Shown: positions 1 through 64,000 of the stretch, one piece after another
How positions within the stretch are numbered: the first letter of the stretch is position 1
Layout of the letters: each line of letters begins with the position of its first letter
Notes under the pieces: model-generated
What the model saw: only the letters and a program-made list of their open reading frames with translations
What the model was told of the DNA's origin: nothing
Databases searched by the model: none
Made by a program: the position numbers and the translations under genes
Source: Rhabdophis nuchalis
Lineage: Eukaryota; Chordata; Lepidosauria; Squamata; Natricidae
Length of the DNA: 64,000 bases
Assembly (NCBI GenBank): GCA_039707465.1
Contig: CM077645.1
Span: forward strand, 142,098,503 to 142,162,502
Reading direction: 5' to 3'

Positions 1-911
1 TGTGCATAGAGGCTGCAGGGAGCAGGGTGGCATGGGAAAGTGCTATGGAGTGTGGGCAAACAAAAAATGATGGGAGCATTATCAACGTCTGACTTCCTAC
101 TTTCTTTGAATGATCTCTGAATAAATGGTTGTAATTCAAGGATTACAGTATATGTAGAGCAAATAAGAACCTAGCCTGCCTGAAAGATGATTGGTGATAA
201 GAGATTATGGTAACAGTAATGTAGCCAAGTAACATTAGACCCTCAATGTAACAGCATTATGAAAATAAGAGAGGGCTTCTAGTCAACTATTTGCACTGAA
301 TAGGATATCTATATAAATAAAAAATTAACAATAGTTTGTTCAAAACCGCTAATCTCAGAAAGTACTACACCAGTGCCATGTGCACACTACGCAAATGTAA
401 AAGTGCGGCACTTATGAGTTTTTTACCTCCCTTTAGCTCCTCCCACTCAGCTGCTTCTTATGCTGTGTCACACACACGTGCAGCATCGTGTGCTGACACC
501 CTTCCCCCACGCTTTCAATGTCACATGTTCAATGGTCGCTTCCTCAACAGCCAAATATCATGTGCTGATGCCCTTCCCCTGCGCTTTCAACGTCTTTCTT
601 GTCGCGATGATCCTCTCGCAGGCAAAAGGGAAAGACCTGTGGGGGGGAGGGGGGAGATCTGAAGCGCGGACCCAGAGCCCTCTGGGGGAGGGAGGGAGGA
701 CCTGATGGTCGCTGGGAGGGAGGGGGGCCTGGAGGAGGTTGACTGGGGAGGTGGTCTTCCAGGCTTCTGACATCTCATCGCTGCTGCCACCACCCTCCGC
801 CTCCTTCCGAGCCTCCAACCATGAGGAGAGGGCTCAGAAGGAGCCACCGCTCTCAGTTGTCCATTTCTCCGGCGCCATTTCTTTATCAACTTAGAAATTA
901 GAACTGACACA

Positions 912-1073
912 ATGGCCAACGGGAAAGTCAACTTCCGCCCCGTCTTCAGCCGTCTCCAGCCCGACTACACAGCCGAAGATTTCTTCACTTTTATAGAAAG
1001 AATCTGCTGGAGAGGGCGCACAAGAGCTGTCAGTTACAGAAATGTTTCGGGAACTAATGAAAAACATGAATGA
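912..1073 (+). other. Small upstream ORF of the ORF1-only element (53 codons)
   Basis: An ATG-initiated 53-codon frame precedes and overlaps the ORF1 body, whose first ATG (1042) is in another frame. The copy at 28973-29125 has the same arrangement with 50 codons. Both small peptides share a C-terminal pattern: W-R-G, then V-S-Y, then V-x-G-T-x-E-K just before the stop. Either the master element carried this as a short upstream ORF, or an ancestral frameshift split the ORF1 N-terminus before amplification. Function is unknown. Confidence 0.45.
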
Positions 1074-2029
1074 AATGTGGAAAGAAATGATGGATTTAAC
1101 ATTAGAACTCAGGGAAACAGAATGAAGTACAACGGAAAATAAACAAAAAATTGTGAAGTTAGAGGAGGGGGCAGCCGAGATGCGGGAAGAGGTTAAGGAG
1201 ATCTGGAAGGAGAGTCTAGAATTAGGAGCTCATATGACTAAAATTGAATTTGAAAGAATGTCTTTTTTCCTCAGGTTCCAGAATATACCAGTCAGAAAAT
1301 GAGGACCTCAAAGATGTTATTTATTTTTATTTTATTTTATCAAATTTATACCCCGCCCTTCTTCTTGTTAGGACCCAGGGCGGCGCACAGGCATCATTAA
1401 AAACCATTACAAAAACAATACAAACTCTTAAAAGCATATTAAATTAACCTAAAACCCGTGCTAAAACTCTAAAAATTTAAAATTTATAAATATAGTCAGA
1501 AACGGGGGGCTGAGTACAAAAAACGGTTATGAGTACAATGTTAGCAAAATACCTTAAAAGAGATAAAGAGCAACTCTGGTGGGATATGAACCTGGTCTAT
1601 AGAATTAATTCAGCCTATGCTAGGATGCATAATGTACCAAGAGACGTTCATGTTAAATTTCTTAGGCGATCCACAAGGGATGAGATATTGAGGGCTCAAC
1701 GGGATGGAATCTTAAAGTATCAAGATAAAGAAATAGCCGTTTTGAAACAAATTCCGAAAAAAATTAGAGAAATAAGAAGGAAGTATTCCTTCTTGTCTAA
1801 GAAATTATACAAAAAAGGAATTTGGTTCAAGTGGTTATTGCCAGAGGGAATGCTGATCTTCTGGGAGGGGGGCAGAGTAAAAATTAAAACACTAAGTGAG
1901 GCGGAGGCATTTATCCAAAAACATTCTCCCCAGCTGGGAGGTGAAGATGGGAGAACAGGGAGAGCGATGGCCCCGCCCAGGGACAGGGAAGAAGAGTCAA
2001 TTGCAAAAAGACTTAGGTCTCAAAAATGA
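1042..2029 (+). pseudogene. L1 ORF1p-like RNA-binding protein, broken copy
   Basis: The N-terminal part is a Met/Glu/Lys-rich heptad-like segment typical of the L1 ORF1p coiled coil, with an in-frame TGA near 1123. After it comes the conserved stretch at about 1254-1290 (RMSFFLRFQNIP), equivalent to the start of the L1 ORF1p RRM domain. The frame is then broken by a 0.2-kb LINE tail (1319-1529). It resumes as a clean 166-codon frame, 1529-2029, containing the PRDVHVKFLRRS and KQIPKKIREIRRKYSFL motifs of the ORF1p RRM/C-terminal domain. ORF1p is the nucleic-acid chaperone of L1 particles. This copy cannot make the whole protein. Confidence 0.8.
1319..1529 (-). mobile_element. LINE 3'-tail fragment inserted in ORF1 copy 1
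   Basis: Comparison with the copy at 29350-29385 shows about 210 extra bases splitting the ORF1 frame. On the minus strand the insert ends in a GCCGCCCTGGG-like block followed by a T/A-rich ATAAA-type tail. This is the layout of the LINE 3' ends at 22786-23225, 24140-24270 and 47600-48085, though from another subfamily. A possible short target duplication (GTTA) flanks it. It is the most recent event in the Helitron/L1/LINE nest. Confidence 0.65.
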
Positions 2030-2534
2030 TTTTATTTGAAATCTTATTGTAATTGTTGATACAAGATAAAATGGCAAAGAAAAAGATGATTGAATATATG
2101 GACTGTACAATGTAACCTTTATATATGCCTATCCTCTACTTTTAAAATTGTAAATTTATGAAGTGTTGGGAGGGTCACCCTATACCTTTTCCCCTGTATA
2201 AATTTTGAAAACCAATAAAAAAATTTCACAAAAAAAGGAGCCACCGCCACCGCCTCCACTCACCCTAGAGCGCCTGCAACCACACCAGCCAGCATCCACA
2301 CCCAGACGGGGAGCCGAGACTGCTGCCCCTGCCCTCCTCCTCCTCACCAAGGCCAGTGGCAGTGCCACAGGACACTTGGCGCTGCCGCCACCCTGGCCAT
2401 AGAGGAGCTTTTGCACCTTTTTGAGCCGGCCCTTCCTTTTTTGGGGGCATGGGGGGCATGGAGGAGGGAAGAGAGGACCTGATGGTCACTAGGAGGGAGG
2501 GGGGCCTGGTTGACTGGGGAGATGGTCTGGGGAG

Positions 2535-2725
2535 GGGAGGGGGAGTAGGTTGGTAGAGAGATATAGAGAGAGGGAGAAATACAGTAGGTAGGTAATTAGA
2601 GGGATAGATGAGAGGGAGGAATACAGTAGGTAGGTAGGTAGGTAGGTAGGTAGGTAGGTAGGTAGGTAGGTAGGTAGGTAGAGGGATAGAGAGAGGGGGA
2701 AGAGAGGGAGAGGGAGGGGAGGGAG
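2535..2725 (+). repeat. GGTA minisatellite with GAGAGAGAAATACAGTAGG-type units
   Basis: A purine-rich array in which AATACAGTAGGTAGGTAGG-like blocks alternate with AGGGATAGAGAG-type spacers, including a pure (GGTA)n run at about 2624-2680. The same unit vocabulary appears inside two TIR elements at 41940-42340 and 53225-53785, so a sequence module is shared between unrelated mobile elements. Confidence 0.85.
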
Positions 2726-2831
2726 AGGAAACCGAGGCAGAGAAGGAAGGGGGTCGCTGAGAGGGTCTGTGAGGAGGAACTTTTTCATTTACCCAAATTT
2801 GGCCACAGCAACACGTGGCAGGTACAGCTAG

Positions 2832-4229
2832 TAACCAATATTTTGAATAGAAATATATCTTCTTCTAGAATTTTAAAGAATATCATCACTTTGCTATAAA
2901 TTCTAGTAAAATGAAGGCCTCTAATTCTATACTTGGTTGGTTAGCAATTTGCTTGGGCCAGATTCCAATATGAGATTATTGTGGGGAAACTAAACATTTT
3001 GCACATTTACAAATTGCACATCAAAAGATTTTATCAGCAATTCACCATAAAATGAAGTGCTTGCACTTTGGTTCTGCTTTTGTTCCATTTGTATAACCTG
3101 AGTTATTTTAAATCAATTTGTGATCTATTTGTCCAATTCTTTCATGCTTACTTGCTGGGGTGTAGGAAAGCAGAATATTTGAACTAATGTCAAGGTGAAA
3201 GAAAAAAAAAGAGTTTAAAATATTGCTGATATGGAATTTCATTGCATAATTTACTAGGGAGAAAATTCTAGCAGAGAGGAAGGAATCAAAACACTTTGCA
3301 CTTTTTTAAGGTAAACATAATTATTAGCACACTCTTTGCAGCAAACTTGACAAGCGCCTTGCTACGTGTGTGAAGTAAAGCAAGGCTTCTAAGAAAATTT
3401 TCAGGTCTTTGACTCACCAAGCAGCTTAAAAGTTCATAGGCTAGAAAGTCATTTTCCTTGTGAATAAACTGTGAAATGTCTTTGAAAATTACTTTTTTAA
3501 TTACAGCTGACATTTCTGAGCCTCCTGCTGATGGTATCTCCCTCGAAAAGAAGACAATGATGACAAAAATAAAGCATGATTTGCCACAATGGGAATGCAA
3601 GTGGCAAATGTGGGATAGACTGCAAAACAATTTGAAGCCAACTTTTCATTTATGAATATGCTTTTTTTCTATCAATGCTACTACTCAGTGTATTACCTTT
3701 CATATACTAGTAAGTTTAGCTTTCCCCAATGCAGAGAGTAAAAGCAGATACATAAAATAAATGTCAGCATCTAAGGGAAAGTGTTAGTTTTAGCCACAAG
3801 GAAAGAGTTAAAAAAGTTTAAAAAAAATAAAAGACAAACACAACCTTTCAGTTGAAGTCATGCAAAATTTGATTACATGATAGTGGCCTCCATCTTGACT
3901 TTTTTTTTTTAACCTTTCTGGTGACACTCATGGGTAATTATGGTAAGATTTCATTGGCAACCTTTGAGAGGACATAAAATGGTAACCTTAGTAGATGAAG
4001 TGACAAGATTTAAAATGGTTCAGCAAAAATTTAACTGGCCTGCAAATCAGGAAATAGCCAAGATTTTGGAAATTCCAGAATCATGGCTAGTAAAACATGT
4101 CAGTATAATTGTGACATTTAACTCAACACTCATAATTGTTCTTAGTCCATTAATCTATGGCTTTGTTGCCATTATGTGCATATATTTTTTTAAAATTAAG
4201 TCCATTTTAGTCTGTCTCTCTCTCTCTCT
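2832..4229. other. AT-rich DNA, nothing recognised
   Basis: No repeat, RNA or convincing coding signal was seen. A 114-codon open frame on the minus strand (3286-3630) has no recognisable domain or splice context, and I do not call it a gene. Confidence 0.5.
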
Positions 4230-4610
4230 CCCTCCCTCCCTTCATTTTTATTTATTATATTTTTATGCCACTCATCTTACTGTCAGGCAATTCTAGACAG
4301 CCTACCACTTTGTAAAAACAAAAATACAAAACATTAAATGTTAAAATTATCAGACATTAGCTAAGAAATCAGAATGCAATGGGATGGAAGTAGGTTATTC
4401 TTTCTAATCCTAGTCCACTTCAGCGTGGAACGTCCACATCAGAGTCCCAGGCCAATCAGCACAGCCAAGTCTTGAATCTTCTTTGGAAAACCAAAGGGGA
4501 GGGGGGGAGAGATCTCACTTCAAAGGGCACAAAGTCCCAGAGAGCTGGAGCCACTGCAGAAAAGGTCATTTTGTTTAAATCAGAGTGATAGAGGCAGATT
4601 ATCTGCAAAA
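4230..4610 (-). mobile_element. Old LINE 3' region (L2/CR1-like), antisense
   Basis: Read on the minus strand, 4505-4580 still resembles the C-terminal LINE motif (R-x-F-S-x-V-A-P-x-L-W) seen in clearer copies near 23000 and 47750. The sequence continues to an A/T-rich tail at 4230-4265. Many changes have accumulated and no frame is open. Family assignment is by similarity of motif and layout only. Confidence 0.5.
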
Positions 4611-5102
4611 TGTGAAACACTATGATGTCAGGCATTTCTTTGCAAACCTTTAGGTTTACTCCTGCTTTACTTAAGTCTTGGACAGCTGCAAAAAATTCTT
4701 TCTAGCTTGGCTGACGTAAATATCATTTTTTAAAGTTTATATTTCACATTTCTAAACCACCCATCTCCCTCAGAATCCAGGCTTGAACCAAGGGTCTCAA
4801 GCTCTTTCTGTTCCTTCTTCTGCAAACACCAACAGGACAACACAAAGTATGTGGTATAGTGCTGCTTGGGAGCTATTTTTGTACCCCCTCACTTGTCAAG
4901 GTGAGAAAACTCCAAGTGAGATGATAAAGCAACAATGTGAGACAAAGTTGTGGACCATTGGAAGACTGTTCCCAACTATGTGGGAAATATCCCGCATCCT
5001 TAGAAGGATGAAATCACTGTGTGAAATTGTATAATGGAGCAATATTTAACTTTCTTTTCATGTTCTTTGCCATGTGGGATTGCCAACGTTGTGTTTTGAT
5101 AT

Positions 5103-5225
5103 AAGTTAGAAATCAGGAGATCATGAGTTCTTATCCTGCCTTAAGTATGAAAGCCAGCTCTGAGACAGTCAGATTCTCATAGTTCTAGGGAAAAGGCAAT
5201 GGTAAACTATGCCATTCTTTCATTT
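5103..5225 (+). mobile_element. Degenerate Sauria-type SINE fragment
   Basis: The core CATGAGTTCTTATCCTGCC (B-box region) is followed by an ATGAAAGCCAGCT block and an AAAGGCAATGGTAAACTA block, the same order as in the SINE copies at 14222 and 47156. It is truncated at both ends and diverged. Confidence 0.55.
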
Positions 5226-5723
5226 AAATGACATTCCTTTCTCCCCTTCCCCAAAGAGGATCATAACAGAACTTAATCAAAGGAAAATACGGAGATGCCA
5301 ATTGACTCCCCCTGGAAAGATCACAATTTTATTTTATGTTAAATTCATCTCCTCAGATTAAACAATATTGAAGCTGGAAGGCCGATTTTACCTTGGTACC
5401 AGTTTTTATGCTTCTATTCATACTGTATGAGCAATCTATCATAATAAAGGTTATAATCTATCAAGAATTTTGGCTGCCCAGTTGGCTTTTCAATCTGAGT
5501 TTCTTCCAAGTGTTTTCCTGAATAATCTAGGCAATCTGAGTGGAAGGATTTATTTTATCAATTCTCTGATTTCCCAGGCCTCATTATCTAACTGACCTAA
5601 ATTTTCCTATCTATCCAATGCCCGCTTATTCCAATCCAGACTATCAAAAACATGTGCTTACTACCATTTTAGCAAGAGGTTACTGCTTCCAATGTATTTT
5701 CTAAATGACTTTCATTAGTATTA

Positions 5724-6309
5724 CAATACAATACAATAGCAGAGTTGGAAGGGACCTTGTAGGTCTTCTAGTCCAACCCCCTGCGTGGGCAGGAGCCTTA
5801 TACCATTTCAGACAAATGGCTATCTTACATCTTTTTAAAGACTTCCAGGGTTGGAGCATTCACAACTTCTGGAGGCAAGCTGTTCCAGAGGTTAATTGTT
5901 CTAACTGTCAGGAAATTTCTCCTTAGTTCTAAGTTGCTTCTCTCCTTGATTAGTTTCCACCCATTGCTTCTTGTCCTGCCCCGAGGTGCCTTGGAGAATA
6001 GTTTGGCTCCCTCTTCTTTGTGGCACCCTCTCAGATATCGGAACACTGCTATCATGTCTCCCCTGGTCCTTCTCTTCATCAAACTAGACATACCCAGTTC
6101 CTGCAACCGTTCTTCATATGTTTTAGTCTCCAGTCCCCTAATCATCTTGGTTGCTCTTCTCTGCACTCTTTCCAGAGTCTCCACGTCTTTTCTACATCGT
6201 GGCGACCAAAACTGTATGCAGTATTCCAAGTGTGGCCTTACCAAGGCACTATACAGTGGCATTAACACTTCACGTGATCTAGATTCTATCCCTCTGTTGA
6301 TGCAGCCTA
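5724..6309 (-). mobile_element. 5'-truncated CR1 (L3-type) LINE
   Basis: The copy is antisense. Its 3' end (5724-5800 on the plus strand) is the CR1-type block GGGACCTTGTAGGTCTTCTA flanked by a short TATTG repeat. It matches the long copy at 58905-60680 closely up to 6309, where homology stops, so it is a 5' truncation of about 0.59 kb. Confidence 0.9.
5825..6268 (-). pseudogene. CR1 ORF2 C-terminal fragment
   Basis: A 147-codon open remnant corresponds to about residues 390-536 of the CR1 ORF at 58990-60621 and is nearly identical to it. It contains the RPHLEYCIQFWSPRCRKD and NLWNSLPPEVVNAPTLEVF segments of the post-RT region. It lacks the reverse transcriptase and endonuclease domains and the final residues, so it is non-functional. 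Confidence 0.85.
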
Positions 6310-9289
6310 GTTATAGTGCTGTGTTAGGATATAACAAAAAAGATATGAATACCAAAACAGACATAGCACAATTAAAAAATTAAAAACTACAAGCCCTCAA
6401 AAATATCATTCCCTATTTAAAATTCTGGCTTTATGTAAAGGTATCCCACTCCCCCTTCGGTTTCCTGTCCCATTTTAAATGAGGCCCCTAGTTTTCAGAA
6501 GGTCCATTCCTGCAGAAAAACCTGACTGGAATTTAGTTCTTCATTTTAAGAAGTATTTCATCAACATTTTCACATGTTAAGTTTAACCATTCAAGTTGGA
6601 AACGTATTGAAATACTCGCTAAATATACACTTTAAGTATGATATTAAAAGATAGCATTAATTGCAGCTCTGAACAATCAGCACCCACCCAAAAGCATCTT
6701 AGAAAATATAAATACCTCTTAGAAAATATAAAGTGATAGTATTAAGAGCATTGGTGTGGACAAAACATAATGGGATGTACATAAAGAAAAAGCACAATAA
6801 ACCAATAACAGTGAGGAAAATCAATTGCAATTCCATTTGTAACTTACAACACAAGAGCACTGATATATTAACACAAGAAAGCTACAATCTGAAGCACTCA
6901 AAGAAACACACAATGACTTATCCCCTGTCATTGGATCTGTCTACACAATCTAAAATTAATCTCTAGCTTTTCTAATATAAAAGCTGCCATGTGTCTCATT
7001 ACTTCTGTTCGCTGCCTAATAGTAAACCTGTGTGTTTTACTTAAGGAACAGCTCCTAGGTGTTATATTTTCAAAAATGAGGGGTCAGCCAATAACTTTTA
7101 CTTTGTCCAAGTCTCTCAACAAATTTGGATGAAATCTGAAACTTGCATAGTTCTTAAAATCTAATCGATTTCCTGTCATTTCCGTCATTCTTTATGAATG
7201 TGACTTAATACTGAAGTTTCTTCTTCATACAAGCCTTTTTAAATTCCTCTACCTGGTTTCTTTTAATAACTTTAAGTTGTCAAAGAGCTTTGGTTTGACA
7301 GTTGGGTTCAAATTAACAAAAGTTTTGCCAGCTTGGATTTGAAAGTTTGAAAATATTTGAAAACTCAGGAGAAACTCTATTATATACTGACTTGTACATG
7401 AACACCTGTAGTCAAACTGCTGAATAGGCTACTATCACTGTTTTGAATGAAGAAAAAAGGAAAATATAACCCATGAAGATTAAAATCAGTCCCCCAATAC
7501 CCAAAAGCCAGAAAGAAATTATCATATTCCCTTTTTAACAAAACTGTCAGCCTACATATTTATCAACAAATCAATCTGAAATGCAATAGGTAATTATATT
7601 AAGATGATTTTGAAATAGGCTACTGCTAATAAATAATACATTACAAAGATATTATTTAAAAGCATATAATTAAAATGAAAGCGTAAAAATGTTTATCATG
7701 CTAAACATTAGTTTTGCTGGTGTAGAAGAGTTGTATTAATCCTACAAGAGATTTGATCATTCCAGTATTATTGAATTGATTTCAACAATGCACTCTATAG
7801 AATAATTCAATATTCTTATCTACTTTCTCCATATTATGCATGACTTTATATACCACAATCATACCGCCTTCCATCATCTTTTTTTAATGAAACAATACAC
7901 AATATTCTAAGCTTTAAGGCAATCTTCAAACTTAAATCATCCTGACTGCTCTCTTCTGCACTTTCCCCCACTTATATCCTTCTCAAATATGGTGAATAGA
8001 ACTGTTCACGCTACTGCATATACAGACATGTTTTAGATTTTATAAAGGCATAACGATGTTGACAGTTACACTTTCAGTCAATCATTTGTAATTCCTAGCA
8101 TGGAAATTGTTTTCTTTTGTTTTTCACGGCTGTTGTGTATGGAGTTGAGATTTTACTGAGCTATCACCATGACCCCCAAGATCTTTTTTTAACTTGGAGA
8201 CAGACCCACTATTGTGCATGTGATATTTATTTGAACGTTTTTGCTGAGGAAATTTGTCAAATTCTTTTTGAAAATTAAGGTATACAATATTAAAAGGGTT
8301 TCACCAAATTATGGAAGATTGTGAAGGCAGATAAACAGATGTTTCCATGTTGATCTTTCTTCAGCAAGACTCATTATTCTATTCTCATTATATGGGTATT
8401 ATTATTATTTTTTATTACCATTTCTGCCACTTGGCCTAGAATAGACTTTTAAACAAATTTTCATTTAAAAAATTGTGTTTCCCTGGTTAGTTTCCAGTTA
8501 TGTCACACTGAGGCCTATTTGGGAGACAAGTGTCATACTTTTACTAGAAAGTCAGCAATTTCAGTTATGACAATTTCAGTGTCAATTCAGCATTTAACAA
8601 CTCTCAGTTGGATGGCTTTGGATCTAGCATAAAATGTGGTCTGGGTCATCTTATGAATGGCACACCTTGGAAATGTAATTTTTTTTGATGATCAAACTGG
8701 TGCAACTACTTTGCTCCAAATGCTGTACATGTATTGATAATTGATGTGATTGTCAAGTTAGACTAGATCAAAAAACTGACTCCACAGGAAGACAACTATA
8801 CTTCATGGAAATAAGATATAGCAATAGAATCCTGCCCGTTTGCCTATGCTTTACCTTCCCTCCCTTTTATTTATCACTGAGACCGGGAGGAGCCAGGCTG
8901 AGAATCTTCCCAATATTTCCTTCTTTCCCGGGACTTAAGGATTGATTCTACCATTATTTCCGTAGCAGTTTTTGAATATTCCCTTCAAGATCCTCTTCAT
9001 GGTTTTCTACAGAGACAGAGCAAAAGTTTCTATATAGTATACTGACAGCAAAAAATCTGGCTGACTTAAGTCTGAATACTTAACTAATGTATGGATCAAA
9101 CTACAAGATTACATTTTCACTATGAATTTATATAAGCTTTATGCCAGTTTAACTGTCAGGGATTACCATGGAGTACCCTGATAATTCCAGCGGAACAAAA
9201 GTACCAGATTACAGCGTAGGCTTTTTGAACTACACTGGCCTTTAGTACAAGTTTCTTTTTAACACAATTATCCCTCTGGAAACTTGTTC
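6310..9289. other. AT-rich DNA, nothing recognised
   Basis: About 3 kb with no repeat family, RNA gene or coding frame that I can identify. One 19-bp sequence (CTTAGAAAATATAAA type) is duplicated near 6698 and 6718. Confidence 0.5.
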
Positions 9290-10872
9290 AGGATATTGAC
9301 AATTCTGCCACCCTTCTCTTATTGTTCAGAATTCCTGCTTAGCCTTAGCACAGGTACAGAATGAACACAGGGCCTCCCTAGCCAAGCTGCCTCAATTGTT
9401 GGTTAAGATGGTGTCAGCCATTACTATTGTGCCTTGGGCTCACCTACACGCCAGATATTTTCAATGGTTTCTTTTACCATTTCAGAAGAAGCGCAAGAGC
9501 ACATCTCTGGCAAAGGTCACCATTCCCTAGAGGTTCAGCATTCCATCCACTAGTGGAGATCACTGACCATTTATAAGGGGTGCCATTTCAAAGTATCAAC
9601 CAGACTGACTATTACTACCGATGCCAGTCTATTCAGCTGGGGAGTCCATCTGCAGTCACAGATAGCCCAGGGACAGCGGGACCAGGTGGACAGAACTTGC
9701 AGCATCAATTGGCTAGAACTCAGAGCAATCCACCTGGTCCTGCAAAGCTTCGGGAAAACTATAGTTGGCCAGCATGTCCTGATCCTGATGTATGAAGTGG
9801 CCACCAAAGCCCATGTAAACCAAGTCCAAGCACCTCATGCTGGCGGCCAAAGAGCTGGGCCCCTGGGTGGAGAGGCACCTACTCTCAATTACAGCAGAGC
9901 ACATCTCAGATGTGGCAAATGTTCAGGCAGAGTAGCTCAGTCAGGCCAGAGTGGACCATGCCAAATGTCGCCTGCATCCTCGTCTCTTCTGGGAGATCAC
10001 GGAGTGCTTTGACACACCAGTCGTGGACCTATTTGCCACTCCAAGCAACTCACAGCTCCCCAGGTACTTTATGAAGTTCGCCATGGAAGTGGCGAAGGAG
10101 GTGTTATACTCTTTGGTGCCCCTGGTCACCTGGACTCCCCTATGCATTAACACCTCTCCCCCTCCTTCCTTAAGTCATTCACAAGGTCATAAGCACCAGA
10201 GCAGAGGTCATTCTTCTGGCTCCACACTGGCCACAGAGGTCATGGTTTGTCAATCTGCAGACCCTATCTGTGGGCAGACCCCGGAGGATTCTTTGGGACA
10301 GCATCTCCCTCAGTCAGAGGTCACTGGAGTATCCGGAACCTCAGTGGCTCCAGTTGACCTTCTGGTGCTTGGGCGGGGCACTCTGAGGGAGGACAACTTC
10401 TCCACCAGGGTCATTGACACCATCCATGCCTCCAGGAGGCGCTCCAGGGACTGCATATATAGTGCCACCTGACAGACATTTTGTACCTGCCGTTTGACCA
10501 GATACATTAATCCCACTCGTTTGTCAGTACCTCAAGTCCTGGACTTTCTCCAGAAGGGACTGGATAGGGGTCTGGCCCCAAAGACCATCAGAAGACAAGT
10601 AGTGGAATTGGCAACTGTGTTGACCTGGGTGGAGGGATAGTCTTTATCTTAATACCCCATGGACCAACGGTTTTTGAAAGTGGCGATGAACCTGAGGCCA
10701 CTGGTAGTACAGAGATTTGTCAAAAGTGCTTAATGCTCTCACTGGTCCATCATTCAAGCCCCTCCACAGTGTCTCCTTGCAGTTTCTCCCCTTAAAGGTG
10801 GCCTTCCTGGTAGCTATCACCTCCACCAGGAGGATTTCGGAGCTACAGGATCTCTTGGTAGCCCCACAACTC
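9290..10872 (+). pseudogene. DIRS-type retroelement: RT end, RNase H and tyrosine recombinase, decayed
   Basis: Several short frames on the plus strand together resemble the DIRS polyprotein. First comes an RT-thumb-like stretch (9400-9490, PWAHLHARYFQWF). An RNase H-like region follows (9625-9830), with D-A-S-like and SWGVHL patterns, INWLELRAIHLVLQSF and TKAHVNQ. Next is a region with VDLFATPSNSQLPRYF (10015-10070). Further on is the tyrosine recombinase N-terminal region (LDFLQKGLDRGLAPKT near 10535, then VAFLVAITSTRRISELQDL near 10800). DIRS elements insert with a tyrosine recombinase. The order matches the family, but stops and frameshifts abound and the catalytic end of the recombinase is missing. 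The element ends where the palindrome at 10881 begins. Confidence 0.75.
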
Positions 10873-10880
10873 TCGGGGAG

Positions 10881-11006
10881 GATATATATATATGTTTTTG
10901 TAGATTTTCATGGGTGCATGCTGGTCTTGTTGTATTCGGGTCCTTTCCCATGTAAGATTGAGATTGTCTTGGCAACGTTGTGGTGAGGTCTCACCATCTT
11001 CAGGCT
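10881..11006 (-). repeat. Outer arm, left, with hammerhead-like remnant
   Basis: Minus-strand sequence homologous to 11919-12046. It includes CUGAAGA followed by a perfect 7-bp stem (UGGUGAG/CUCACCA). The following position should read GAAA in a hammerhead but reads CAAC here, so this copy would be inactive. The segment resembles terminal repeats of Penelope-like retroelements, which are known to carry minimal hammerheads. That assignment is an inference. Confidence 0.4.
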
Positions 11007-11011
11007 GGAGA

Positions 11012-11042
<31 letters not shown>

Positions 11043-11074
11043 GGTTTTTGAGCTGATCAATAAATAAAGCAGGG

Positions 11075-11121
11075 AGATAGGATAGATCTATTTCGAGCTT
11101 TTTACCTGTCATCACCTAGCC
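11075..11121 (-). ncRNA. Degenerate hammerhead ribozyme remnant
   Basis: On the minus strand the order stem I, core, stem II, CGAAA, stem III, cleavage site is still recognisable. However, the core reads GUGAUGA instead of CUGAUGA, and stem II (CAGGUAAAAAGCUC) no longer pairs. Expected to be inactive. Confidence 0.6.
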
Positions 11122-11188
11122 ATACCCTTACTGGGATTTGAATATATATATATATATATATTAGCTCTCATCAGCTAGCCATACCCTT

Positions 11189-11260
11189 ACTGGGATTCGA
11201 ACCAGGGCTGTATTACATGCCAGGCGAGAGCCTTGCCATTAAGCCAGCTAGGTTCTGTTC
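11189..11260 (-). promoter_or_regulatory. tRNA-like Pol III promoter module (A and B boxes)
   Basis: Minus strand: A-box-like TGGCTTAATGG at 11236-11246 and a perfect B box GGTTCGAATCC at 11193-11203. They bracket a CTCTCGCCTGGCA segment resembling the anticodon arm of tRNA-Gly(GCC). The paired acceptor stem of a functional tRNA is absent. It feeds directly into a ribozyme sequence truncated by (TA)n at about 11160. Confidence 0.7.
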
Positions 11261-11471
11261 TTGTCAGCTGAGACAAGAGGATAGTTATATATAATTGTTT
11301 CCACAACACCCTGTTAAGGCCCCAATTAAGGGAGGAAGCACACTGCTTTTCCTTTTCTGCTTTTCGGCTCATCACCAGAGACCATCTAGACAGAAAGCCA
11401 AGAATTCCATTGTGTAATTTTTTATATGTGTGTTACGATTTTGAGCTGATCAATAAATAAGGTAAGGGTAT

Positions 11472-11518
11472 GGCTAGCTGATGAGAGCTAATGAGCTCGA
11501 AATAGATCTATCCTAGTC
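11472..11518 (+). ncRNA. Type I hammerhead ribozyme, complete
   Basis: All hammerhead parts are present in order. Stem I 5' strand is GGCUAG (11472-11477) and the core is CUGAUGA (11478-11484). Stem II is GAGCU/AGCUC with loop AAUG (11485-11498), followed by GAAA (11499-11502). Stem III is AUAG/CUAU (11502-11511), with a 2-nt loop, or 3 bp with a 4-nt loop. C17 is at 11512 and stem I 3' strand is CUAGUC (11513-11518). Stem I forms 6 pairs including one G-U. Predicted cleavage is between 11512 and 11513, after AUC. Stem I is the open helix, making this type I, and a very short stem III is typical of hammerheads in animal retroelements and satellites. Activity is not shown. Confidence 0.85.
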
Positions 11519-11741
11519 TCCCTGACTTATTTATTGATCAGCTCAAAAACGCAACACACATATAAAAAATTACACAACGGAATGCTTGGCTTTCTGTCTA
11601 GAATCTAGATGGTCTCTGGTGATGAGCCGAAAGGCAGAAAAGGAAAAGCAGTGTGCTTCCTCCCTTAATTGGGGCCTTAACAGGGTGTTGTGGAAACAAT
11701 TATATATAACTATCCTCCTGTCTCAGCTGACAAGAACAGAA

Positions 11742-11805
11742 CCTAGCTGGCTTAATGGCAAGGCTCTCGCCTGGCATGTAATACAGCCCTGGTTCGAATC
11801 CCATT
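11742..11805 (+). promoter_or_regulatory. tRNA-like Pol III promoter module (A and B boxes)
   Basis: A-box-like TGGCTTAATGG at 11748-11758 and B box GGTTCGAATCC at 11791-11801, 32 bp between them as in tRNA genes. The middle (CTCTCGCCTGGCA) resembles tRNA-Gly(GCC). The ribozyme at 11814 starts 12 nt after the B box, so a Pol III transcript starting here would carry it. Confidence 0.75.
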
Positions 11806-11813
11806 AAGGGTAT

Positions 11814-11860
11814 GGCTAGCTGATGAGAGCTAATAAGCTCGAAATAGATCTATCCTAATC
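11814..11860 (+). ncRNA. Type I hammerhead ribozyme, near complete
   Basis: Core CUGAUGA (11820-11826), stem II GAGCU/AGCUC with loop AAUA (11827-11840), GAAA (11841-11844), stem III AUAG/CUAU and C17 at 11854. Stem I is GGCUAG (11814-11819) with CUAAUC (11855-11860), one C-A mismatch in six. Predicted cleavage is between 11854 and 11855. With the copy at 11472 it forms a direct dimer with 342-nt spacing. Confidence 0.8.
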
Positions 11861-11918
11861 TCCCTGACTTATTTATTGATCAGCTCAAAAACGTAACATA
11901 TATATATATATAACCAAA

Positions 11919-12046
11919 GGCACCAGCCTGATGATGACGGGTGTGATCCCATCGAAACGTTGCCAAAACACTTTTAATTTTACACGGGGAAACACCTGAA
12001 TAGACCAAGACCTACATACCTATACCCGTGAAAATCTACGAAAACA
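11919..12046 (+). repeat. Outer arm, right, with hammerhead-like motif
   Basis: Contains CUGAUGA (about 11932), a following stem-loop with GGG/CCC closing plus one mismatch, then CGAAACGUU. This order matches a minimal Penelope-type hammerhead. Stem III would be almost absent and a U is bulged before stem II, so this is much weaker than the motifs at 11472 and 17829. The remainder (to ATCTACGAAAACAAATA) is homologous to 10881-11006 in inverted orientation. Confidence 0.35.
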
Positions 12047-12047
12047 A

Positions 12048-12082
<35 letters not shown>

Positions 12083-12087
<5 letters not shown>

Positions 12088-14221
12088 CCAGCTCTGTGCA
12101 GCTTAAGGCTTTTTAATACCTATAGTAGTATCCAATTTTAAAATACTTCGATTAACATTAAGCTGATTCCAATATTGTTTAAAGGGGCATTCAAGCCAAA
12201 ATTTGTCATTTAGAAAAAAATCATAACTTCAAAGTAAGTAAGATGGAAAGAGAAGCTTTATGTATCACCATTTGATTTCTATTGGAAAACTGGAGTAATG
12301 GGCTTTAATTACCTCCTCTTGTTAAGTGTCTCTGGAGGGAGATGTAATAGCATCTGAGCAGAAGAATTAGGTGTTATCTGTTCAGCTTTTTCTTAAATTC
12401 ATTAAGAACATTTATTTGCAAGTACAGGTAATAATGCATGCTTTGTTAATGCGGCAATGTAATATCTTCATGACAAAATCTGAAAGTCCTAAATTGGAAT
12501 ATGTTTAAATTTTTGGCAGAATTTCCAGATACTGTCCTTGATGGTACATTATTGAGAAACACATTTGGTGCAAGTAGTGATGCCTGATTATGACAGGCTT
12601 TGTCAGCTTCTAAAACCACTCAGAATAGGTGAAAGTTGAGTGAAGCTAGCTTCCAACTGAGCTGCTGTTTCAATTGATTCACTTGACTTGTTAGACTCTT
12701 ATCTTTCACAGCAGGGAAGGGAGGGACTAAGTAAAGTCAATTCTTTTGGAGACCATCATTTCAAGGCACTGGGAACCCCTTCAGGGAATGTTTCCAGTGC
12801 ATTGAATAACCACGGTGGGAAAAGTTATAATGCCTTCTTCTTCAGCTCAATTTGTCTCTGTATGAGCATGATCCTATTCGCCTATATGAAAGAAAAGAGT
12901 AGGGTGGCCTGGTATTGTATTCCTCTGTGAAGAGTCATCCTCAAATTAGGGAAAGGAGCATAATGAGAAATGATGTGTATGTGTGTGTGGGGGGGGGGGG
13001 AAGGTGCATATCAAAGAGTGCTATCAAACCTCAACTCTTCTCACCCTGACAAATCAACCAGAATCTCATCCAACCAGCCTATGTTGAACTGCTATCTCTG
13101 TGAGATGAATCAGTAAACCAAGCTGGCGAACAGAGCTCAGCTATAGTGAAAAGCACCAGCCATAGCAGACCTACTTAGAATTAGTTTATTTTAGACATTA
13201 GGATTAATGAAGGTCAGCTGTGCTGACGTGAAGACCAAGGGTTTCCTGAATTGAATCCCCACATGAATGTGATCCATTAGAACACGGCTTTGCAGTGTTC
13301 TGACCATGTTTACTTATGTACAAAGTTTTCTCAAGTAGCTTAACTTTTAATTCATTCCATTCAAGAATGCTTCCTTACTCCATCATTTTTATTAATAATG
13401 GGCAATCTGATCCATATGTTTTCTCAAGATTATTTGCTACTTTATACCAAAAAAGCATTATACTTTTTCCTGCGTTTGATTTTTAATAACTGTAATTGAG
13501 AGCAGGGTGCTTTGACATGAGGCAGCCACAGAGGAAATTTCTACCTTGCAAATAGTCCATGTCAAGAGTACAAAATTTAGCGATCTCCAAGTGAAAGTCT
13601 CAAAGCCATGCAGATGCTTAAGCGTTCGTTCTCATATCTAATCATAGCTTGAAAATACTCCATTAACAATGTCTAAATGAAAGGTCCTTGAGATGTTGCT
13701 TTTGTGTCATCCTCAACCCAAACTGAAGGTGGTTTTAAGTCCTATTAGTTGTTCCAGTTTCAGAATATCATTTCCCTTCTCCTATGTTGATGTTGAGGCA
13801 CAATCTATGATGTTTCCTCAACAGTAGTCAGGGTCTAGAATCTGTCAAGCAAATTTTGGCTACTTCAGATTGCTGTGGATGTGTCCCTTTCTCTCTGGTT
13901 ATTGGGCATCCTCCTCCATGGCCATTTTGTCTTGCTTTGCAGAAGAACATACGTATATGTGACATTATAATATCTGACTAATACTCCTGAAAGCATCAGT
14001 CAAGCTTTACCTGGCTCTTTATATAGCCTTAATATCCTTTTGAAAGTTACAAGATCTATGATTACCCCTCTCTCAAGAGTTTTTCTCCCCTTCTTCTGGC
14101 ACAAGCTTTACTTTTATTAAAAGTCACATGGGGTGGGGGGAGTATAAGAATAAGTAATAAGAAATCCTGTTTTGTTTAGTCTGGGCACCAGGATAGAAAC
14201 AAGGACACCATAAATTTTGGT
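12083..14221. other. AT-rich DNA, nothing recognised
   Basis: No repeat family or coding frame recognised apart from a short poly-G run after (GT)n near 12978-13000. Confidence 0.5.
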
Positions 14222-14390
14222 TCTGCCTTTGGCCAAAAGGCAGCTGGGTGACCTTGGAGCACTCCCTCTCTCTTAGCATTAGGAAGAACGCAATGGCAAG
14301 CTACTTTTGAAATCTTGCCAAGAAAACTTCAGGCACTTGTCCAGGTAGTTGCTAGAATTCAAAATGAATTCAATGATACAAAAAAACCTC
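14222..14390 (+). mobile_element. Sauria-type SINE, 5'-truncated
   Basis: Contains the CAGCTGGGTGACCTTGGAG block, the CACTCCCTCTCTCTTAGC block and an RTE-like 3' part with GCAATGGCAAGCTACTTTTG and TTGCCAAGAAAACTT. The tRNA head is missing. The tail resembles BovB/RTE 3' ends, as known for Sauria SINEs mobilised by BovB. Confidence 0.65.
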
Positions 14391-14611
14391 AACAACCTTA
14401 GAATGAAATGTGCCATTTTTCCTATTCCCACATCATTTTGCATGGTCTATTGTTGGATGCTGCTGGTCATGGTAATCCCATACTATTCCTGCCTTTTTCA
14501 TGCAAACTTTATTGATATAGGACATATGTATTTATTTTCAGAGTTATGTTTCTTTTGTAACTAAAATCTCAAGAGTGGTAAGTCCAGGAATAATGTTATA
14601 TTGAAATCGTG

Positions 14612-14652
14612 TGATGCACCTGGGCCACGGGCTACGAGTTTGACACCCCTGT
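14612..14652 (-). mobile_element. hAT terminal fragment
   Basis: The minus strand begins CAGGGGTGTCAAACTCGTAG and continues into a GGCCCAGGTGCATC-like block, the terminal inverted repeat region of a common short hAT element. Only one end is present. Confidence 0.5.
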
Positions 14653-15673
14653 TCTAGATGATAACATGAACACAGCCACAGGATTCTTGAAATGCCCTTC
14701 AAAGTTAAATCCTGATCCAATCTGCTTTTTGAATATAGCCCTTGACACGACTCACAAAGACGGGTAGTGTGTGCGTATCTGTGAGTGACAGAATGTACAT
14801 GTGTGTGTGTATTTGTGTGAAATATAGCTCAGCTGTAAAAAAATCGTATGGATAGTTTCCATATGCTATATTACAAAGAATCTGAAAGAGTGTAAGTGCA
14901 AAGTAACAGCAAGATCAGGCATAGGAACAACCAACTGCCTCTCCGAAACAGCATCCAACGTCCAGTGCCAAGCCTCCAGCACTAAGAGACAGACAAGCAC
15001 TGTGATTGCATCTGCTGTGTGTAAGCTAGCCACCATAAATATAGTTTATGGGTTTCTTGCTGGTTTGTGGCTAGGTGTCCTGCTGATGTCATCTGTGCAT
15101 ACAGTCTGCCCTGCTATGTGGCTGCACCATTATCCTTCTGTTTTATTATTCTTCCCCTGTGGATCATGTTATTCACTGTTGCATTCTGCTTCTGGCCTTC
15201 TCCTTGAACAGTTATTCATAACTGTTGGCACTCTCATTGGGCACATTGAGAAGGATGAGCTTGGATGCCATGAGCCAGATGGTGAATTTTGTCAGTGGGC
15301 CTAAGACCTTGATTAGAGGGAAGGGCTTGGATAGTTTCTAAGGCATGCTGTTTTCTTGGAGTAGAATCCTGTACCGCTATTTGCCAAGGTTTCTAAAAGC
15401 GATTGTAATAGGAAAGTATCTTGGTATATAGACAGATTGAGCTGTCATTTGAACCATTTTCTGGAGCACCCTCAAAATGATAATTTCTAAGCAAGAGAGA
15501 TATGACTGTGGTTTTTAAACAAGTTCTTAAAATGCCCTCAGATTCCTTTAGGAGCTGATTATTATCATTTTAAATAAAAAATCACAAGCATCTGTCCCAA
15601 CTCAGCTGTTATCATATTTAGAGATGTTTTATCCTATTTATAATCCCAGATCCTCTCTCCCCTTCATTCATTC
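14653..15673. other. AT-rich DNA, nothing recognised
   Basis: Unassigned sequence with scattered (GT) runs near 14760-14820. A 100-codon open frame at 15002-15304 has no recognisable domain. Confidence 0.45.
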
Positions 15674-15761
15674 ATATACATACATACATACATACATATA
15701 TACATACATACATACATACATACATACATACATACATACATACATACATACATACATACAT
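15674..15761. repeat. (CATA)n microsatellite
   Basis: About 88 bp of nearly perfect CATA/TATG repeats, with one TATA interruption near its start. Confidence 0.95.
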
Positions 15762-15836
15762 TGAAATATATTCAGACATTTTCCCTTAAATATTAAATGC
15801 AAAATAGATGTTTCTACTCTTAGCTATGCTCTAATG

Positions 15837-16189
15837 CAGGGGTTCCCAACCTTTTTGGCACCAGGGACCGGTTTCATGTTAAAAAAAATTCTGCAGACCG
15901 GTGACCATGGTTCGACCGGTGTAGAGGGGGAGAGGGAGGAGGGGAAACAGGTGGCGCATGTGCGCGCGGGGGGGTGAGTCAGCTAACTTACCCCTCTTAG
16001 GCCCCCAATGGCACGAGCAGCCGCACCTGCACTCTCCCGCCCATGGTGCGCGCTCTACCCAGGGGGCTGCCCCCTCCTCCCTCCTCCTCCTCTCCGGCCC
16101 TTTCTAAGAGTTGTGCCGCTCACTGCGGCCCGGTTCCTATCAAGCCACGGACTGGTACCGGTCTGTGGCCAGGGGGTTAAGGACCCCTG
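15837..16189 (+). mobile_element. Short non-autonomous hAT element
   Basis: Ends are CAGGGGTTCCCAACC and GGTTAAGGACCCCTG, an imperfect terminal inverted repeat. Flanks are CTCTAATG (15829-15836) and CACTAATG (16190-16197), a 7-of-8 match to an 8-bp target duplication. The subterminal GGGACCGG and CCACGGACTGGTACCGG blocks are typical of a Charlie-like hAT. GC-rich interior with no transposase. Confidence 0.85.
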
Positions 16190-16197
16190 CACTAATG

Positions 16198-16984
16198 TTT
16201 CTCCTGTCCACAAAGATAGACTTATACCAGAAGTATGGCATTTAAAATAGGAGCACTTTGATTTAAATAAGCATTTTCCTTAGTATACATCCCTGCCCCC
16301 ACCCCATTAACTTATTGATAAAGATTTAATCATTTTAAAAATCTTTATTTCCCTGCTCATGAATTGTAAAAACAAATACATAATTGCTTGTACCATTACA
16401 CACACACACACGCACACACACACATATCAGTAACTAGGAAGAATGACTTCAGTGGAAAGCATCTTCTGTGCTTTGTTTTTTATTCATATTCTAAGCCATT
16501 CTCAGTGAAATTTCTCCATTATGATTGGGGGCATTCCATTGTACATAGCTTTCAATCAGGTTTTGGTACGGTATGAAATCCAGCCTGGCTGACAAAGTTA
16601 TGTCTGTGTTTCCAGAATTCTATTTCTTTCTGAGTCAAGTCTCCGTAATCAAAACATTGGGATGGTGAAGTACTTAAGGTAATGTTGCTCAGAGCAAGAA
16701 TGAGTGGAAGCATATGGAGATCAATTGAGTTATTCATAAGGAGCCACTGCACTGAATGAAAAGACTGCCTGCAGTTTCACTGTCTCCGGATGTTCTTCTC
16801 TCCAATTCATTTTAAAATAAGTTGCTAGTCAGAGTCAGATAAGAAATAAATTCAGAAGAAAAAGAAATGCTAAATAACTGTTATTCCTATGTGGGTTCAA
16901 GTATACTTAGACATTTTTCCATGCATTTTACGTATTTTAAGTGTGCATATGTCACACACACACACCACACACACAGACATACAT
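16198..16984. other. Unassigned DNA with short (CA)n runs
   Basis: Short (CA)n runs at about 16397-16425 and 16953-16975; otherwise nothing recognised. Confidence 0.5.
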
Positions 16985-17096
16985 AGATATAGATATAGAT
17001 ATAGATATAGATATAGATATAGATATAGATATAGATATAGATATAGATATAGATATAGATATAGATATAGATATAGATATAGATATAGATATAGAT
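16985..17096. repeat. (GATATA)n microsatellite
   Basis: Near-perfect 6-bp repeats, about 18 copies, ending exactly where the ribozyme-unit spacer starts (ATAATTGTTTCCACAACACC). In an uninterrupted unit the same place reads AATTATATATAACTATCC, so the array probably grew from the element's own AT tract. Confidence 0.95.
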
Positions 17097-17318
17097 AATT
17101 GTTTCCACAACACCCTGTTAGGGCCCCAATTAAGGGAGGAAGCATACTGTTTCCTTTTCTGCCTTTCGGCTCATCACCAGAGACCATCTAGACAGAAAGC
17201 CATGAATTCCGTTGTGTAATTTTTTTATATGTGTGTTACGTTTTTGAGCTGATCAATAAATAAGTCATCTATCATAGTCTCCCTGACTTATTTATTGATC
17301 AGCTCAAAAACATAACAG
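17097..17318. mobile_element. tRNA-hammerhead element, inverted-pair remnant
   Basis: 17097-17265 is the unit spacer in minus orientation. 17266-17282 is a ribozyme 3' remnant (TCTATCATAGTCTCCC: stem III end, cleavage site, stem I 3' strand). 17283-17318 restarts the unit in plus orientation. The two flanking copies of TGAGCTGATCAATAAATAAG and its complement make a hairpin around the ribozyme remnant, as at 11427-11551. No tRNA-like module remains. Confidence 0.75.
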
Positions 17319-17391
17319 AGATATAGATACAGATAGATATAGATATAGATATAGATATAGATATAGATGATATAGATATAGATATAGATAA
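17319..17391. repeat. (GATATA)n microsatellite, interrupted
   Basis: Second GATATA/GATA array, directly after the ribozyme-unit remnant. The two arrays therefore flank the unit on both sides. Confidence 0.9.
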
Positions 17392-17667
17392 TTTTTCATA
17401 ATATATACATATATGTTTCAGTATACCATTGCTCTCCAGAATGCAATGCATTCCAGTTCTCATCATCCCCTGGAAATGTGGTTGGGGATGATGATTGCAC
17501 AATTATTTTAAAAAATGTATTTGTTCCTTCAAGTGAGTTTTGACTCCAGACAACTACCTGGATCATTCCTTGCAGTTTTCTTGTCAATATCCAAAAACCT
17601 TTAAGAAATTCCTGGAAGCTTGGCATTCAGACAAATCAGCTATCTGTAGACACATAGAAATAATACA

Positions 17668-17712
17668 TACATGCATACATGTGTATGTATATAGTATGTA
17701 CATACATACAAT
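17668..17712. repeat. (CATA)n-like microsatellite
   Basis: Short imperfect ACATACATGCATACATG-type run. Confidence 0.75.
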
Positions 17713-17751
17713 ATTTATATAAATAATTATTAATAATAATGTATCAGGGAT

Positions 17752-17820
17752 ACCGGATAGCTCAAGGCATAGAGAGGCTTGCCTCATATGGTGGAGGACA
17801 CCGGTTCAAATCCCAGTAGA
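17752..17820 (+). promoter_or_regulatory. tRNA-like Pol III promoter module (A and B boxes)
   Basis: A-box-like TAGCTCAAGGC at 17758-17768 and B box GGTTCAAATCC at 17803-17813. The intervening sequence differs from the 11.7-kb module, so the tRNA ancestor may differ or the loop region may have diverged. The ribozyme starts 15 nt after the B box. Confidence 0.7.
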
Positions 17821-17828
17821 AGGAGTAT

Positions 17829-17875
17829 GGCCAGCTGAAGAAGGCTAATAAGCCTGAAATGGATCCATCCTGGTC
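17829..17875 (+). ncRNA. Type I hammerhead ribozyme, complete, covarying
   Basis: Stem I is GGCCAG (17829-17834) with CUGGUC (17870-17875). The core is CUGAAGA (17835-17841); the changed base is the permitted variable position 7. Stem II is AGGCU/AGCCU with loop AAUA (17842-17855), followed by GAAA (17856-17859). Stem III is AUGG/CCAU and C17 is 17869, so predicted cleavage is between 17869 and 17870. Compared with 11472-11518, one pair in stem I, two in stem II and one in stem III changed on both strands with pairing kept. This covariation is strong evidence that the RNA structure was selected. Confidence 0.88.
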
Positions 17876-18235
17876 TCTTTATTTTCAGTCCTTAAAAATC
17901 TAACACATATCTAAAAAATTTCACACAGCAGTAATCTAATTGGTTCTCTGTCTGGATGATCTCTAGGTTGAGTCGAAGGGCAGAGAGGGATGACGTTAAG
18001 TCTCCTCCCCTTAAAGGGACCCTTGAACAGGAGCTGTGATAATATTCTCTCAATTATTAATAATCCGTACACATCTTCCTTTGTAGCCAGCATTCAGATA
18101 AGCAGGAAATAACACCAGACAAAGAGGCAGAAAGCAATACTTTAATTCATGTAACTACCAGGAAGGAAAGCAAATGACCACCAAAACTGGTAGGTCATGT
18201 TTACTATACATAAACAGTGAGCAAAACCACACTTA

Positions 18236-18449
18236 CACTGACGATGTTACCTAATTGGTTAATAAAATTACTGGCCAGATGGAATGGTGTGACAAGATTA
18301 TGCCTGATTCCCTGACTTGCTAGGAATGTCTCGAATGGCATGGCCATAAATTGGGGGCCCTTGTCTGAGACTAAGATGTCGGGCAGGCCTTGAGTGGAGA
18401 AAAGTCTCTGTAAAACCTTGATGACCACCTCTGCCATTGTGGAGGTCAT
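18236..18449 (-). pseudogene. Ty3/gypsy-type integrase core fragment
   Basis: About 70 codons on the minus strand resemble the integrase catalytic core: a run with GLPDILVSDKGPQF (the second catalytic Asp lies in the D-x-G-x-Q-F motif), then FLASQGIRHNLVTPFH. A full retroelement would have protease, RT and RNase H upstream and LTRs around. None is visible here, so this is an isolated scrap of an old LTR retrotransposon. Confidence 0.7.
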
Positions 18450-20549
18450 GAGGACTACCTCTTACCACTTGTAACAGATGTAACAGATTCTATTCTTCAG
18501 TCGTGGGGTACATACATTCTCTTCTATGGATAATAATGTTGTTTTATTAGTATTTCTTGTGAAAAAAATGTTTTTCATTAATTTGGTTTTCATGATACTG
18601 TTTCAATCATATTGCTTTATGTTGCTTAGAATCATATGACTGAAGTATTTTAAAACATGTAATAAACTAACTAAAAACACAGTCAATCCCTATAGAAATG
18701 TGGTTGGCCTAATTTCATTTGGACTGTGTTTCTTTTCTAGCTTGTTTTATGATACCATTTCTATTACAGCAACCAAAACTGTTCACAACAAAACTCAGCC
18801 TGAAACATTTTAATTCATAGTTAAAGTCATTTTTATCACAAATTTACCATTTACTCAGCTGACAAACAATGAATCAGATTTTGCTAATTGATTGGCTAGC
18901 ATTAATAATAGTGAAAAAGCTTTGCCAGGGTCTATCTGTCAAAAAATTCCAATTGCAACTAAATAAGAGTGAGAAAAAAGACCAAGGAATTATGAATAAA
19001 GAAGAACGTTGAATTATTCAGGGAAAGGTTGAAAGATTCATAAGAGATAGTGAAAACTTCATTGCAGTTCTAGCAAAGGCCCAAGACCGGAATTTGTCCA
19101 CACTTTTGCATGGAGGTAAAACTGGTTGAATTAATAAAACTCACTTTCAAGTGAAGCACACACAAAATTGGACTGTGGGGGATTAAACCAAGGGACGCAA
19201 TGTTAGTACAGAGGAGCAGTTTGAGAAAAAAGGGAGAGTTCGGAGGGATCAAATTAAGAATTCTGAAGAGAGGGAAGTCCAACTATAAATGTAGTATATG
19301 CACCATTAGCTCTCTAGGTCATAGTTCGTATCACAAAGCTTTGGGAGCTACAATCTTAATTATCAAGTTTTATCAAGATTAAAGACAAGAAAAGAGAGAG
19401 GGAGGGAGGGAGTGAAAGAGAGAGAGAGAGAGACAGTGAGCACCACACTTCTTTGGGTAATAAATTATTCATGGCTTTTAACTATCAGATATAATTAAAA
19501 TTACCTGCTTTCAGTAGATATGTCATTAGCTACAATTTCCTCCTTTTAAAAATAGGACTGTTTCACGCTATCATTTTCTAACAGCTGGCTCCTCTATGAA
19601 TGTGAATCACACATCCAAACTTTTATCCAGACACATTGTGTTCTTCTGGCACTGCGTGTCTCCTTCTTCTCGCTTTTATTTATTTATTATTTATTTTGCT
19701 GGTCAGTAGAGCAAGAGGACACTTTTTCATATTCAATGAAATGTTGCTCATTTCAAAATCATAGCTGAGCTATCAAATGAATAAATGCATTTTACACTGG
19801 TAATTTTCTACCTGTCTAGCCTGGAATAGTAATCATTCCATAAAACCATAGGGTATTTTTAAGCAGTAGCAGTAGGGGTTGTTTTTTTTTATGCTTCTTG
19901 ACTTTGATTTACTTATGTTTGTTTTTATCTTTTTCTTACTGTTTTTTTCCTCTTAAAGTGAATTTCAGAACCTGTTCTGGAAACTGATATTTTGAAGCAT
20001 GATTATAGTTAAGGAAATTAAATAAATGAAAATAAACTAGACAGATCAAAATTTTGAGGAAACATGTCATGATTTTTAAAATATAGAATTCAGCTCACCA
20101 CTTGCATGCTACACCAAAGGCTCCAATTACAACTTTATCCAGAGGGAAGAAAGGAAGAAAGGCAAATATCCAAAGCAGTGTCACAGAAACAAAAGTAGAA
20201 GGGCATTCTATGTCAGTTCATTAATTAAATGCTACAGAACCATATCTTAAAGAAACAAGCAATATATGTTGTCACAGTGCAAGCAAGGGTTAAGAAATCC
20301 AAGCACCTGAACAAAAGTTCTGGGTTTTGCATTATAAAGCAGTAAGGCAGGCAGACAGTAGCCAAGGTTGTTTCAAATGATTACCTACTGTAGCTTTAGA
20401 TGTCTGTATGCATCAGAATAATTAACAATTTCTTCTCATTCTGGTTTTAGGCTGTAAATATATATGCATTTTCATTTGCAATGTTCATAAATGTCCAAGT
20501 CGTTATATTAATGGTTCTAATAAGCATCAGGATCTAAAAAGGTTAGATC
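18450..20549. other. AT-rich DNA, nothing recognised
   Basis: No repeat family or coding frame recognised. A GA-rich run lies near 19390-19440 and poly-T runs near 19880. Confidence 0.5.
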
Positions 20550-20557
20550 CTCTAATA

Positions 20558-20929
20558 CTGTGATGGCGAACCTATGGCACGGGTGCCACAGGTGACACAC
20601 GGAGCCATTTCTTAGGGCACGCAAGGCATTGCCCGGTCAGCTCCAGTGCGCTTGTGTGTGCTGGCCAGCTGATTTAGGCCTTCTTTTGAGGCCATTTTTC
20701 GCCCTCTGGAGGCTTCAGGGAAGCTCCTGTAGCCTCTGGAAGTGGGGGGGAGGCTGTTTTCACCCTCCCCAGGCTCCTAGAAAGCCTCTGGAGCCTGGGG
20801 AGGGTGAAAAAAGTGTGGCAAAAGCAGGGGGTCATGCACATGGCATTATGGGTGTGGCACGCCCACTCACGACCCCCCTGCGCTTCCCCCAATTTTGGCA
20901 CGCGAGCCAAAAAACATTAGCCATCACTG
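20558..20929 (+). mobile_element. Short hAT element (CAGTGATGGCGAACC family), copy 1
   Basis: 372 bp with ends CTGTGATGGCGAACC and a complementary CATTAGCCATCACTG. It is flanked by a perfect 8-bp target duplication, CTCTAATA, at 20550-20557 and 20930-20937. The interior is GC-rich with inverted CTCCCCAGGCTCC / GAGCCTGGGGAGG blocks and no transposase. Same family as 25683-26623 and 38507-39106. Confidence 0.92.
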
Positions 20930-20937
20930 CTCTAATA

Positions 20938-22294
20938 AGTCTCAAAATAGGCTTCCTTGTATTTAGGATACATTATCCCTTGTGTGTTTCTTCCTATGGA
21001 CATAGGAATGTGTGAATTGTGTGTGATTTATTATAAATAAACCTCCTATCAGTAGTCCATGATAAATTTCTATTATATATGTTAATCAGCTGTTGTTAAA
21101 ATTTTGGTGCCATTTTGAATTTGAGACCACGCCTATAATAGCATAGCAATCCTCATTTATATAAACCAAAACTCCAAAGCAGTACTAGGCAGCATATTAA
21201 AGGTCAGTAGTGAAGGGTTTAGCTGCTCAAATTATCTGGAGCACATACGTCTGAGGTAGGAAATAAAGACTATAAAGTGGAAACAAACCATAAACTTTCA
21301 CAATTTCTAAACGGATTAGGATTTTCATTCTGGAAGATTGCAGAGCTTCTAAAAGTTAAGAAATAAATCAAGTGAGTTTAAAGTAAATTGCCCAAAATAA
21401 CCTCCTCTTCCCTCAACTCATACATCTGAATAAGGCAATTATAAAAGGAGAAGGTGAAACAATTCAATGTGCACAATGTGGACCCAGCTAATGGTTTCAG
21501 AAATATAGAAGTAATGAAATATTTCTAAGTTGAAATTACCTATTCGTATTATGTATGTCATTCTATAAATTGCTGCATATCAAAAAGTCAGCCTTCTCTC
21601 TGCCCACCCTTCCTTATTAGGGACTCTTCAATTGTCAACCATTATTTTATGTTGGCTCTTTGATGAGATTTAGTACTATGATGTGCCACTTCTAGGAAAG
21701 AACAAAACATTTCTTTATCTCAACGGATATTTCTTGGAACAAAGAAAATGATAATCAAACAAATATTGGGAAATGATTGCTGTTTTTAGCGCAGCTCCTG
21801 GTGTATTTCACCAAGTTTCTTTCTTTTCACATAGTGGGTTCATTGAAATTATGCTTAGCACTGTCAGAACAGAATTAAACTATACCAAAGGAGACTCAAA
21901 TTATAATTTAAAAAAGTCACTTGCCATGAAAGTCCAGCAGAACATGGGCATATTTATATCATTATTTTGGCAACATTAAAAAAAAATACTTTGCCACTAC
22001 CTTCTTCCACATTGCTTTGCACCTTCCTGTTTAGTCAATAGCAATTTCCTTATGGTTTCCTATTAGATATTAATCCTAATTAGCTTTGTAACAATATCCA
22101 AGGATTATCTGATGCTGATTCCTATTGTATCCCATATCTTCATTTTCAGATTCTTTGGTAGATTAACAATGAAGTGGCAAATAGGGAATAGCAAACTTTT
22201 GTGACTGTCACGTCTTCAATTTATGCAAGTAAAAAAAGAAAAATAAACTTCTCAGCATCTCTTCGTACCACAGATTGGCAACTGGGAGATAAAC
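20938..22294. other. AT-rich DNA, nothing recognised
   Basis: No repeat or coding signal recognised. Confidence 0.5.
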
Positions 22295-22669
22295 ATAGAA
22301 TCACAGAATTGGAAAGGTCCAAAGAGGTCATCAAGCCCAATTGCTCCCTTGCAATCTGCAGAACTCAGTACATCACATTATCCCCAATAGGTGATTATCA
22401 ACCATCTGCTTGAAAACCTTCAGCTTCTTCATGCAATAATGACCCAAACTAACTTAAAGAGTGGGATGAGCATAGCCTAAATTTGATAACTAAATAAACC
22501 TCTTTGACTGACTTAACTGTCAAAAAGGTTCTTCTTGATATCTAATTTGTATCTGTATCTTTGAAGTTTCATCCCATTAGTTCTAATCCCACCCAACAGA
22601 GCAAGTGAGAATAAGTCCAAACCCCCAAAGATGCTTTTTAAAAGGCAACTGAACTTTCTTTGTTTTTCC

Positions 22670-23225
<556 letters not shown>

Positions 23226-23645
23226 AGATGATTCACTTTGCATTCAAGAAACTTCTTCCACCCTTCAGAAGAACAGACATTTCTTGAATGAGAAGCAAAA
23301 TGTGTTCACGGAAAAACAAAGGAAGTCCAGTTACTTTTTGGAAAAGTACCTTTGGGACAACCATGACCTGGATCACTGAGAATCTCCATAGACATAACTC
23401 CAAACTCTTTATAATGTAACTGTCCATTAGATATTTGAGGATGGATATCATGTCCCCTCATGATATTGAAACTACTCAAAACAGCTGACAGCTTCTGTTT
23501 CCCTAAATTCATTGTATTGGTCAAGACAGCTTTCATTTAGGGCTTAATTACCATTTCTAGCAACTCCCATCCATGCACCAATTATGAAGAATGCTGGAAG
23601 TAGTAATGCAGCAGCATCTGAAATGACACAATACTTTTTTTTATT

Positions 23646-23670
23646 TATATACACACATACATACACACAC

Positions 23671-23702
<32 letters not shown>

Positions 23703-23705
23703 ACA

Positions 23706-23733
<28 letters not shown>
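23646..23733. repeat. (CA)n / (CATA)n compound microsatellite
   Basis: Mixed CACATA, CA and CATA runs ending directly at the 3' end of the minus-strand SINE at 23734. Confidence 0.9.
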
Positions 23734-23736
<3 letters not shown>

Positions 23737-23930
23737 CTGCTGCCTTTACTATTTTCATAAATAACTCAAAGCAGCAAATGTATTCACTACATACCTTCCT
23801 CCTATTTTCTCCAAACAATAATGTGAGATGAGTTTAGCTGAGGGAGAGAGAGAGATTGGTCCAAGGTCACCCAGCTGGCTTTCATGACTATGAAGGGACT
23901 ACAAGTTAAGGTTCACCTCTGGGCTAAAAA
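23734..23930 (-). mobile_element. Sauria-type SINE, antisense
   Basis: Minus strand: GTCATGAAAGCCAGCTGGGT, a GACCTTGGACCAATCTCTCT block, a CTCATCTCACATTATTG block and the tail CTTTGAGTTATTTATGAAAA, then a TATG repeat. The same order as the plus-strand copy at 47156-47400. The tRNA head is not clear. Confidence 0.75.
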
Positions 23931-24139
23931 AAAAGGTTAGAAAAATAGCTAAGGACAAAAAAAAGCACAGGGGGAAAAATAAGAAGAAGAGAGTTTAAGC
24001 AAAAAAAGTTGTAATCAGGAGACAAGATGAAGGAGGGGAAAGTGACTCAAGCATAAATAAATGAACAGGAAAGAGGAAATAGTTCTCTTCTTGCAGCAAG
24101 TTTGCTCAGCTGAGATTTTTATTTCTACAGATACTGTGC

Positions 24140-24269
24140 AGGTAGGAACAAGGATTTGGGCCAATTTTTAAATTTGTGTGTATTGTATGTTTTTAGTTGG
24201 TTTTTTAATTTTCCTGTACACTGCCCCGAGTCCCTTCGGGGAGAGGGGGCGGTTTATAAATATAATAAA

Positions 24270-24366
<97 letters not shown>
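24140..24366 (+). mobile_element. LINE 3' tail followed by (ATT)n
   Basis: 24215-24260 carries the hairpin block GCCCCGAGTCCCTTCGGGGA and the GGGCGGTTTATAAATATAA tail of the LINE family at 22786 and 47600. It is followed by about 95 bp of (ATT)n (24271-24365). Only the terminal part is present. Confidence 0.85.
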
Positions 24367-25585
24367 GAAAGCGTCTTGCAGACTTGATGGAGATAAAATT
24401 GCTTAGATAGAAGCAGCCAAAGGAGTTTGAAACTAAAGAGAAGGAGAAAGGGAATTGAAGGCACGTGGTCAATGACTGCAGAGATCAAAGGTGACAATCC
24501 AAAGAGAGAGACTGATCTGTTCATCAAGAGAAAGCGTATACCCAGTTTGAAAAAGAAATTGGGGGGGAGGGGGGGCGGAGGCAGAGATTCTTCATTACAA
24601 GCAAACTAATCACAAATTATGCCAATGGAGCTTTCTAAGCTCTTATGTACAACAGTAATGTTAGAATTAAGAATATATTACAAGAGGTATTATTTCAAGC
24701 CATAAGTCAAGACTGATCTCTGCTCTCCTGGGTGCTTCTAAGTAATTTTCAGTGGATTCAAATTATAGGCCACATCATTAAGAACCCTGACTGATTCAAT
24801 CTTGCTACTAATAAAGAACTCATCTTGAAGATTTTCTGCTAGCTGTATGTATTATCTTAATTCATGAGATCCTCAACATTTCAATACCGGAATGGATGGC
24901 TTAAAAAATGGTAAGGAACTGAAGTTTATTAGAACAGGATGAGTCCTTTTTTCATTAGGTTGCTTCCCCGCATTGTCCACTTTAAAATCAAATCTTTTAT
25001 TTCTCTCCAACAGAGGGGAGAAAATGTCTTAGAAATGACAGCATGATTTCACTATATTAAAGAAATTTGGTGCCAATATTCTGTATTATTTGAAAGAGTG
25101 ACAGAAATTGTATATAGTTTTCATCCTCAAACTTTAAAACTTTAGGCAGTAAGTTTGTGGAGTTTGATTTACGACTCATTGTGAAAAGATACAAATCTTC
25201 TGATGAACAAATCTACCCTTTTTTCCCCTCTGAATTATTTAGCTTCTTGATTGTAAGGGCTGTTTGCTACTACTATTTACAAATTTCCAGAAAATTGTCT
25301 GCAAATATTTGTGGTTGTGTTGTCTTTTTCTAATATAACCCTAGTTTTGGTTGTAATTGGTGTAGGTGAAACACTTTTTGTAAACAACTGCTCCATAGGA
25401 AAATCTGTTTTCATGTATGACTTTCTCCAATGTCTTCAGTGTTTATATGCTCTTGTGTTTATTTGGTAAATATAAACAGTACCCCATATTCTGAATACTG
25501 AGATTTAAATTAATAGGTTAATTATCTTAACAGAGAATGAATATAGGAAAGGGATACTAAATCTTGGATGTAAAAATTTAGGTTA
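24367..25585. other. AT-rich DNA, nothing recognised
   Basis: No repeat or coding signal beyond a poly-G tract near 24560-24580. Confidence 0.5.
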
Positions 25586-26800
25586 GCAATAGCACTTAGA
25601 TTTATATACTGCTTCACAGTCCTTTACAGTCCTCTCTAAGCAGTTTACAGAGTCATATCATATTGCCCGCAACACTCTAAGTCAGTGATGGCGAACCTTT
25701 TTAGGCTCGCGTGCCATAAGGGGGGGAGCACAGGGGGGGTCGTGTGCAGGCGTGCCGCACCCATAATGCAATGCGCGACTCCTCCAGTGCACATGCGCGG
25801 ACTATAGATCCCCCCCCATTTTTTACATGCTCTTTTCGCCCTCCCCAGGCTCCAGAGGCTTTATAGAAAAGAGCCTCCCTCTCTTCCCCCCCCTCGAGGC
25901 CCTCCGGAGGCTTCATGAACTTCCCTGAAGCCTCGGGAGCACTCAAAATGACGCTGCAAGTAATCAGAGGTCACTTCCGGTTTTGGCGGCGCATCATTTT
26001 GAGTGCTCCGGAAGCTTCAGGGAAACCCCCTCAAGGTCCTCCGGAGGGACTGTGAAGCCTCCAAGGCACTCAAAATGATGTGCTGCCGAAACCGGAAGTG
26101 ACCTCCGATTTGCTTGCAGCATCATTTTGAGTGGTTTAAGGGAAGCCTCCTGAAGGTTGCTGAAGCCTCCGGAGCACTCAAAATGACGCTGCAAGCAAAT
26201 CGGAGGTCACTTCCGGTTTTGGCGGACCATCATTTTGAGTGCTCCGGAAGCTTCCCAGGCCCTCCAGAGGCCCTCCGGAGGCTTCAGCAACCTTCAGGAG
26301 GCTTCCCTGAAGCCTCTGGAGCACTCAAAATGACGCGCCACCGAAACTGGAAGTGATCTCTGATTGCTTGCAGCGTCATTTTCAGCGTTCCGGAGACTTC
26401 AGGCAAGTTCATGAAGCCTCTGGAGAGCCTTTGGGGTGGGGGTGGGGTTCCTTTTGCCCTCCCCAGGCTCCAAAGGCTTTATAGGGTGAAAAAAGCGTGA
26501 AAAAATTCAGCTGGCCAGCGCGTGCATGCGCGCTGGCCAGCTGACAGGGCACCGCCTCGCGTGCCCTGACAAATGGCTCCGCGTGCCACCTGTGGCACGC
26601 ATGCCACAGGTTCGCCATAACTGCTCTAAGTCCTCATTTTACCAACCTCAGAAGGATGGTAGGCTGATCTGGATTTTCAGCCAGGTACTGAGCCCTGCAA
26701 ATGGTCAGGATGAAACTGCTGGTCAGGATGAAACTGCTGGCAATCGGCAGAATTAGCCTACAATATTGTAATCTAACCACTGTACCACCTCCACTCATTT
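25586..26800 (-). mobile_element. tRNA-derived SINE, split by a hAT element
   Basis: The two halves, 25586-25682 and 26624-26800, join across the hAT insertion. On the minus strand the head reads GGTGGTACAGTGGTTAGATT (A-box-like). The body contains TCCATCCTTCTGAGGTT-like and GGTAAAATGAGG blocks, and the 3' end CTTAGAGAGGACTGTAAAGG leads to GCTATTGCTA. An 18-bp unit (GGTCAGGATGAAACTGCT) is tandemly duplicated where the B box would be, so this copy has lost its promoter. Confidence 0.7.
25683..26623 (+). mobile_element. hAT element (CAGTGATGGCGAACC family), copy 2, with iterated inverted modules
   Basis: 941 bp bounded by CAGTGATGGCGAACC and GGTTCGCCATAACTG. It has a perfect 8-bp target duplication CTCTAAGT at 25675-25682 and 26624-26631, inserted in the SINE. 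Inside, a module of about 60 bp containing AAATCGGAGGTCACTTCCGG and GCACTCAAAATGACGC recurs at least four times in alternating orientation (25940-26380), giving a chain of nested hairpins. No transposase. Confidence 0.93.
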
Positions 26801-28120
26801 ACTAGGCTCCTTTATCTGGTTACTAATTCCTGCCATTTAAAAGCAGTCCACATCTTTGCAGGTATAGTTATGTTGGGTTATGTATAGTTATGTTGGGGCA
26901 TATGTCATAACCTTGTATTTTTCTTGCCTTTTCACTCCTATGTTGTTAAACATTTCATATCACTTGATAGTGAGATGGCTGGCATACTAATTTAACAAAT
27001 AAATGCCTAAAGGTAACATTATTAAATGCATTTCATGATAAGCAATTCTACAGATCTGATATATTAAAAGACACTGACTTTTGCTTCTGGAGAAACAACT
27101 GCAATACCAAATATTAGATTTTAAATACAGGAATTGCAAAATATCTTTATATTGTCATGTCCCACCAGTTATAAAAAAGGTGGTTGTTTTTTTTTAACAA
27201 AAGCTCTTCTCTGAATCAGGATTGCAGCCGCAATAAAGGGGGGATTAAATCTTTCCTGCATTGGTTTTTTTGCTACTTTTTTAAAAAGACCTTCTCTTTA
27301 ATTTAATAAAAAACACATTGCTTGTTTTCTTTAATTTCAAAAACTATTTTTTAATAAAAGCTTAAAGCTTAAATTAGAATAAAATTAATCTACAAACCCA
27401 CCTAAATTCACATATATCATCACAGTACCACAAGATCTCACCAACTCCACTTTTACATTTGCAGGGCTCAGTACCTGGCTGAAAATCCAGATCATCCCAG
27501 GACTGTGATGGCTGATGGCTCATGATTTGTAATCATGAGCTTTTAAAACTTTCTCACCTAAGGAATGCAGGGGGCATTTGCTTATTATTTTGTGGTCTCT
27601 TTACTTTAAAAATGACTTTTGTCTCTCCAAATCCCCAATGTTGATACTCATACAGTAGTTATAGAGGGTCTCTCTTTTTTCTTCCTGTAAATATGGTCAC
27701 CTAAATCCACAGTGACACCTAACTAAATGAATGCCATTTGATTCCTGGCCCTGCAATAATCAGCCAGCCATACCATGTTAACCAATCTTTTTTTTTAATG
27801 AAATGTTTCACTTTACTCAGCTTTTATAAACATCAAACTTAAAGAGGAACAAATAGTTTCGTTGAGCACTAAATATAATCAAACAACAGCTTCACAATAT
27901 GTAATCTTAGCAGGAAAGGAGCTTGCCTATTATGGCCTTACCATCTCTTTTTTAGCTGTGCTCCACAATTATTGAAAACTGGCAAAAAGCAAAGACATAA
28001 ATAAATTAACAAACTCTTTCCTGAAGCCTAAAAAATGTTCTTATGCATACGTACTCTGTACTTTTACAATACCACCCCAGCCTTGGATGTCCCCTAAAAT
28101 GTCAAGATATATTTGGCCTT
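26801..28120. other. AT-rich DNA with one short SINE-core match
   Basis: The segment 27457-27497 (TTTGCAGGGCTCAGTACCTG and the next 17 bases) matches the minus strand of the SINE at about 26670-26705. Nothing else recognised. Confidence 0.5.
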
Positions 28121-28972
28121 GAAAAGTTCACTTCCGGTCTCTGACGGCGACGGACGTTTTGTCCGCTGCTTGCCTTTCTGGTGGGCTTTTGGAGCACAAA
28201 GGGTCCTGGAGGGATCCTTTGCCAAAACGGGCGGCTCATTGGGAGCCCCCAGCCTGGCAGGAGCTGGTAGGGGTCCTCCCAACCTCACCCTAGGAGTCGG
28301 GAAAGGACAAAGGGGGGGGGCAAACTCTGCCTCTTCGCCCGATGGATTCCGGAGGAAACATTTTAAATTGAACGTGTGGTCGGATTGCCGGTGATGGAGG
28401 GCTCTTCCAAGTTCCCCGGATTGCTGATGGATGATAAGCCACAGAAATAATGTGAGTTTTGTTTAATCAACTCAAACGGAAAATAGAGGGGGGAGTTTTT
28501 CTTTCTCTAACCCCCCCTCGGAAGAAGCGGCGCCTAAGCGAACTCCCTGATGGGGAGAGAACAAGGATTGATTAACTTTGCCATTTGAATCAACTCTTTT
28601 GAGAGAATGGCTTTACAGCTGCAACAACTTAACACGGAGCAATTTCCAAAAAACAAATTGTAACTTTCACTTTCCTCCCTGTGAAAGGGCGAGCCAAAAT
28701 GGCTTCTCTTTGTTCTTTTATCAAAACTTTCTCACGCCAGTGGAAACAGCCCCGGGCAATTGCCTAAGAAGAACCTTTGGTGTCTTTGTGTGTCCTTCCT
28801 GGGAGCTCACTTTGCCTTTCCCGTATGTGGATTTCCTGAATGTGGATTACAACATTTCTTTTTCTCCTCTGTAACTTGGGTTAACGAATTTGGATTTTTC
28901 CTGACATTCCAAGCCCTCCCAGCTGCTCGCTCTTTTGACACCATTTCTTTTCACAGCTTTTGAACTGAAACA

Positions 28973-29125
28973 ATGGGTCCTAAAAAGCCACTGAATGGGG
29001 GACCCTGCCGACCCTGCAATGCAACAGTCGAAAATTACTACCTTATTACAGAAAGACACGACTGGAGAGGCCTCACAACTGTGAGTTACCCAGATGTTCC
29101 AGGAACTTTTGAAAAGTATAAATGA
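28973..29125 (+). other. Small upstream ORF of copy 2 (50 codons)
   Basis: Same position and same C-terminal pattern (WRGLTTVSY, then VPGTFEK) as the 53-codon frame at 912-1073. Its end overlaps the ORF1-body ATG at 29094 in another frame. Confidence 0.45.
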
Positions 29126-29878
29126 TCTTCGGAAGGAAATGTCAGATTCCAGAACAGAACTTAAAGATGTTCAGCAAAGTACAACAGAAAATAAAGAAAA
29201 GCTTGTTTCGTTAGAGAAGGGGCAGCTGAGGTGGGGGGGGGAGTTAAGGAGTTACAAAAACAAAATGTAGAGTTACAAAATCATATTTCAAAACTAGAAC
29301 TTGAAAGAATGTCTTTTTTTCTTAGGTTCCAGAACATACCTGAAGTAGAAGGTGAAGATATTAAAGATGTTATGAGTGTAATGTTAGCAGAATATCTTAA
29401 GAGAGAAAAAGACCAAATTTGGTGGGATATAGACCTGCTATATAGAATTAACTCAACATATGCTAGAATTCACAATCTCCCAAGAGAGGTTCATGTTAAA
29501 TTTTTCAGGAGGTCTATGAGGGACGAGGTGCTGAGGGCCCAGAGGGGGGGCCACAGATATCATGACAAAGAAGTAACCATTCTGAAACAAATCCCGAAAA
29601 AAATAAGAGAAGCCAGAAGGAAATATTCCTTCCTGTCTAAGAAATTATACAATAAAGGAATTTGGTTCAGATGGTTGCTGCCAGATGGAATGTTGATCTT
29701 CTGGGAGGGAGATAAAATAAAAATTAAAACTGAGGTGGAAGCCTTCTTGAATAAATATTCCTCCCTCCTAGAGGACAGAGATAGTGGAGGCGGAGAAAAA
29801 ACAGAAGGAGCCATGGCCCCGCCTGGAGATGGGGGGGGGGAGGAAATGATATCGAAAAGACTTAGATCACAAAAATGA
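29094..29878 (+). pseudogene. L1 ORF1p-like protein, one frameshift
   Basis: The body starts with a coiled-coil-like segment (FQELLKSINDLRKEM). Comparison with copy 1 suggests a single base lost in the G-run near 29218. From 29231 a clean frame of 215 codons follows: more coiled coil, then the RRM region (RMSFFLRFQNIPEVEGEDIK; REVHVKFFRRSMRD), then the C-terminal domain (KQIPKKIREARRKYSFL, GIWFRWLLPDGMLIFWEG). All ORF1p landmarks are present. Apart from the upstream small ORF and this shift it is nearly intact. Confidence 0.8.
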
Positions 29879-30122
29879 GTTTAGTTTAATCATTACTATA
29901 ACTGTTGCAAAGAAATGATTGAACATATGACTGACATAATGTGAAAATCTGTTTATGCTTATCCTTTACACTATTGTCAAAATGGTAACTTGTGAGGTAT
30001 GAGGGGGGGCACCATTGCCGGCATGAAACCACCAAAATTTTCTATGTACCCTATTCCTTTTCCCTATGTAAAAACCAATAAAAAAATTATGCAAAAAAAG
30101 AAAAGAAAAAAAAAGAAAAGTT

Positions 30123-31983
30123 GCTCATCCCTAATATAAAGGAAAAGACTAACTCTTCCACATAATGTTTCCAATTTATTTCCGGACAAACGTGCATTGC
30201 TTTTTATTATGGTTCATGGCACAGTCATTCAGATGATTAGACTGGATTTGGTAGTTTTATCCACCCATTGAGTCCTTCCCAAGGATCTGGGATATTGAGA
30301 TGGTGTTTGATGGCGTTAAACATATCATTCTAGGATGTAAGCTGCTCCAATAAAGTTCTCAATGAAAAAGTAGGACATAAATGCTGACACAATAGTCCCT
30401 TGGTTGTCCCTACAAAGTGCCTAAATCTAGTTTGGGGATATAGGCAAAAAAAAAAAAAAAAAAAAGTAAGCTGTCTCCCTAAAAGCAGATCTTGGGAAGA
30501 CCAGAAGAGGAAGGAGTCACATAATGTTCACTCCCAGCTGCTCCCTAATAATGTATTATTCAGGACAATGGAACTGTATTCCAAGCACAGTCAACCCCAT
30601 TTCATCAGTAAAAGCCCGCAATGGTCAGTATATAAAAAAGGAAACAAAAACTGCAAAAAATAAAATAAAACATTTCATTCAAAGCTGACAACCTAAATAT
30701 TTGGCAATTTGGGAGTAATTAACTTGTGGGAGCAAAAGAGCCTAGACCTTCCACTCATCTTCCATTGAGCATCTTAGTCAGCATCCAGCTAAGTTTGGGT
30801 GCAATATGTTTTCTCTTTTGTAGAAAGAAAATTGACCTTTTCAAAATTCCAGCCTTGCTCTCTGGTATCTGTGAAGTCCAGGGATCTGTGGGAAGCATGA
30901 ACAAACTTGTTTTTGAAGATTTATTCCTTCACTTGATGCATGCATGGTGGGGGTGAGACTGCATACTAAATGTACTGAATCAGGAAGGGAGATTCATATT
31001 AAAAGACTTGTAAAACCATTTCAGAAAATTCATTTTATTTTTAGTAAGAAATTTGCAAAATATCACAATTAGATATATCCTTTTGATTAGAGCAAGGTCA
31101 GATATCATATGCTAACAAGCGTCTTTACCAGTGAAGGTAAATATTGCAGTTGATTGGTTATATCATATGCAAATCCTGTTGTCTTGACTCTTCCCTAGTA
31201 ATACTGGAACAAACAATGAGGACATGTGAAACTAAAAATGGTTCAATATCCAATGATGACGGTGATGATATAGTAATAGGGCTGTCAGAGTTTCAAAAAT
31301 GTTTTGGAATAAATGCTTCCGTTTTCACAAAAACACCCTCCATGCTATTCATTAAAAGATCCAATATTTACTCAGGCTTCCAGGCAAAACTAAAAGAAAA
31401 ATAATAATGATGATGCTTCAGAGAGTCTATTCATTAATTAAAATTAAGGTGACTATTAAAACAGCAGCAGATTTCCTTTCCAATTCCCAAGGAAGCTTGA
31501 AAAACATTAAGTTCCTTTAATGAAGAGCAGAAGGAGGGTATTGTGCTCAAAGTCCAAAGTAATTCTTCCTAGAATGTTCATTTGCATTTCTTAATACTAT
31601 TTTTATAAGTTGAGGTGAATACCATCCATCCAAAAGCATTTTAGCGTTTTACGCAATCCACCGAGGACCCTTTTTACTCTGAAACAAAATTGGAGCCAAA
31701 ACAATTAAGTGGGACATCTTTGCTTTAGCATAACAGTTAAAGCCTGAACACTTTAACTTTGTCTGATCCTAAAAGCTTAGCATTTCAGACCTGGTTAACT
31801 ATTTGGATATAAAACAGCCAAAAGATCCCAGACCTGAGGCTGGACTGGAAAAATGAAGAATTATTCCAGAAGAAGGCAATAGTAAACTTGATTTCCCAGA
31901 AAACTTTTTAAAAAAGGAATTATTTAGTCAACTAAGCAAATGTTCAAAATAATATAATTAACCATGTTGCCTCCTAGGTTGGT
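30123..31983. other. AT-rich DNA, nothing recognised
   Basis: A poly-A run lies at 30448-30466. No repeat family or gene recognised. Confidence 0.5.
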
Positions 31984-32275
31984 ACCGGTAGTCCTCAACC
32001 TATGACTGTAATTGAACCTGGAATTATAGTTGTAAGTCATGGCAGTCCTTAAGTGTGTCACTATGTAACTATGACTGATTTTATGACCTTTTTTTTGCAA
32101 TGGTCTTTATGCAACTGTGGCCGTTGTTAAGCAAACACAATGGTTTTTAAACAAATCCAGTTTCTTCTGATGGCTTTTTTTTTTTTGCCAGAAACCAAAA
32201 TAAACAATGGAAACTGCCAAAAATCATCAAACATCTCAGTCACATGATTGCAGGACACTGTAAATGTAGATAGAC
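31984..32275 (+). mobile_element. Fragment of a squamate DNA transposon (GTAGTCCTCAACCTATGAC end)
   Basis: Begins GGTAGTCCTCAACCTATGAC, then GTTGTAAGTCATGGCAGTCC and further GTTAAG/GTAAGT-like blocks. This resembles a common short element of snakes that starts with GTAGTCCTCGACTTACGACC. The matching inverted end is missing, so this is one half only. Confidence 0.55.
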
Positions 32276-32692
32276 AATGTATTTATTTGTTTGGCCATAT
32301 TTCTATGGTCGCCCATCTCACAAACAAGTAAAATATGAGAGTTTTACTGCTACCAGTCCCAAATCATAAAATCATTTGAAGATTCTGTGGGGAATAAGTG
32401 ACCTTTAGGGGAAACAGATAAGTAATCTTTAGAAACATGCTATTTATAAACATGTAGGTACGGAATATGATTAGAAAAATGTAACTACTGTATAAGATTT
32501 ATTTTAATATAAATCAAAAGTGATATGCAAAGTGATAAATGTAATCATAAAATATTTTGGATAGCTAATATTTTGGATGGCATGCAAAATGCCCTACACA
32601 ACCAATAGTGTGGTACAGGAGTGTTTTATTTCAAGATGTTTGGTAATCCTCAAAAGATCAAATAGTGTGTGTGTGTGTCTATCAGTGGTGGG

Positions 32693-34612
32693 TTTGTCCT
32701 GGTTCGCACCGGATTGGTAGAACTGGTTGGTGAAATTTCCTGATCCGGTGCAAGGAGGTTCCACCGTGGACCTGGAAATAAGTTCTAGAATGCCTGCCCT
32801 GTCTGTCTCCCTGTGCTCAGAAAAGCGCTGTGCATGGAGGTCCCTTATGGGCAGGCAGGCATCCAAAAACCTGCCTGCCAGCAAAGGACTTACCCGGATT
32901 CCCTTTTCTGAGCCGGGGGGGGGGGGGGAGACGGAAGGTAGCTTGTGCTGTCTGTCTCCCCTGTTCAGAAATGTCAGCCCAGGGATGTCCCTTACAGGCG
33001 GTCAGGCATCCTAAAACCTGCCTGCCAGCAAAGGACTTACCCGGATTCACTTTTCGGAGTGGGAGGGGGAGATGTAAGGTAGCTTGCGCCATCTGTCTCC
33101 CCTGCTCAGAAAAGCCAGCCCAGGGATGGTTCCACCGGTGGACCCAGAAGTAAGTTTGCCCCATCCCTGCCAGTGACCCAACGGGAAGGAAAGGAAAAGG
33201 GAAAGAAGCCACCTTTCCTGGACATTGCAGCAGCAGCCCCAAGCATGCTGATCTCGGCATTTTTCACATTGGGGTGTGCTGCAAGAAGGAGTGAGTGAAA
33301 ACCTGTTCTGGATTGCTGGTGGTGGAGGTGCAGGCCCGCAAAGCAAAGCAAGTCTGGGGAAGTCCTTTGCTCCCTCCCTGTTGCAGCACGCCCCAATGTG
33401 AAAAATGCCGAGATCGGCATGCTTGGGGCTGCTGCCACGTCCAGGGAGGCTAAACCAAGGTGCACGCCTCTCCCAGCCATGGCTTTCACGGCTTCCCAGA
33501 GCACCAAGAACCCTGCTCTCCTCGTGACTGCAACAGATGTCCAGAAGTGGCTTTGGGGGCTGTCGGGCTGGAATCCCAAGCCCCATTAGCCCCCAAAACC
33601 ACATCTTGACAAAGAAGCCCACTGGGTTCAGGGACTTCTGCCCCTCATAACGCTCTTTGCAGCTGCTGGAGCTCTGCACAGACCTCTTTGCAGTGCTGGG
33701 AGGAATCCCTCCTCCCCAGAACCAGGTTGTCCAAAGAGGTCTGTCCAGGGCTCCGGCAGCTGCAAAGTGCGGCACGAGGTGCAGAAGTCCCTGAACTTTG
33801 CGGGGCAATGCAGCTCTATCAGTAGTAGTAGTTTCCCCCTTCCTCCACCCAGCTCTCCTCCTCCTCTTTTGCTTAGGCACTCCGCTGGGTTCAGGGACTT
33901 GTGCCCCTTGTGACATGCTTTGCAGCCACCAGAGCCCCTCACAGACCTCTTCAGGGTCAACCTGGTTGGGCAACCTGGTTCGGGGGATTTCCCACCTCCC
34001 CCCAAAATTGCCCGCCCATCTTTCCAGATCTTGCAGCTTTTTCAGGGTTTTCTTTAAAAAAAAAAACACCTCTCCGGACAATCCTGAAAACCTGTGAGGT
34101 TGCTTTGGGAGGGGGCAGCATTTCCCCCTGCCCCCCCTCCCTGGGCACCTGCAGCCTCGGAGCCTGCAGCTTTAAAGTAAGCCTTTGCACAGTAAATAAA
34201 ATCTTTTCATGAACATGAAAAGTTCTTAATTGCTTTTCCTGTGCAAGTTGCTGCAGACTCTGAGGCTGCAGGTGCCTAGGGATGGGGGGGGGGGGATGCT
34301 GCCCATCTGTCCCCTCCCAAAGCAACCTCGGAGGTTTTAAAGATTGTCTGCAGAGGTGTTTTTTAAAAAGAAAATGGTCCTTGGGGGGGGGGATGGGCTG
34401 CGCATGATGAGCCGGTGGCCGGAGCACCCTAAAGCAGCACCAGCCAGCATGTCCCTTAAGAAGAGCCCCAAGGGCAAGGGTGGCAGTGCTGCACCCACCC
34501 ACCCTTGCCCACTGCCCAGCAACATGCATCCACCTCCTTCTTTTCTTCAGCAGGCAGCCCAGGCAGGGGTGTGGGCATGGCCCAGGAGGGAGCCAACTCT
34601 TATTAGCTGTCC
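32693..34612 (+). repeat. GC-rich composite block of tandem and inverted modules, probably a hAT derivative
   Basis: Starts CAGTGGTGGGTTTG, like the hAT at 51963. Modules: (1) a unit of about 155 bp with AACCTGCCTGCCAGCAAAGG and CTGTCTCCCCTG-type blocks, repeated near 32790-33125. (2) An inverted pair at about 33200-33265 and 33365-33445 (CCCCAAGCATGCTGATCTCG and its complement). (3) GGGTTCAGGGACTT repeated near 33625 and 33890, with an inverted copy near 33785. (4) An inverted pair at about 34095-34170 and 34245-34345. The right end and target duplication are not clear. Open frames here, up to 344 codons, are by-products of GC-rich sequence. Confidence 0.6.
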
Positions 34613-34621
34613 AACTCCGAT

Positions 34622-34765
34622 GGACTCTTTTTTTATTGTCTGTATTTATTTTTAGAATGTTGGTTATTGTTTTTACTGTTGCTGTGAGCTGCTAAGAATT
34701 AAGATTCATAAGATGGGCAATCATACATGTCTTATAAATAAATATATACATAAATAAATAGGGGA
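34622..34765 (+). mobile_element. Degenerate LINE 3' tail
   Basis: A TGTTTTTACTGTTGCTGTGAG block, a decayed version of the conserved hairpin region, then TCTTATAAATAAATATATAC with a short TAAA run. Resembles LINE tails elsewhere in the window. Confidence 0.45.
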
Positions 34766-37700
34766 ATGGGTACATTTATTATTAAACAAAATGTAAGTGT
34801 ATCAATTTTAAAATTCAGTGCTTTTAAAATCCAACAGACAATATTTCCTCCTTCTTTTCATGAGAACCTAAAAATCCAACTTTTATTATTGTGATTAAAA
34901 TCAGAGTTCTACTAATAATATATAATTATTGTTGTCATTATTATTTCTGTGAATTAAAAATACTGTTGTTAGGCTATTTTGGTTCAGTTCTTTTACTGTA
35001 TAAAGAAATGAAAGGAAAAATAGCAATTTTTTTTAGCAATGAACGATAGTTTGTGTTTATTAAAATGTATGCCATCTCATACATTTTTCATATTTCAAAA
35101 TTATTATCACATATATAAATTTCATAATACCATTCCATTAAATATACTTCCCAAGTCAGTTTTCTGCACATGTGTGCCCTCCCCCCCTCCAGCCACAGAC
35201 ACACAGTGGCTGAATTTGTCCTCTGTATTAAGTTGAAATTTATTTAATCATAATTTATTGAATAACCCAGGACTGGTTAGTTCACAAAAAACACCAAGTC
35301 ATGAACTATTGTTTATATGTCACAATAGAGAGTTTTATAGCATATATTAAGTAAAAAACTGAAATAACATTAAGGCTTAGTAAGGAAAGTTTCTTACAAA
35401 TGTTAAAGGGGAGCTCCACATCATTAAACTTCATCCTAATGCTAAAAAATGTTCAATATGTAAATAGATAGTAACGAACACACACATAAACACACATTAT
35501 AAAATCAGTAAAAATGGTAAGATCTCATTTGATAATTGTTTTTGAAGTGAAAGCACTTCTAATAACACTCTAATTAAAACACAACAATTATCTTCTGCAA
35601 TTTGATTTCATAAGTTTGTGTGCTATGAAAGGAATATGTGCCTCTTATGGCAATCACATACTGTATCCTACTGGTTTGATTTTGCTAGTATGACAAGTTA
35701 TACCTCAAAGTTAACAAAAGGAACTATGAAATGTATGTAATCTATTTCCTGGTAACACAAACTAACAAGTTGAAAGATATGTATGGCAATGGGGAGAGGT
35801 ATAAAACCTACAGATAGATAGATTCAAAATCAAATTCAAGTTGGAAAATGGAATCTGCCAGTCTTGAATGAATGCAACAGAAAACTCAGTTTTAGTATTT
35901 AAAGATTAAATATAATATGCAATCCTATTTCCTGGAGGAAAAACCAACTTTCCAAAGGCTATTGAAGAACCAAATACAGCCCACAAAACTGGTTATTGGG
36001 ATAAAGCATAGCTAGATATACCCATTTGTGAGTGAATTTAGCCACTCCACAGAATAAATACATAAATAGGAGGCAGGAGGGGAGACAGCATTTATTCGTC
36101 TAAATATTTGAGAGTTCTGAGTCTATCTAATTCAACTTGTCCAGTCACACAAAATAATACACAATGGAAATACTGTTTTTAGTCATACATATTGAGAGAT
36201 CTTTCTATAGATTGGTCTTCAGAAAACTCATCTATTAAGCATGCTCAGAGCTGATTCTGATTGTACGTTTGTGGTATGTATGAGTATGGTTTTCATTTGT
36301 TCTAAATGTGCAGCTATCCCCATTCCCCATATCTGTTTTTCTGAGAACTGGTATCACATCATGTGTTTCAATTAAAGCTACTTGATTGGATATGTTCTTC
36401 TCCATTATTATCTCTGCATCTACTTCTTCTTTTTCCTTCAGGACATCTTGTAAAATATGTGATACGATAGCATCATACATCAGATTTTAATATCCCTGCA
36501 CATTTTAGAAATCAATTTAAGATGTACAAACAGGAATGAGGTATAAAATAAACCCTTAAACGGCCTGGATTATTATTACTATTTTGTTGAGATATAATAC
36601 CTTCACTATCTTCCCATCAATTTCTCACCAAATGTCTGACAGTGAGGAATCAGATTTAGTAAATGTGTCAGGAAAATGTATCACAAAATTCAGCAAGATG
36701 CACAATTTAATTAATATAATTTATTGGAGAGAATGAATATCACAGCTCCTTCCCGGTTCAGCTTTTTTTACAGCAAGGTTCATCCTTGTTCATTCATCTA
36801 CTCAGTCATGAACACAAACCTAAAACTCAGTCTCCAAATATTTGCATGGGTCTGTAAAACCTGATCAGTCATACAAAAGTCACATTAGCAATAGTCCCAA
36901 GGTGAAAGACCTACCCACTGCCAACTATAGGCCATATCTACTTTGCAGAAAAAAAAGAGACTCAAATTAAAAACAGGCCATTAATTGCAAAGCAAGTGTC
37001 AGGCAACTTCATATTCAGATACATATGAAGTAATAGTAAAACAAGTATGCATATTACTTTTTTAAAAAAAAAATATGCACTAAGCAATTTCTTATCTTTA
37101 TTCTGCTGCATGCCACATTGTACTACGTCTGGCAGCACTAGATCCATAAAGGTACTTTAACTAGCACACGTGCTGTCTATCATTGCCTTGTTTTCTATGG
37201 AGTGTACAGGTCTGTGTTCTAATAAAAAGAATGCAACAAGATCCATTATTCCCATCAGCAGACATTTAGACAGAACGGAAATCATGAAATGTTTGGTAGT
37301 GTACCTACATCTTATCTAAAAAACTGCTCAGAAATTCGACTAAAAATTCCTTAAGGAAAAGTTGAATTGTTAAGGTTTGGGTTTTTATCTGTGCACCCTA
37401 TGTGTGTGCATGTATATGTTTCATTTTGCATCTTCCACAGTAAGGGAGAGAGAGAATGAAAAAGAATATCTCTACTGAAGGGAATATGGCGAAAATGCAG
37501 TGATACTGTACTTCCAAAAGTTGCAAATTCCATGTATAATTGGGAAGGAGGATATTTCTATTAAAAAAAACTGTGAAAAAGTTTCACACACGAAGAATAA
37601 AAACGAACTTTCATTTGGTATGATGAAAAGATTTTACTGCAAGCTGTAGTGAAAAAAGAATGGAATCTGTGGAAGAGAATGTATTCTTTTTTTTTTTGAA

Positions 37701-38471
37701 CAAAACTTCTGATATAGATAAATGAGGGAAAGTAATTCATTTGGCCATCTATCTGGAATCAAATATATGTACATCCACTTATTCTTTATTGCCTACTACC
37801 ATATAAAGATATATAGATCGAAGTGATTTCTTCAGGGTGAAGTCCTCTTTTCTTTTCTTACCATATTTTGATAATGAGGAGAACAAATTTGATATATTGG
37901 ACCCTATTCCCCTCCTGGTATTTCAAACAGTGAATCTTGAGACTACAAATGCTGAAGACTAATTTATTATAGCAATATCTAGTCCTACATCTGAAACAAA
38001 ATAGCAGAAAGAGATAATCCAACATTATGCTGAGAAGCTCTATAGTGAAAAATGTTTCACCCTGAAGAATTCATGTAGTGTGATCTTACTAAGATGTAAT
38101 AATTAGACCATAATTAAAGAGTCAAGGTGAGAAAAAGTGTATTTGAATAAGCAGGTGACTAAAATGGAAACCATTTGGCTATCAGTTCTGCATCGCCACA
38201 GAAAAAAATGGTAAACTGTGCAAAATAGTAATAATTTCAGCCTAGAAGAGGTTATTCCAATCCAGAATGTAGTTTGCTCAAGATAATTGAAACATTCATT
38301 ATAGCAAATATTCTGTACATTCTCTACATTATAAATATGTAAGTTTCCTTGTACTATCAGTTTGGGGCATGAAGCTTATAAAATCAAGTATGATTTTATT
38401 GCACAGACATCCTTTCTTATTTTGTAAATTTACAAGATAACATCTGCTTTGTATAGCCCTCTCTGTTTATC
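34766..38471. other. AT-rich DNA, nothing recognised
   Basis: About 3.7 kb of AT-rich sequence without recognisable repeats, RNA genes or coding frames. Confidence 0.5.
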
Positions 38472-39609
38472 TATCATATTTTTCAGAGTATAAGATACAG
38501 TACAAGCAGTGATGGCGAACCTTTTTTGGCTCACATGCCATAAGTGAGGGGAGTGCAGGGGGGTTGTGCACAGGTGTGCCACACCCATAATGCAATGCAC
38601 GACACCCCCCAGTGCGCATGCACGCACTACAAGTGCTCCCCTCCATTTTTTGCATGCTCTTTTTGTCCTCTACAGTCTCCAGAGGTTTTATAGGAGCCTG
38701 GGGAGGGTGAAAACAGCCTCCCCTGGCCCACCGAGGCCCCCTGGAGGCTTCAGCAACCTTCAAGAGAGTTCTCTGAAACCTCCAGAGCGCTCAAAACAAC
38801 GTTCCAAGCAAATTGGAGGTCACTTCCAGTTTGGTCGGAGTGTCGTATTGAGTGCTCTGGAGGTTTCAGGGAAGCTCATGAAGCCTCTGGACAGCTCTTG
38901 GGGGGGGGGGCTCTTTTCACCCTTCCCAGGCTCCTACAAAGCCTCTGGAGCCTGGGGAGGGTGAAAAAGGGCTTCAAAAAAGGGCAAATTCAGCTGCCTA
39001 GTGTGCACATGCGCATTGGCCAGCTGACAGGGCAATGCCTTGTGTGTCCTGACAAATGGCTCCGCGTGCCACCTGTGGCACGCGTGCCATAGGTTCGCCA
39101 TCACGGCAGTAGAGTATAAGATGTAGCAAGGTTTTGAAGAGGAAAAATTTTGTTAAAAGTTTTTGCACTCTGCAAACCTCCCAAAAACGCCCCGTTTTTC
39201 ATGAAAATGGGCCCTTTATTTCCCAAAAAGGGCATGAATAGCTGTTAGGAGGCTTGTAGGGTGCTCCTGGGGGGTGGAGTGGGCAAAAATGAGCAAAACA
39301 TGGCCCATTTTTCTCAAAAATGGGCCTGTTTTTTGTCAAAAATAAGGGCATTGATAGTGTTTAGGAAGTTTATAGAGTGCTGCTGAGGGCTGGGGGGGGG
39401 CAAAAACAGGCTGTTTTTTGCTCATTTATGCCCTCCCAAGCCCCAGGAGCTCCCTGAAAGCCTCCTAAAAGCTATGCACGGCTATGTTGGTGAAGGGGGT
39501 GGAGTTTCGGGAGACCAAAATTGCTGTATTCAATGTATAAGATGCACCCACATTTTCAGCCTCTTTTTTGAGGGAAAAAGATGCATCTTATACTATGAAA
39601 AATACAGTA
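38472..39609. mobile_element. TIR element, TACCGTATTTTTCGGAG family, copy 1, with nested hAT
   Basis: Ends TATCATATTTTTCAGAGTAT and ATACTATGAAAAATACAGTA are decayed versions of the clearer inverted ends at 41873 and 53146, with TA at each border. The interior has ATGGGCCCTTTATTTCCCAA-like and GCTCCTGGGGGGTGG-like blocks shared with copies 2 and 3, and lacks their GGTA minisatellite. A hAT element interrupts it at 38507-39106. Superfamily unassigned; TA borders would fit Tc1/mariner-type insertion. Confidence 0.75.
38507..39106 (+). mobile_element. hAT element (CAGTGATGGCGAACC family), copy 3
   Basis: Starts CAGTGATGGCGAACC and ends GGTTCGCCATCACGG, nested within the TIR element. Flanks AGTACAAG and CAGTAGAG are related but not identical. 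The interior has CTCCCCAGGCTCC-type inverted blocks and an AATTGGAGGTCACTTCCAG-like module as in copy 2. Confidence 0.85.
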
Positions 39610-40923
39610 CCTTTTGGTGAATTTTTCCCCTTAAAAGACAAATAATCTGTTAAGGAGAAAATGATTGGCTAAGAGACAATTGTTTTTGAAAACAACAGGA
39701 ATATTCCTTGAAAAACATTTATTAGAAATGAGGAGCAAAACCATTTGGCTTCCATTTTCATAAGAATTTGCCCAACCTATACATCTGAACATATGTTCAA
39801 ATCATTAATTTGATTAATTATTAACTGCTAATTGTCTCGAGATTTTCTTGCAATTATTTTATTCTTTTACTACATTTAATTGTATATTTATGTAGTTGTT
39901 TTCTTGTGTTTTCTCTCAACCAGAAAAAAATGATGATCTAGTTTTTTTTATTTATTTATGTGCCAAAACCATAATTTTCAGAATTTTACAATGAAATTCA
40001 TTATTTAGGAGGTGCACAGAAAGTTATGTTTTAAGGAGAAAATATACCCATAGTCACATATACAGTACAAATAGATATGAGGAAAATACAGACAAATATA
40101 CATTCTTGTAGAGGACATTATTTTAGCAATTCTTAGCTAACTTTGAATAATATGGTTTGGAGAGGATGAGAAAAAATACTTTCAGTTTCATAAACTTTAT
40201 ATTAGCCCATCAAAGTAGTCCAATCAAGAACACTCAACTATGAATGTTAACTCTATATTTATTTTTGTAATTTGTTAAGGTTACATTAACAGAATCATGC
40301 ATATCTGAAAGTATTTTTCCCTCCTTTTCTTTTATTCTCTGCAAAACTAGAGAGGCTCCTTCTGAAATTCTTCCCACATCCCCTCTCCTTTTGTGGACTG
40401 AGATATCTTTTACATGATGGTCCAGTCTGCAACTTTTCCTCCTGTCTTCTAATGTCTCTCCAACACACCATTATAATATACTATATCAGAATAAAGTAGG
40501 GGTAAGCCTCTTCCCTGGATGAACAAGCCAGCAGAAATCAAGTTCAACCTGAAGGAGGTTTTATTGTGTTCATACTTGGAGAAGAGCTTAATCGTGTATG
40601 TTAGGAGAAGTGCACACAAACACCCATGAAAATACAGTAAATAGTCTTAGAGTTTGCACATCTATAAACTGAAATAGAGGATAAATAAAAAAGGATTTCT
40701 GTCCAAAAGGAGCATTCTGATTTGCCTATTTTATTTTTATTTAGAGAACAAAGTTGGTACTTTCTTCTTCGTTTTAATTTATGAGTTGCTACTGAGGCTA
40801 TGTTACTAAATATATGACTAAAGATCTTTTACCCAACACTACAAGCCTCCTCTTTACCTAGAAGTTTACACAAACATACACACGCACATATATATACTGC
40901 AGGATGAAGGCCTCTTCCATATT
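39610..40923. other. AT-rich DNA, nothing recognised
   Basis: No repeat or coding signal recognised. Confidence 0.5.
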
Positions 40924-41150
40924 GTCACATTCTGAGCATGCTCACCACGATTCTGTATTTGGCGGGAAACAGCTAGCAGCTGATTGGCTAGCCATCTGAT
41001 AGCTCGGTATAAAAGGGAGCCGTCAGACAGAAGCCTCAGCTGTTGCCTGTCCCCGAGCCGGTTCTTCTTTTAGCTTGTTAATGTTATAGGGAATAAACTT
41101 GTTAGCCTTTATTCCTGTCTGCGCCTCAGTTATTCTGGCAACCACCCACA
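40924..41150 (+). mobile_element. Probable solo LTR with promoter and poly(A) signal
   Basis: From TGTCACATTCTGAGCATGCT to ACCACCCACA, thus TG...CA ended. It contains a CCAAT-type GATTGG (40982), a TATA box (TATAAAAG, 41008-41015) about 80 bp before AATAAA (41092-41097), and a CCTTTATTCCTGTCTGCGCC-like U5. This is the order U3-R-U5. No second LTR, primer-binding site or clear target duplication was found, so the family is unknown. Confidence 0.5.
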
Positions 41151-41159
41151 CTTCTCAGT

Positions 41160-41460
41160 ACAGAACACACATTTCCAACCAGTATGGTCTGAGCTTTCTG
41201 TTGCCAATTGGGTGGCAATACTTGCTGATGTTGGTAAGTGGAATCCATACAATGACTCCACTTGCCACGAGTTCTTCTTGCTATGTGACCAGCCCATTTA
41301 TATTTCAGTTATTTTACTCTCTTGATAATATTGTATCCTTTTGTTTGTTCTCTAATTCATGTGCAATTCTTTCCATCTTGTATTGTGAGCAGAGCACATA
41401 TCTTTCCATGACTTTTGCACCATTCATAGCTTTTGTGCAAATTGTGAGATTAGTGCCCAT
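41160..41460 (-). pseudogene. LINE ORF C-terminal scrap (KWAGHIAR motif)
   Basis: On the minus strand near 41285-41320 the sequence encodes LKYKWAGHIARR, the conserved W-A-G-H-x-A-R motif near the C-terminus of several LINE endonuclease/RT proteins. A degraded GNRK-x-RPYW region follows, where a GRPPTRW-type motif is expected. No open frame remains. Confidence 0.4.
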
Positions 41461-41872
41461 ATTTCACCAGCTAACATAGTGTCCATGTTAGACCCGGTGG
41501 CACATACTGATTGCAAACTTTTCTCTTCAGGCATAGGGGAAGGTTGTTCTTGAAAATTATGCTTAGTTTGCCAAATGTCTGCCAACCTCATGTAACACAT
41601 CGTTTAATTTCCTTTATTGTATCACCATCTATTGAGATCCATTGGACAAGGTGTGTGTCTGTGTGTGTCTCTGTGTGTGTGTGTCTAAAATCATGGGATA
41701 AAATGTATCACTATTTTTATGAATGATCAGGTTAGACTTGGATTTGTTTCCACTTTTGATAACTTATGAAATTTTCAAATGAGTTCATGTTATAGTCCTC
41801 AAAATCTATTAAAGATGCAGGACGATGGGGGCAGGGGTGTTTTGTACACTGTTTGCTAAGTGTCAAGAAGAG

Positions 41873-42938
41873 TACCGTATTTTTCAGAGTATAAGACGCA
41901 TCGGAGTACAAGACGCACCCAGGTTTTGAAGAGAGGGAGAGAAAGAGAGAGAAATACAGTAGGTAGGTAGGGATAGAGAGAGAGTAGGTAGGTAGGCAAG
42001 TAGGTAGAAGGGGAGAGAAAGAGAGAGAGGAAATACAGTAGGTAGGTAGGTAGGTAGGTAGGTAGGTAGGTAGGGAGATAGAGTGTGTAGTTAGGTAGGT
42101 AGGTAGGTAGGTAGATAAAGGATAGAGAGAGAGAGAGAAATACAGTAGGTAGTTAAGTAGGGAGAGAGAGTGTGTAGATAGATAAGTAGGTAGAGGATAG
42201 AGAGAGAGAAATAGAGAGAGAGAAATACAGTACATAGGTAGGGGGAGAGAGAGTAGGTAGATAGGTAGATAGAGGGGAGAGAGAGAGAAATAGGTAGGTA
42301 GAGGGAGAGAGTGTAGGTAGGTAGGTAGGTAGGTAGGTAGATGTTTCCAGGTGTATTTACCCATGTGCTGGAGAAGGAAATCACTGACCACCTTTGGAAC
42401 AAATCTTTTTTCTGCAGGCACAGTACTTGACCGACATAATTCTTATCAATCACTCTAACTAAACAGCTTTCTAAAGGGGGGGGGACCTTTTTGCACTGTG
42501 CAAACCTCCCCAAAACGGCCCGTTTTTCACAAAAATGAGCCCTTTATTCAAATAAAAGGCATGAATAGCCTTGAGGGGCTTGCAGAGTGCTCCTGGGGGG
42601 GTGGGCCCCCCGAAAACAAGGAAAAATGGCCCGGTTATTTTGTGAAAACAGGCTGTTTTTTAGTCAAAAAATAGCATGCATAACCTTATGGAGGCTTATA
42701 GAGTGCTGCTGGCGGCTGGGGTGGGGGCAAAAATGCCCAGGATTTTGCTCGTTTCTGCCCTCCCCAGCCCCCAGGAGTTCTCTGGAAGCCTCCATAAGGG
42801 TATGTGCACGGCCATTTTGGTGAAGGGGCGGGTTTTCAGGAGGCAAAAAATGCTGTATTCGATGTATAAGACGCACCCAGATTTTCAGCCTCTTTTTAGA
42901 GGAAAAAAGGTGCGTCTTATACTCCGAAAAATATGGTA
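41873..42938. mobile_element. TIR element, TACCGTATTTTTCGGAG family, copy 2
   Basis: Ends TACCGTATTTTTCAGAGTAT and ATACTCCGAAAAATATGGTA form a clear inverted repeat, continuing into AAGACGCACC / GGTGCGTCTT. Interior: GGTA minisatellite (41940-42340), a GGTGTATTTACCCATG region, then non-coding blocks with CCCTTTATTCAAATAAAAGG and GCTCCTGGGGGGGTG. No transposase. Confidence 0.88.
41940..42340 (+). repeat. GGTA / GAGAGAGAAATACAGTAGG minisatellite inside TIR copy 2
   Basis: Irregular units of roughly 50-70 bp. Each has a GAGAGAGAAATACAGTAGG block and a GTAGGTAGGTAG run, with 4-bp slippage and single-base changes. Confidence 0.9.
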
Positions 42939-45900
42939 CATCTTTTTAATGATCACTGATTAGGAAAAAAAAATACATTATGTAATAAAATATACATAGC
43001 TTGAATAGAGATGTATTACATTTGCAATTAAGTTTGCGCAATGCCTGCATTAGAATATTTGGGGGGCCAGTGAAAAGTCTTTTCACAGGGGTCTTTGAAG
43101 TGCTATAATTTGTGCGACACAATGAATTCCATCCCTACCAAATGGAAAATATCTAACATGCCATCTCTAGTCCATAGATACAATCTAGAAATGGCTTTTT
43201 ACTTCATTCTATGTACATAAACTGATCAGATCTTAAGTTTCAGAGTTGAAAGTGCAATATGGCAGCAGATATTCATGATGTAACATTAATGGATAAATTT
43301 TCCCTCCCTTGGGAAATGCTTGCATAAAACAACAAATAAACCTCCATGAAGTGTAACATATATACAGTATTTTTCAATTTATTAAATTTCCCAAAATGTT
43401 CTGCATCTGAAACTTTAAGTCTTGGGCAACATGCTGTTGGAGGTACAGGACAACCTTTACTGTATCAGTTACTTCCTATAAATCCATTCATTCTTGCTGT
43501 CTGCAAGAATGTCTGATTTTACCCCAGGTTACACTGGAAGCAGCATAGTACCAGTGAATACAACAATAAAAATATAGTTAAAGAAAATAGATAGATGATA
43601 GATGGATGGGTGGGTGGGTGGGAAGACAGGCATTCAGACAGACAAATAAATAATCAGTTTTTTTCAAAAGAGGCTTGTTAAAGCTTTGATAATTTCTGTG
43701 AGAAAGCACAAAAATAATGGGGGGAAAAATTAAGTCCAGAACATTATTTGAAGAAACTAAAGAGCAACATTATTAAAAGCAAAAAGAAAGAATATAAAGT
43801 TGGTTTATATGATCAAGGTTAAAATAGATATGTTGTTATCTCTGGTAACCTTTAATGGACTTTTGCTGATCAGGATAAAATTTCACTGGAGAGAGTGGGG
43901 AAGTAAAAGGAGGGAGGGAGGGAGGGAGGGAGGGAGGGAAGGAAGGAAGGAAGGAAGGAAGGAAGGAAGGAAGGACGGAAGGAAGGAAGGAAGGAAGGAG
44001 TAATATTAATTTTTGTAGGTGCTCATAGTCAGGATAGACTGGGGCAGTGTAAATATAGTAAAAGAAACCAAATAAAATAAATTAAAAGGAAGGGAAATCT
44101 CTGACATTCACTGCCAGCTTCCCACAAGAAAATTTAATAGGTAAGTCAAAAGGAAGTTTTAAGTAAGTCCTACTCCAACTGATTGTTTTTTCTGTTTAAT
44201 GTCTCTGAAACAATGACCTGATGGGGCACTGGTTGTCTAATGTGTTACAAAATTCTAAATGAATTTATCACAATTGGAGAATCAATTTTACTTTCAGACT
44301 TCACAGTTAATACCAATTGTTCACACCTGCAAACTTTCTTGATTACCATTTCTTCATCTTTGCTAGGCGTAACTCTTAATTATGATTGGGTGAAAGGAAA
44401 ATGAAACTTAAGAAAGTGAAAATCAGACAGATCGACTGAAGCTACACATTGCATAATGCCAGGGTTAATTTTAAACACAATTTGCCAATAAAAGCCTTGA
44501 AGCTTATTCCATACTTAGTATTAAGCCATGCACCATTGTTTCCAAAATTAAAGCTTCATTGATTACATTAAATCAAATCAAACCAAACCAACCTGTTGTA
44601 TCATTTAGTCGAATGTGCAAAACCCAGGCAATGTGCGAAGTGTTGATGTCACCTACTTTATTATAACTACATCAACTGATGGCATATTAGCCCTCACGTG
44701 TTTGTTCAGAGGCAATTTAGTCCTTGAACTAACACAAGTTTCTCATTCTGTCTAGAAACTAAGCTAATTGAAGCTTTTTTTCTCACAAGCTAATTTTGGT
44801 CTGGGGAAGATTTTTGTCAAGATCAGCAGCAGGAGAAAGTTAAATCTCCCTATTCTGCATACTGTATATCCAATTCAACACAAATGTTCTCTAAATGTAT
44901 CTTTTTTTAAAAATAATTCTCATAGAAAGCCTCTTGTAATTAAGCCTCTAGAGTTCACATATGAGCATAAATGCATGAGCACAACAATACAAAACAAAAA
45001 TAAACAAAACTCATCTGCTCAATTTCAATCCTAGAGACGAACTGAGGGCTGAATCCAACAGTAACAGAGTGCATGGTTATACATAGGAAAACATTTTAAT
45101 CAGACAAAATTGGGGCAGCTGTTTGTCTGAAAAGCAGGAGTCTTGAAAGTATATAGGAGCAGTGATGTATCATCATGTAGCATTGGTAAATATCAGTAAA
45201 AAAAATCTAGTTAGCTAAAGTTCAAGAGAAGTTAATTTATAAAATATGAAGGGAAGAAAAAGGAGGAAAGAAAAATGTTCTTGTTCCAAAAAAGACCTGC
45301 CACAACGCCTCTGATCATTGCTGTGATATGTGCAGTTTATCACTTACAATTGTGAACTATCTGGAGAAAATGTGACTAGAGATGTTTCATAGCACTGTGA
45401 TAACATTTAATCATTCTTCCAGGCTGCAAAGATACTGACATGAAGTTACGGATTAAATAACACTAAATTGTTTTAGCATTATATTTTCATCAGTAGAACA
45501 TTTGTTTTCTGAATCATATAAATGAGGTTAAGCAGTCTTCTCCAGTCTGGTGCCTTTCCAATGCATTGGGAGTTCAAATACCTGCATTCCTGTTCAAAAA
45601 ACCCAACAACCAAATGGACTGGAAATTTTAGAATTTGTAAAAGGAAATAGAATGCATTACTCTACATCTGATTCAAACTATTGATAACTCAACATTTTTA
45701 TCTAATTCAATTAGATAATTTGAATTGATAATTTGATTTGGATTTATGTGAATTAATTGTTATCATGGCTCTGGTAAGTAAATTATATAATTATGTCATT
45801 TACTAAAGCATAAATGCCATTCCAGTTCAAAACCAATGTTCAGTTCAACAACCTATCTCAGGGTGGGTAGTATAGGCGCAGCTGTGAGTTGGAAAAAGTT

Positions 45901-47100
45901 CCCAATTCTATTTTATTTTGTTAATTATTTGAATCATGTTCTCCAGGATAATGTTGTTGAAATTCAACACAAAATTACTGATTTTCAATAGGTTTTAAGA
46001 CTTAAACAAAGAAGACTATAAATTCATGGCTGATGTAAAGTAGTACTCACAATGCCTTACACTAAAAACACCAGAAACATAAAGCGAAGTCTGTTATACC
46101 AAAATAGTTTTTTGCTAACCAGTTACCTACATCATGCTTTGGGCTTTTAGAACTCATAGTTTAAAGGTCTCATTATAAGGTTTGGATTCGACAAGCTCAT
46201 TAGATAACAGGAAAAAAAGAAACTGAAATCTAATATTTTGCTGTCAATTTACTGGTTATTTTTGCAGCTCCCCCCCACCCAAAAAATATGTTGCTTTAGT
46301 GCATGTATGAAAGTTTGCTTTAGTTTTCCATCTGCTTAGCACTCAGCTTTATGACTTCACTCCCATCTTCATGGTTCAACAGTCCCTTGAGACCAAACAA
46401 TAGCTATTCATTGTAATTTGCAATTGTCTGTGAATTCAGATGTAATAGCAAAGCACTGTGACTTGCAAATTAACATCCGGACATTGCTTGACTGTATTGC
46501 TGGGCAGTCTCTCTATCAGTAACTGCTTTGTTTTCTCTTTCCATGATTTGAAAATTACTGGGAAGCATCCAAATGTATAATTACTCCAACTCCATCCAGA
46601 ACAAAGCTAGACAAGCTCTTATCCAATAAATGTCTTTGTGTCTAACTTCTGCACTCCCTAGGCAACATTGCAAATGCCTGAAAGATAATGGGTTTTGTTG
46701 TCCAAACAAAAGTGAAGTGCACTAGTTTACTTACCCAAGAACAAGGACTTCCTTTTATTATCATGTCCTTTCCCTAGGACATTTCTCCCATTAAAGGCAT
46801 TGGACTCTTACTTTATACTGGACCAAAGGAGCAAATACCTATAAAGATATATATTTTTTGCTAAAAGATGTTCAACCTGGAACCAAGGTAAACTCTTAGC
46901 TATCACAGTCTTTTTCATATACTGTACATGTGAAAATTCACATGTATATATGTATATACAACAAAGAACTAATTTGTAAAACAAAACATAACCATGGCTA
47001 CAGAATTATAAATAGTTAATGTTATTTTTTTATTTTGAAATATTACCTGTATAGAAATGAATATTGCTTTTTGTAGCCAATGTAATTCAGTCATTTTGTG
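42939..47100. other. AT-rich DNA with one GGAG/GGAA array
   Basis: A microsatellite (GGAG)n(GGAA)n lies at 43903-43999, and short GATG/GGTG repeats at 43590-43622. The rest shows no repeat family, RNA gene or coding frame that I recognise. Confidence 0.5.
43903..43999 (+). repeat. (GGAG)n-(GGAA)n microsatellite
   Basis: Pure-purine tetranucleotide array, switching from GGGA to GGAA units at about 43938. Confidence 0.95.
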
Positions 47101-47155
47101 GATGGATGGATGGATGGATGGATGGATGGATGGATGGATGGATGGATGGATGGAT
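47101..47155 (+). repeat. (GATG)n microsatellite
   Basis: About 13 GATG units directly before the 5' end of the SINE at 47156. Confidence 0.95.
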
Positions 47156-47400
47156 GAGAGCCAGTTTGGTCTAGTGGTTAAAGCACCAGGCTAGAAAGCA
47201 AGAGACTGGGAGTTCAAGTCCTGCCTCAGCCATGAAAGCCAGCTTTGTTACATTGGGTCAATCACTCTCTCTCAGCCCAACTCATCTCACAGGGTTGTTG
47301 TTGTGAGGAAAATAGAAGGAGGAAGGTATATTGGATATGTTTGCCACCTTGAGTTATTTGTAAAAATAATAAAAGTGGAATATAAATAATCAAATAAATA
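47156..47400 (+). mobile_element. Sauria-type SINE, near full length
   Basis: tRNA-like head with A box (TCTAGTGGTTAAAG, about 47170) and B box (GAGTTCAAGTCCTGC, about 47210). It is followed by ATGAAAGCCAGCTTTGTTAC, a CTCTCTCAGCCCAACTCATC block and the tail CCACCTTGAGTTATTTGTAA. It ends in an AATAAATAAAAATAG-type tail. The best preserved copy in the window. Confidence 0.85.
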
Positions 47401-47599
47401 AAAATAGATAGGCTAATATTGGGATCCTAGATTATCTAGTAATCATAAAAATAAAATAAAATAATCCTAAAATGATATTTAGTATGTTTTCCTCTGGCAC
47501 ATGTCTTCTGCTAGATCTTTGGTCACAGTAAACATATGTGCACATTTTCCATTTTGTTATTTTCTTATAGTTTCCTTATAGTAACCCAATTTTTCCTTC

Positions 47600-48087
47600 A
47601 AGCTTACTATACTTATACAAACCTAGTGGGACCTAGTTACTTGCGGGATCGCATTCTGCCTCATACATCCCTGCGGCCGATTCGCTCCCACAGAGAGGGA
47701 CTTCTCCGGGTGCCGTCCACTAGGCAGTGCCAGCGGACGATGCCCAGGGGAAGGGCCTTCTCTGTGGTGGGCCCGACCCTCTGGAACGACCTTCCCCCCG
47801 AACTTAGAACAACCACGGACCTCCGCTCCTTTCGCCAAAAGTTAAAAACTTACTTCTTTCATCAGGCCGGCCTGGCCTAATCTATCCTATCCTAGGCTGT
47901 AGTATAAATTTAAATTGTTTTAATAGGGATTGTAGGGAAATAGTGTTAAGGATTTTAAGATTTTAAAATTTTAGCGCAGGGTAAATTATTTAATTCGATT
48001 TTAAATATTGTATTGTTGTATTTATAAATATGCTTTTAAAGTCCTGTGCACCGCCCCGAGTCCCTTCGGGGAGAGGGTGCGGTCTAT
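47600..48087 (+). mobile_element. 5'-truncated LINE 3' end
   Basis: Carries the same C-terminal coding region as 22918-23208 but in plus orientation: SHREGLLRVPSTRQCQR, RGRAFSVVGPTLWNDLPPE, LRSFRQKLKTYFF (open 47536-47880). An AT-rich 3' UTR follows, then the terminal hairpin GCCCCGAGTCCCTTCGGGGA (48054-48073). The missing upstream part would hold endonuclease and RT. Confidence 0.88.
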
Positions 48088-48266
<179 letters not shown>

Positions 48267-49337
48267 AACTTCTATTTCATGTGTTATCTTCTATTCCATA
48301 TTCAGGCTTTTCCCATCACAATGCAAAAAGGTGACAGGTTTTTTTTGACTAAGTCATGTTTACTAAATATGATTATATTTGCAAATTTAGTGCCCAAATT
48401 TATCAGTGATTCATAGATAGCAGCAATGTTTAATTCTTCACTCTTTTCAGTTTCTACCTCTTGAGATTGTATGTGTGTGTGTGTATGTTATTACCTATCT
48501 TGTGTGTGTGTGTGTTATTACCTATCCTTCCACTCTCCCTCCCTCCCTTCTTTCCTCCCTCCCTTCCTCCCTCATTTATATGTATGTGTACATGTTTGCA
48601 TACCCATATGCATGCATTTTTTTTGCTGTCTTTCTCTGTCCCTCTTTCTTACATACGCACAAAGTTAAACATGGGTTGTATGGCTCTTGCTTCAAATTAA
48701 ATCCAGGCTGGCTTGCATATTTCCCTTGAGACCTTCTGTTGCTTTCTGATGAATTACCTTGGGGACCTCATTGACAGGTGGCAGCAGAAGCTAAAACTAG
48801 AAAACTCGAAAATGGCCAAGAGTTTGCCATCAGTTGTTGTTGGCTTGAACTTCTCCCTGTCACATCAGCTGTGATTATGAGAGAAGGAGTCCTAATTTTC
48901 CATGAGATATTCCCAGTCTTGTTGTTTTTAGGGATGTCCATAGCATCCTCTCATTAAAAGCCTACTGAGTCCAAAATGAAATGTTTGCTGCTGAGTCAAT
49001 ATGCCAGACAGAGACAGCCCTTTGTTCAATTTGTGACATATTTTCTCTGTAAATATAAGCTAGTTTTCTGTCTAGTGCACCTTCCAAAATAACTTAAATG
49101 TAATGTAGGATTAGCAAAGGGATTGGTTTCCTTTCCATATCCAATTTGGCCTCATAGAACAACCACCATCTCACCCAAAATCCTTGGGTTTACTTCCAAT
49201 TGTATCTCCAAGGTTGACAGCCAAATTGCAGTTTCAATAACAAATTGGTAAAAGCAGGCAAAGTTAATCATATTAAGTGTACTTAATTGCTTTATATTGC
49301 ATGTTAAAGTACAGTGCATCTTCACCCTAAGTATTTG
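48267..49337. other. Unassigned DNA with low-complexity (GT)n and (CCCT)n runs
   Basis: (GT) runs at 48471-48515 and a pyrimidine array at 48533-48575. No gene or repeat family recognised. Confidence 0.5.
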
Positions 49338-49577
49338 CAATGGGTGGAAACTAATCAAGGAGAGAAGCAACTTAGAACTAAGGAGAAATTTCCTGACAGT
49401 TAGAACAATTAACCAGTGGAACAGCTTGCCTCCAGAAGTTGTGAATGCCCCAACGTTGGAAATCTTTAAGATGTTGGATAGCCATTTGTCTGAAACGGTA
49501 TAAGGTTTCCTGCCTAGGCAGGGGGCTGGACTAGAAGACCTCCAAGGTCCCTTCCAACTCTGCTATTGTATTGCATT
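49338..49577 (+). mobile_element. 5'-truncated CR1 (L3-type) LINE
   Basis: Plus-strand copy of the last 0.24 kb of the CR1 at 58905-60680. It holds the last 55 or so codons (GWKLIKERSNLELRRNFL; NQWNSLPPEVVNAPTLE), then CTGGACTAGAAGACCTCCAA and the TATTG tail. The open stretch is 49297-49503. Confidence 0.9.
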
Positions 49578-50200
49578 ATTTGTGACTAACCAGTCACTTT
49601 CTGCAACATGGTTTTGCTTTGGATTCAGATTAATCCTTAAAACTGACCGTTTGGAGCGACGAAAGATTTAAAAAATTAATTTTGATTTATTTCCATACAT
49701 TTCTCCTAAGGGCAATTAAGTCTAGAGTTGCAGATATAATTACTGAGTATAAATTTTGAAGATACCTTGGAGCTCAATATAATGCTGGTAACATTACTAC
49801 AACGTGAAATCAATCCAACTCAATGTTGTTAAAGCTAAGGGGAGACAGGATAGTGGATCTCAAATAATTGAAAGGTTTTCATGGGCAGTAGTATGTCAAT
49901 GTGTTCTCTATAGCTCCTGGTGATAAGGAAGAACTGGGTAGAAGCTTTACAGAGGGAATACCAAATTCCAAACTAGGGAGAAACATCCTAATTGTGATAA
50001 TTATTAAGTAGGAAAATATCCTAACTACAGAAATCATGAGCACAACATATTGAATTGGAAGACCTCCACCCCTGTTTTTCGATGACTCAATAATATTTAA
50101 ATTTATAATTTGATAAATTATAACATTCCATGAACTTTTTTTTAAATTAAAAATGGAAATTATAAAACTAACAGATCATATATATATCTATATATATATA
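49578..50200. other. AT-rich DNA, nothing recognised
   Basis: AT-rich, ending in a (TA)n run at 50179-50200 that abuts the ribozyme element. Confidence 0.5.
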
Positions 50201-50212
50201 GCCATACCCTTA

Positions 50213-50275
50213 CTGGGATTTGAACCTGAGAAGTATTACCTGTGAGGCAGGTATAATTGCCACTAAGCCACAGGT
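50213..50275 (-). promoter_or_regulatory. tRNA-like Pol III promoter module
   Basis: Minus strand: A-box-like TGGCTTAGTGG and B box GGTTCAAATCC (50216-50226). Same structure as the plus-strand module at 50537. Confidence 0.65.
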
Positions 50276-50536
50276 TCTCCTCCTCAATCAGCTGAGCCAG
50301 GGGAATAAGTATATATTGTGTCACAACACCCTGGTATGCCCCAAATATAGGTGGGAGCAGAACTGCTTCCCTTTTCTGTCTTTTGGCTCACTCTATGAGC
50401 CATCCAGGCAGAAAGCTATTTTTTGTTGCCTTTGTTATATTTGTGTTATGTTTGTGCTGATAAATAAATAAAGGGAGACTAGTATAGATCTATGCAATAT
50501 ATACTTATTCCCCTGGCTCAGCTGATCGAGGAGGAG

Positions 50537-50600
50537 AACCTGTGGCTTAGTGGCAATTACAACTGCCTCACATGCAATACTTCCCAGGTTCAAATCCCAG
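50537..50600 (+). promoter_or_regulatory. tRNA-like Pol III promoter module
   Basis: A-box-like TGGCTTAGTGG at 50543-50553 and B box GGTTCAAATCC at 50587-50597. The ribozyme remnant begins 8 nt after the B box. Confidence 0.7.
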
Positions 50601-50605
50601 GGTAT

Positions 50606-50649
50606 GGCTAACTGATGAGAGCTAAATAGCTTGAAATAGATCTATAGTC
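50606..50649 (+). ncRNA. Degenerate hammerhead ribozyme
   Basis: Core CUGAUGA, stem II GAGCU/AGCUU (one G-U), GAAA and the stem III palindrome AUAGAUCUAU are intact. However, three bases are deleted at the cleavage site and start of stem I, leaving AUAGUC in place of AUCCUAGUC. Stem I cannot form properly, so cleavage is not expected. Confidence 0.7.
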
Positions 50650-50807
50650 TCCTTTTATTTATTTATCAGAACAAATGTAACACAAATATAATAAAGGCAG
50701 TGAAAAAAAAGCTTTCTGCCTAGATGGCTTCTAGGGTGAGTCAAAAGACAGAAAGAGGAAGCAGTTCTGCTCTCTCCCATATTTGGGACATACCAAGGCG
50801 TTGTGAC

Positions 50808-50892
<85 letters not shown>
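50808..50892 (+). repeat. (ATCT)n microsatellite
   Basis: About 21 perfect units starting at the point in the ribozyme-unit spacer (after GTTGTGAC) where the (GATATA)n array starts at 17096. Confidence 0.95.
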
Positions 50893-50893
<1 letters not shown>

Positions 50894-51954
50894 ATCTAGT
50901 GCTAGGTATACAATGACTTAAACGAAGGTATGATATGAATGCAGGATACTGAATGCAAAATTGACACATAATAAAAGAAATTTAGAACTTTTTTTAGGAG
51001 AATAAACAAAAACTGTACAAATACATAATTTTGTAATTAGAATTCTTCATTGAAAATGTGCACCAAGTTTAACATTTAATGTAAGAAAAAAACATTGTAT
51101 GAACTGGAAAAACTCAATTCTGCTCAATCATTTAAACTTTTTCAGCTGCATTGCCTTCTAAATACATACTGTGTACTTCACAATATGATGTGTGTAAACA
51201 AGAAACAGTAAGGAAAATGTATCAAGCTGTTTGGCTTCTCTTTCATCCATGATACTTCAGAGATCTAAGCAAGTTGTTGAGTCCAGATACACAGAAAAGA
51301 ACAGTTAATGTATTTACCCTACCCCTGGCAGCCTGCAACATCTGAACAAACAAAATGTCTGAATCACACACACACCCTATCCCGAGAACCAGGTTTGGGT
51401 TTTTTTCTGCACTTTAAACATGGTTGGAATGTGAGATCAGGCATATGTACCACATAATACAGCATTCCCCAGAACCTTTTTCTTGCTGCAGAGATGAGAA
51501 AGTGGACAGAAAGCAAATGAGTTGGGAAAGCAATTGAACTTCTCTCTTCCCCAGAGAGCCTGGATAGTTCCCTAATTCATCTGAGCAGGTCCACTGGAAT
51601 GATAAAATATTATATCTCATATCCTACAATGTTAGCATTCAAAAACTAGGCTTGAGGACGACCAAGGGGACCCCTGGGGGAAAGCCACAAGGTAACAAGA
51701 ATGGTTTGGGGATTTTGTAGCATTTAATGACTAACAGTATAGTAAAACTCATTTGCTCTTTTCAGAAACCTAAATACAGAAGTTCTCATGGGATCAACAT
51801 TCAGTTCTGCATGGTATTTTGGATCATGTGGTAAGCTTCTAGTCTCATGGAAGTTGCATATGCAAAGGTTGCATTACTGCCAAAGTTCACTCATTTATGA
51901 CTTTACTAAGTAACATAAGCAACATCTGAAGGAAAACAGCACACTTCAGCCATT
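50893..51954. other. AT-rich DNA, nothing recognised
   Basis: No repeat or coding signal recognised. Confidence 0.5.
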
Positions 51955-51962
51955 CATCCATA

Positions 51963-52452
51963 CAGTGGTGGGTTTCAAAAAAATTTAGAACCTCTTCTGT
52001 AGGTGTGGCCTGCTTTGTGGGAGTGGCTTGCTAGTCATGTGACTCGGTGGGAGTGGCTTGCCAGCCATATGACCAAGTGGGAGTGGCTTGCCAGCCATGT
52101 GACTGGGAAGGCGTGGCCAACTTGTAAAATGTGATGAAACTCACAACCCTCTTGCTTAGCAACCAAAATGTTGGCTCAGAAACTCTGGCATTTGAAGCAT
52201 GCAAGTCTTAAAGCTGTCAAGTTACAAGACCCTTGCACCCCTAACCCTTTAGAGAAAAAAAACCCAGGAGTGTTCAAACTTGACAGCTTTAAGACTTGTG
52301 GACTTCAACTTCCAGAATTCCTCCTCTCGCTCTTTATCTTGATGATGTGCGGACGGGTGAGGGGAGGGAGTTGGAACTAGTTCTAAATGGCACTGTAGAT
52401 TTGTGGAACGTCTTCTATACAAGAGGTTAGAACGGGCAGAAACCCACCCCTT
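51963..52452 (+). mobile_element. Non-autonomous hAT element (CAGTGGTGGGTTTC family)
   Basis: Starts CAGTGGTGGGTTTC and ends GCAGAAACCCACCCCTT, an imperfect inverted repeat. Flanked by CATCCATA at 51955-51962 and 52453-52460. It contains about four copies of a unit of about 33 bp (GGGAGTGGCTTGCCAGCCAT) at 51998-52110 and an internal inverted pair around 52255 (TTAAAGCTGTCAAG and its complement). No transposase. Confidence 0.85.
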
Positions 52453-52460
52453 CATCCATA

Positions 52461-53145
52461 CCATGTGCTATAGCAGCCACTTATGATTATCTTAAGGAGG
52501 GCTGAATAATAATATCTAGGTTTAAGAAGTAAAAAGTGCAGGAGTTTATACTGGCCACATGTTTCATTTCTGAACCTAGGCCAAAAGTTCAGAAAGCAAC
52601 CTATATTAATAGTACTGATCACTCAGTGATATTCACAATAACAAAACAAAGACAAAGGTTAAGAAAATAAGAATAAAATATGGGACACAACCTGAACTGG
52701 ACCACACTGCAAAAGAGCTCAGTTTTTAACATCCTTTTACAAGTCATTGGAGATAAGTTTATTCTGATCTTCCTGGAAAGACTGTTCCAAAGCATGGGCA
52801 CTGCCCCTGAAAAAATATATTATGCTATCTCAGTCTGATACATGGACCTGATCTTTAGCTGAACATGGCACACATAATCTGCTTCTCCTGAGGTGCTGGG
52901 TTGGTGATCCACCACAACGGCATCAACTGTATTCCCAAGAAAAGGGAGGTTGGAGACCAACCAAAAGACCCAGAATGGTTTCAGAAATGCACATACCAGT
53001 CTCCTTCAAGACTGGGGCCAATCCCCCTCCTCATAATGAAGGGTTAAATGTCTCTGAGATCCAAGTTTGATATGAAATACATCTGGGAAGATTGTACTCA
53101 AGGCTTCATTGCCAAATTTGCCTAGTCAGGTTGTGGTTATGAACA
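52461..53145. other. Unassigned DNA
   Basis: Sequence at 52740-52960 (TCTTCCTGGAAAGACTGTTC; CTGAGGTGCTGGGTTGGTGA) loosely resembles an antisense LINE C-terminal region, too decayed to assign. Confidence 0.35.
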
Positions 53146-54601
53146 TACCGTATTTTTCGGAGTATAAGACACACCGGAGTATAAGACGCACCAAGGTTTT
53201 GAAGAGGCAAATTACAAAAAAAGTAGGTAGGAAGGTAGATAGATAGAGGGAGAGAGAGGGAGAGAAAGAAAGAGAAATACGGTAGGTAGGTAGATAAAGG
53301 GATAGAGAGAGAGAAATAGAGAGAAATACAGTAGGTAGGTAGGGAGAGAGAAAGAGAGTAGATAGGTAGGTAAAGTGATAGAGAGAGAGAGAAATAGAGA
53401 GGGAGAGAGAAATACAGTAGGTAGGGAGAGAGAGTGCCTGTGTAGGTAGGTAGGTAGGTAGGTAGGTAGGTAGGTAGGTAGGTAGGTAGATAAAGGGGAA
53501 GAGAGAGAAATACAGTAGATATGTAGGGGGAGAGGGAGAATGTGTGTGGGTAGGTAGGTAGAAGGATAGAGAGAGAAATAGAAAGAGAGAGAAATACAAT
53601 AGGTATGTAGGGGGAGAGGGAGATGTGTGTGTGTAGGTAGGTAGGTAGAAGGATGAGAGAGAAATAGAGAGAAAGACAGTAGGTAGTATGGAAGAGAGAG
53701 AGAGTGTGTGTGTAGGTAGGTAGGTAGAAGTATATATAGGTAGGTAAAAAGAGAGAGAGATTAGGTAGGGAGGTTGATGTTTTCAGGTGTATTTATCTAT
53801 GTCCTGCAGAAGGAAATCGCTGACAAACCTTAAAACTTCGTTTCTACTTGCTCAGAAACAGTTAAAGAGCCTTCCGAAAGGGGGGGGGGGAGCCTTTGCA
53901 TGGGACAAACTTCCAAAACAGCCCATTTCTCCGTGAAAATGAGGCCATTTTTTTTCCAAATAAAAAGCATAACTAGCCTTGGGCGGGGGCTTGCAGAATG
54001 CTCCTGGGTGTGTGTGAAAAATGAGCAAAAAACCCTCCCCATTTATCGCCCGTTTGAGGCTAATTCCTGCCCTCCCCAGCCCCCAGGAGCTGTCTGGAAG
54101 CCTCGGCACAGCCAGTTTGGTGAAGGGGGCGGGGTTCCAGGAGGCAAAAAGGGTTTTTTTGCGCTTTGCATACTTCCCCAAACTGCTCTTTCTCCACGAA
54201 AACGGGGCCGATTTTCTTCAAATAAAAAGCATAACTAGCCTTGGGGGACTTGCAGAATGCTCCTGGGGGGGGGGATAAAAATGAGCAAAAAAATCGTCCC
54301 ATTTATCACGAAAACGGACCATTTTTATGTCAAATAAATTGCATGCATAGCCCTATGGAGGCTTATAGAGTGCTGCTGGGGCCTGGGGGAGGGGGAAACG
54401 GCCCGTTTGAGGCTAATTTCTGCCCTCCCCAGCCCCCAGGAGCTCTCTGGAAGCCTCCACAAGACTAGGCACAGCCAGTTTGGTGAAGGGGGTGGGGTTC
54501 CAGGAGGCAAAAAATATTGTATTCGATGTATAAGACGCACCCAGATTTTCAACCTGTTTTAGAGGGGAAAAGGTGCGTCTTATACTCCGAAAAATACAGT
54601 A
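53146..54601. mobile_element. TIR element, TACCGTATTTTTCGGAG family, copy 3
   Basis: Ends TACCGTATTTTTCGGAGTAT and ATACTCCGAAAAATACAGTA with TA borders, extended by AAGACGCACC / GGTGCGTCTT. The GGTA minisatellite fills 53225-53785. The interior block with AATAAAAAGCATAACTAGCC and GCTTGCAGAATGCTCCTGGG is tandemly duplicated (about 53890-54150 and 54150-54280). Largest of the three copies; no transposase. Confidence 0.88.
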
Positions 54602-56347
54602 AGTCTGCCATTTCACACATCATCAAGTCATGAATGAAGGTGGTCCTAGTGCAGAGCAACCTAGCATTAACCCTAGCACCTTGAGGCCAGGTAATCCAAA
54701 AATTGGGCCACCTGACTCCAAGAATGCAACAAACAGGTCAGAAGTTCACTGCCATTCTCCCAACAACATGTGAAAATTCTCAGCAAGAAAAATATTACAG
54801 TTCTGTAAAAGTGATAATTATCTGCCATTCTCAGATAATGAAGAGATAGTATTTATTGACATGTACATTTTGAAAGGGTCAGCAAATTTTGTTTTCCAAG
54901 GGTTTTATATTTAAAAATGTCATGTTGCTCCATTTATTGATTCTCTCTATGGGGGAGGAAAGCAAATGTTAGCCTAGCCTTACAAATAATCTAACAGTGT
55001 CTGGGATGAAATTTAAGAGTAGATGTTATTGATTGATATCAGGAGTCTGCATAAATAAGGAAGCAAAAACTGCTGTGTTTGTGCATGTGTGTGTGAGAGA
55101 GAGAGGGAGTGTGTGTGTGTGTGTGTGTGTGTGCATGTGTGTGAAATGTACATATACACATTTCACACACATACCCATTCACCATTTGAAAAAGACTCTT
55201 ATTGCCTTGAATTCTGCATACTAAGAAATATATTTTTAACACATAAAAGGAGAGTAAAAATAAGAACAGAGTTCAGGTTCACAGAGACTGTGGTCTGTGA
55301 AAATTAACCAGGGATACTAAACTTCAGAAGCATATGCTTGTCTTTGAAGTCTTCAAAAGAGACTGTGGTCTTTCCTGATAGAACCTTTAATGCTGAAGCT
55401 GCTCACTGCCAGAAAAACCTTTTCAGCTGAATGTACTCAAAGGTTGCCCACTGATAATTAATTAATTGTCTGTCTTTGGCATTTTTAATCAGTTGGTCAA
55501 ATGAACAAACTTAAATTCTTCTGTGGTTTAGCTATTTTAAATGGAAAAAAATTTAGTAAGTTCTGGAAGATCAACCCATACTGATTACTGAATTGTTATA
55601 ACGATCTTTCCTTGACATGCCTTATCAAATCCTATGGAAGATCACATTTCTTTGTTTGTCTGCTAGTTTTATATTCCATCTTTCCTTTAAGAGGTCAATG
55701 GAGATTAAGGTTTATTACCCCCCCCCCCCTAAAATCAATTCTATGAGGGTAGGTTGGAGTAAGAGTGACATAATTTGCGATATAATAGAAAACTATCTGT
55801 TGATTTAAAAAGAAAAAAAACACCATATGTGTACATTTTCTATTAATATGTGGACCAAACTAATTGAATGTCTATCTGTTTTCACATGCAATAAAAGTTC
55901 CTTCAAGTTGAGCTCAATTCCTTCAGATGTTCCAGATCGATCAGTGTAATTTTATTCAAGGACAGAGACAGACTGCTACTTCCTACTCATGCCAACAGAT
56001 TAATTCTTTAATGGTCCACCAAGTTGAATTAGCTTCCAAATTAGCTTCCAAATCCAATCATGCATCCAATGAAAGTTAGCATCCTCTCTAGCTGTTGACC
56101 AGTTTTTTTCTGTCATTGTCCATTTATTAGTATGGAAGCCTTGTGGGCTACAGAAATCTCCAAGCAGAAGTCTACAAGTAGAGGTTGGCTCAGATATCCT
56201 TGCTACTAGATAAACAAGAAAAAGGGCAAGACAAAGCATGTAACTTGGAGACACTAAAGAGAGAGGAGTTTAGCTCTTCACAGTGGTGTCTGTAGGGAGA
56301 CTTAAAAAGTCCAATATAGCCTACAGGTCCATGTAATCACAGCTTTG

Positions 56348-56406
<59 letters not shown>

Positions 56407-57626
56407 AGTTTAATATGACAATATTTTAAAGGGATAGGACTTCTATTACACAATCACACTTACTAACTTGACTTTTTAACTCCTGTGAATGTATGTTTGT
56501 CCAATATCTTTTTAAGCAACAATTTATATTGTTGCTTTTATACAGAGTATAAAAGTCAATATAATGTATGCAAGAAGGAGTAAACAAAAAGATAAAAGGC
56601 TGTTTGGGGATTTAAAAATGAGGAGACTTTATTCACCCTAACAATGGACTCTTCCTCATTGCCAATTTAGCGCCTCTGAAGTTAAAATTAGCCATGCTTA
56701 AATTTGGGATCATTGTGACTTGGAATCAAATGTACTGACAGGATTAAAATGTTTTCAAATGCTTCTTCAAAAGCCTTGCTTTCAAAGGTCTAGGCATTTT
56801 TCCTCAAGGGAAAAATAAATAAAAACAAATATAAAAAGCAGAAAAATGCCCTAGCATTTAAGTAACATACAACTTCTTGTTTTTTTAAATTCTCCCTTCT
56901 TTGTCCAGATAAAACATTCTACCTATAAATTTATTTGTTATGTATCTCCTAGCATTTTAAGGGGCATATAGGGAATCTAGAGTTATAAAACGAGCACATA
57001 AACAAAAAGGTAAAAGATAATGGAATCCCTTAGATGTTACATTTATAAATATCCATAACATTACTGAAATCCCTTGCTTTTTTCCACTAAAGTTCTCTCA
57101 GGACATTGTTTAGAAAATGGATGCTGTTCTGCCCCTGTAGAAGGAGAAACATAAAAGTATTTTAATTTGATCTCTTTAACTAAAACATTTGCTAGTAGAA
57201 ATTAAACACACTTTTGGACTCCTATTTTCTCTTGGGAAAAATGGCCAAATATAAAATTAGGTCAAATAACTTCCTTCTGATTTCACAAAAAAAAAAAAAA
57301 ATGTTTTACAATAGTCATAAAAGGACACAAGTCTGTATGCTGTAGATATACACCACTTCATATTTTGAATAGCAGTTCTGATTCATATAATATGGAGAAG
57401 TTAAAGCTGAACAAAAATGGTTTAGCTAAGAAGCCTCAACTTTCAAATTTGAGTAAAGACAAGAGGCAAACAGTGCTCCTAACTCATCCCAAAAGATTGG
57501 GATGAGTTAGGAGCACTAGGGATGCCTCCCTAGATTATATCATAGTGTTGAAAGAGGTTGCTTTATGTGGTTGCTTTAGTTACTGTCTGGAATCCTGCAT
57601 TTCACAGCAACTTCTGTCTGCTATCA
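54602..57626. other. AT-rich DNA with (GT)n microsatellites
   Basis: (GT)n-type runs at 55089-55141 and 56350-56391 (followed by GA repeats to 56409). A perfect 11-bp hairpin, AACTCATCCCA and its complement, lies at about 57480-57508. Otherwise nothing recognised. Confidence 0.5.
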
Positions 57627-57748
57627 CAGGGGTCTCTAACCTTTGCAACTTTAAGTCTGAAGGACTTCAGCTCCCAGCGAAGCTGGCTGGAGAATTATGG
57701 GAGCTGAAGTCCTTCAGACTTAAAGTTGCAAAGGTTGGAGACCCCCTG
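57627..57748. mobile_element. Hairpin-like hAT MITE
   Basis: 122 bp, almost wholly palindromic. CAGGGGTCTCTAACCTTTGC pairs with GCAAAGGTTGGAGACCCCCTG, and GACTTCAGCTCCCA with its complement, around a short GCTGGCTGG loop. Flanks TGCTATCA and GGCTATCA match 7 of 8. Confidence 0.88.
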
Positions 57749-57956
57749 GGCTATCAGAGTGTTTGAAAAGATGTCAGAAGTCACTACTTTCCTTTCCTAC
57801 ATTACTACATTTCCAAGATTACTACTGTTATGTCCATCCAAATGCAATGGGTATCTCAAGCCTTCAGCAACCCAGTAGGAAGCATGAAGTCAGTGCAACA
57901 CAGGAAAGTGCAAAATAGCTACAGTGCAGAATGTTGAGAAAATACAACGTTAGATG

Positions 57957-58203
57957 AGGGGTCAGCAACCTTAAATACTCAAAGAGCCACAAAGGTACTA
58001 ACCGGAAGCCCGCCATTCAATTCTGGAGTCAACCGGAAGTCTGGTTCCCCCACCAAAGAGTCTCCTTCTAGATGCCGTCCTTTTTTCTCTACCTGCCCTA
58101 ACCAAAAGCACTATTAATTGTGGAGCCAACCAGTGACAGGGAGTCACAGCAGAGGGATGAAAAAGCCACATGCAGCTCCAGAGCCGCAGTTGCTGACCCC
58201 TGG
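57957..58203. mobile_element. Short hAT element (AGGGGTCAGCAACC family)
   Basis: Begins AGGGGTCAGCAACC and ends GTTGCTGACCCCTG. Flanks GTTAGATG (57949-57956) and GTTAGCTG (58204-58211) match 7 of 8. Subterminal AAAGAGCCAC and AGAGCCGC motifs are typical of this group. Confidence 0.85.
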
Positions 58204-58211
58204 GTTAGCTG

Positions 58212-58904
58212 ATTTCCTCTTCATCCAGACCTGGTGGCTCCAATTTATAGGTTCACCTGTCCTAAATAGGTCAGATAGTGGAGGGAGAATAGAAAGAATG
58301 AAAGCTAAATTATTTTTGTGACTAGGCACAGAGTTACCTCAGTAGCATATGACAGTCTTGGATTTTGGTGGGAGTGGCAAGAAAGAAGAGGAAGCAAAAG
58401 GACATTTGGAACCAGCTGTGTCCCTTCTACTGGCAGAAAAAGAACTTGATGGTAAATACAGACTAAAGGGAGTGTGGTGGCCTAGCAGTTGACAATCAAC
58501 TGGAAAGTTGGCAGTTCAAGACCAAAGTACCATATCCCTGAAAGTTGTATCGCTGAAAGTTGCATCCACGAGAGCACAATGGATTGCCAGGAGTGAATCA
58601 AGATTTGGAGAACAAATTAAAAGACTTTCAGGATTCAGGAGAGCCAGATGAAAGATGGGGCAAATATGCTAGCAAGTGAGAAAGAAAAAGTTACTTGTCA
58701 TTCTATGGGTGTTTGCAAAAGAATAAATTCCATGTCTAAAACGTCTGGTCTCCCTTCTCCTGCAAAACCAAAAAAATTTACTTAGTACTGGACAGTTTTG
58801 TCTTGGCTGGTGTATGTCAGAGATTAAATTCTGGTCATAATTTGTTCTGTGCTTTTCCTCCATTTTTCAATATAAGAGAGAGGATAATTGTAAAAAATCA
58901 AAGT
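58212..58904. other. Unassigned DNA with a possible SINE head at 58478-58530
   Basis: GGTGGCCTAGCAGTTGACAA (A-box-like) followed by GGCAGTTCAAGACC (B-box-like) resembles a tRNA-derived SINE head, but no body or tail is recognisable. Confidence 0.35.
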
Positions 58905-60680
58905 ACAATACAATACAATACAATACAATAGCAGAGTTGGAAGGGACCTTGTAGGTCTTCTAGTCCAACCCCCTGCATGGGCAGGAATCTTACACCATTT
59001 CAGACAAATGGCTGTCCAACATCTTCTTAAAGACTTCCAGGGTTGGGGCATTCACAACTGCTGGAGGCAAGCTGTTCCAGAGGTTAATTGTTCTTACTGT
59101 TAGGAAATTTCTCCTTAGTTCTAAGTTGCTTCTCTCCTTGGTTAGTTTCCACCCATTGCTCCTTGTCCTGCCCCCAGGTGTCTTGGAGAAAAGTTTGACT
59201 CCCTCTTCTTTGTGGCACCCTCTGAGATATCGGAACACTGCTATCATGTCTCCCCTGGTCCTTCTCTTCATCAAACTAGACATACCCAGTTCCTGCAAGT
59301 GTTCTTCATATGTCTTAGTCTCCAGTCCTCTAATCATCTTGGTTGCTCTTCTTTGCACTCTTTCCAGAGTCTCCACGTCTTTTCTACATCGTGGCGACCA
59401 AAACTGTATGCAGTATTCCAAGTGTGGCCTTACCAAGGCACTATACAGTGGCATTAACACTTCACGCGATCTAGATTCTATCCCTCTGTTGATGCAGCCT
59501 AGAACTGTGTTGGCTTTTTTGGCAGCTGCTGCACACTGCTGGCTCATATTTAAATGGTTGTCCACTAGGATTCCGAGATCCCTCTCGCAGTTGCTACTAT
59601 TGAGCAAGGTACCACCTATACTGTACTTGTGCATTTGGTTTTTCTTGCCTATATGTAGGACCTTACTTTTTTCACAATTGAATTTCATTTTATTAGACAG
59701 TGCCCAATGTTCAAGTTTGTCTAGATCCTTCTGTATCTTAAGCCTATCTTCTGGAGTGTTGGCTATTCCTGCCAGCTTGGTGTCGTCTGCGAATTTGATG
59801 AGTTCCCCATTTATCCCCTCATCCAAATCGTTGATGAAGATGTTAAAGAGTACTGGGCCTAAAACAGAGCCTTGGGGGACTCCACTGCATACTTCCTTCC
59901 ATGTAGATGCAGTTCCATTGAGGACTACACGTTGAGTGCGGTTGGTCAGCCAGTTACGAATCCATTTGGTGGTGGTGCTGTCTAACCCACAATTTTCTAC
60001 TTTATCTAATAGTAGGTTATGGTCTACTTTATCAAATGCCTTACTGAAGTCCAGGTAAATTATATCAACAGCATTCCTCTGGTCCACTGATTTTGTTACT
60101 TTGTCAAAGAATGCAATTAGATTCGTCTGGCATGATCTGTTTTTGACAAACCCATGTTGGCTTTTGGCTATTACTTTGTTTGCTTCTAGGTGTTCACTTA
60201 TTTGTTGTTTAATTATCTTTTCCAGAATCTTTCCTGGTATTGAGGTCAGGCTGATGGGTCTATAGTTTCCTGGATCTGTTTTTTTTCCTTTTTTGAAGAT
60301 GGGAACCACATCTGCTCTTTTCCAGTCTTCTGGCAGTTCCCCGGTGCTCCAGGATCTCTGAAAGATATAGTTCAGTGGTTCTGAGATCTCGTCTGCCAGT
60401 TCCTTCAGAACCCTGGGGTGTAATCCATCCGGTCCTGGTGATTTGAACTCGTCCAGGGCAGACAGGTGCTCACTTACCATTTTCTTCTCTATTTCAACTT
60501 GTGTTCCTAATCTGATATTTGTGGTGCTGTTTTTGATTGATTGGACTGTTTTATCCCTTTGTGTAAAGACAGATGCAAAGAAAGAGTTAAATAGTTCTGC
60601 TTTCTCCCTGTTGCTTATCATCTTCTTGCCATTTTCTCCCAGCAGTGGACCAATTGTTTCCTTAACTTTTTTCTTATTTT
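58905..60680 (-). mobile_element. CR1 (L3-type) LINE, 5'-truncated, largest copy
   Basis: Antisense copy of about 1.78 kb. The 3' end is the CR1 block (GGGACCTTGTAGGTCTTCTA on the plus strand) ending in five TATTG repeats. The 5' end stops near 60680, so the apurinic-type endonuclease domain is missing. The uninterrupted 544-codon frame indicates a recent insertion. Confidence 0.93.
58990..60621 (-). CDS. CR1 ORF2 reverse transcriptase with C-terminal region (5'-truncated)
   Basis: 543 residues with every RT landmark in order: SPGPDGLHP (61-69), GNYRPISLTSIPGKILEK (118-135), QHGFVKNRSCQTNL (155-168), YLDFSKAFD with the first catalytic Asp (189-197, D191), GVPQGSVLGPVLFN (247-260) and FADD with the catalytic Asp pair (277-280). 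The C-terminal part includes RPHLEYCIQFWSP (398-410) and LWNSLPP (514-520) and ends LSEMV. CR1 RT copies its own RNA at a nicked target site. The frame extends some codons upstream of this Met to the truncation point, so the Met is not a real start. The endonuclease is missing, so the copy cannot transpose by itself. No stop or frameshift is seen. Confidence 0.9.
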   Translation of the reverse strand: MISNREKAELFNSFFASVFTQRDKTVQSIKNSTTNIRLGTQVEIEKKMVSEHLSALDEFKSPGPDGLHPRVLKELADEISEPLNYIFQRSWSTGELPEDWKRADVVPIFKKGKKTDPGNYRPISLTSIPGKILEKIIKQQISEHLEANKVIAKSQHGFVKNRSCQTNLIAFFDKVTKSVDQRNAVDIIYLDFSKAFDKVDHNLLLDKVENCGLDSTTTKWIRNWLTNRTQRVVLNGTASTWKEVCSGVPQGSVLGPVLFNIFINDLDEGINGELIKFADDTKLAGIANTPEDRLKIQKDLDKLEHWALSNKMKFNCEKSKVLHIGKKNQMHKYSIGGTLLNSSNCERDLGILVDNHLNMSQQCAAAAKKANTVLGCINRGIESRSREVLMPLYSALVRPHLEYCIQFWSPRCRKDVETLERVQRRATKMIRGLETKTYEEHLQELGMSSLMKRRTRGDMIAVFRYLRGCHKEEGVKLFSKTPGGRTRSNGWKLTKERSNLELRRNFLTVRTINLWNSLPPAVVNAPTLEVFKKMLDSHLSEMV

Positions 60681-62084
60681 CTTATTTTTAACATGTTAAA
60701 AGTATCCAAATCAAGTGGGAAAGAATTATATAAAAAGAACTTCACCAAATTGGTTTTGTTCGCTCAAAAGTCCAATTCTTTGCCCCCTTAACAAACAAAT
60801 GTAGATAATGTAATTCAACTGTTGACAGACCAAATATATCAGTGACTTAAACTGCAAGTCAGGAATAATTTTATCCTTCCAATGATATATAATTATTCTT
60901 TTGATCAACTCCTATGCTTAGATAGCCACAATTCCTCTTGTCTTAGGAATGTCAAATACTATACATAAAGCCATGGGTAAACTTCATGGGTTTGCATCTG
61001 ATGGTTCGGACCTTGAAGTTGCTTGTAATTAACAGCCGGTATCTGAGTTCTGCTTTTCTAAGTACAAATTTGTTTTCAATATTTTAATAAGTTCTGTGGA
61101 ATAATAAAATGGCAAATGAAGTTTGATAAAATTAATGTTTTTTAAAAAGTTATACAATATAATTAGTCACTGATTAACTTGTCAACAGTAAAGAGGTGAA
61201 AAAATATAACTAATACATATTCATTTGAAAATTTTGAAATAATTACATGTCATTCAACCTGTTTTTATCAAATACAAGTCTCATCTATCAAGTATGGTTT
61301 TCCTCCTGTTGAAAGAATAATCAAAAATATGAAGACAATTAGGTTAACTATTTCAACCTCTGCAGAAAGACATTGATGGGCATTTAAAGTTTAACATTAA
61401 CATTGTCTAAGATTTTCTTGGACTAAAAGCATTTAAAATCTAATTAAATCTAATTCCGTATGCACACTGGGAAATCATCTAAGCTAGAACTGCAGGAGTC
61501 AGTCAGTCTCTCTATTTATCTATCTTATTTCTATCCTCCTCAAAATAGCACTCACCAGAAGAATGAAGATCATGAAAGAAAATCTAATACTCTCTAGATT
61601 TATCTCTTTTCAGAAACTTAGTTTGTAGACATGGCAGCAAGTGCTGTAGAATGGGACATCATCCCTCAGAAAGTTCTAACCTAGGGGCCCTACAGAATTT
61701 ACTAACTCAATTCTGATTAATTAATATATACAAAGTTAGATATAGATTGATAGCCATAGATGGTGGCCTATTAAAAGTTTCATTAAGAGTATTATTTTGG
61801 GGTGGGTTTTTTTACCTGCTTAACAGTATTTCATAGAAACTGATACTCTCATTGTCAGAAACTCTGTATCCATGCAGATAGTTATCTTTATTTGATCTAT
61901 ATTATGTGGATGAATGGTATGGGATTCATTTCCATCTGTTTTAGGAAAGCAAGTTAATAACATTACATAAGCAAGGAAAACTAAACCACAGAAGTTCAGA
62001 CCCATCAGTGTTCATATCCCAGTTTTTGCGGGAAACTAAATGAGTCTTCTGCTCATTCTAAATCAAAATACATCCAGGTCTAGA
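60681..62084. other. AT-rich DNA, nothing recognised
   Basis: No repeat or coding signal recognised. Confidence 0.5.
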
Positions 62085-62420
62085 GGTAGTATGGTAAAGT
62101 GATTGCTTGAATAGACTAAGGCAGGGATGTCCAAACTTGGGGACTTGTGGACTTCAATAGCTGGCTGGGGAATTCTGGGAGTTGAAGTCCACAAGTCTTA
62201 AAGTTCCCAAGTTTGGACATCCCTGGACTAAGGGAAGACATTTTAAGCCTCTACCCCACTCCTGAGCCATGGAAGCTCATTAGATTATTTTGGACCAGTC
62301 ACTGTCTCTCATCTCAGTTTACTTTGTAGGATTGTTATTCTGGGGAATAATTAGTGGAGGAAGTATTAAATACAGCACCCTTAACTCAAGTTATTGTGCA
62401 GATTAAAATTACTCTCAGAT
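62085..62420 (+). mobile_element. Sauria-type SINE, split by a hairpin hAT
   Basis: Head TCTAGAGGTAGTATGGTAAA precedes the hAT at 62122-62225. After it come CTGAGCCATGGAAGCTC-like, CAGTCACTGTCTCTCATCTC and GTAGGATTGTTATTCTGGGG blocks, then a CTCAAGTTATTGTGCAG tail. The order equals that at 47156-47400 with more divergence. Confidence 0.6.
62122..62225. mobile_element. Hairpin-like hAT MITE
   Basis: 104 bp. CAGGGATGTCCAAACTTGGG and CCCAAGTTTGGACATCCCTG are exact complements, and the inner GACTTGTGGACTTCAA pairs with its complement around GCTGGCTGGGG. Perfect 8-bp target duplication GACTAAGG at 62114-62121 and 62226-62233. Confidence 0.95.
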
Positions 62421-64000
62421 AAAAGAGGTGAGATAATATCACTGTGCCTATTTCAAAAGAATTCCCAGAAGTTCGACCAGCAAATATCATCTGATGGCAT
62501 CTGATAATAAGATGCAGTACAGTCCATGTGTCAATCTTCAATTACAATCTTTAATTCTGAACTCATTCAGCATTCCAATAATATCTAACCAATGAGGAAT
62601 TATACTTATAATCTATGTATTATATAGTTCCTTCAAATTTAGCAATGATGAGAGCCAACAATTTAAAAATATTCCTTGAGAGCTCTAATAATCCCTAAAG
62701 AAAATATTTTGTTGTATTTTTTACATCCTAAGGAACAAATTTTCAATTGCCTTAAAACCTGAGGCTATTTACTATGTACTGTAGAATACTCCAATTCTTC
62801 ATTCCAAATTTCTTGTACATTGTACACATTTATTGTTATTCTTTTTAAATGTTGGTAGTAATAAAGTGACAGTTTAGTTTTAATAAAACCTTCTCTAGCA
62901 AACTTAATGCCTCTGGCACTTGAGAGGCCGCAAGGGCATTAGGGCCAAACGTGTAGATAACAACTGTTTTAACTGGATATATTGCCATTGAGTCTTTTTA
63001 GATAAATTATGTTCCTTTTGTAGAATCTCAAAGGTTTCAAGTAGCATTACTTTATGGAAAATAATGATTCCATTATAAGCCCTTGGTTTTTTTTCTAACA
63101 AGAAAAAGCTTGTTATGAATGCTTGCATCCAGGTTCTCAAATCTTGAAGCATAATTAATTGAGACAGCACAGCACATGTTTAAAAAGGGAGAACTTCTAC
63201 AGATCATTTCTCAATAATGCTTTTAAAGATGCGCATTGTTAACATCTCTATTCTTCCTGTGGCATTGCCCTATCTTAACAGTTACATATTAACACCAATA
63301 GCCATGTATCTTACACATCTTAATATTCCCAACAGGAAAAGGTCCTTCACCTAAGCCCGATGTAATGCATTACCTTCAGCACACCTAGCTGGAAGACACA
63401 AAAAGTTTCAAAACCCTTTATGAGTATACCCTTGTGACTCAGGACATGTAGAAACAAAAGTACTACTGTTCTTTTGTACTGCCAGTTTTACACAGCAACC
63501 TGAAATGTTTCAATTTCTCACTCCTGGCTAGTAAAACTGGACAAAGTGACCAGCAATACAAACAATTCTTACTTCCTGATATTAAACTTTAAATAATATG
63601 TAAGATCACCAGGTTCTTGCATTGGCATACAAAATTACACAAAGGATAGTTAAGAGCAATTGAACTTGTTTAAGCAGGGACTGGCATATAACCAATAACC
63701 CACTGGTCATTTTTTTTTAAATGTCAGATACTATGCAGCTGATTATTCTCACCCAGAATGATATTAAAGTCCAAAATCTGTAAGAGAATTTTGAGTTATT
63801 ATCCCATAAAATAGAGTCACTGTTTGTATTTACTGACTTATTCCATGCATCTTGCAGACATTTATAGAAATGAGAGAGAATGAATTAAAAATTAACACAA
63901 ACAGAAGTGACAAAACTTTAGAACTATCAGTTCTGGGTTGCAAAATCCAGATGTCTACCAGATGGTAGGAATGCATTCAGTTTGCTGCTGTCTAGTGATT
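62421..64000. other. AT-rich DNA, nothing recognised
   Basis: No repeat or coding signal recognised to the end of the window. Confidence 0.5.

What the first reader, a model, noticed from the sequence alone, without database searches (positions are those of the whole stretch)
11042..11900. tRNA-promoter plus hammerhead-ribozyme composite repeat in a squamate genome
Seen: complete type I hammerheads (11472-11518, 11814-11860) directly downstream of tRNA-like A and B boxes, in units of about 342 bp with no protein frame. Known: Schistosoma Sm-alpha repeats and the retrozymes of several animals pair hammerheads with small non-coding transposons that produce circular RNAs; salamander satellite 2 repeats also carry hammerheads. 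Inferred: this is a Pol III-driven self-cleaving repeat family of squamates, which I cannot name from known families. At least four loci lie in 64 kb, so copy number in the genome may be high.
Basis: partly seen in the sequence, partly recalled or inferred. Interest (0 to 1): 0.92.

Follow-up and report, generated by a model that had tools for sequence, protein, structure and literature searches.

The report
Self-cutting RNA jumping gene in reptile
A small jumping gene in a lizard- or snake-like genome joins a tRNA-like start signal to a self-cutting RNA, and its insertions carry the footprints of a Penelope-type copying enzyme, which bears on how such self-cutting elements spread.

Summary
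Three complete type I hammerheads lie at 11466-11524, 11808-11866 and 17823-17881; chance gives 17 in 12852 random windows. The 342-nt unit carries tRNA-like A and B boxes just 5' of the ribozyme; all five exact B boxes of the window belong to this family. Rfam hits stay below gathering thresholds. Stems covary, the core varies least, and a 10-nt palindrome in stem III points to dimeric cleavage. The family is dispersed and has young members: the 40 best of 2266 candidates are 98-100% identical. New here: copies are mostly foldbacks, left arm minus, right arm plus, whose RNA 3' ends cluster at two unit positions; 16 of 19 informative foldbacks use one site on each side. A repeat found beside 10 of 30 loci has the same layout and the published landmarks of the Anolis Penelope-like element PAc. 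Best reading: a Pol III-type, hammerhead-bearing retrozyme/SINE mobilised by Penelope-like machinery. Ribozyme activity, Pol III use and circular RNA are inferred. New variant of a known kind.

The parts
11463..11906 (+). right (plus) arm of the foldback: 1.3 retrozyme units, RNA 3' end at unit position about 48-52 against (TA)n
11513..11854 (+). one 342-nt unit, from hammerhead cleavage site to hammerhead cleavage site
11466..11524 (+). type I hammerhead, complete; predicted cleavage after 11512
11808..11866 (+). type I hammerhead, complete core, stem I 3 bp then mismatch; predicted cleavage after 11854
11748..11759 (+). tRNA-like A box
11791..11801 (+). tRNA-like B box (GGTTCGAATCC), 18 nt before the hammerhead core
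11159..11461 (-). left (minus) arm of the foldback, same unit inverted; A box from 11246 and B box from 11203 on the minus strand
11034..11142 (-). continuation of the minus arm with a second, damaged hammerhead (11070-11127; first core base changed), ending in (CA)n
11129..11186 (-). truncated hammerhead running into (AT)n
10889..11012 (-). Penelope-like element tail, minus copy, RNA 3' end outward
11918..12050 (+). Penelope-like element tail, plus copy, RNA 3' end outward
17085..17267 (-). minus arm of a second foldback inside a (GATATA)n tract
17267..17325 (+). plus arm of the second foldback, starting 7 nt upstream of the hammerhead cleavage site
17738..18051 (+). diverged single copy laid out like a SINE: tRNA-like head, hammerhead, body; outer limits inferred from the possible target-site duplication
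17823..17881 (+). type I hammerhead, complete, four compensatory pair changes against the other window copies; predicted cleavage after 17869
17803..17813 (+). B box (A box at 17758)
17725..17737 (+). possible 13-bp target-site duplication, left (right copy 18052-18064); 1% of random places match as well
50199..50493 (-). minus arm of a third foldback (A box from 50270, B box from 50226 on the minus strand)
50497..50807 (+). plus arm of the third foldback (A box 50543, B box 50587), ending in (TATC)n
50600..50658 (+). hammerhead with intact CTGATGA and GAAA but a deletion at the cleavage site

Best explanation
This is a non-autonomous, non-coding retroelement (a retrozyme with a tRNA-derived SINE-like head) with young copies. 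Shown: a 342-nt unit of tRNA-like A/B boxes, a type I hammerhead and a body, dispersed over the genome. Inferred step 1: the tRNA-like boxes drive Pol III transcription, giving tandem or full-length RNAs. Inferred step 2: the hammerheads cut, probably as dimers through the 10-nt palindromic stem III, giving monomers that may be circularised. Inferred step 3: a Penelope-like protein takes the RNA to AT/CA-rich DNA, nicks both strands, and extends each with cDNA started at one of two internal RNA positions (S1, unit 44-53; S2, unit 183-198). The two cDNAs meet head to head, which leaves the observed foldback with RNA 3' ends outward and 5' ends inward.
For: Hammerhead; HH9-like similarity. Dimer: the RNAcofold minimum of the 17.8 kb copy is the double hammerhead, -41.6 against 2 x -13.1 kcal/mol; perfect 10-nt palindrome in 38 of 40 distinct copies, one of the 38 being the (AT)n run of a truncated copy. 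Pol III-type boxes. Mobility: the 40 scored hits are 98-100% identical, on 9 contigs. Insertion mode in 30 loci: 86 arms; neighbouring arms '-+' 31, '+-' 5, '--' 2, '++' 1; RNA 3' ends at S1 35 of 86 and at S2 23 of 86, while 5' ends fall there in 2 and 1 of 86; 16 of 19 informative foldbacks hetero S1/S2 (nominal p 0.002); 22 of 86 arms align over more than one unit length. Partner: in the adjoining repeat the distance from the ATG after CTGA[AT]G to the end of GAAAC is 25 nt in 13 of 20 copies; the long end lies 113-116 nt in for 5 of the 7 copies where it was measured, and the stretch between short and long end is 29 nt in 6 of 7. For PAc of Anolis the paper gives a hammerhead cut 26 bp into the frame, RT starts 111-118 bp in, both DNA strands nicked and extended, AT-rich targets, and an optional 30-40 bp Penelope tail lying between two RT start sites (PMC11167929, main text read).
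Against: No Rfam or ARAGORN call above threshold. Single-strand folding z-scores of the five copies are weak, -1.0 to +0.76. The cofold minimum of copies 11466 and 11808 is not the double hammerhead. Pol III: TTTT lies just past the hammerhead in the 17.8 and 50 kb copies; absence of TTTT from the 11 kb unit is uninformative, since 65% of shuffles lack it too. Few 5' ends (5 of 86) lie within 12 nt of the cleavage site, so most inserted templates were not copied up to a cleavage-made end. For PAc the paper sees no difference in RT start between top and bottom strands, an RT start not homologous to the cut DNA, insertion unaffected by dead hammerheads, and no RNA reads ending at the hammerhead site: the first two do not match the hetero S1/S2 rule or the match of S1 to (CA)n here. 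The Penelope identity rests on landmarks, not on an RT or GIY-YIG ORF; the search for one (PF01541) did not complete. Position bins were set after seeing the histogram, and arms in nested insertions are not independent.
Confidence: 0.78

Rival explanations
1. A tRNA-derived SINE moved by a LINE, in which the hammerhead is a passenger without a role, and the foldbacks are twin-priming inversions or DNA rearrangements at microsatellites.
For: tRNA-like head; the lone 17.8 kb copy starts near the tRNA-like head and has a possible 13-bp target-site duplication; an RT ORF of LINE type is present.
Against: Hammerhead core varies six times less than other single-stranded columns (0.023 against 0.144) and stems covary. 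Twin priming (recalled) leaves one outer end at the element 3' end and an internal inverted piece, not two outward RNA 3' ends at two preferred sites. Joined body-to-tRNA junctions and arms over one unit length (22 of 86) need tandem or circular templates.
Confidence: 0.12
2. The unit is itself a decayed part (pseudo-LTR) of a Penelope-like element rather than a separate non-autonomous family.
For: Same insertion layout, type I hammerhead, adjacency in 10 of 30 loci.
Against: The Penelope-like tail has its own, different hammerhead-like motif and sequence; the unit has tRNA-like boxes, a full stem III palindrome and no stop-to-stop frame over 89 codons in the plus arm; in 20 of 30 loci no tail was found within 1.5 kb.
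Confidence: 0.06
3. Not exclusive of the best reading: the microsatellites next to the ends are made by the reverse transcriptase slipping on the AC/TA-rich start sites (telomerase-like), not chosen as targets.
For: S1 ends often run into (CA)n, whose sequence matches the RNA at S1 (listing); flank periodic in 28 of 47 S1 ends, 9 of 23 S2 ends, 5 of 21 others, against 2.1% background. Some ends, such as L004 left, L014 right, L028 right and L032 right, meet unique DNA.
Against: Some insertions lie inside one repeat tract on both sides, e.g. (GATATA)n at 17.0-17.4 kb, and flanks of (GATA)n or (CATA)n do not match the RNA.
Confidence: 0.35

Closest known systems
Sm-alpha / Sj-alpha SINE-like retroposons of Schistosoma
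   Same: tRNA-related (tRNA-Gln-TTG pseudogenes of S. mansoni proved similar to Sm-alpha) plus type I hammerhead in a short repeat (PMC2770079, passages; PMC8490949, passages)
   Different: Different phylum; here a palindromic, probably dimeric stem III, foldback insertions and two preferred 3' start sites. Sequence homology was not tested.
Metazoan non-LTR retrozymes (axolotl Rtz_331/353, mussel, cnidarian)
   Same: Non-coding tandem units of 170-400 nt with type I hammerheads; axolotl ones work as dimers; Penelope-like elements proposed as partner (PMC7229834, abstract, passages, sections 15 and 17 read)
   Different: 'Pol III' and 'inverted' do not occur in that main text; its discussion calls human and mammalian hammerheads isolated motifs. 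This would be a tandem family in an amniote
Penelope/Poseidon element PAc of Anolis carolinensis
   Same: Hammerhead motif, two-strand nicking and extension, internal RT start, tail between two start sites, AT-rich targets (PMC11167929)
   Different: PAc encodes RT and GIY-YIG endonuclease; the 342-nt unit has no long frame. PAc shows the same RT start on both strands, here most foldbacks with two assigned ends pair two different starts
Conserved amniote intronic hammerheads (HH9/C10, RECK) and Xenopus repeat hammerheads
   Same: Best Rfam hammerhead match here is Hammerhead_HH9; a repeat origin was proposed from Xenopus similarity (PMC3088659, passages; PMC6155905, passages)
   Different: Those are single conserved intronic copies; here a multicopy element with near-identical members
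tRNA-related tandem repeats of amphibians (newt PolIII/TAN, Xenopus OAX, Rana/polIII)
   Same: tRNA-like sequence in tandem repeats, about 250-360 nt in newt and Rana (PMC10702118, passages)
   Different: 'Hammerhead' and 'ribozyme' do not occur in that paper's main text; not compared by sequence

Membership tests
Type I hammerhead ribozyme | CTGANGA, GAAA, UH, three helices with stem I open | tested here: met
   3 complete motifs
Type I hammerhead ribozyme | Rfam curated gathering score | tested here: not met
   0 matches in the window; HH9 27.9 of 52 bits
Type I hammerhead ribozyme | Covariation in all three helices | tested here: met
   4 double changes in 5 copies, 0 in slid controls; 30 double-change cells against 7.2 in shuffles over 41 distinct rows, on an alignment fitted to the model; the count of such pairs, 6, was reached by 44 of 500 shuffles
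Type I hammerhead ribozyme | Self-cleavage | not testable with these tools
   needs transcription assay
Metazoan retrozyme | Non-coding unit of about 170-400 nt with hammerhead, in tandem | tested here: met
   342-nt spacing; 22 of 86 arms align over more than one unit length
Metazoan retrozyme | Circular RNA in tissue | not testable with these tools
   no transcriptome available
tRNA-derived SINE | A and B boxes at tRNA spacing at the head | tested here: met
   5 of 5
tRNA-derived SINE | Recognised as tRNA by ARAGORN or Rfam | tested here: not met
tRNA-derived SINE | Pol III transcription | not testable with these tools
   none
tRNA-derived SINE | LINE-related 3' end | not tested
   none
tRNA-derived SINE | Target-site duplication | tested here: inconclusive
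   13 bp at the 17.8 kb copy; 1% of random places do as well; not tested at the other loci
Penelope-type mobilisation | Insertions with RT start at preferred internal sites | tested here: met
   S1 35 of 86, S2 23 of 86
Penelope-type mobilisation | Both target strands extended (foldback, 3' ends outward) | tested here: met
   '-+' 31 against '+-' 5
Penelope-type mobilisation | Same RT start on both strands, as reported for PAc | tested here: not met
   16 of 19 foldbacks pair S1 with S2; paper statement
Penelope-like element | RT plus GIY-YIG ORF in the element itself | tested here: not met
   the unit (342 nt) is too short; longest stop-to-stop frame in the plus arm 89 codons, not scanned against Pfam

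The most novel reading that the evidence does not exclude
A currently active amniote retrozyme: a Pol III-transcribed, dimer-cleaving, possibly circular RNA that borrows a Penelope-like protein. That protein starts the two cDNA strands at two different internal RNA sites, one per DNA strand, so that each insertion is an asymmetric foldback. The same stock of elements is the source of the conserved intronic hammerheads of amniotes (HH9/C10, RECK).
Probability: 0.28. Interest if true: 0.9.

Novelty: new variant of a known kind. Interest (0 to 1): 0.77.

Why it matters
How animal retrozymes move has been open; the 2020 paper named Penelope-like elements as a strong candidate on circumstantial grounds (PMC7229834, discussion read). 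Here retrozyme and Penelope-like copies share an unusual insertion footprint and often lie side by side, which makes the partnership directly testable with the purified Anolis protein. It also adds an amniote tandem hammerhead family with a tRNA-like promoter, a combination described before in schistosomes, and offers a possible source for the conserved intronic hammerheads of amniotes.

Tried and rejected
Rfam gathering search: no hit. MIR6274 and mir-297 matches: the first is the foldback at 17223-17328, the others simple repeats. IMG/VR pattern hits L001 and L002: two overlapping contigs without similarity to the family (a script that stopped with an error after this result) and without an Rfam match at E 0.5, with phage-like frames; rejected as a chance tRNA-type match. 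Genome contigs pattern: 0. Absence of TTTT as Pol III evidence: uninformative. Single-strand folding energy as evidence: weak. RNA 5' ends at the cleavage site: rare (5 of 86 within 12 nt); instead 16 of 86 start at unit 11-20, just 3' of stem I, which may be RT stopping at the folded ribozyme. A first pattern test with one mismatch found no family copy because its spacing was wrong. Paper searches for a squamate or tRNA-headed hammerhead element showed none among the rows listed (9 to 25 rows per search, some of thousands of hits): (hammerhead ribozyme + reptile) listed all 9 of its papers. Papers asked for and not held: PMC4209133, PMC2933863, PMC2957048, PMC108972, PMC8557442.

Full report
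OBSERVATION. The window lies in a 1.918-Gb assembly of 348 contigs, G000:C3:142098503-142162502. Three complete type I hammerheads occur, at CTGANGA positions 11478, 11820 and 17835, none on the minus strand. Random sequence of the same dinucleotide make-up gives 17 such loci in 12852 windows, and none with a palindromic stem III, which all three have. Rfam's gathering thresholds are not reached; Hammerhead_HH9 is the best hammerhead match at 27.1 and 27.9 bits, E 0.0026 and 0.0014 over 11 kb. A covariance model built from the five window copies finds those five, one truncated copy at 11129-11186 minus (E 1e-5), and then noise (E 0.97 and above). Damaged copies are at 11070-11127 minus (first core base changed) and 50600-50658 (deletion at the cleavage site).

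tRNA-LIKE HEAD. All five exact B boxes (GGTTCRANNCC) of both strands lie in this family, each with an A-box-like 12-mer starting 43-45 nt upstream (1 mismatch to the recalled consensus in four, 2 in the 17.8 kb copy); a shuffled window has 0.67 B boxes, 0.27 A+B pairs at two mismatches or fewer and 0.05 at one or fewer. The hammerhead core starts 18 nt after the B box at 11791. ARAGORN and Rfam do not call a tRNA. So a Pol III type 2 promoter is likely but inferred.

RIBOZYME UNDER SELECTION. The 17.8 kb copy differs from the other window copies by four paired changes, one in stem I, two in stem II, one in stem III; slid pairings give none. Over 73 matches in the window and 29 genome loci (41 distinct rows; the alignment is fitted to the model), 95% of pair cells are standard and 30 cells carry double changes against 7.2 in shuffles and at most 5 in slid pairings; the number of pairs with a double change, 6, is reached by 44 of 500 shuffles. 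Core positions mismatch in 2.3% of cells, other single-stranded columns 14.4%, stems 10.1%, over 35 near-full distinct rows; 26 of these 35 (58 of 67 with duplicates) have an intact core. Many of the 67 are near-identical because the genome query spanned the ribozyme.

DIMER. Stem III is a 10-nt perfect palindrome in 38 of 40 distinct rows: AUAGAUCUAU 31, AUGGAUCCAU 6, and one that is only the (AT)n run of a truncated copy. For the 17.8 kb copy the RNAcofold minimum is the double hammerhead itself (-41.6 against twice -13.1 kcal/mol); for 11466 and 11808 it is not. Lone strands fold unremarkably. The axolotl retrozymes, with weak helix III and in one group a palindromic loop, also cleave better as dimers (PMC7229834 section 15).

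COPY NUMBER AND ARCHITECTURE. A 131-nt query (tRNA-like part plus hammerhead) gave 2266 first-look candidates; only the best 40 were scored, all 98-100% identical (the 100% one is the window itself), on 9 contigs. In the 30 fetched loci (L003 is the window's own) I mapped 86 arms to the unit. Arms lying within 25 bp of each other are '-+' 31 times, '+-' 5, '--' 2, '++' 1. The outward ends, the RNA 3' ends, pile up at unit 44-53 (S1, in AACGTAACACACA; 35 of 86) and unit 183-198 (S2, in AAACAATTATATATA; 23 of 86); inward 5' ends fall there in 2 and 1 of 86. With wider bins (31-60, 181-200) and two more window loci added, 33 foldbacks were seen; of 19 with both ends in S1 or S2, 16 combine S1 with S2, 2 are S1/S1 and 1 S2/S2 (nominal binomial p 0.002); the other 14 have at least one end elsewhere. 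Bins were chosen after seeing the histogram, arms cluster in nested insertions, and loci were picked by the query, so p-values are nominal. Outward flanks are simple repeats in 28 of 47 S1 ends, 9 of 23 S2 ends and 5 of 21 others, against 2.1% of 5000 random window positions. 22 of 86 arms align over more than one unit length, so templates were tandem or circular. 5' ends have a hot spot at unit 11-20 (16 of 86, nominal p 4e-9), right after stem I, but only 5 of 86 lie within 12 nt of the cleavage site.

PENELOPE-LIKE NEIGHBOUR. The foldback at 11 kb is bracketed by an inverted pair of another repeat, 10889-11012 and 11918-12050. Twenty copies of it lie in 10 of the 30 loci and none elsewhere in the window at E 0.001. 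In six 10-kb neighbourhoods, four of them picked knowing that they held the repeat, its 8 copies (the same ones as before) are all within 1.5 kb of the query copy and no further copy appears in the outer flanks; 4 readable random 10-kb stretches hold neither repeat (a fifth stretch read N). Measured from the ATG that follows CTGA[AT]G, GAAAC ends 25 nt in for 13 of 20 copies (others: 55, 13, 32, and 4 without the motif); the short-end motif lies 84 nt in for 10 copies, 87 for 3, 80 for 1 and 94 for 2 (1 spurious match, 3 not measured); the long end was measured in 7 copies, at 113 (3), 116 (2), 105 and 123; short and long end are 29 nt apart in 6 of these and 25 in one. Where a minus and a plus copy face each other, one arm has the short and the other the long end at 7 of 8 places (L005, L006, L007, L009, L011, L012, L021; gaps up to 385 bp; read by eye from the alignment); at L003, where the retrozyme lies between them, both have the long end. 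[quoted passage not shown] I therefore take the neighbour for a Penelope-like element, by landmarks and not by sequence match to a named record. Against full identity of mechanism: the paper sees no difference in RT start between the two strands and no homology between RT start and cut DNA, and dead hammerheads insert as well.

MECHANISM. Two-strand nicking with cDNA made from both 3' ends predicts minus-left, plus-right foldbacks with RNA 3' ends outward. LINE twin priming (recalled) does not predict two outward 3' ends at two preferred sites. The retrozyme thus looks mobilised by Penelope-like machinery. The lone 17.8 kb copy, with a SINE-like order and a weak 13-bp duplication, is an exception or an older mode.

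KNOWN OR NEW. Hammerhead SINE-like elements are known from schistosomes and hammerhead retrozymes from many animals, including axolotl; conserved single hammerheads are known in amniotes. Ten paper searches showed no tRNA-headed hammerhead family in a squamate among the rows listed, within the open-licence library only. I rate it a new variant of a known kind.

Noticed in passing
L003-L032, unit 11-20: RNA 5' ends of arms have a hot spot 11-20 nt downstream of the cleavage site, just 3' of stem I (16 of 86), as if reverse transcription stopped at the folded hammerhead.
   Followed up: partly
L005, L006, L007, L009, L011, L012, L021: Facing minus and plus copies of the Penelope-like tail pair one short with one long end (by eye), unlike the published in vitro result of equal starts on both strands.
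   Followed up: partly
window 17223-17328: Rfam MIR6274 match (42 bits, below its threshold) is the retrozyme foldback, a warning for microRNA annotation.
   Followed up: yes
window 58990-60681: 563-codon frame with a reverse transcriptase domain (CR1 type, recalled), closest named squamate match 70% to a snake protein.
   Followed up: partly
window 5722-6310 and 58914-59502: 96% identical 589-bp pieces of the same RT repeat, a young pair.
   Followed up: no
window 41900-42950 and 53300-54600: Tracts with YLPT-rich frames, 71-79% alike between the two places.
   Followed up: no
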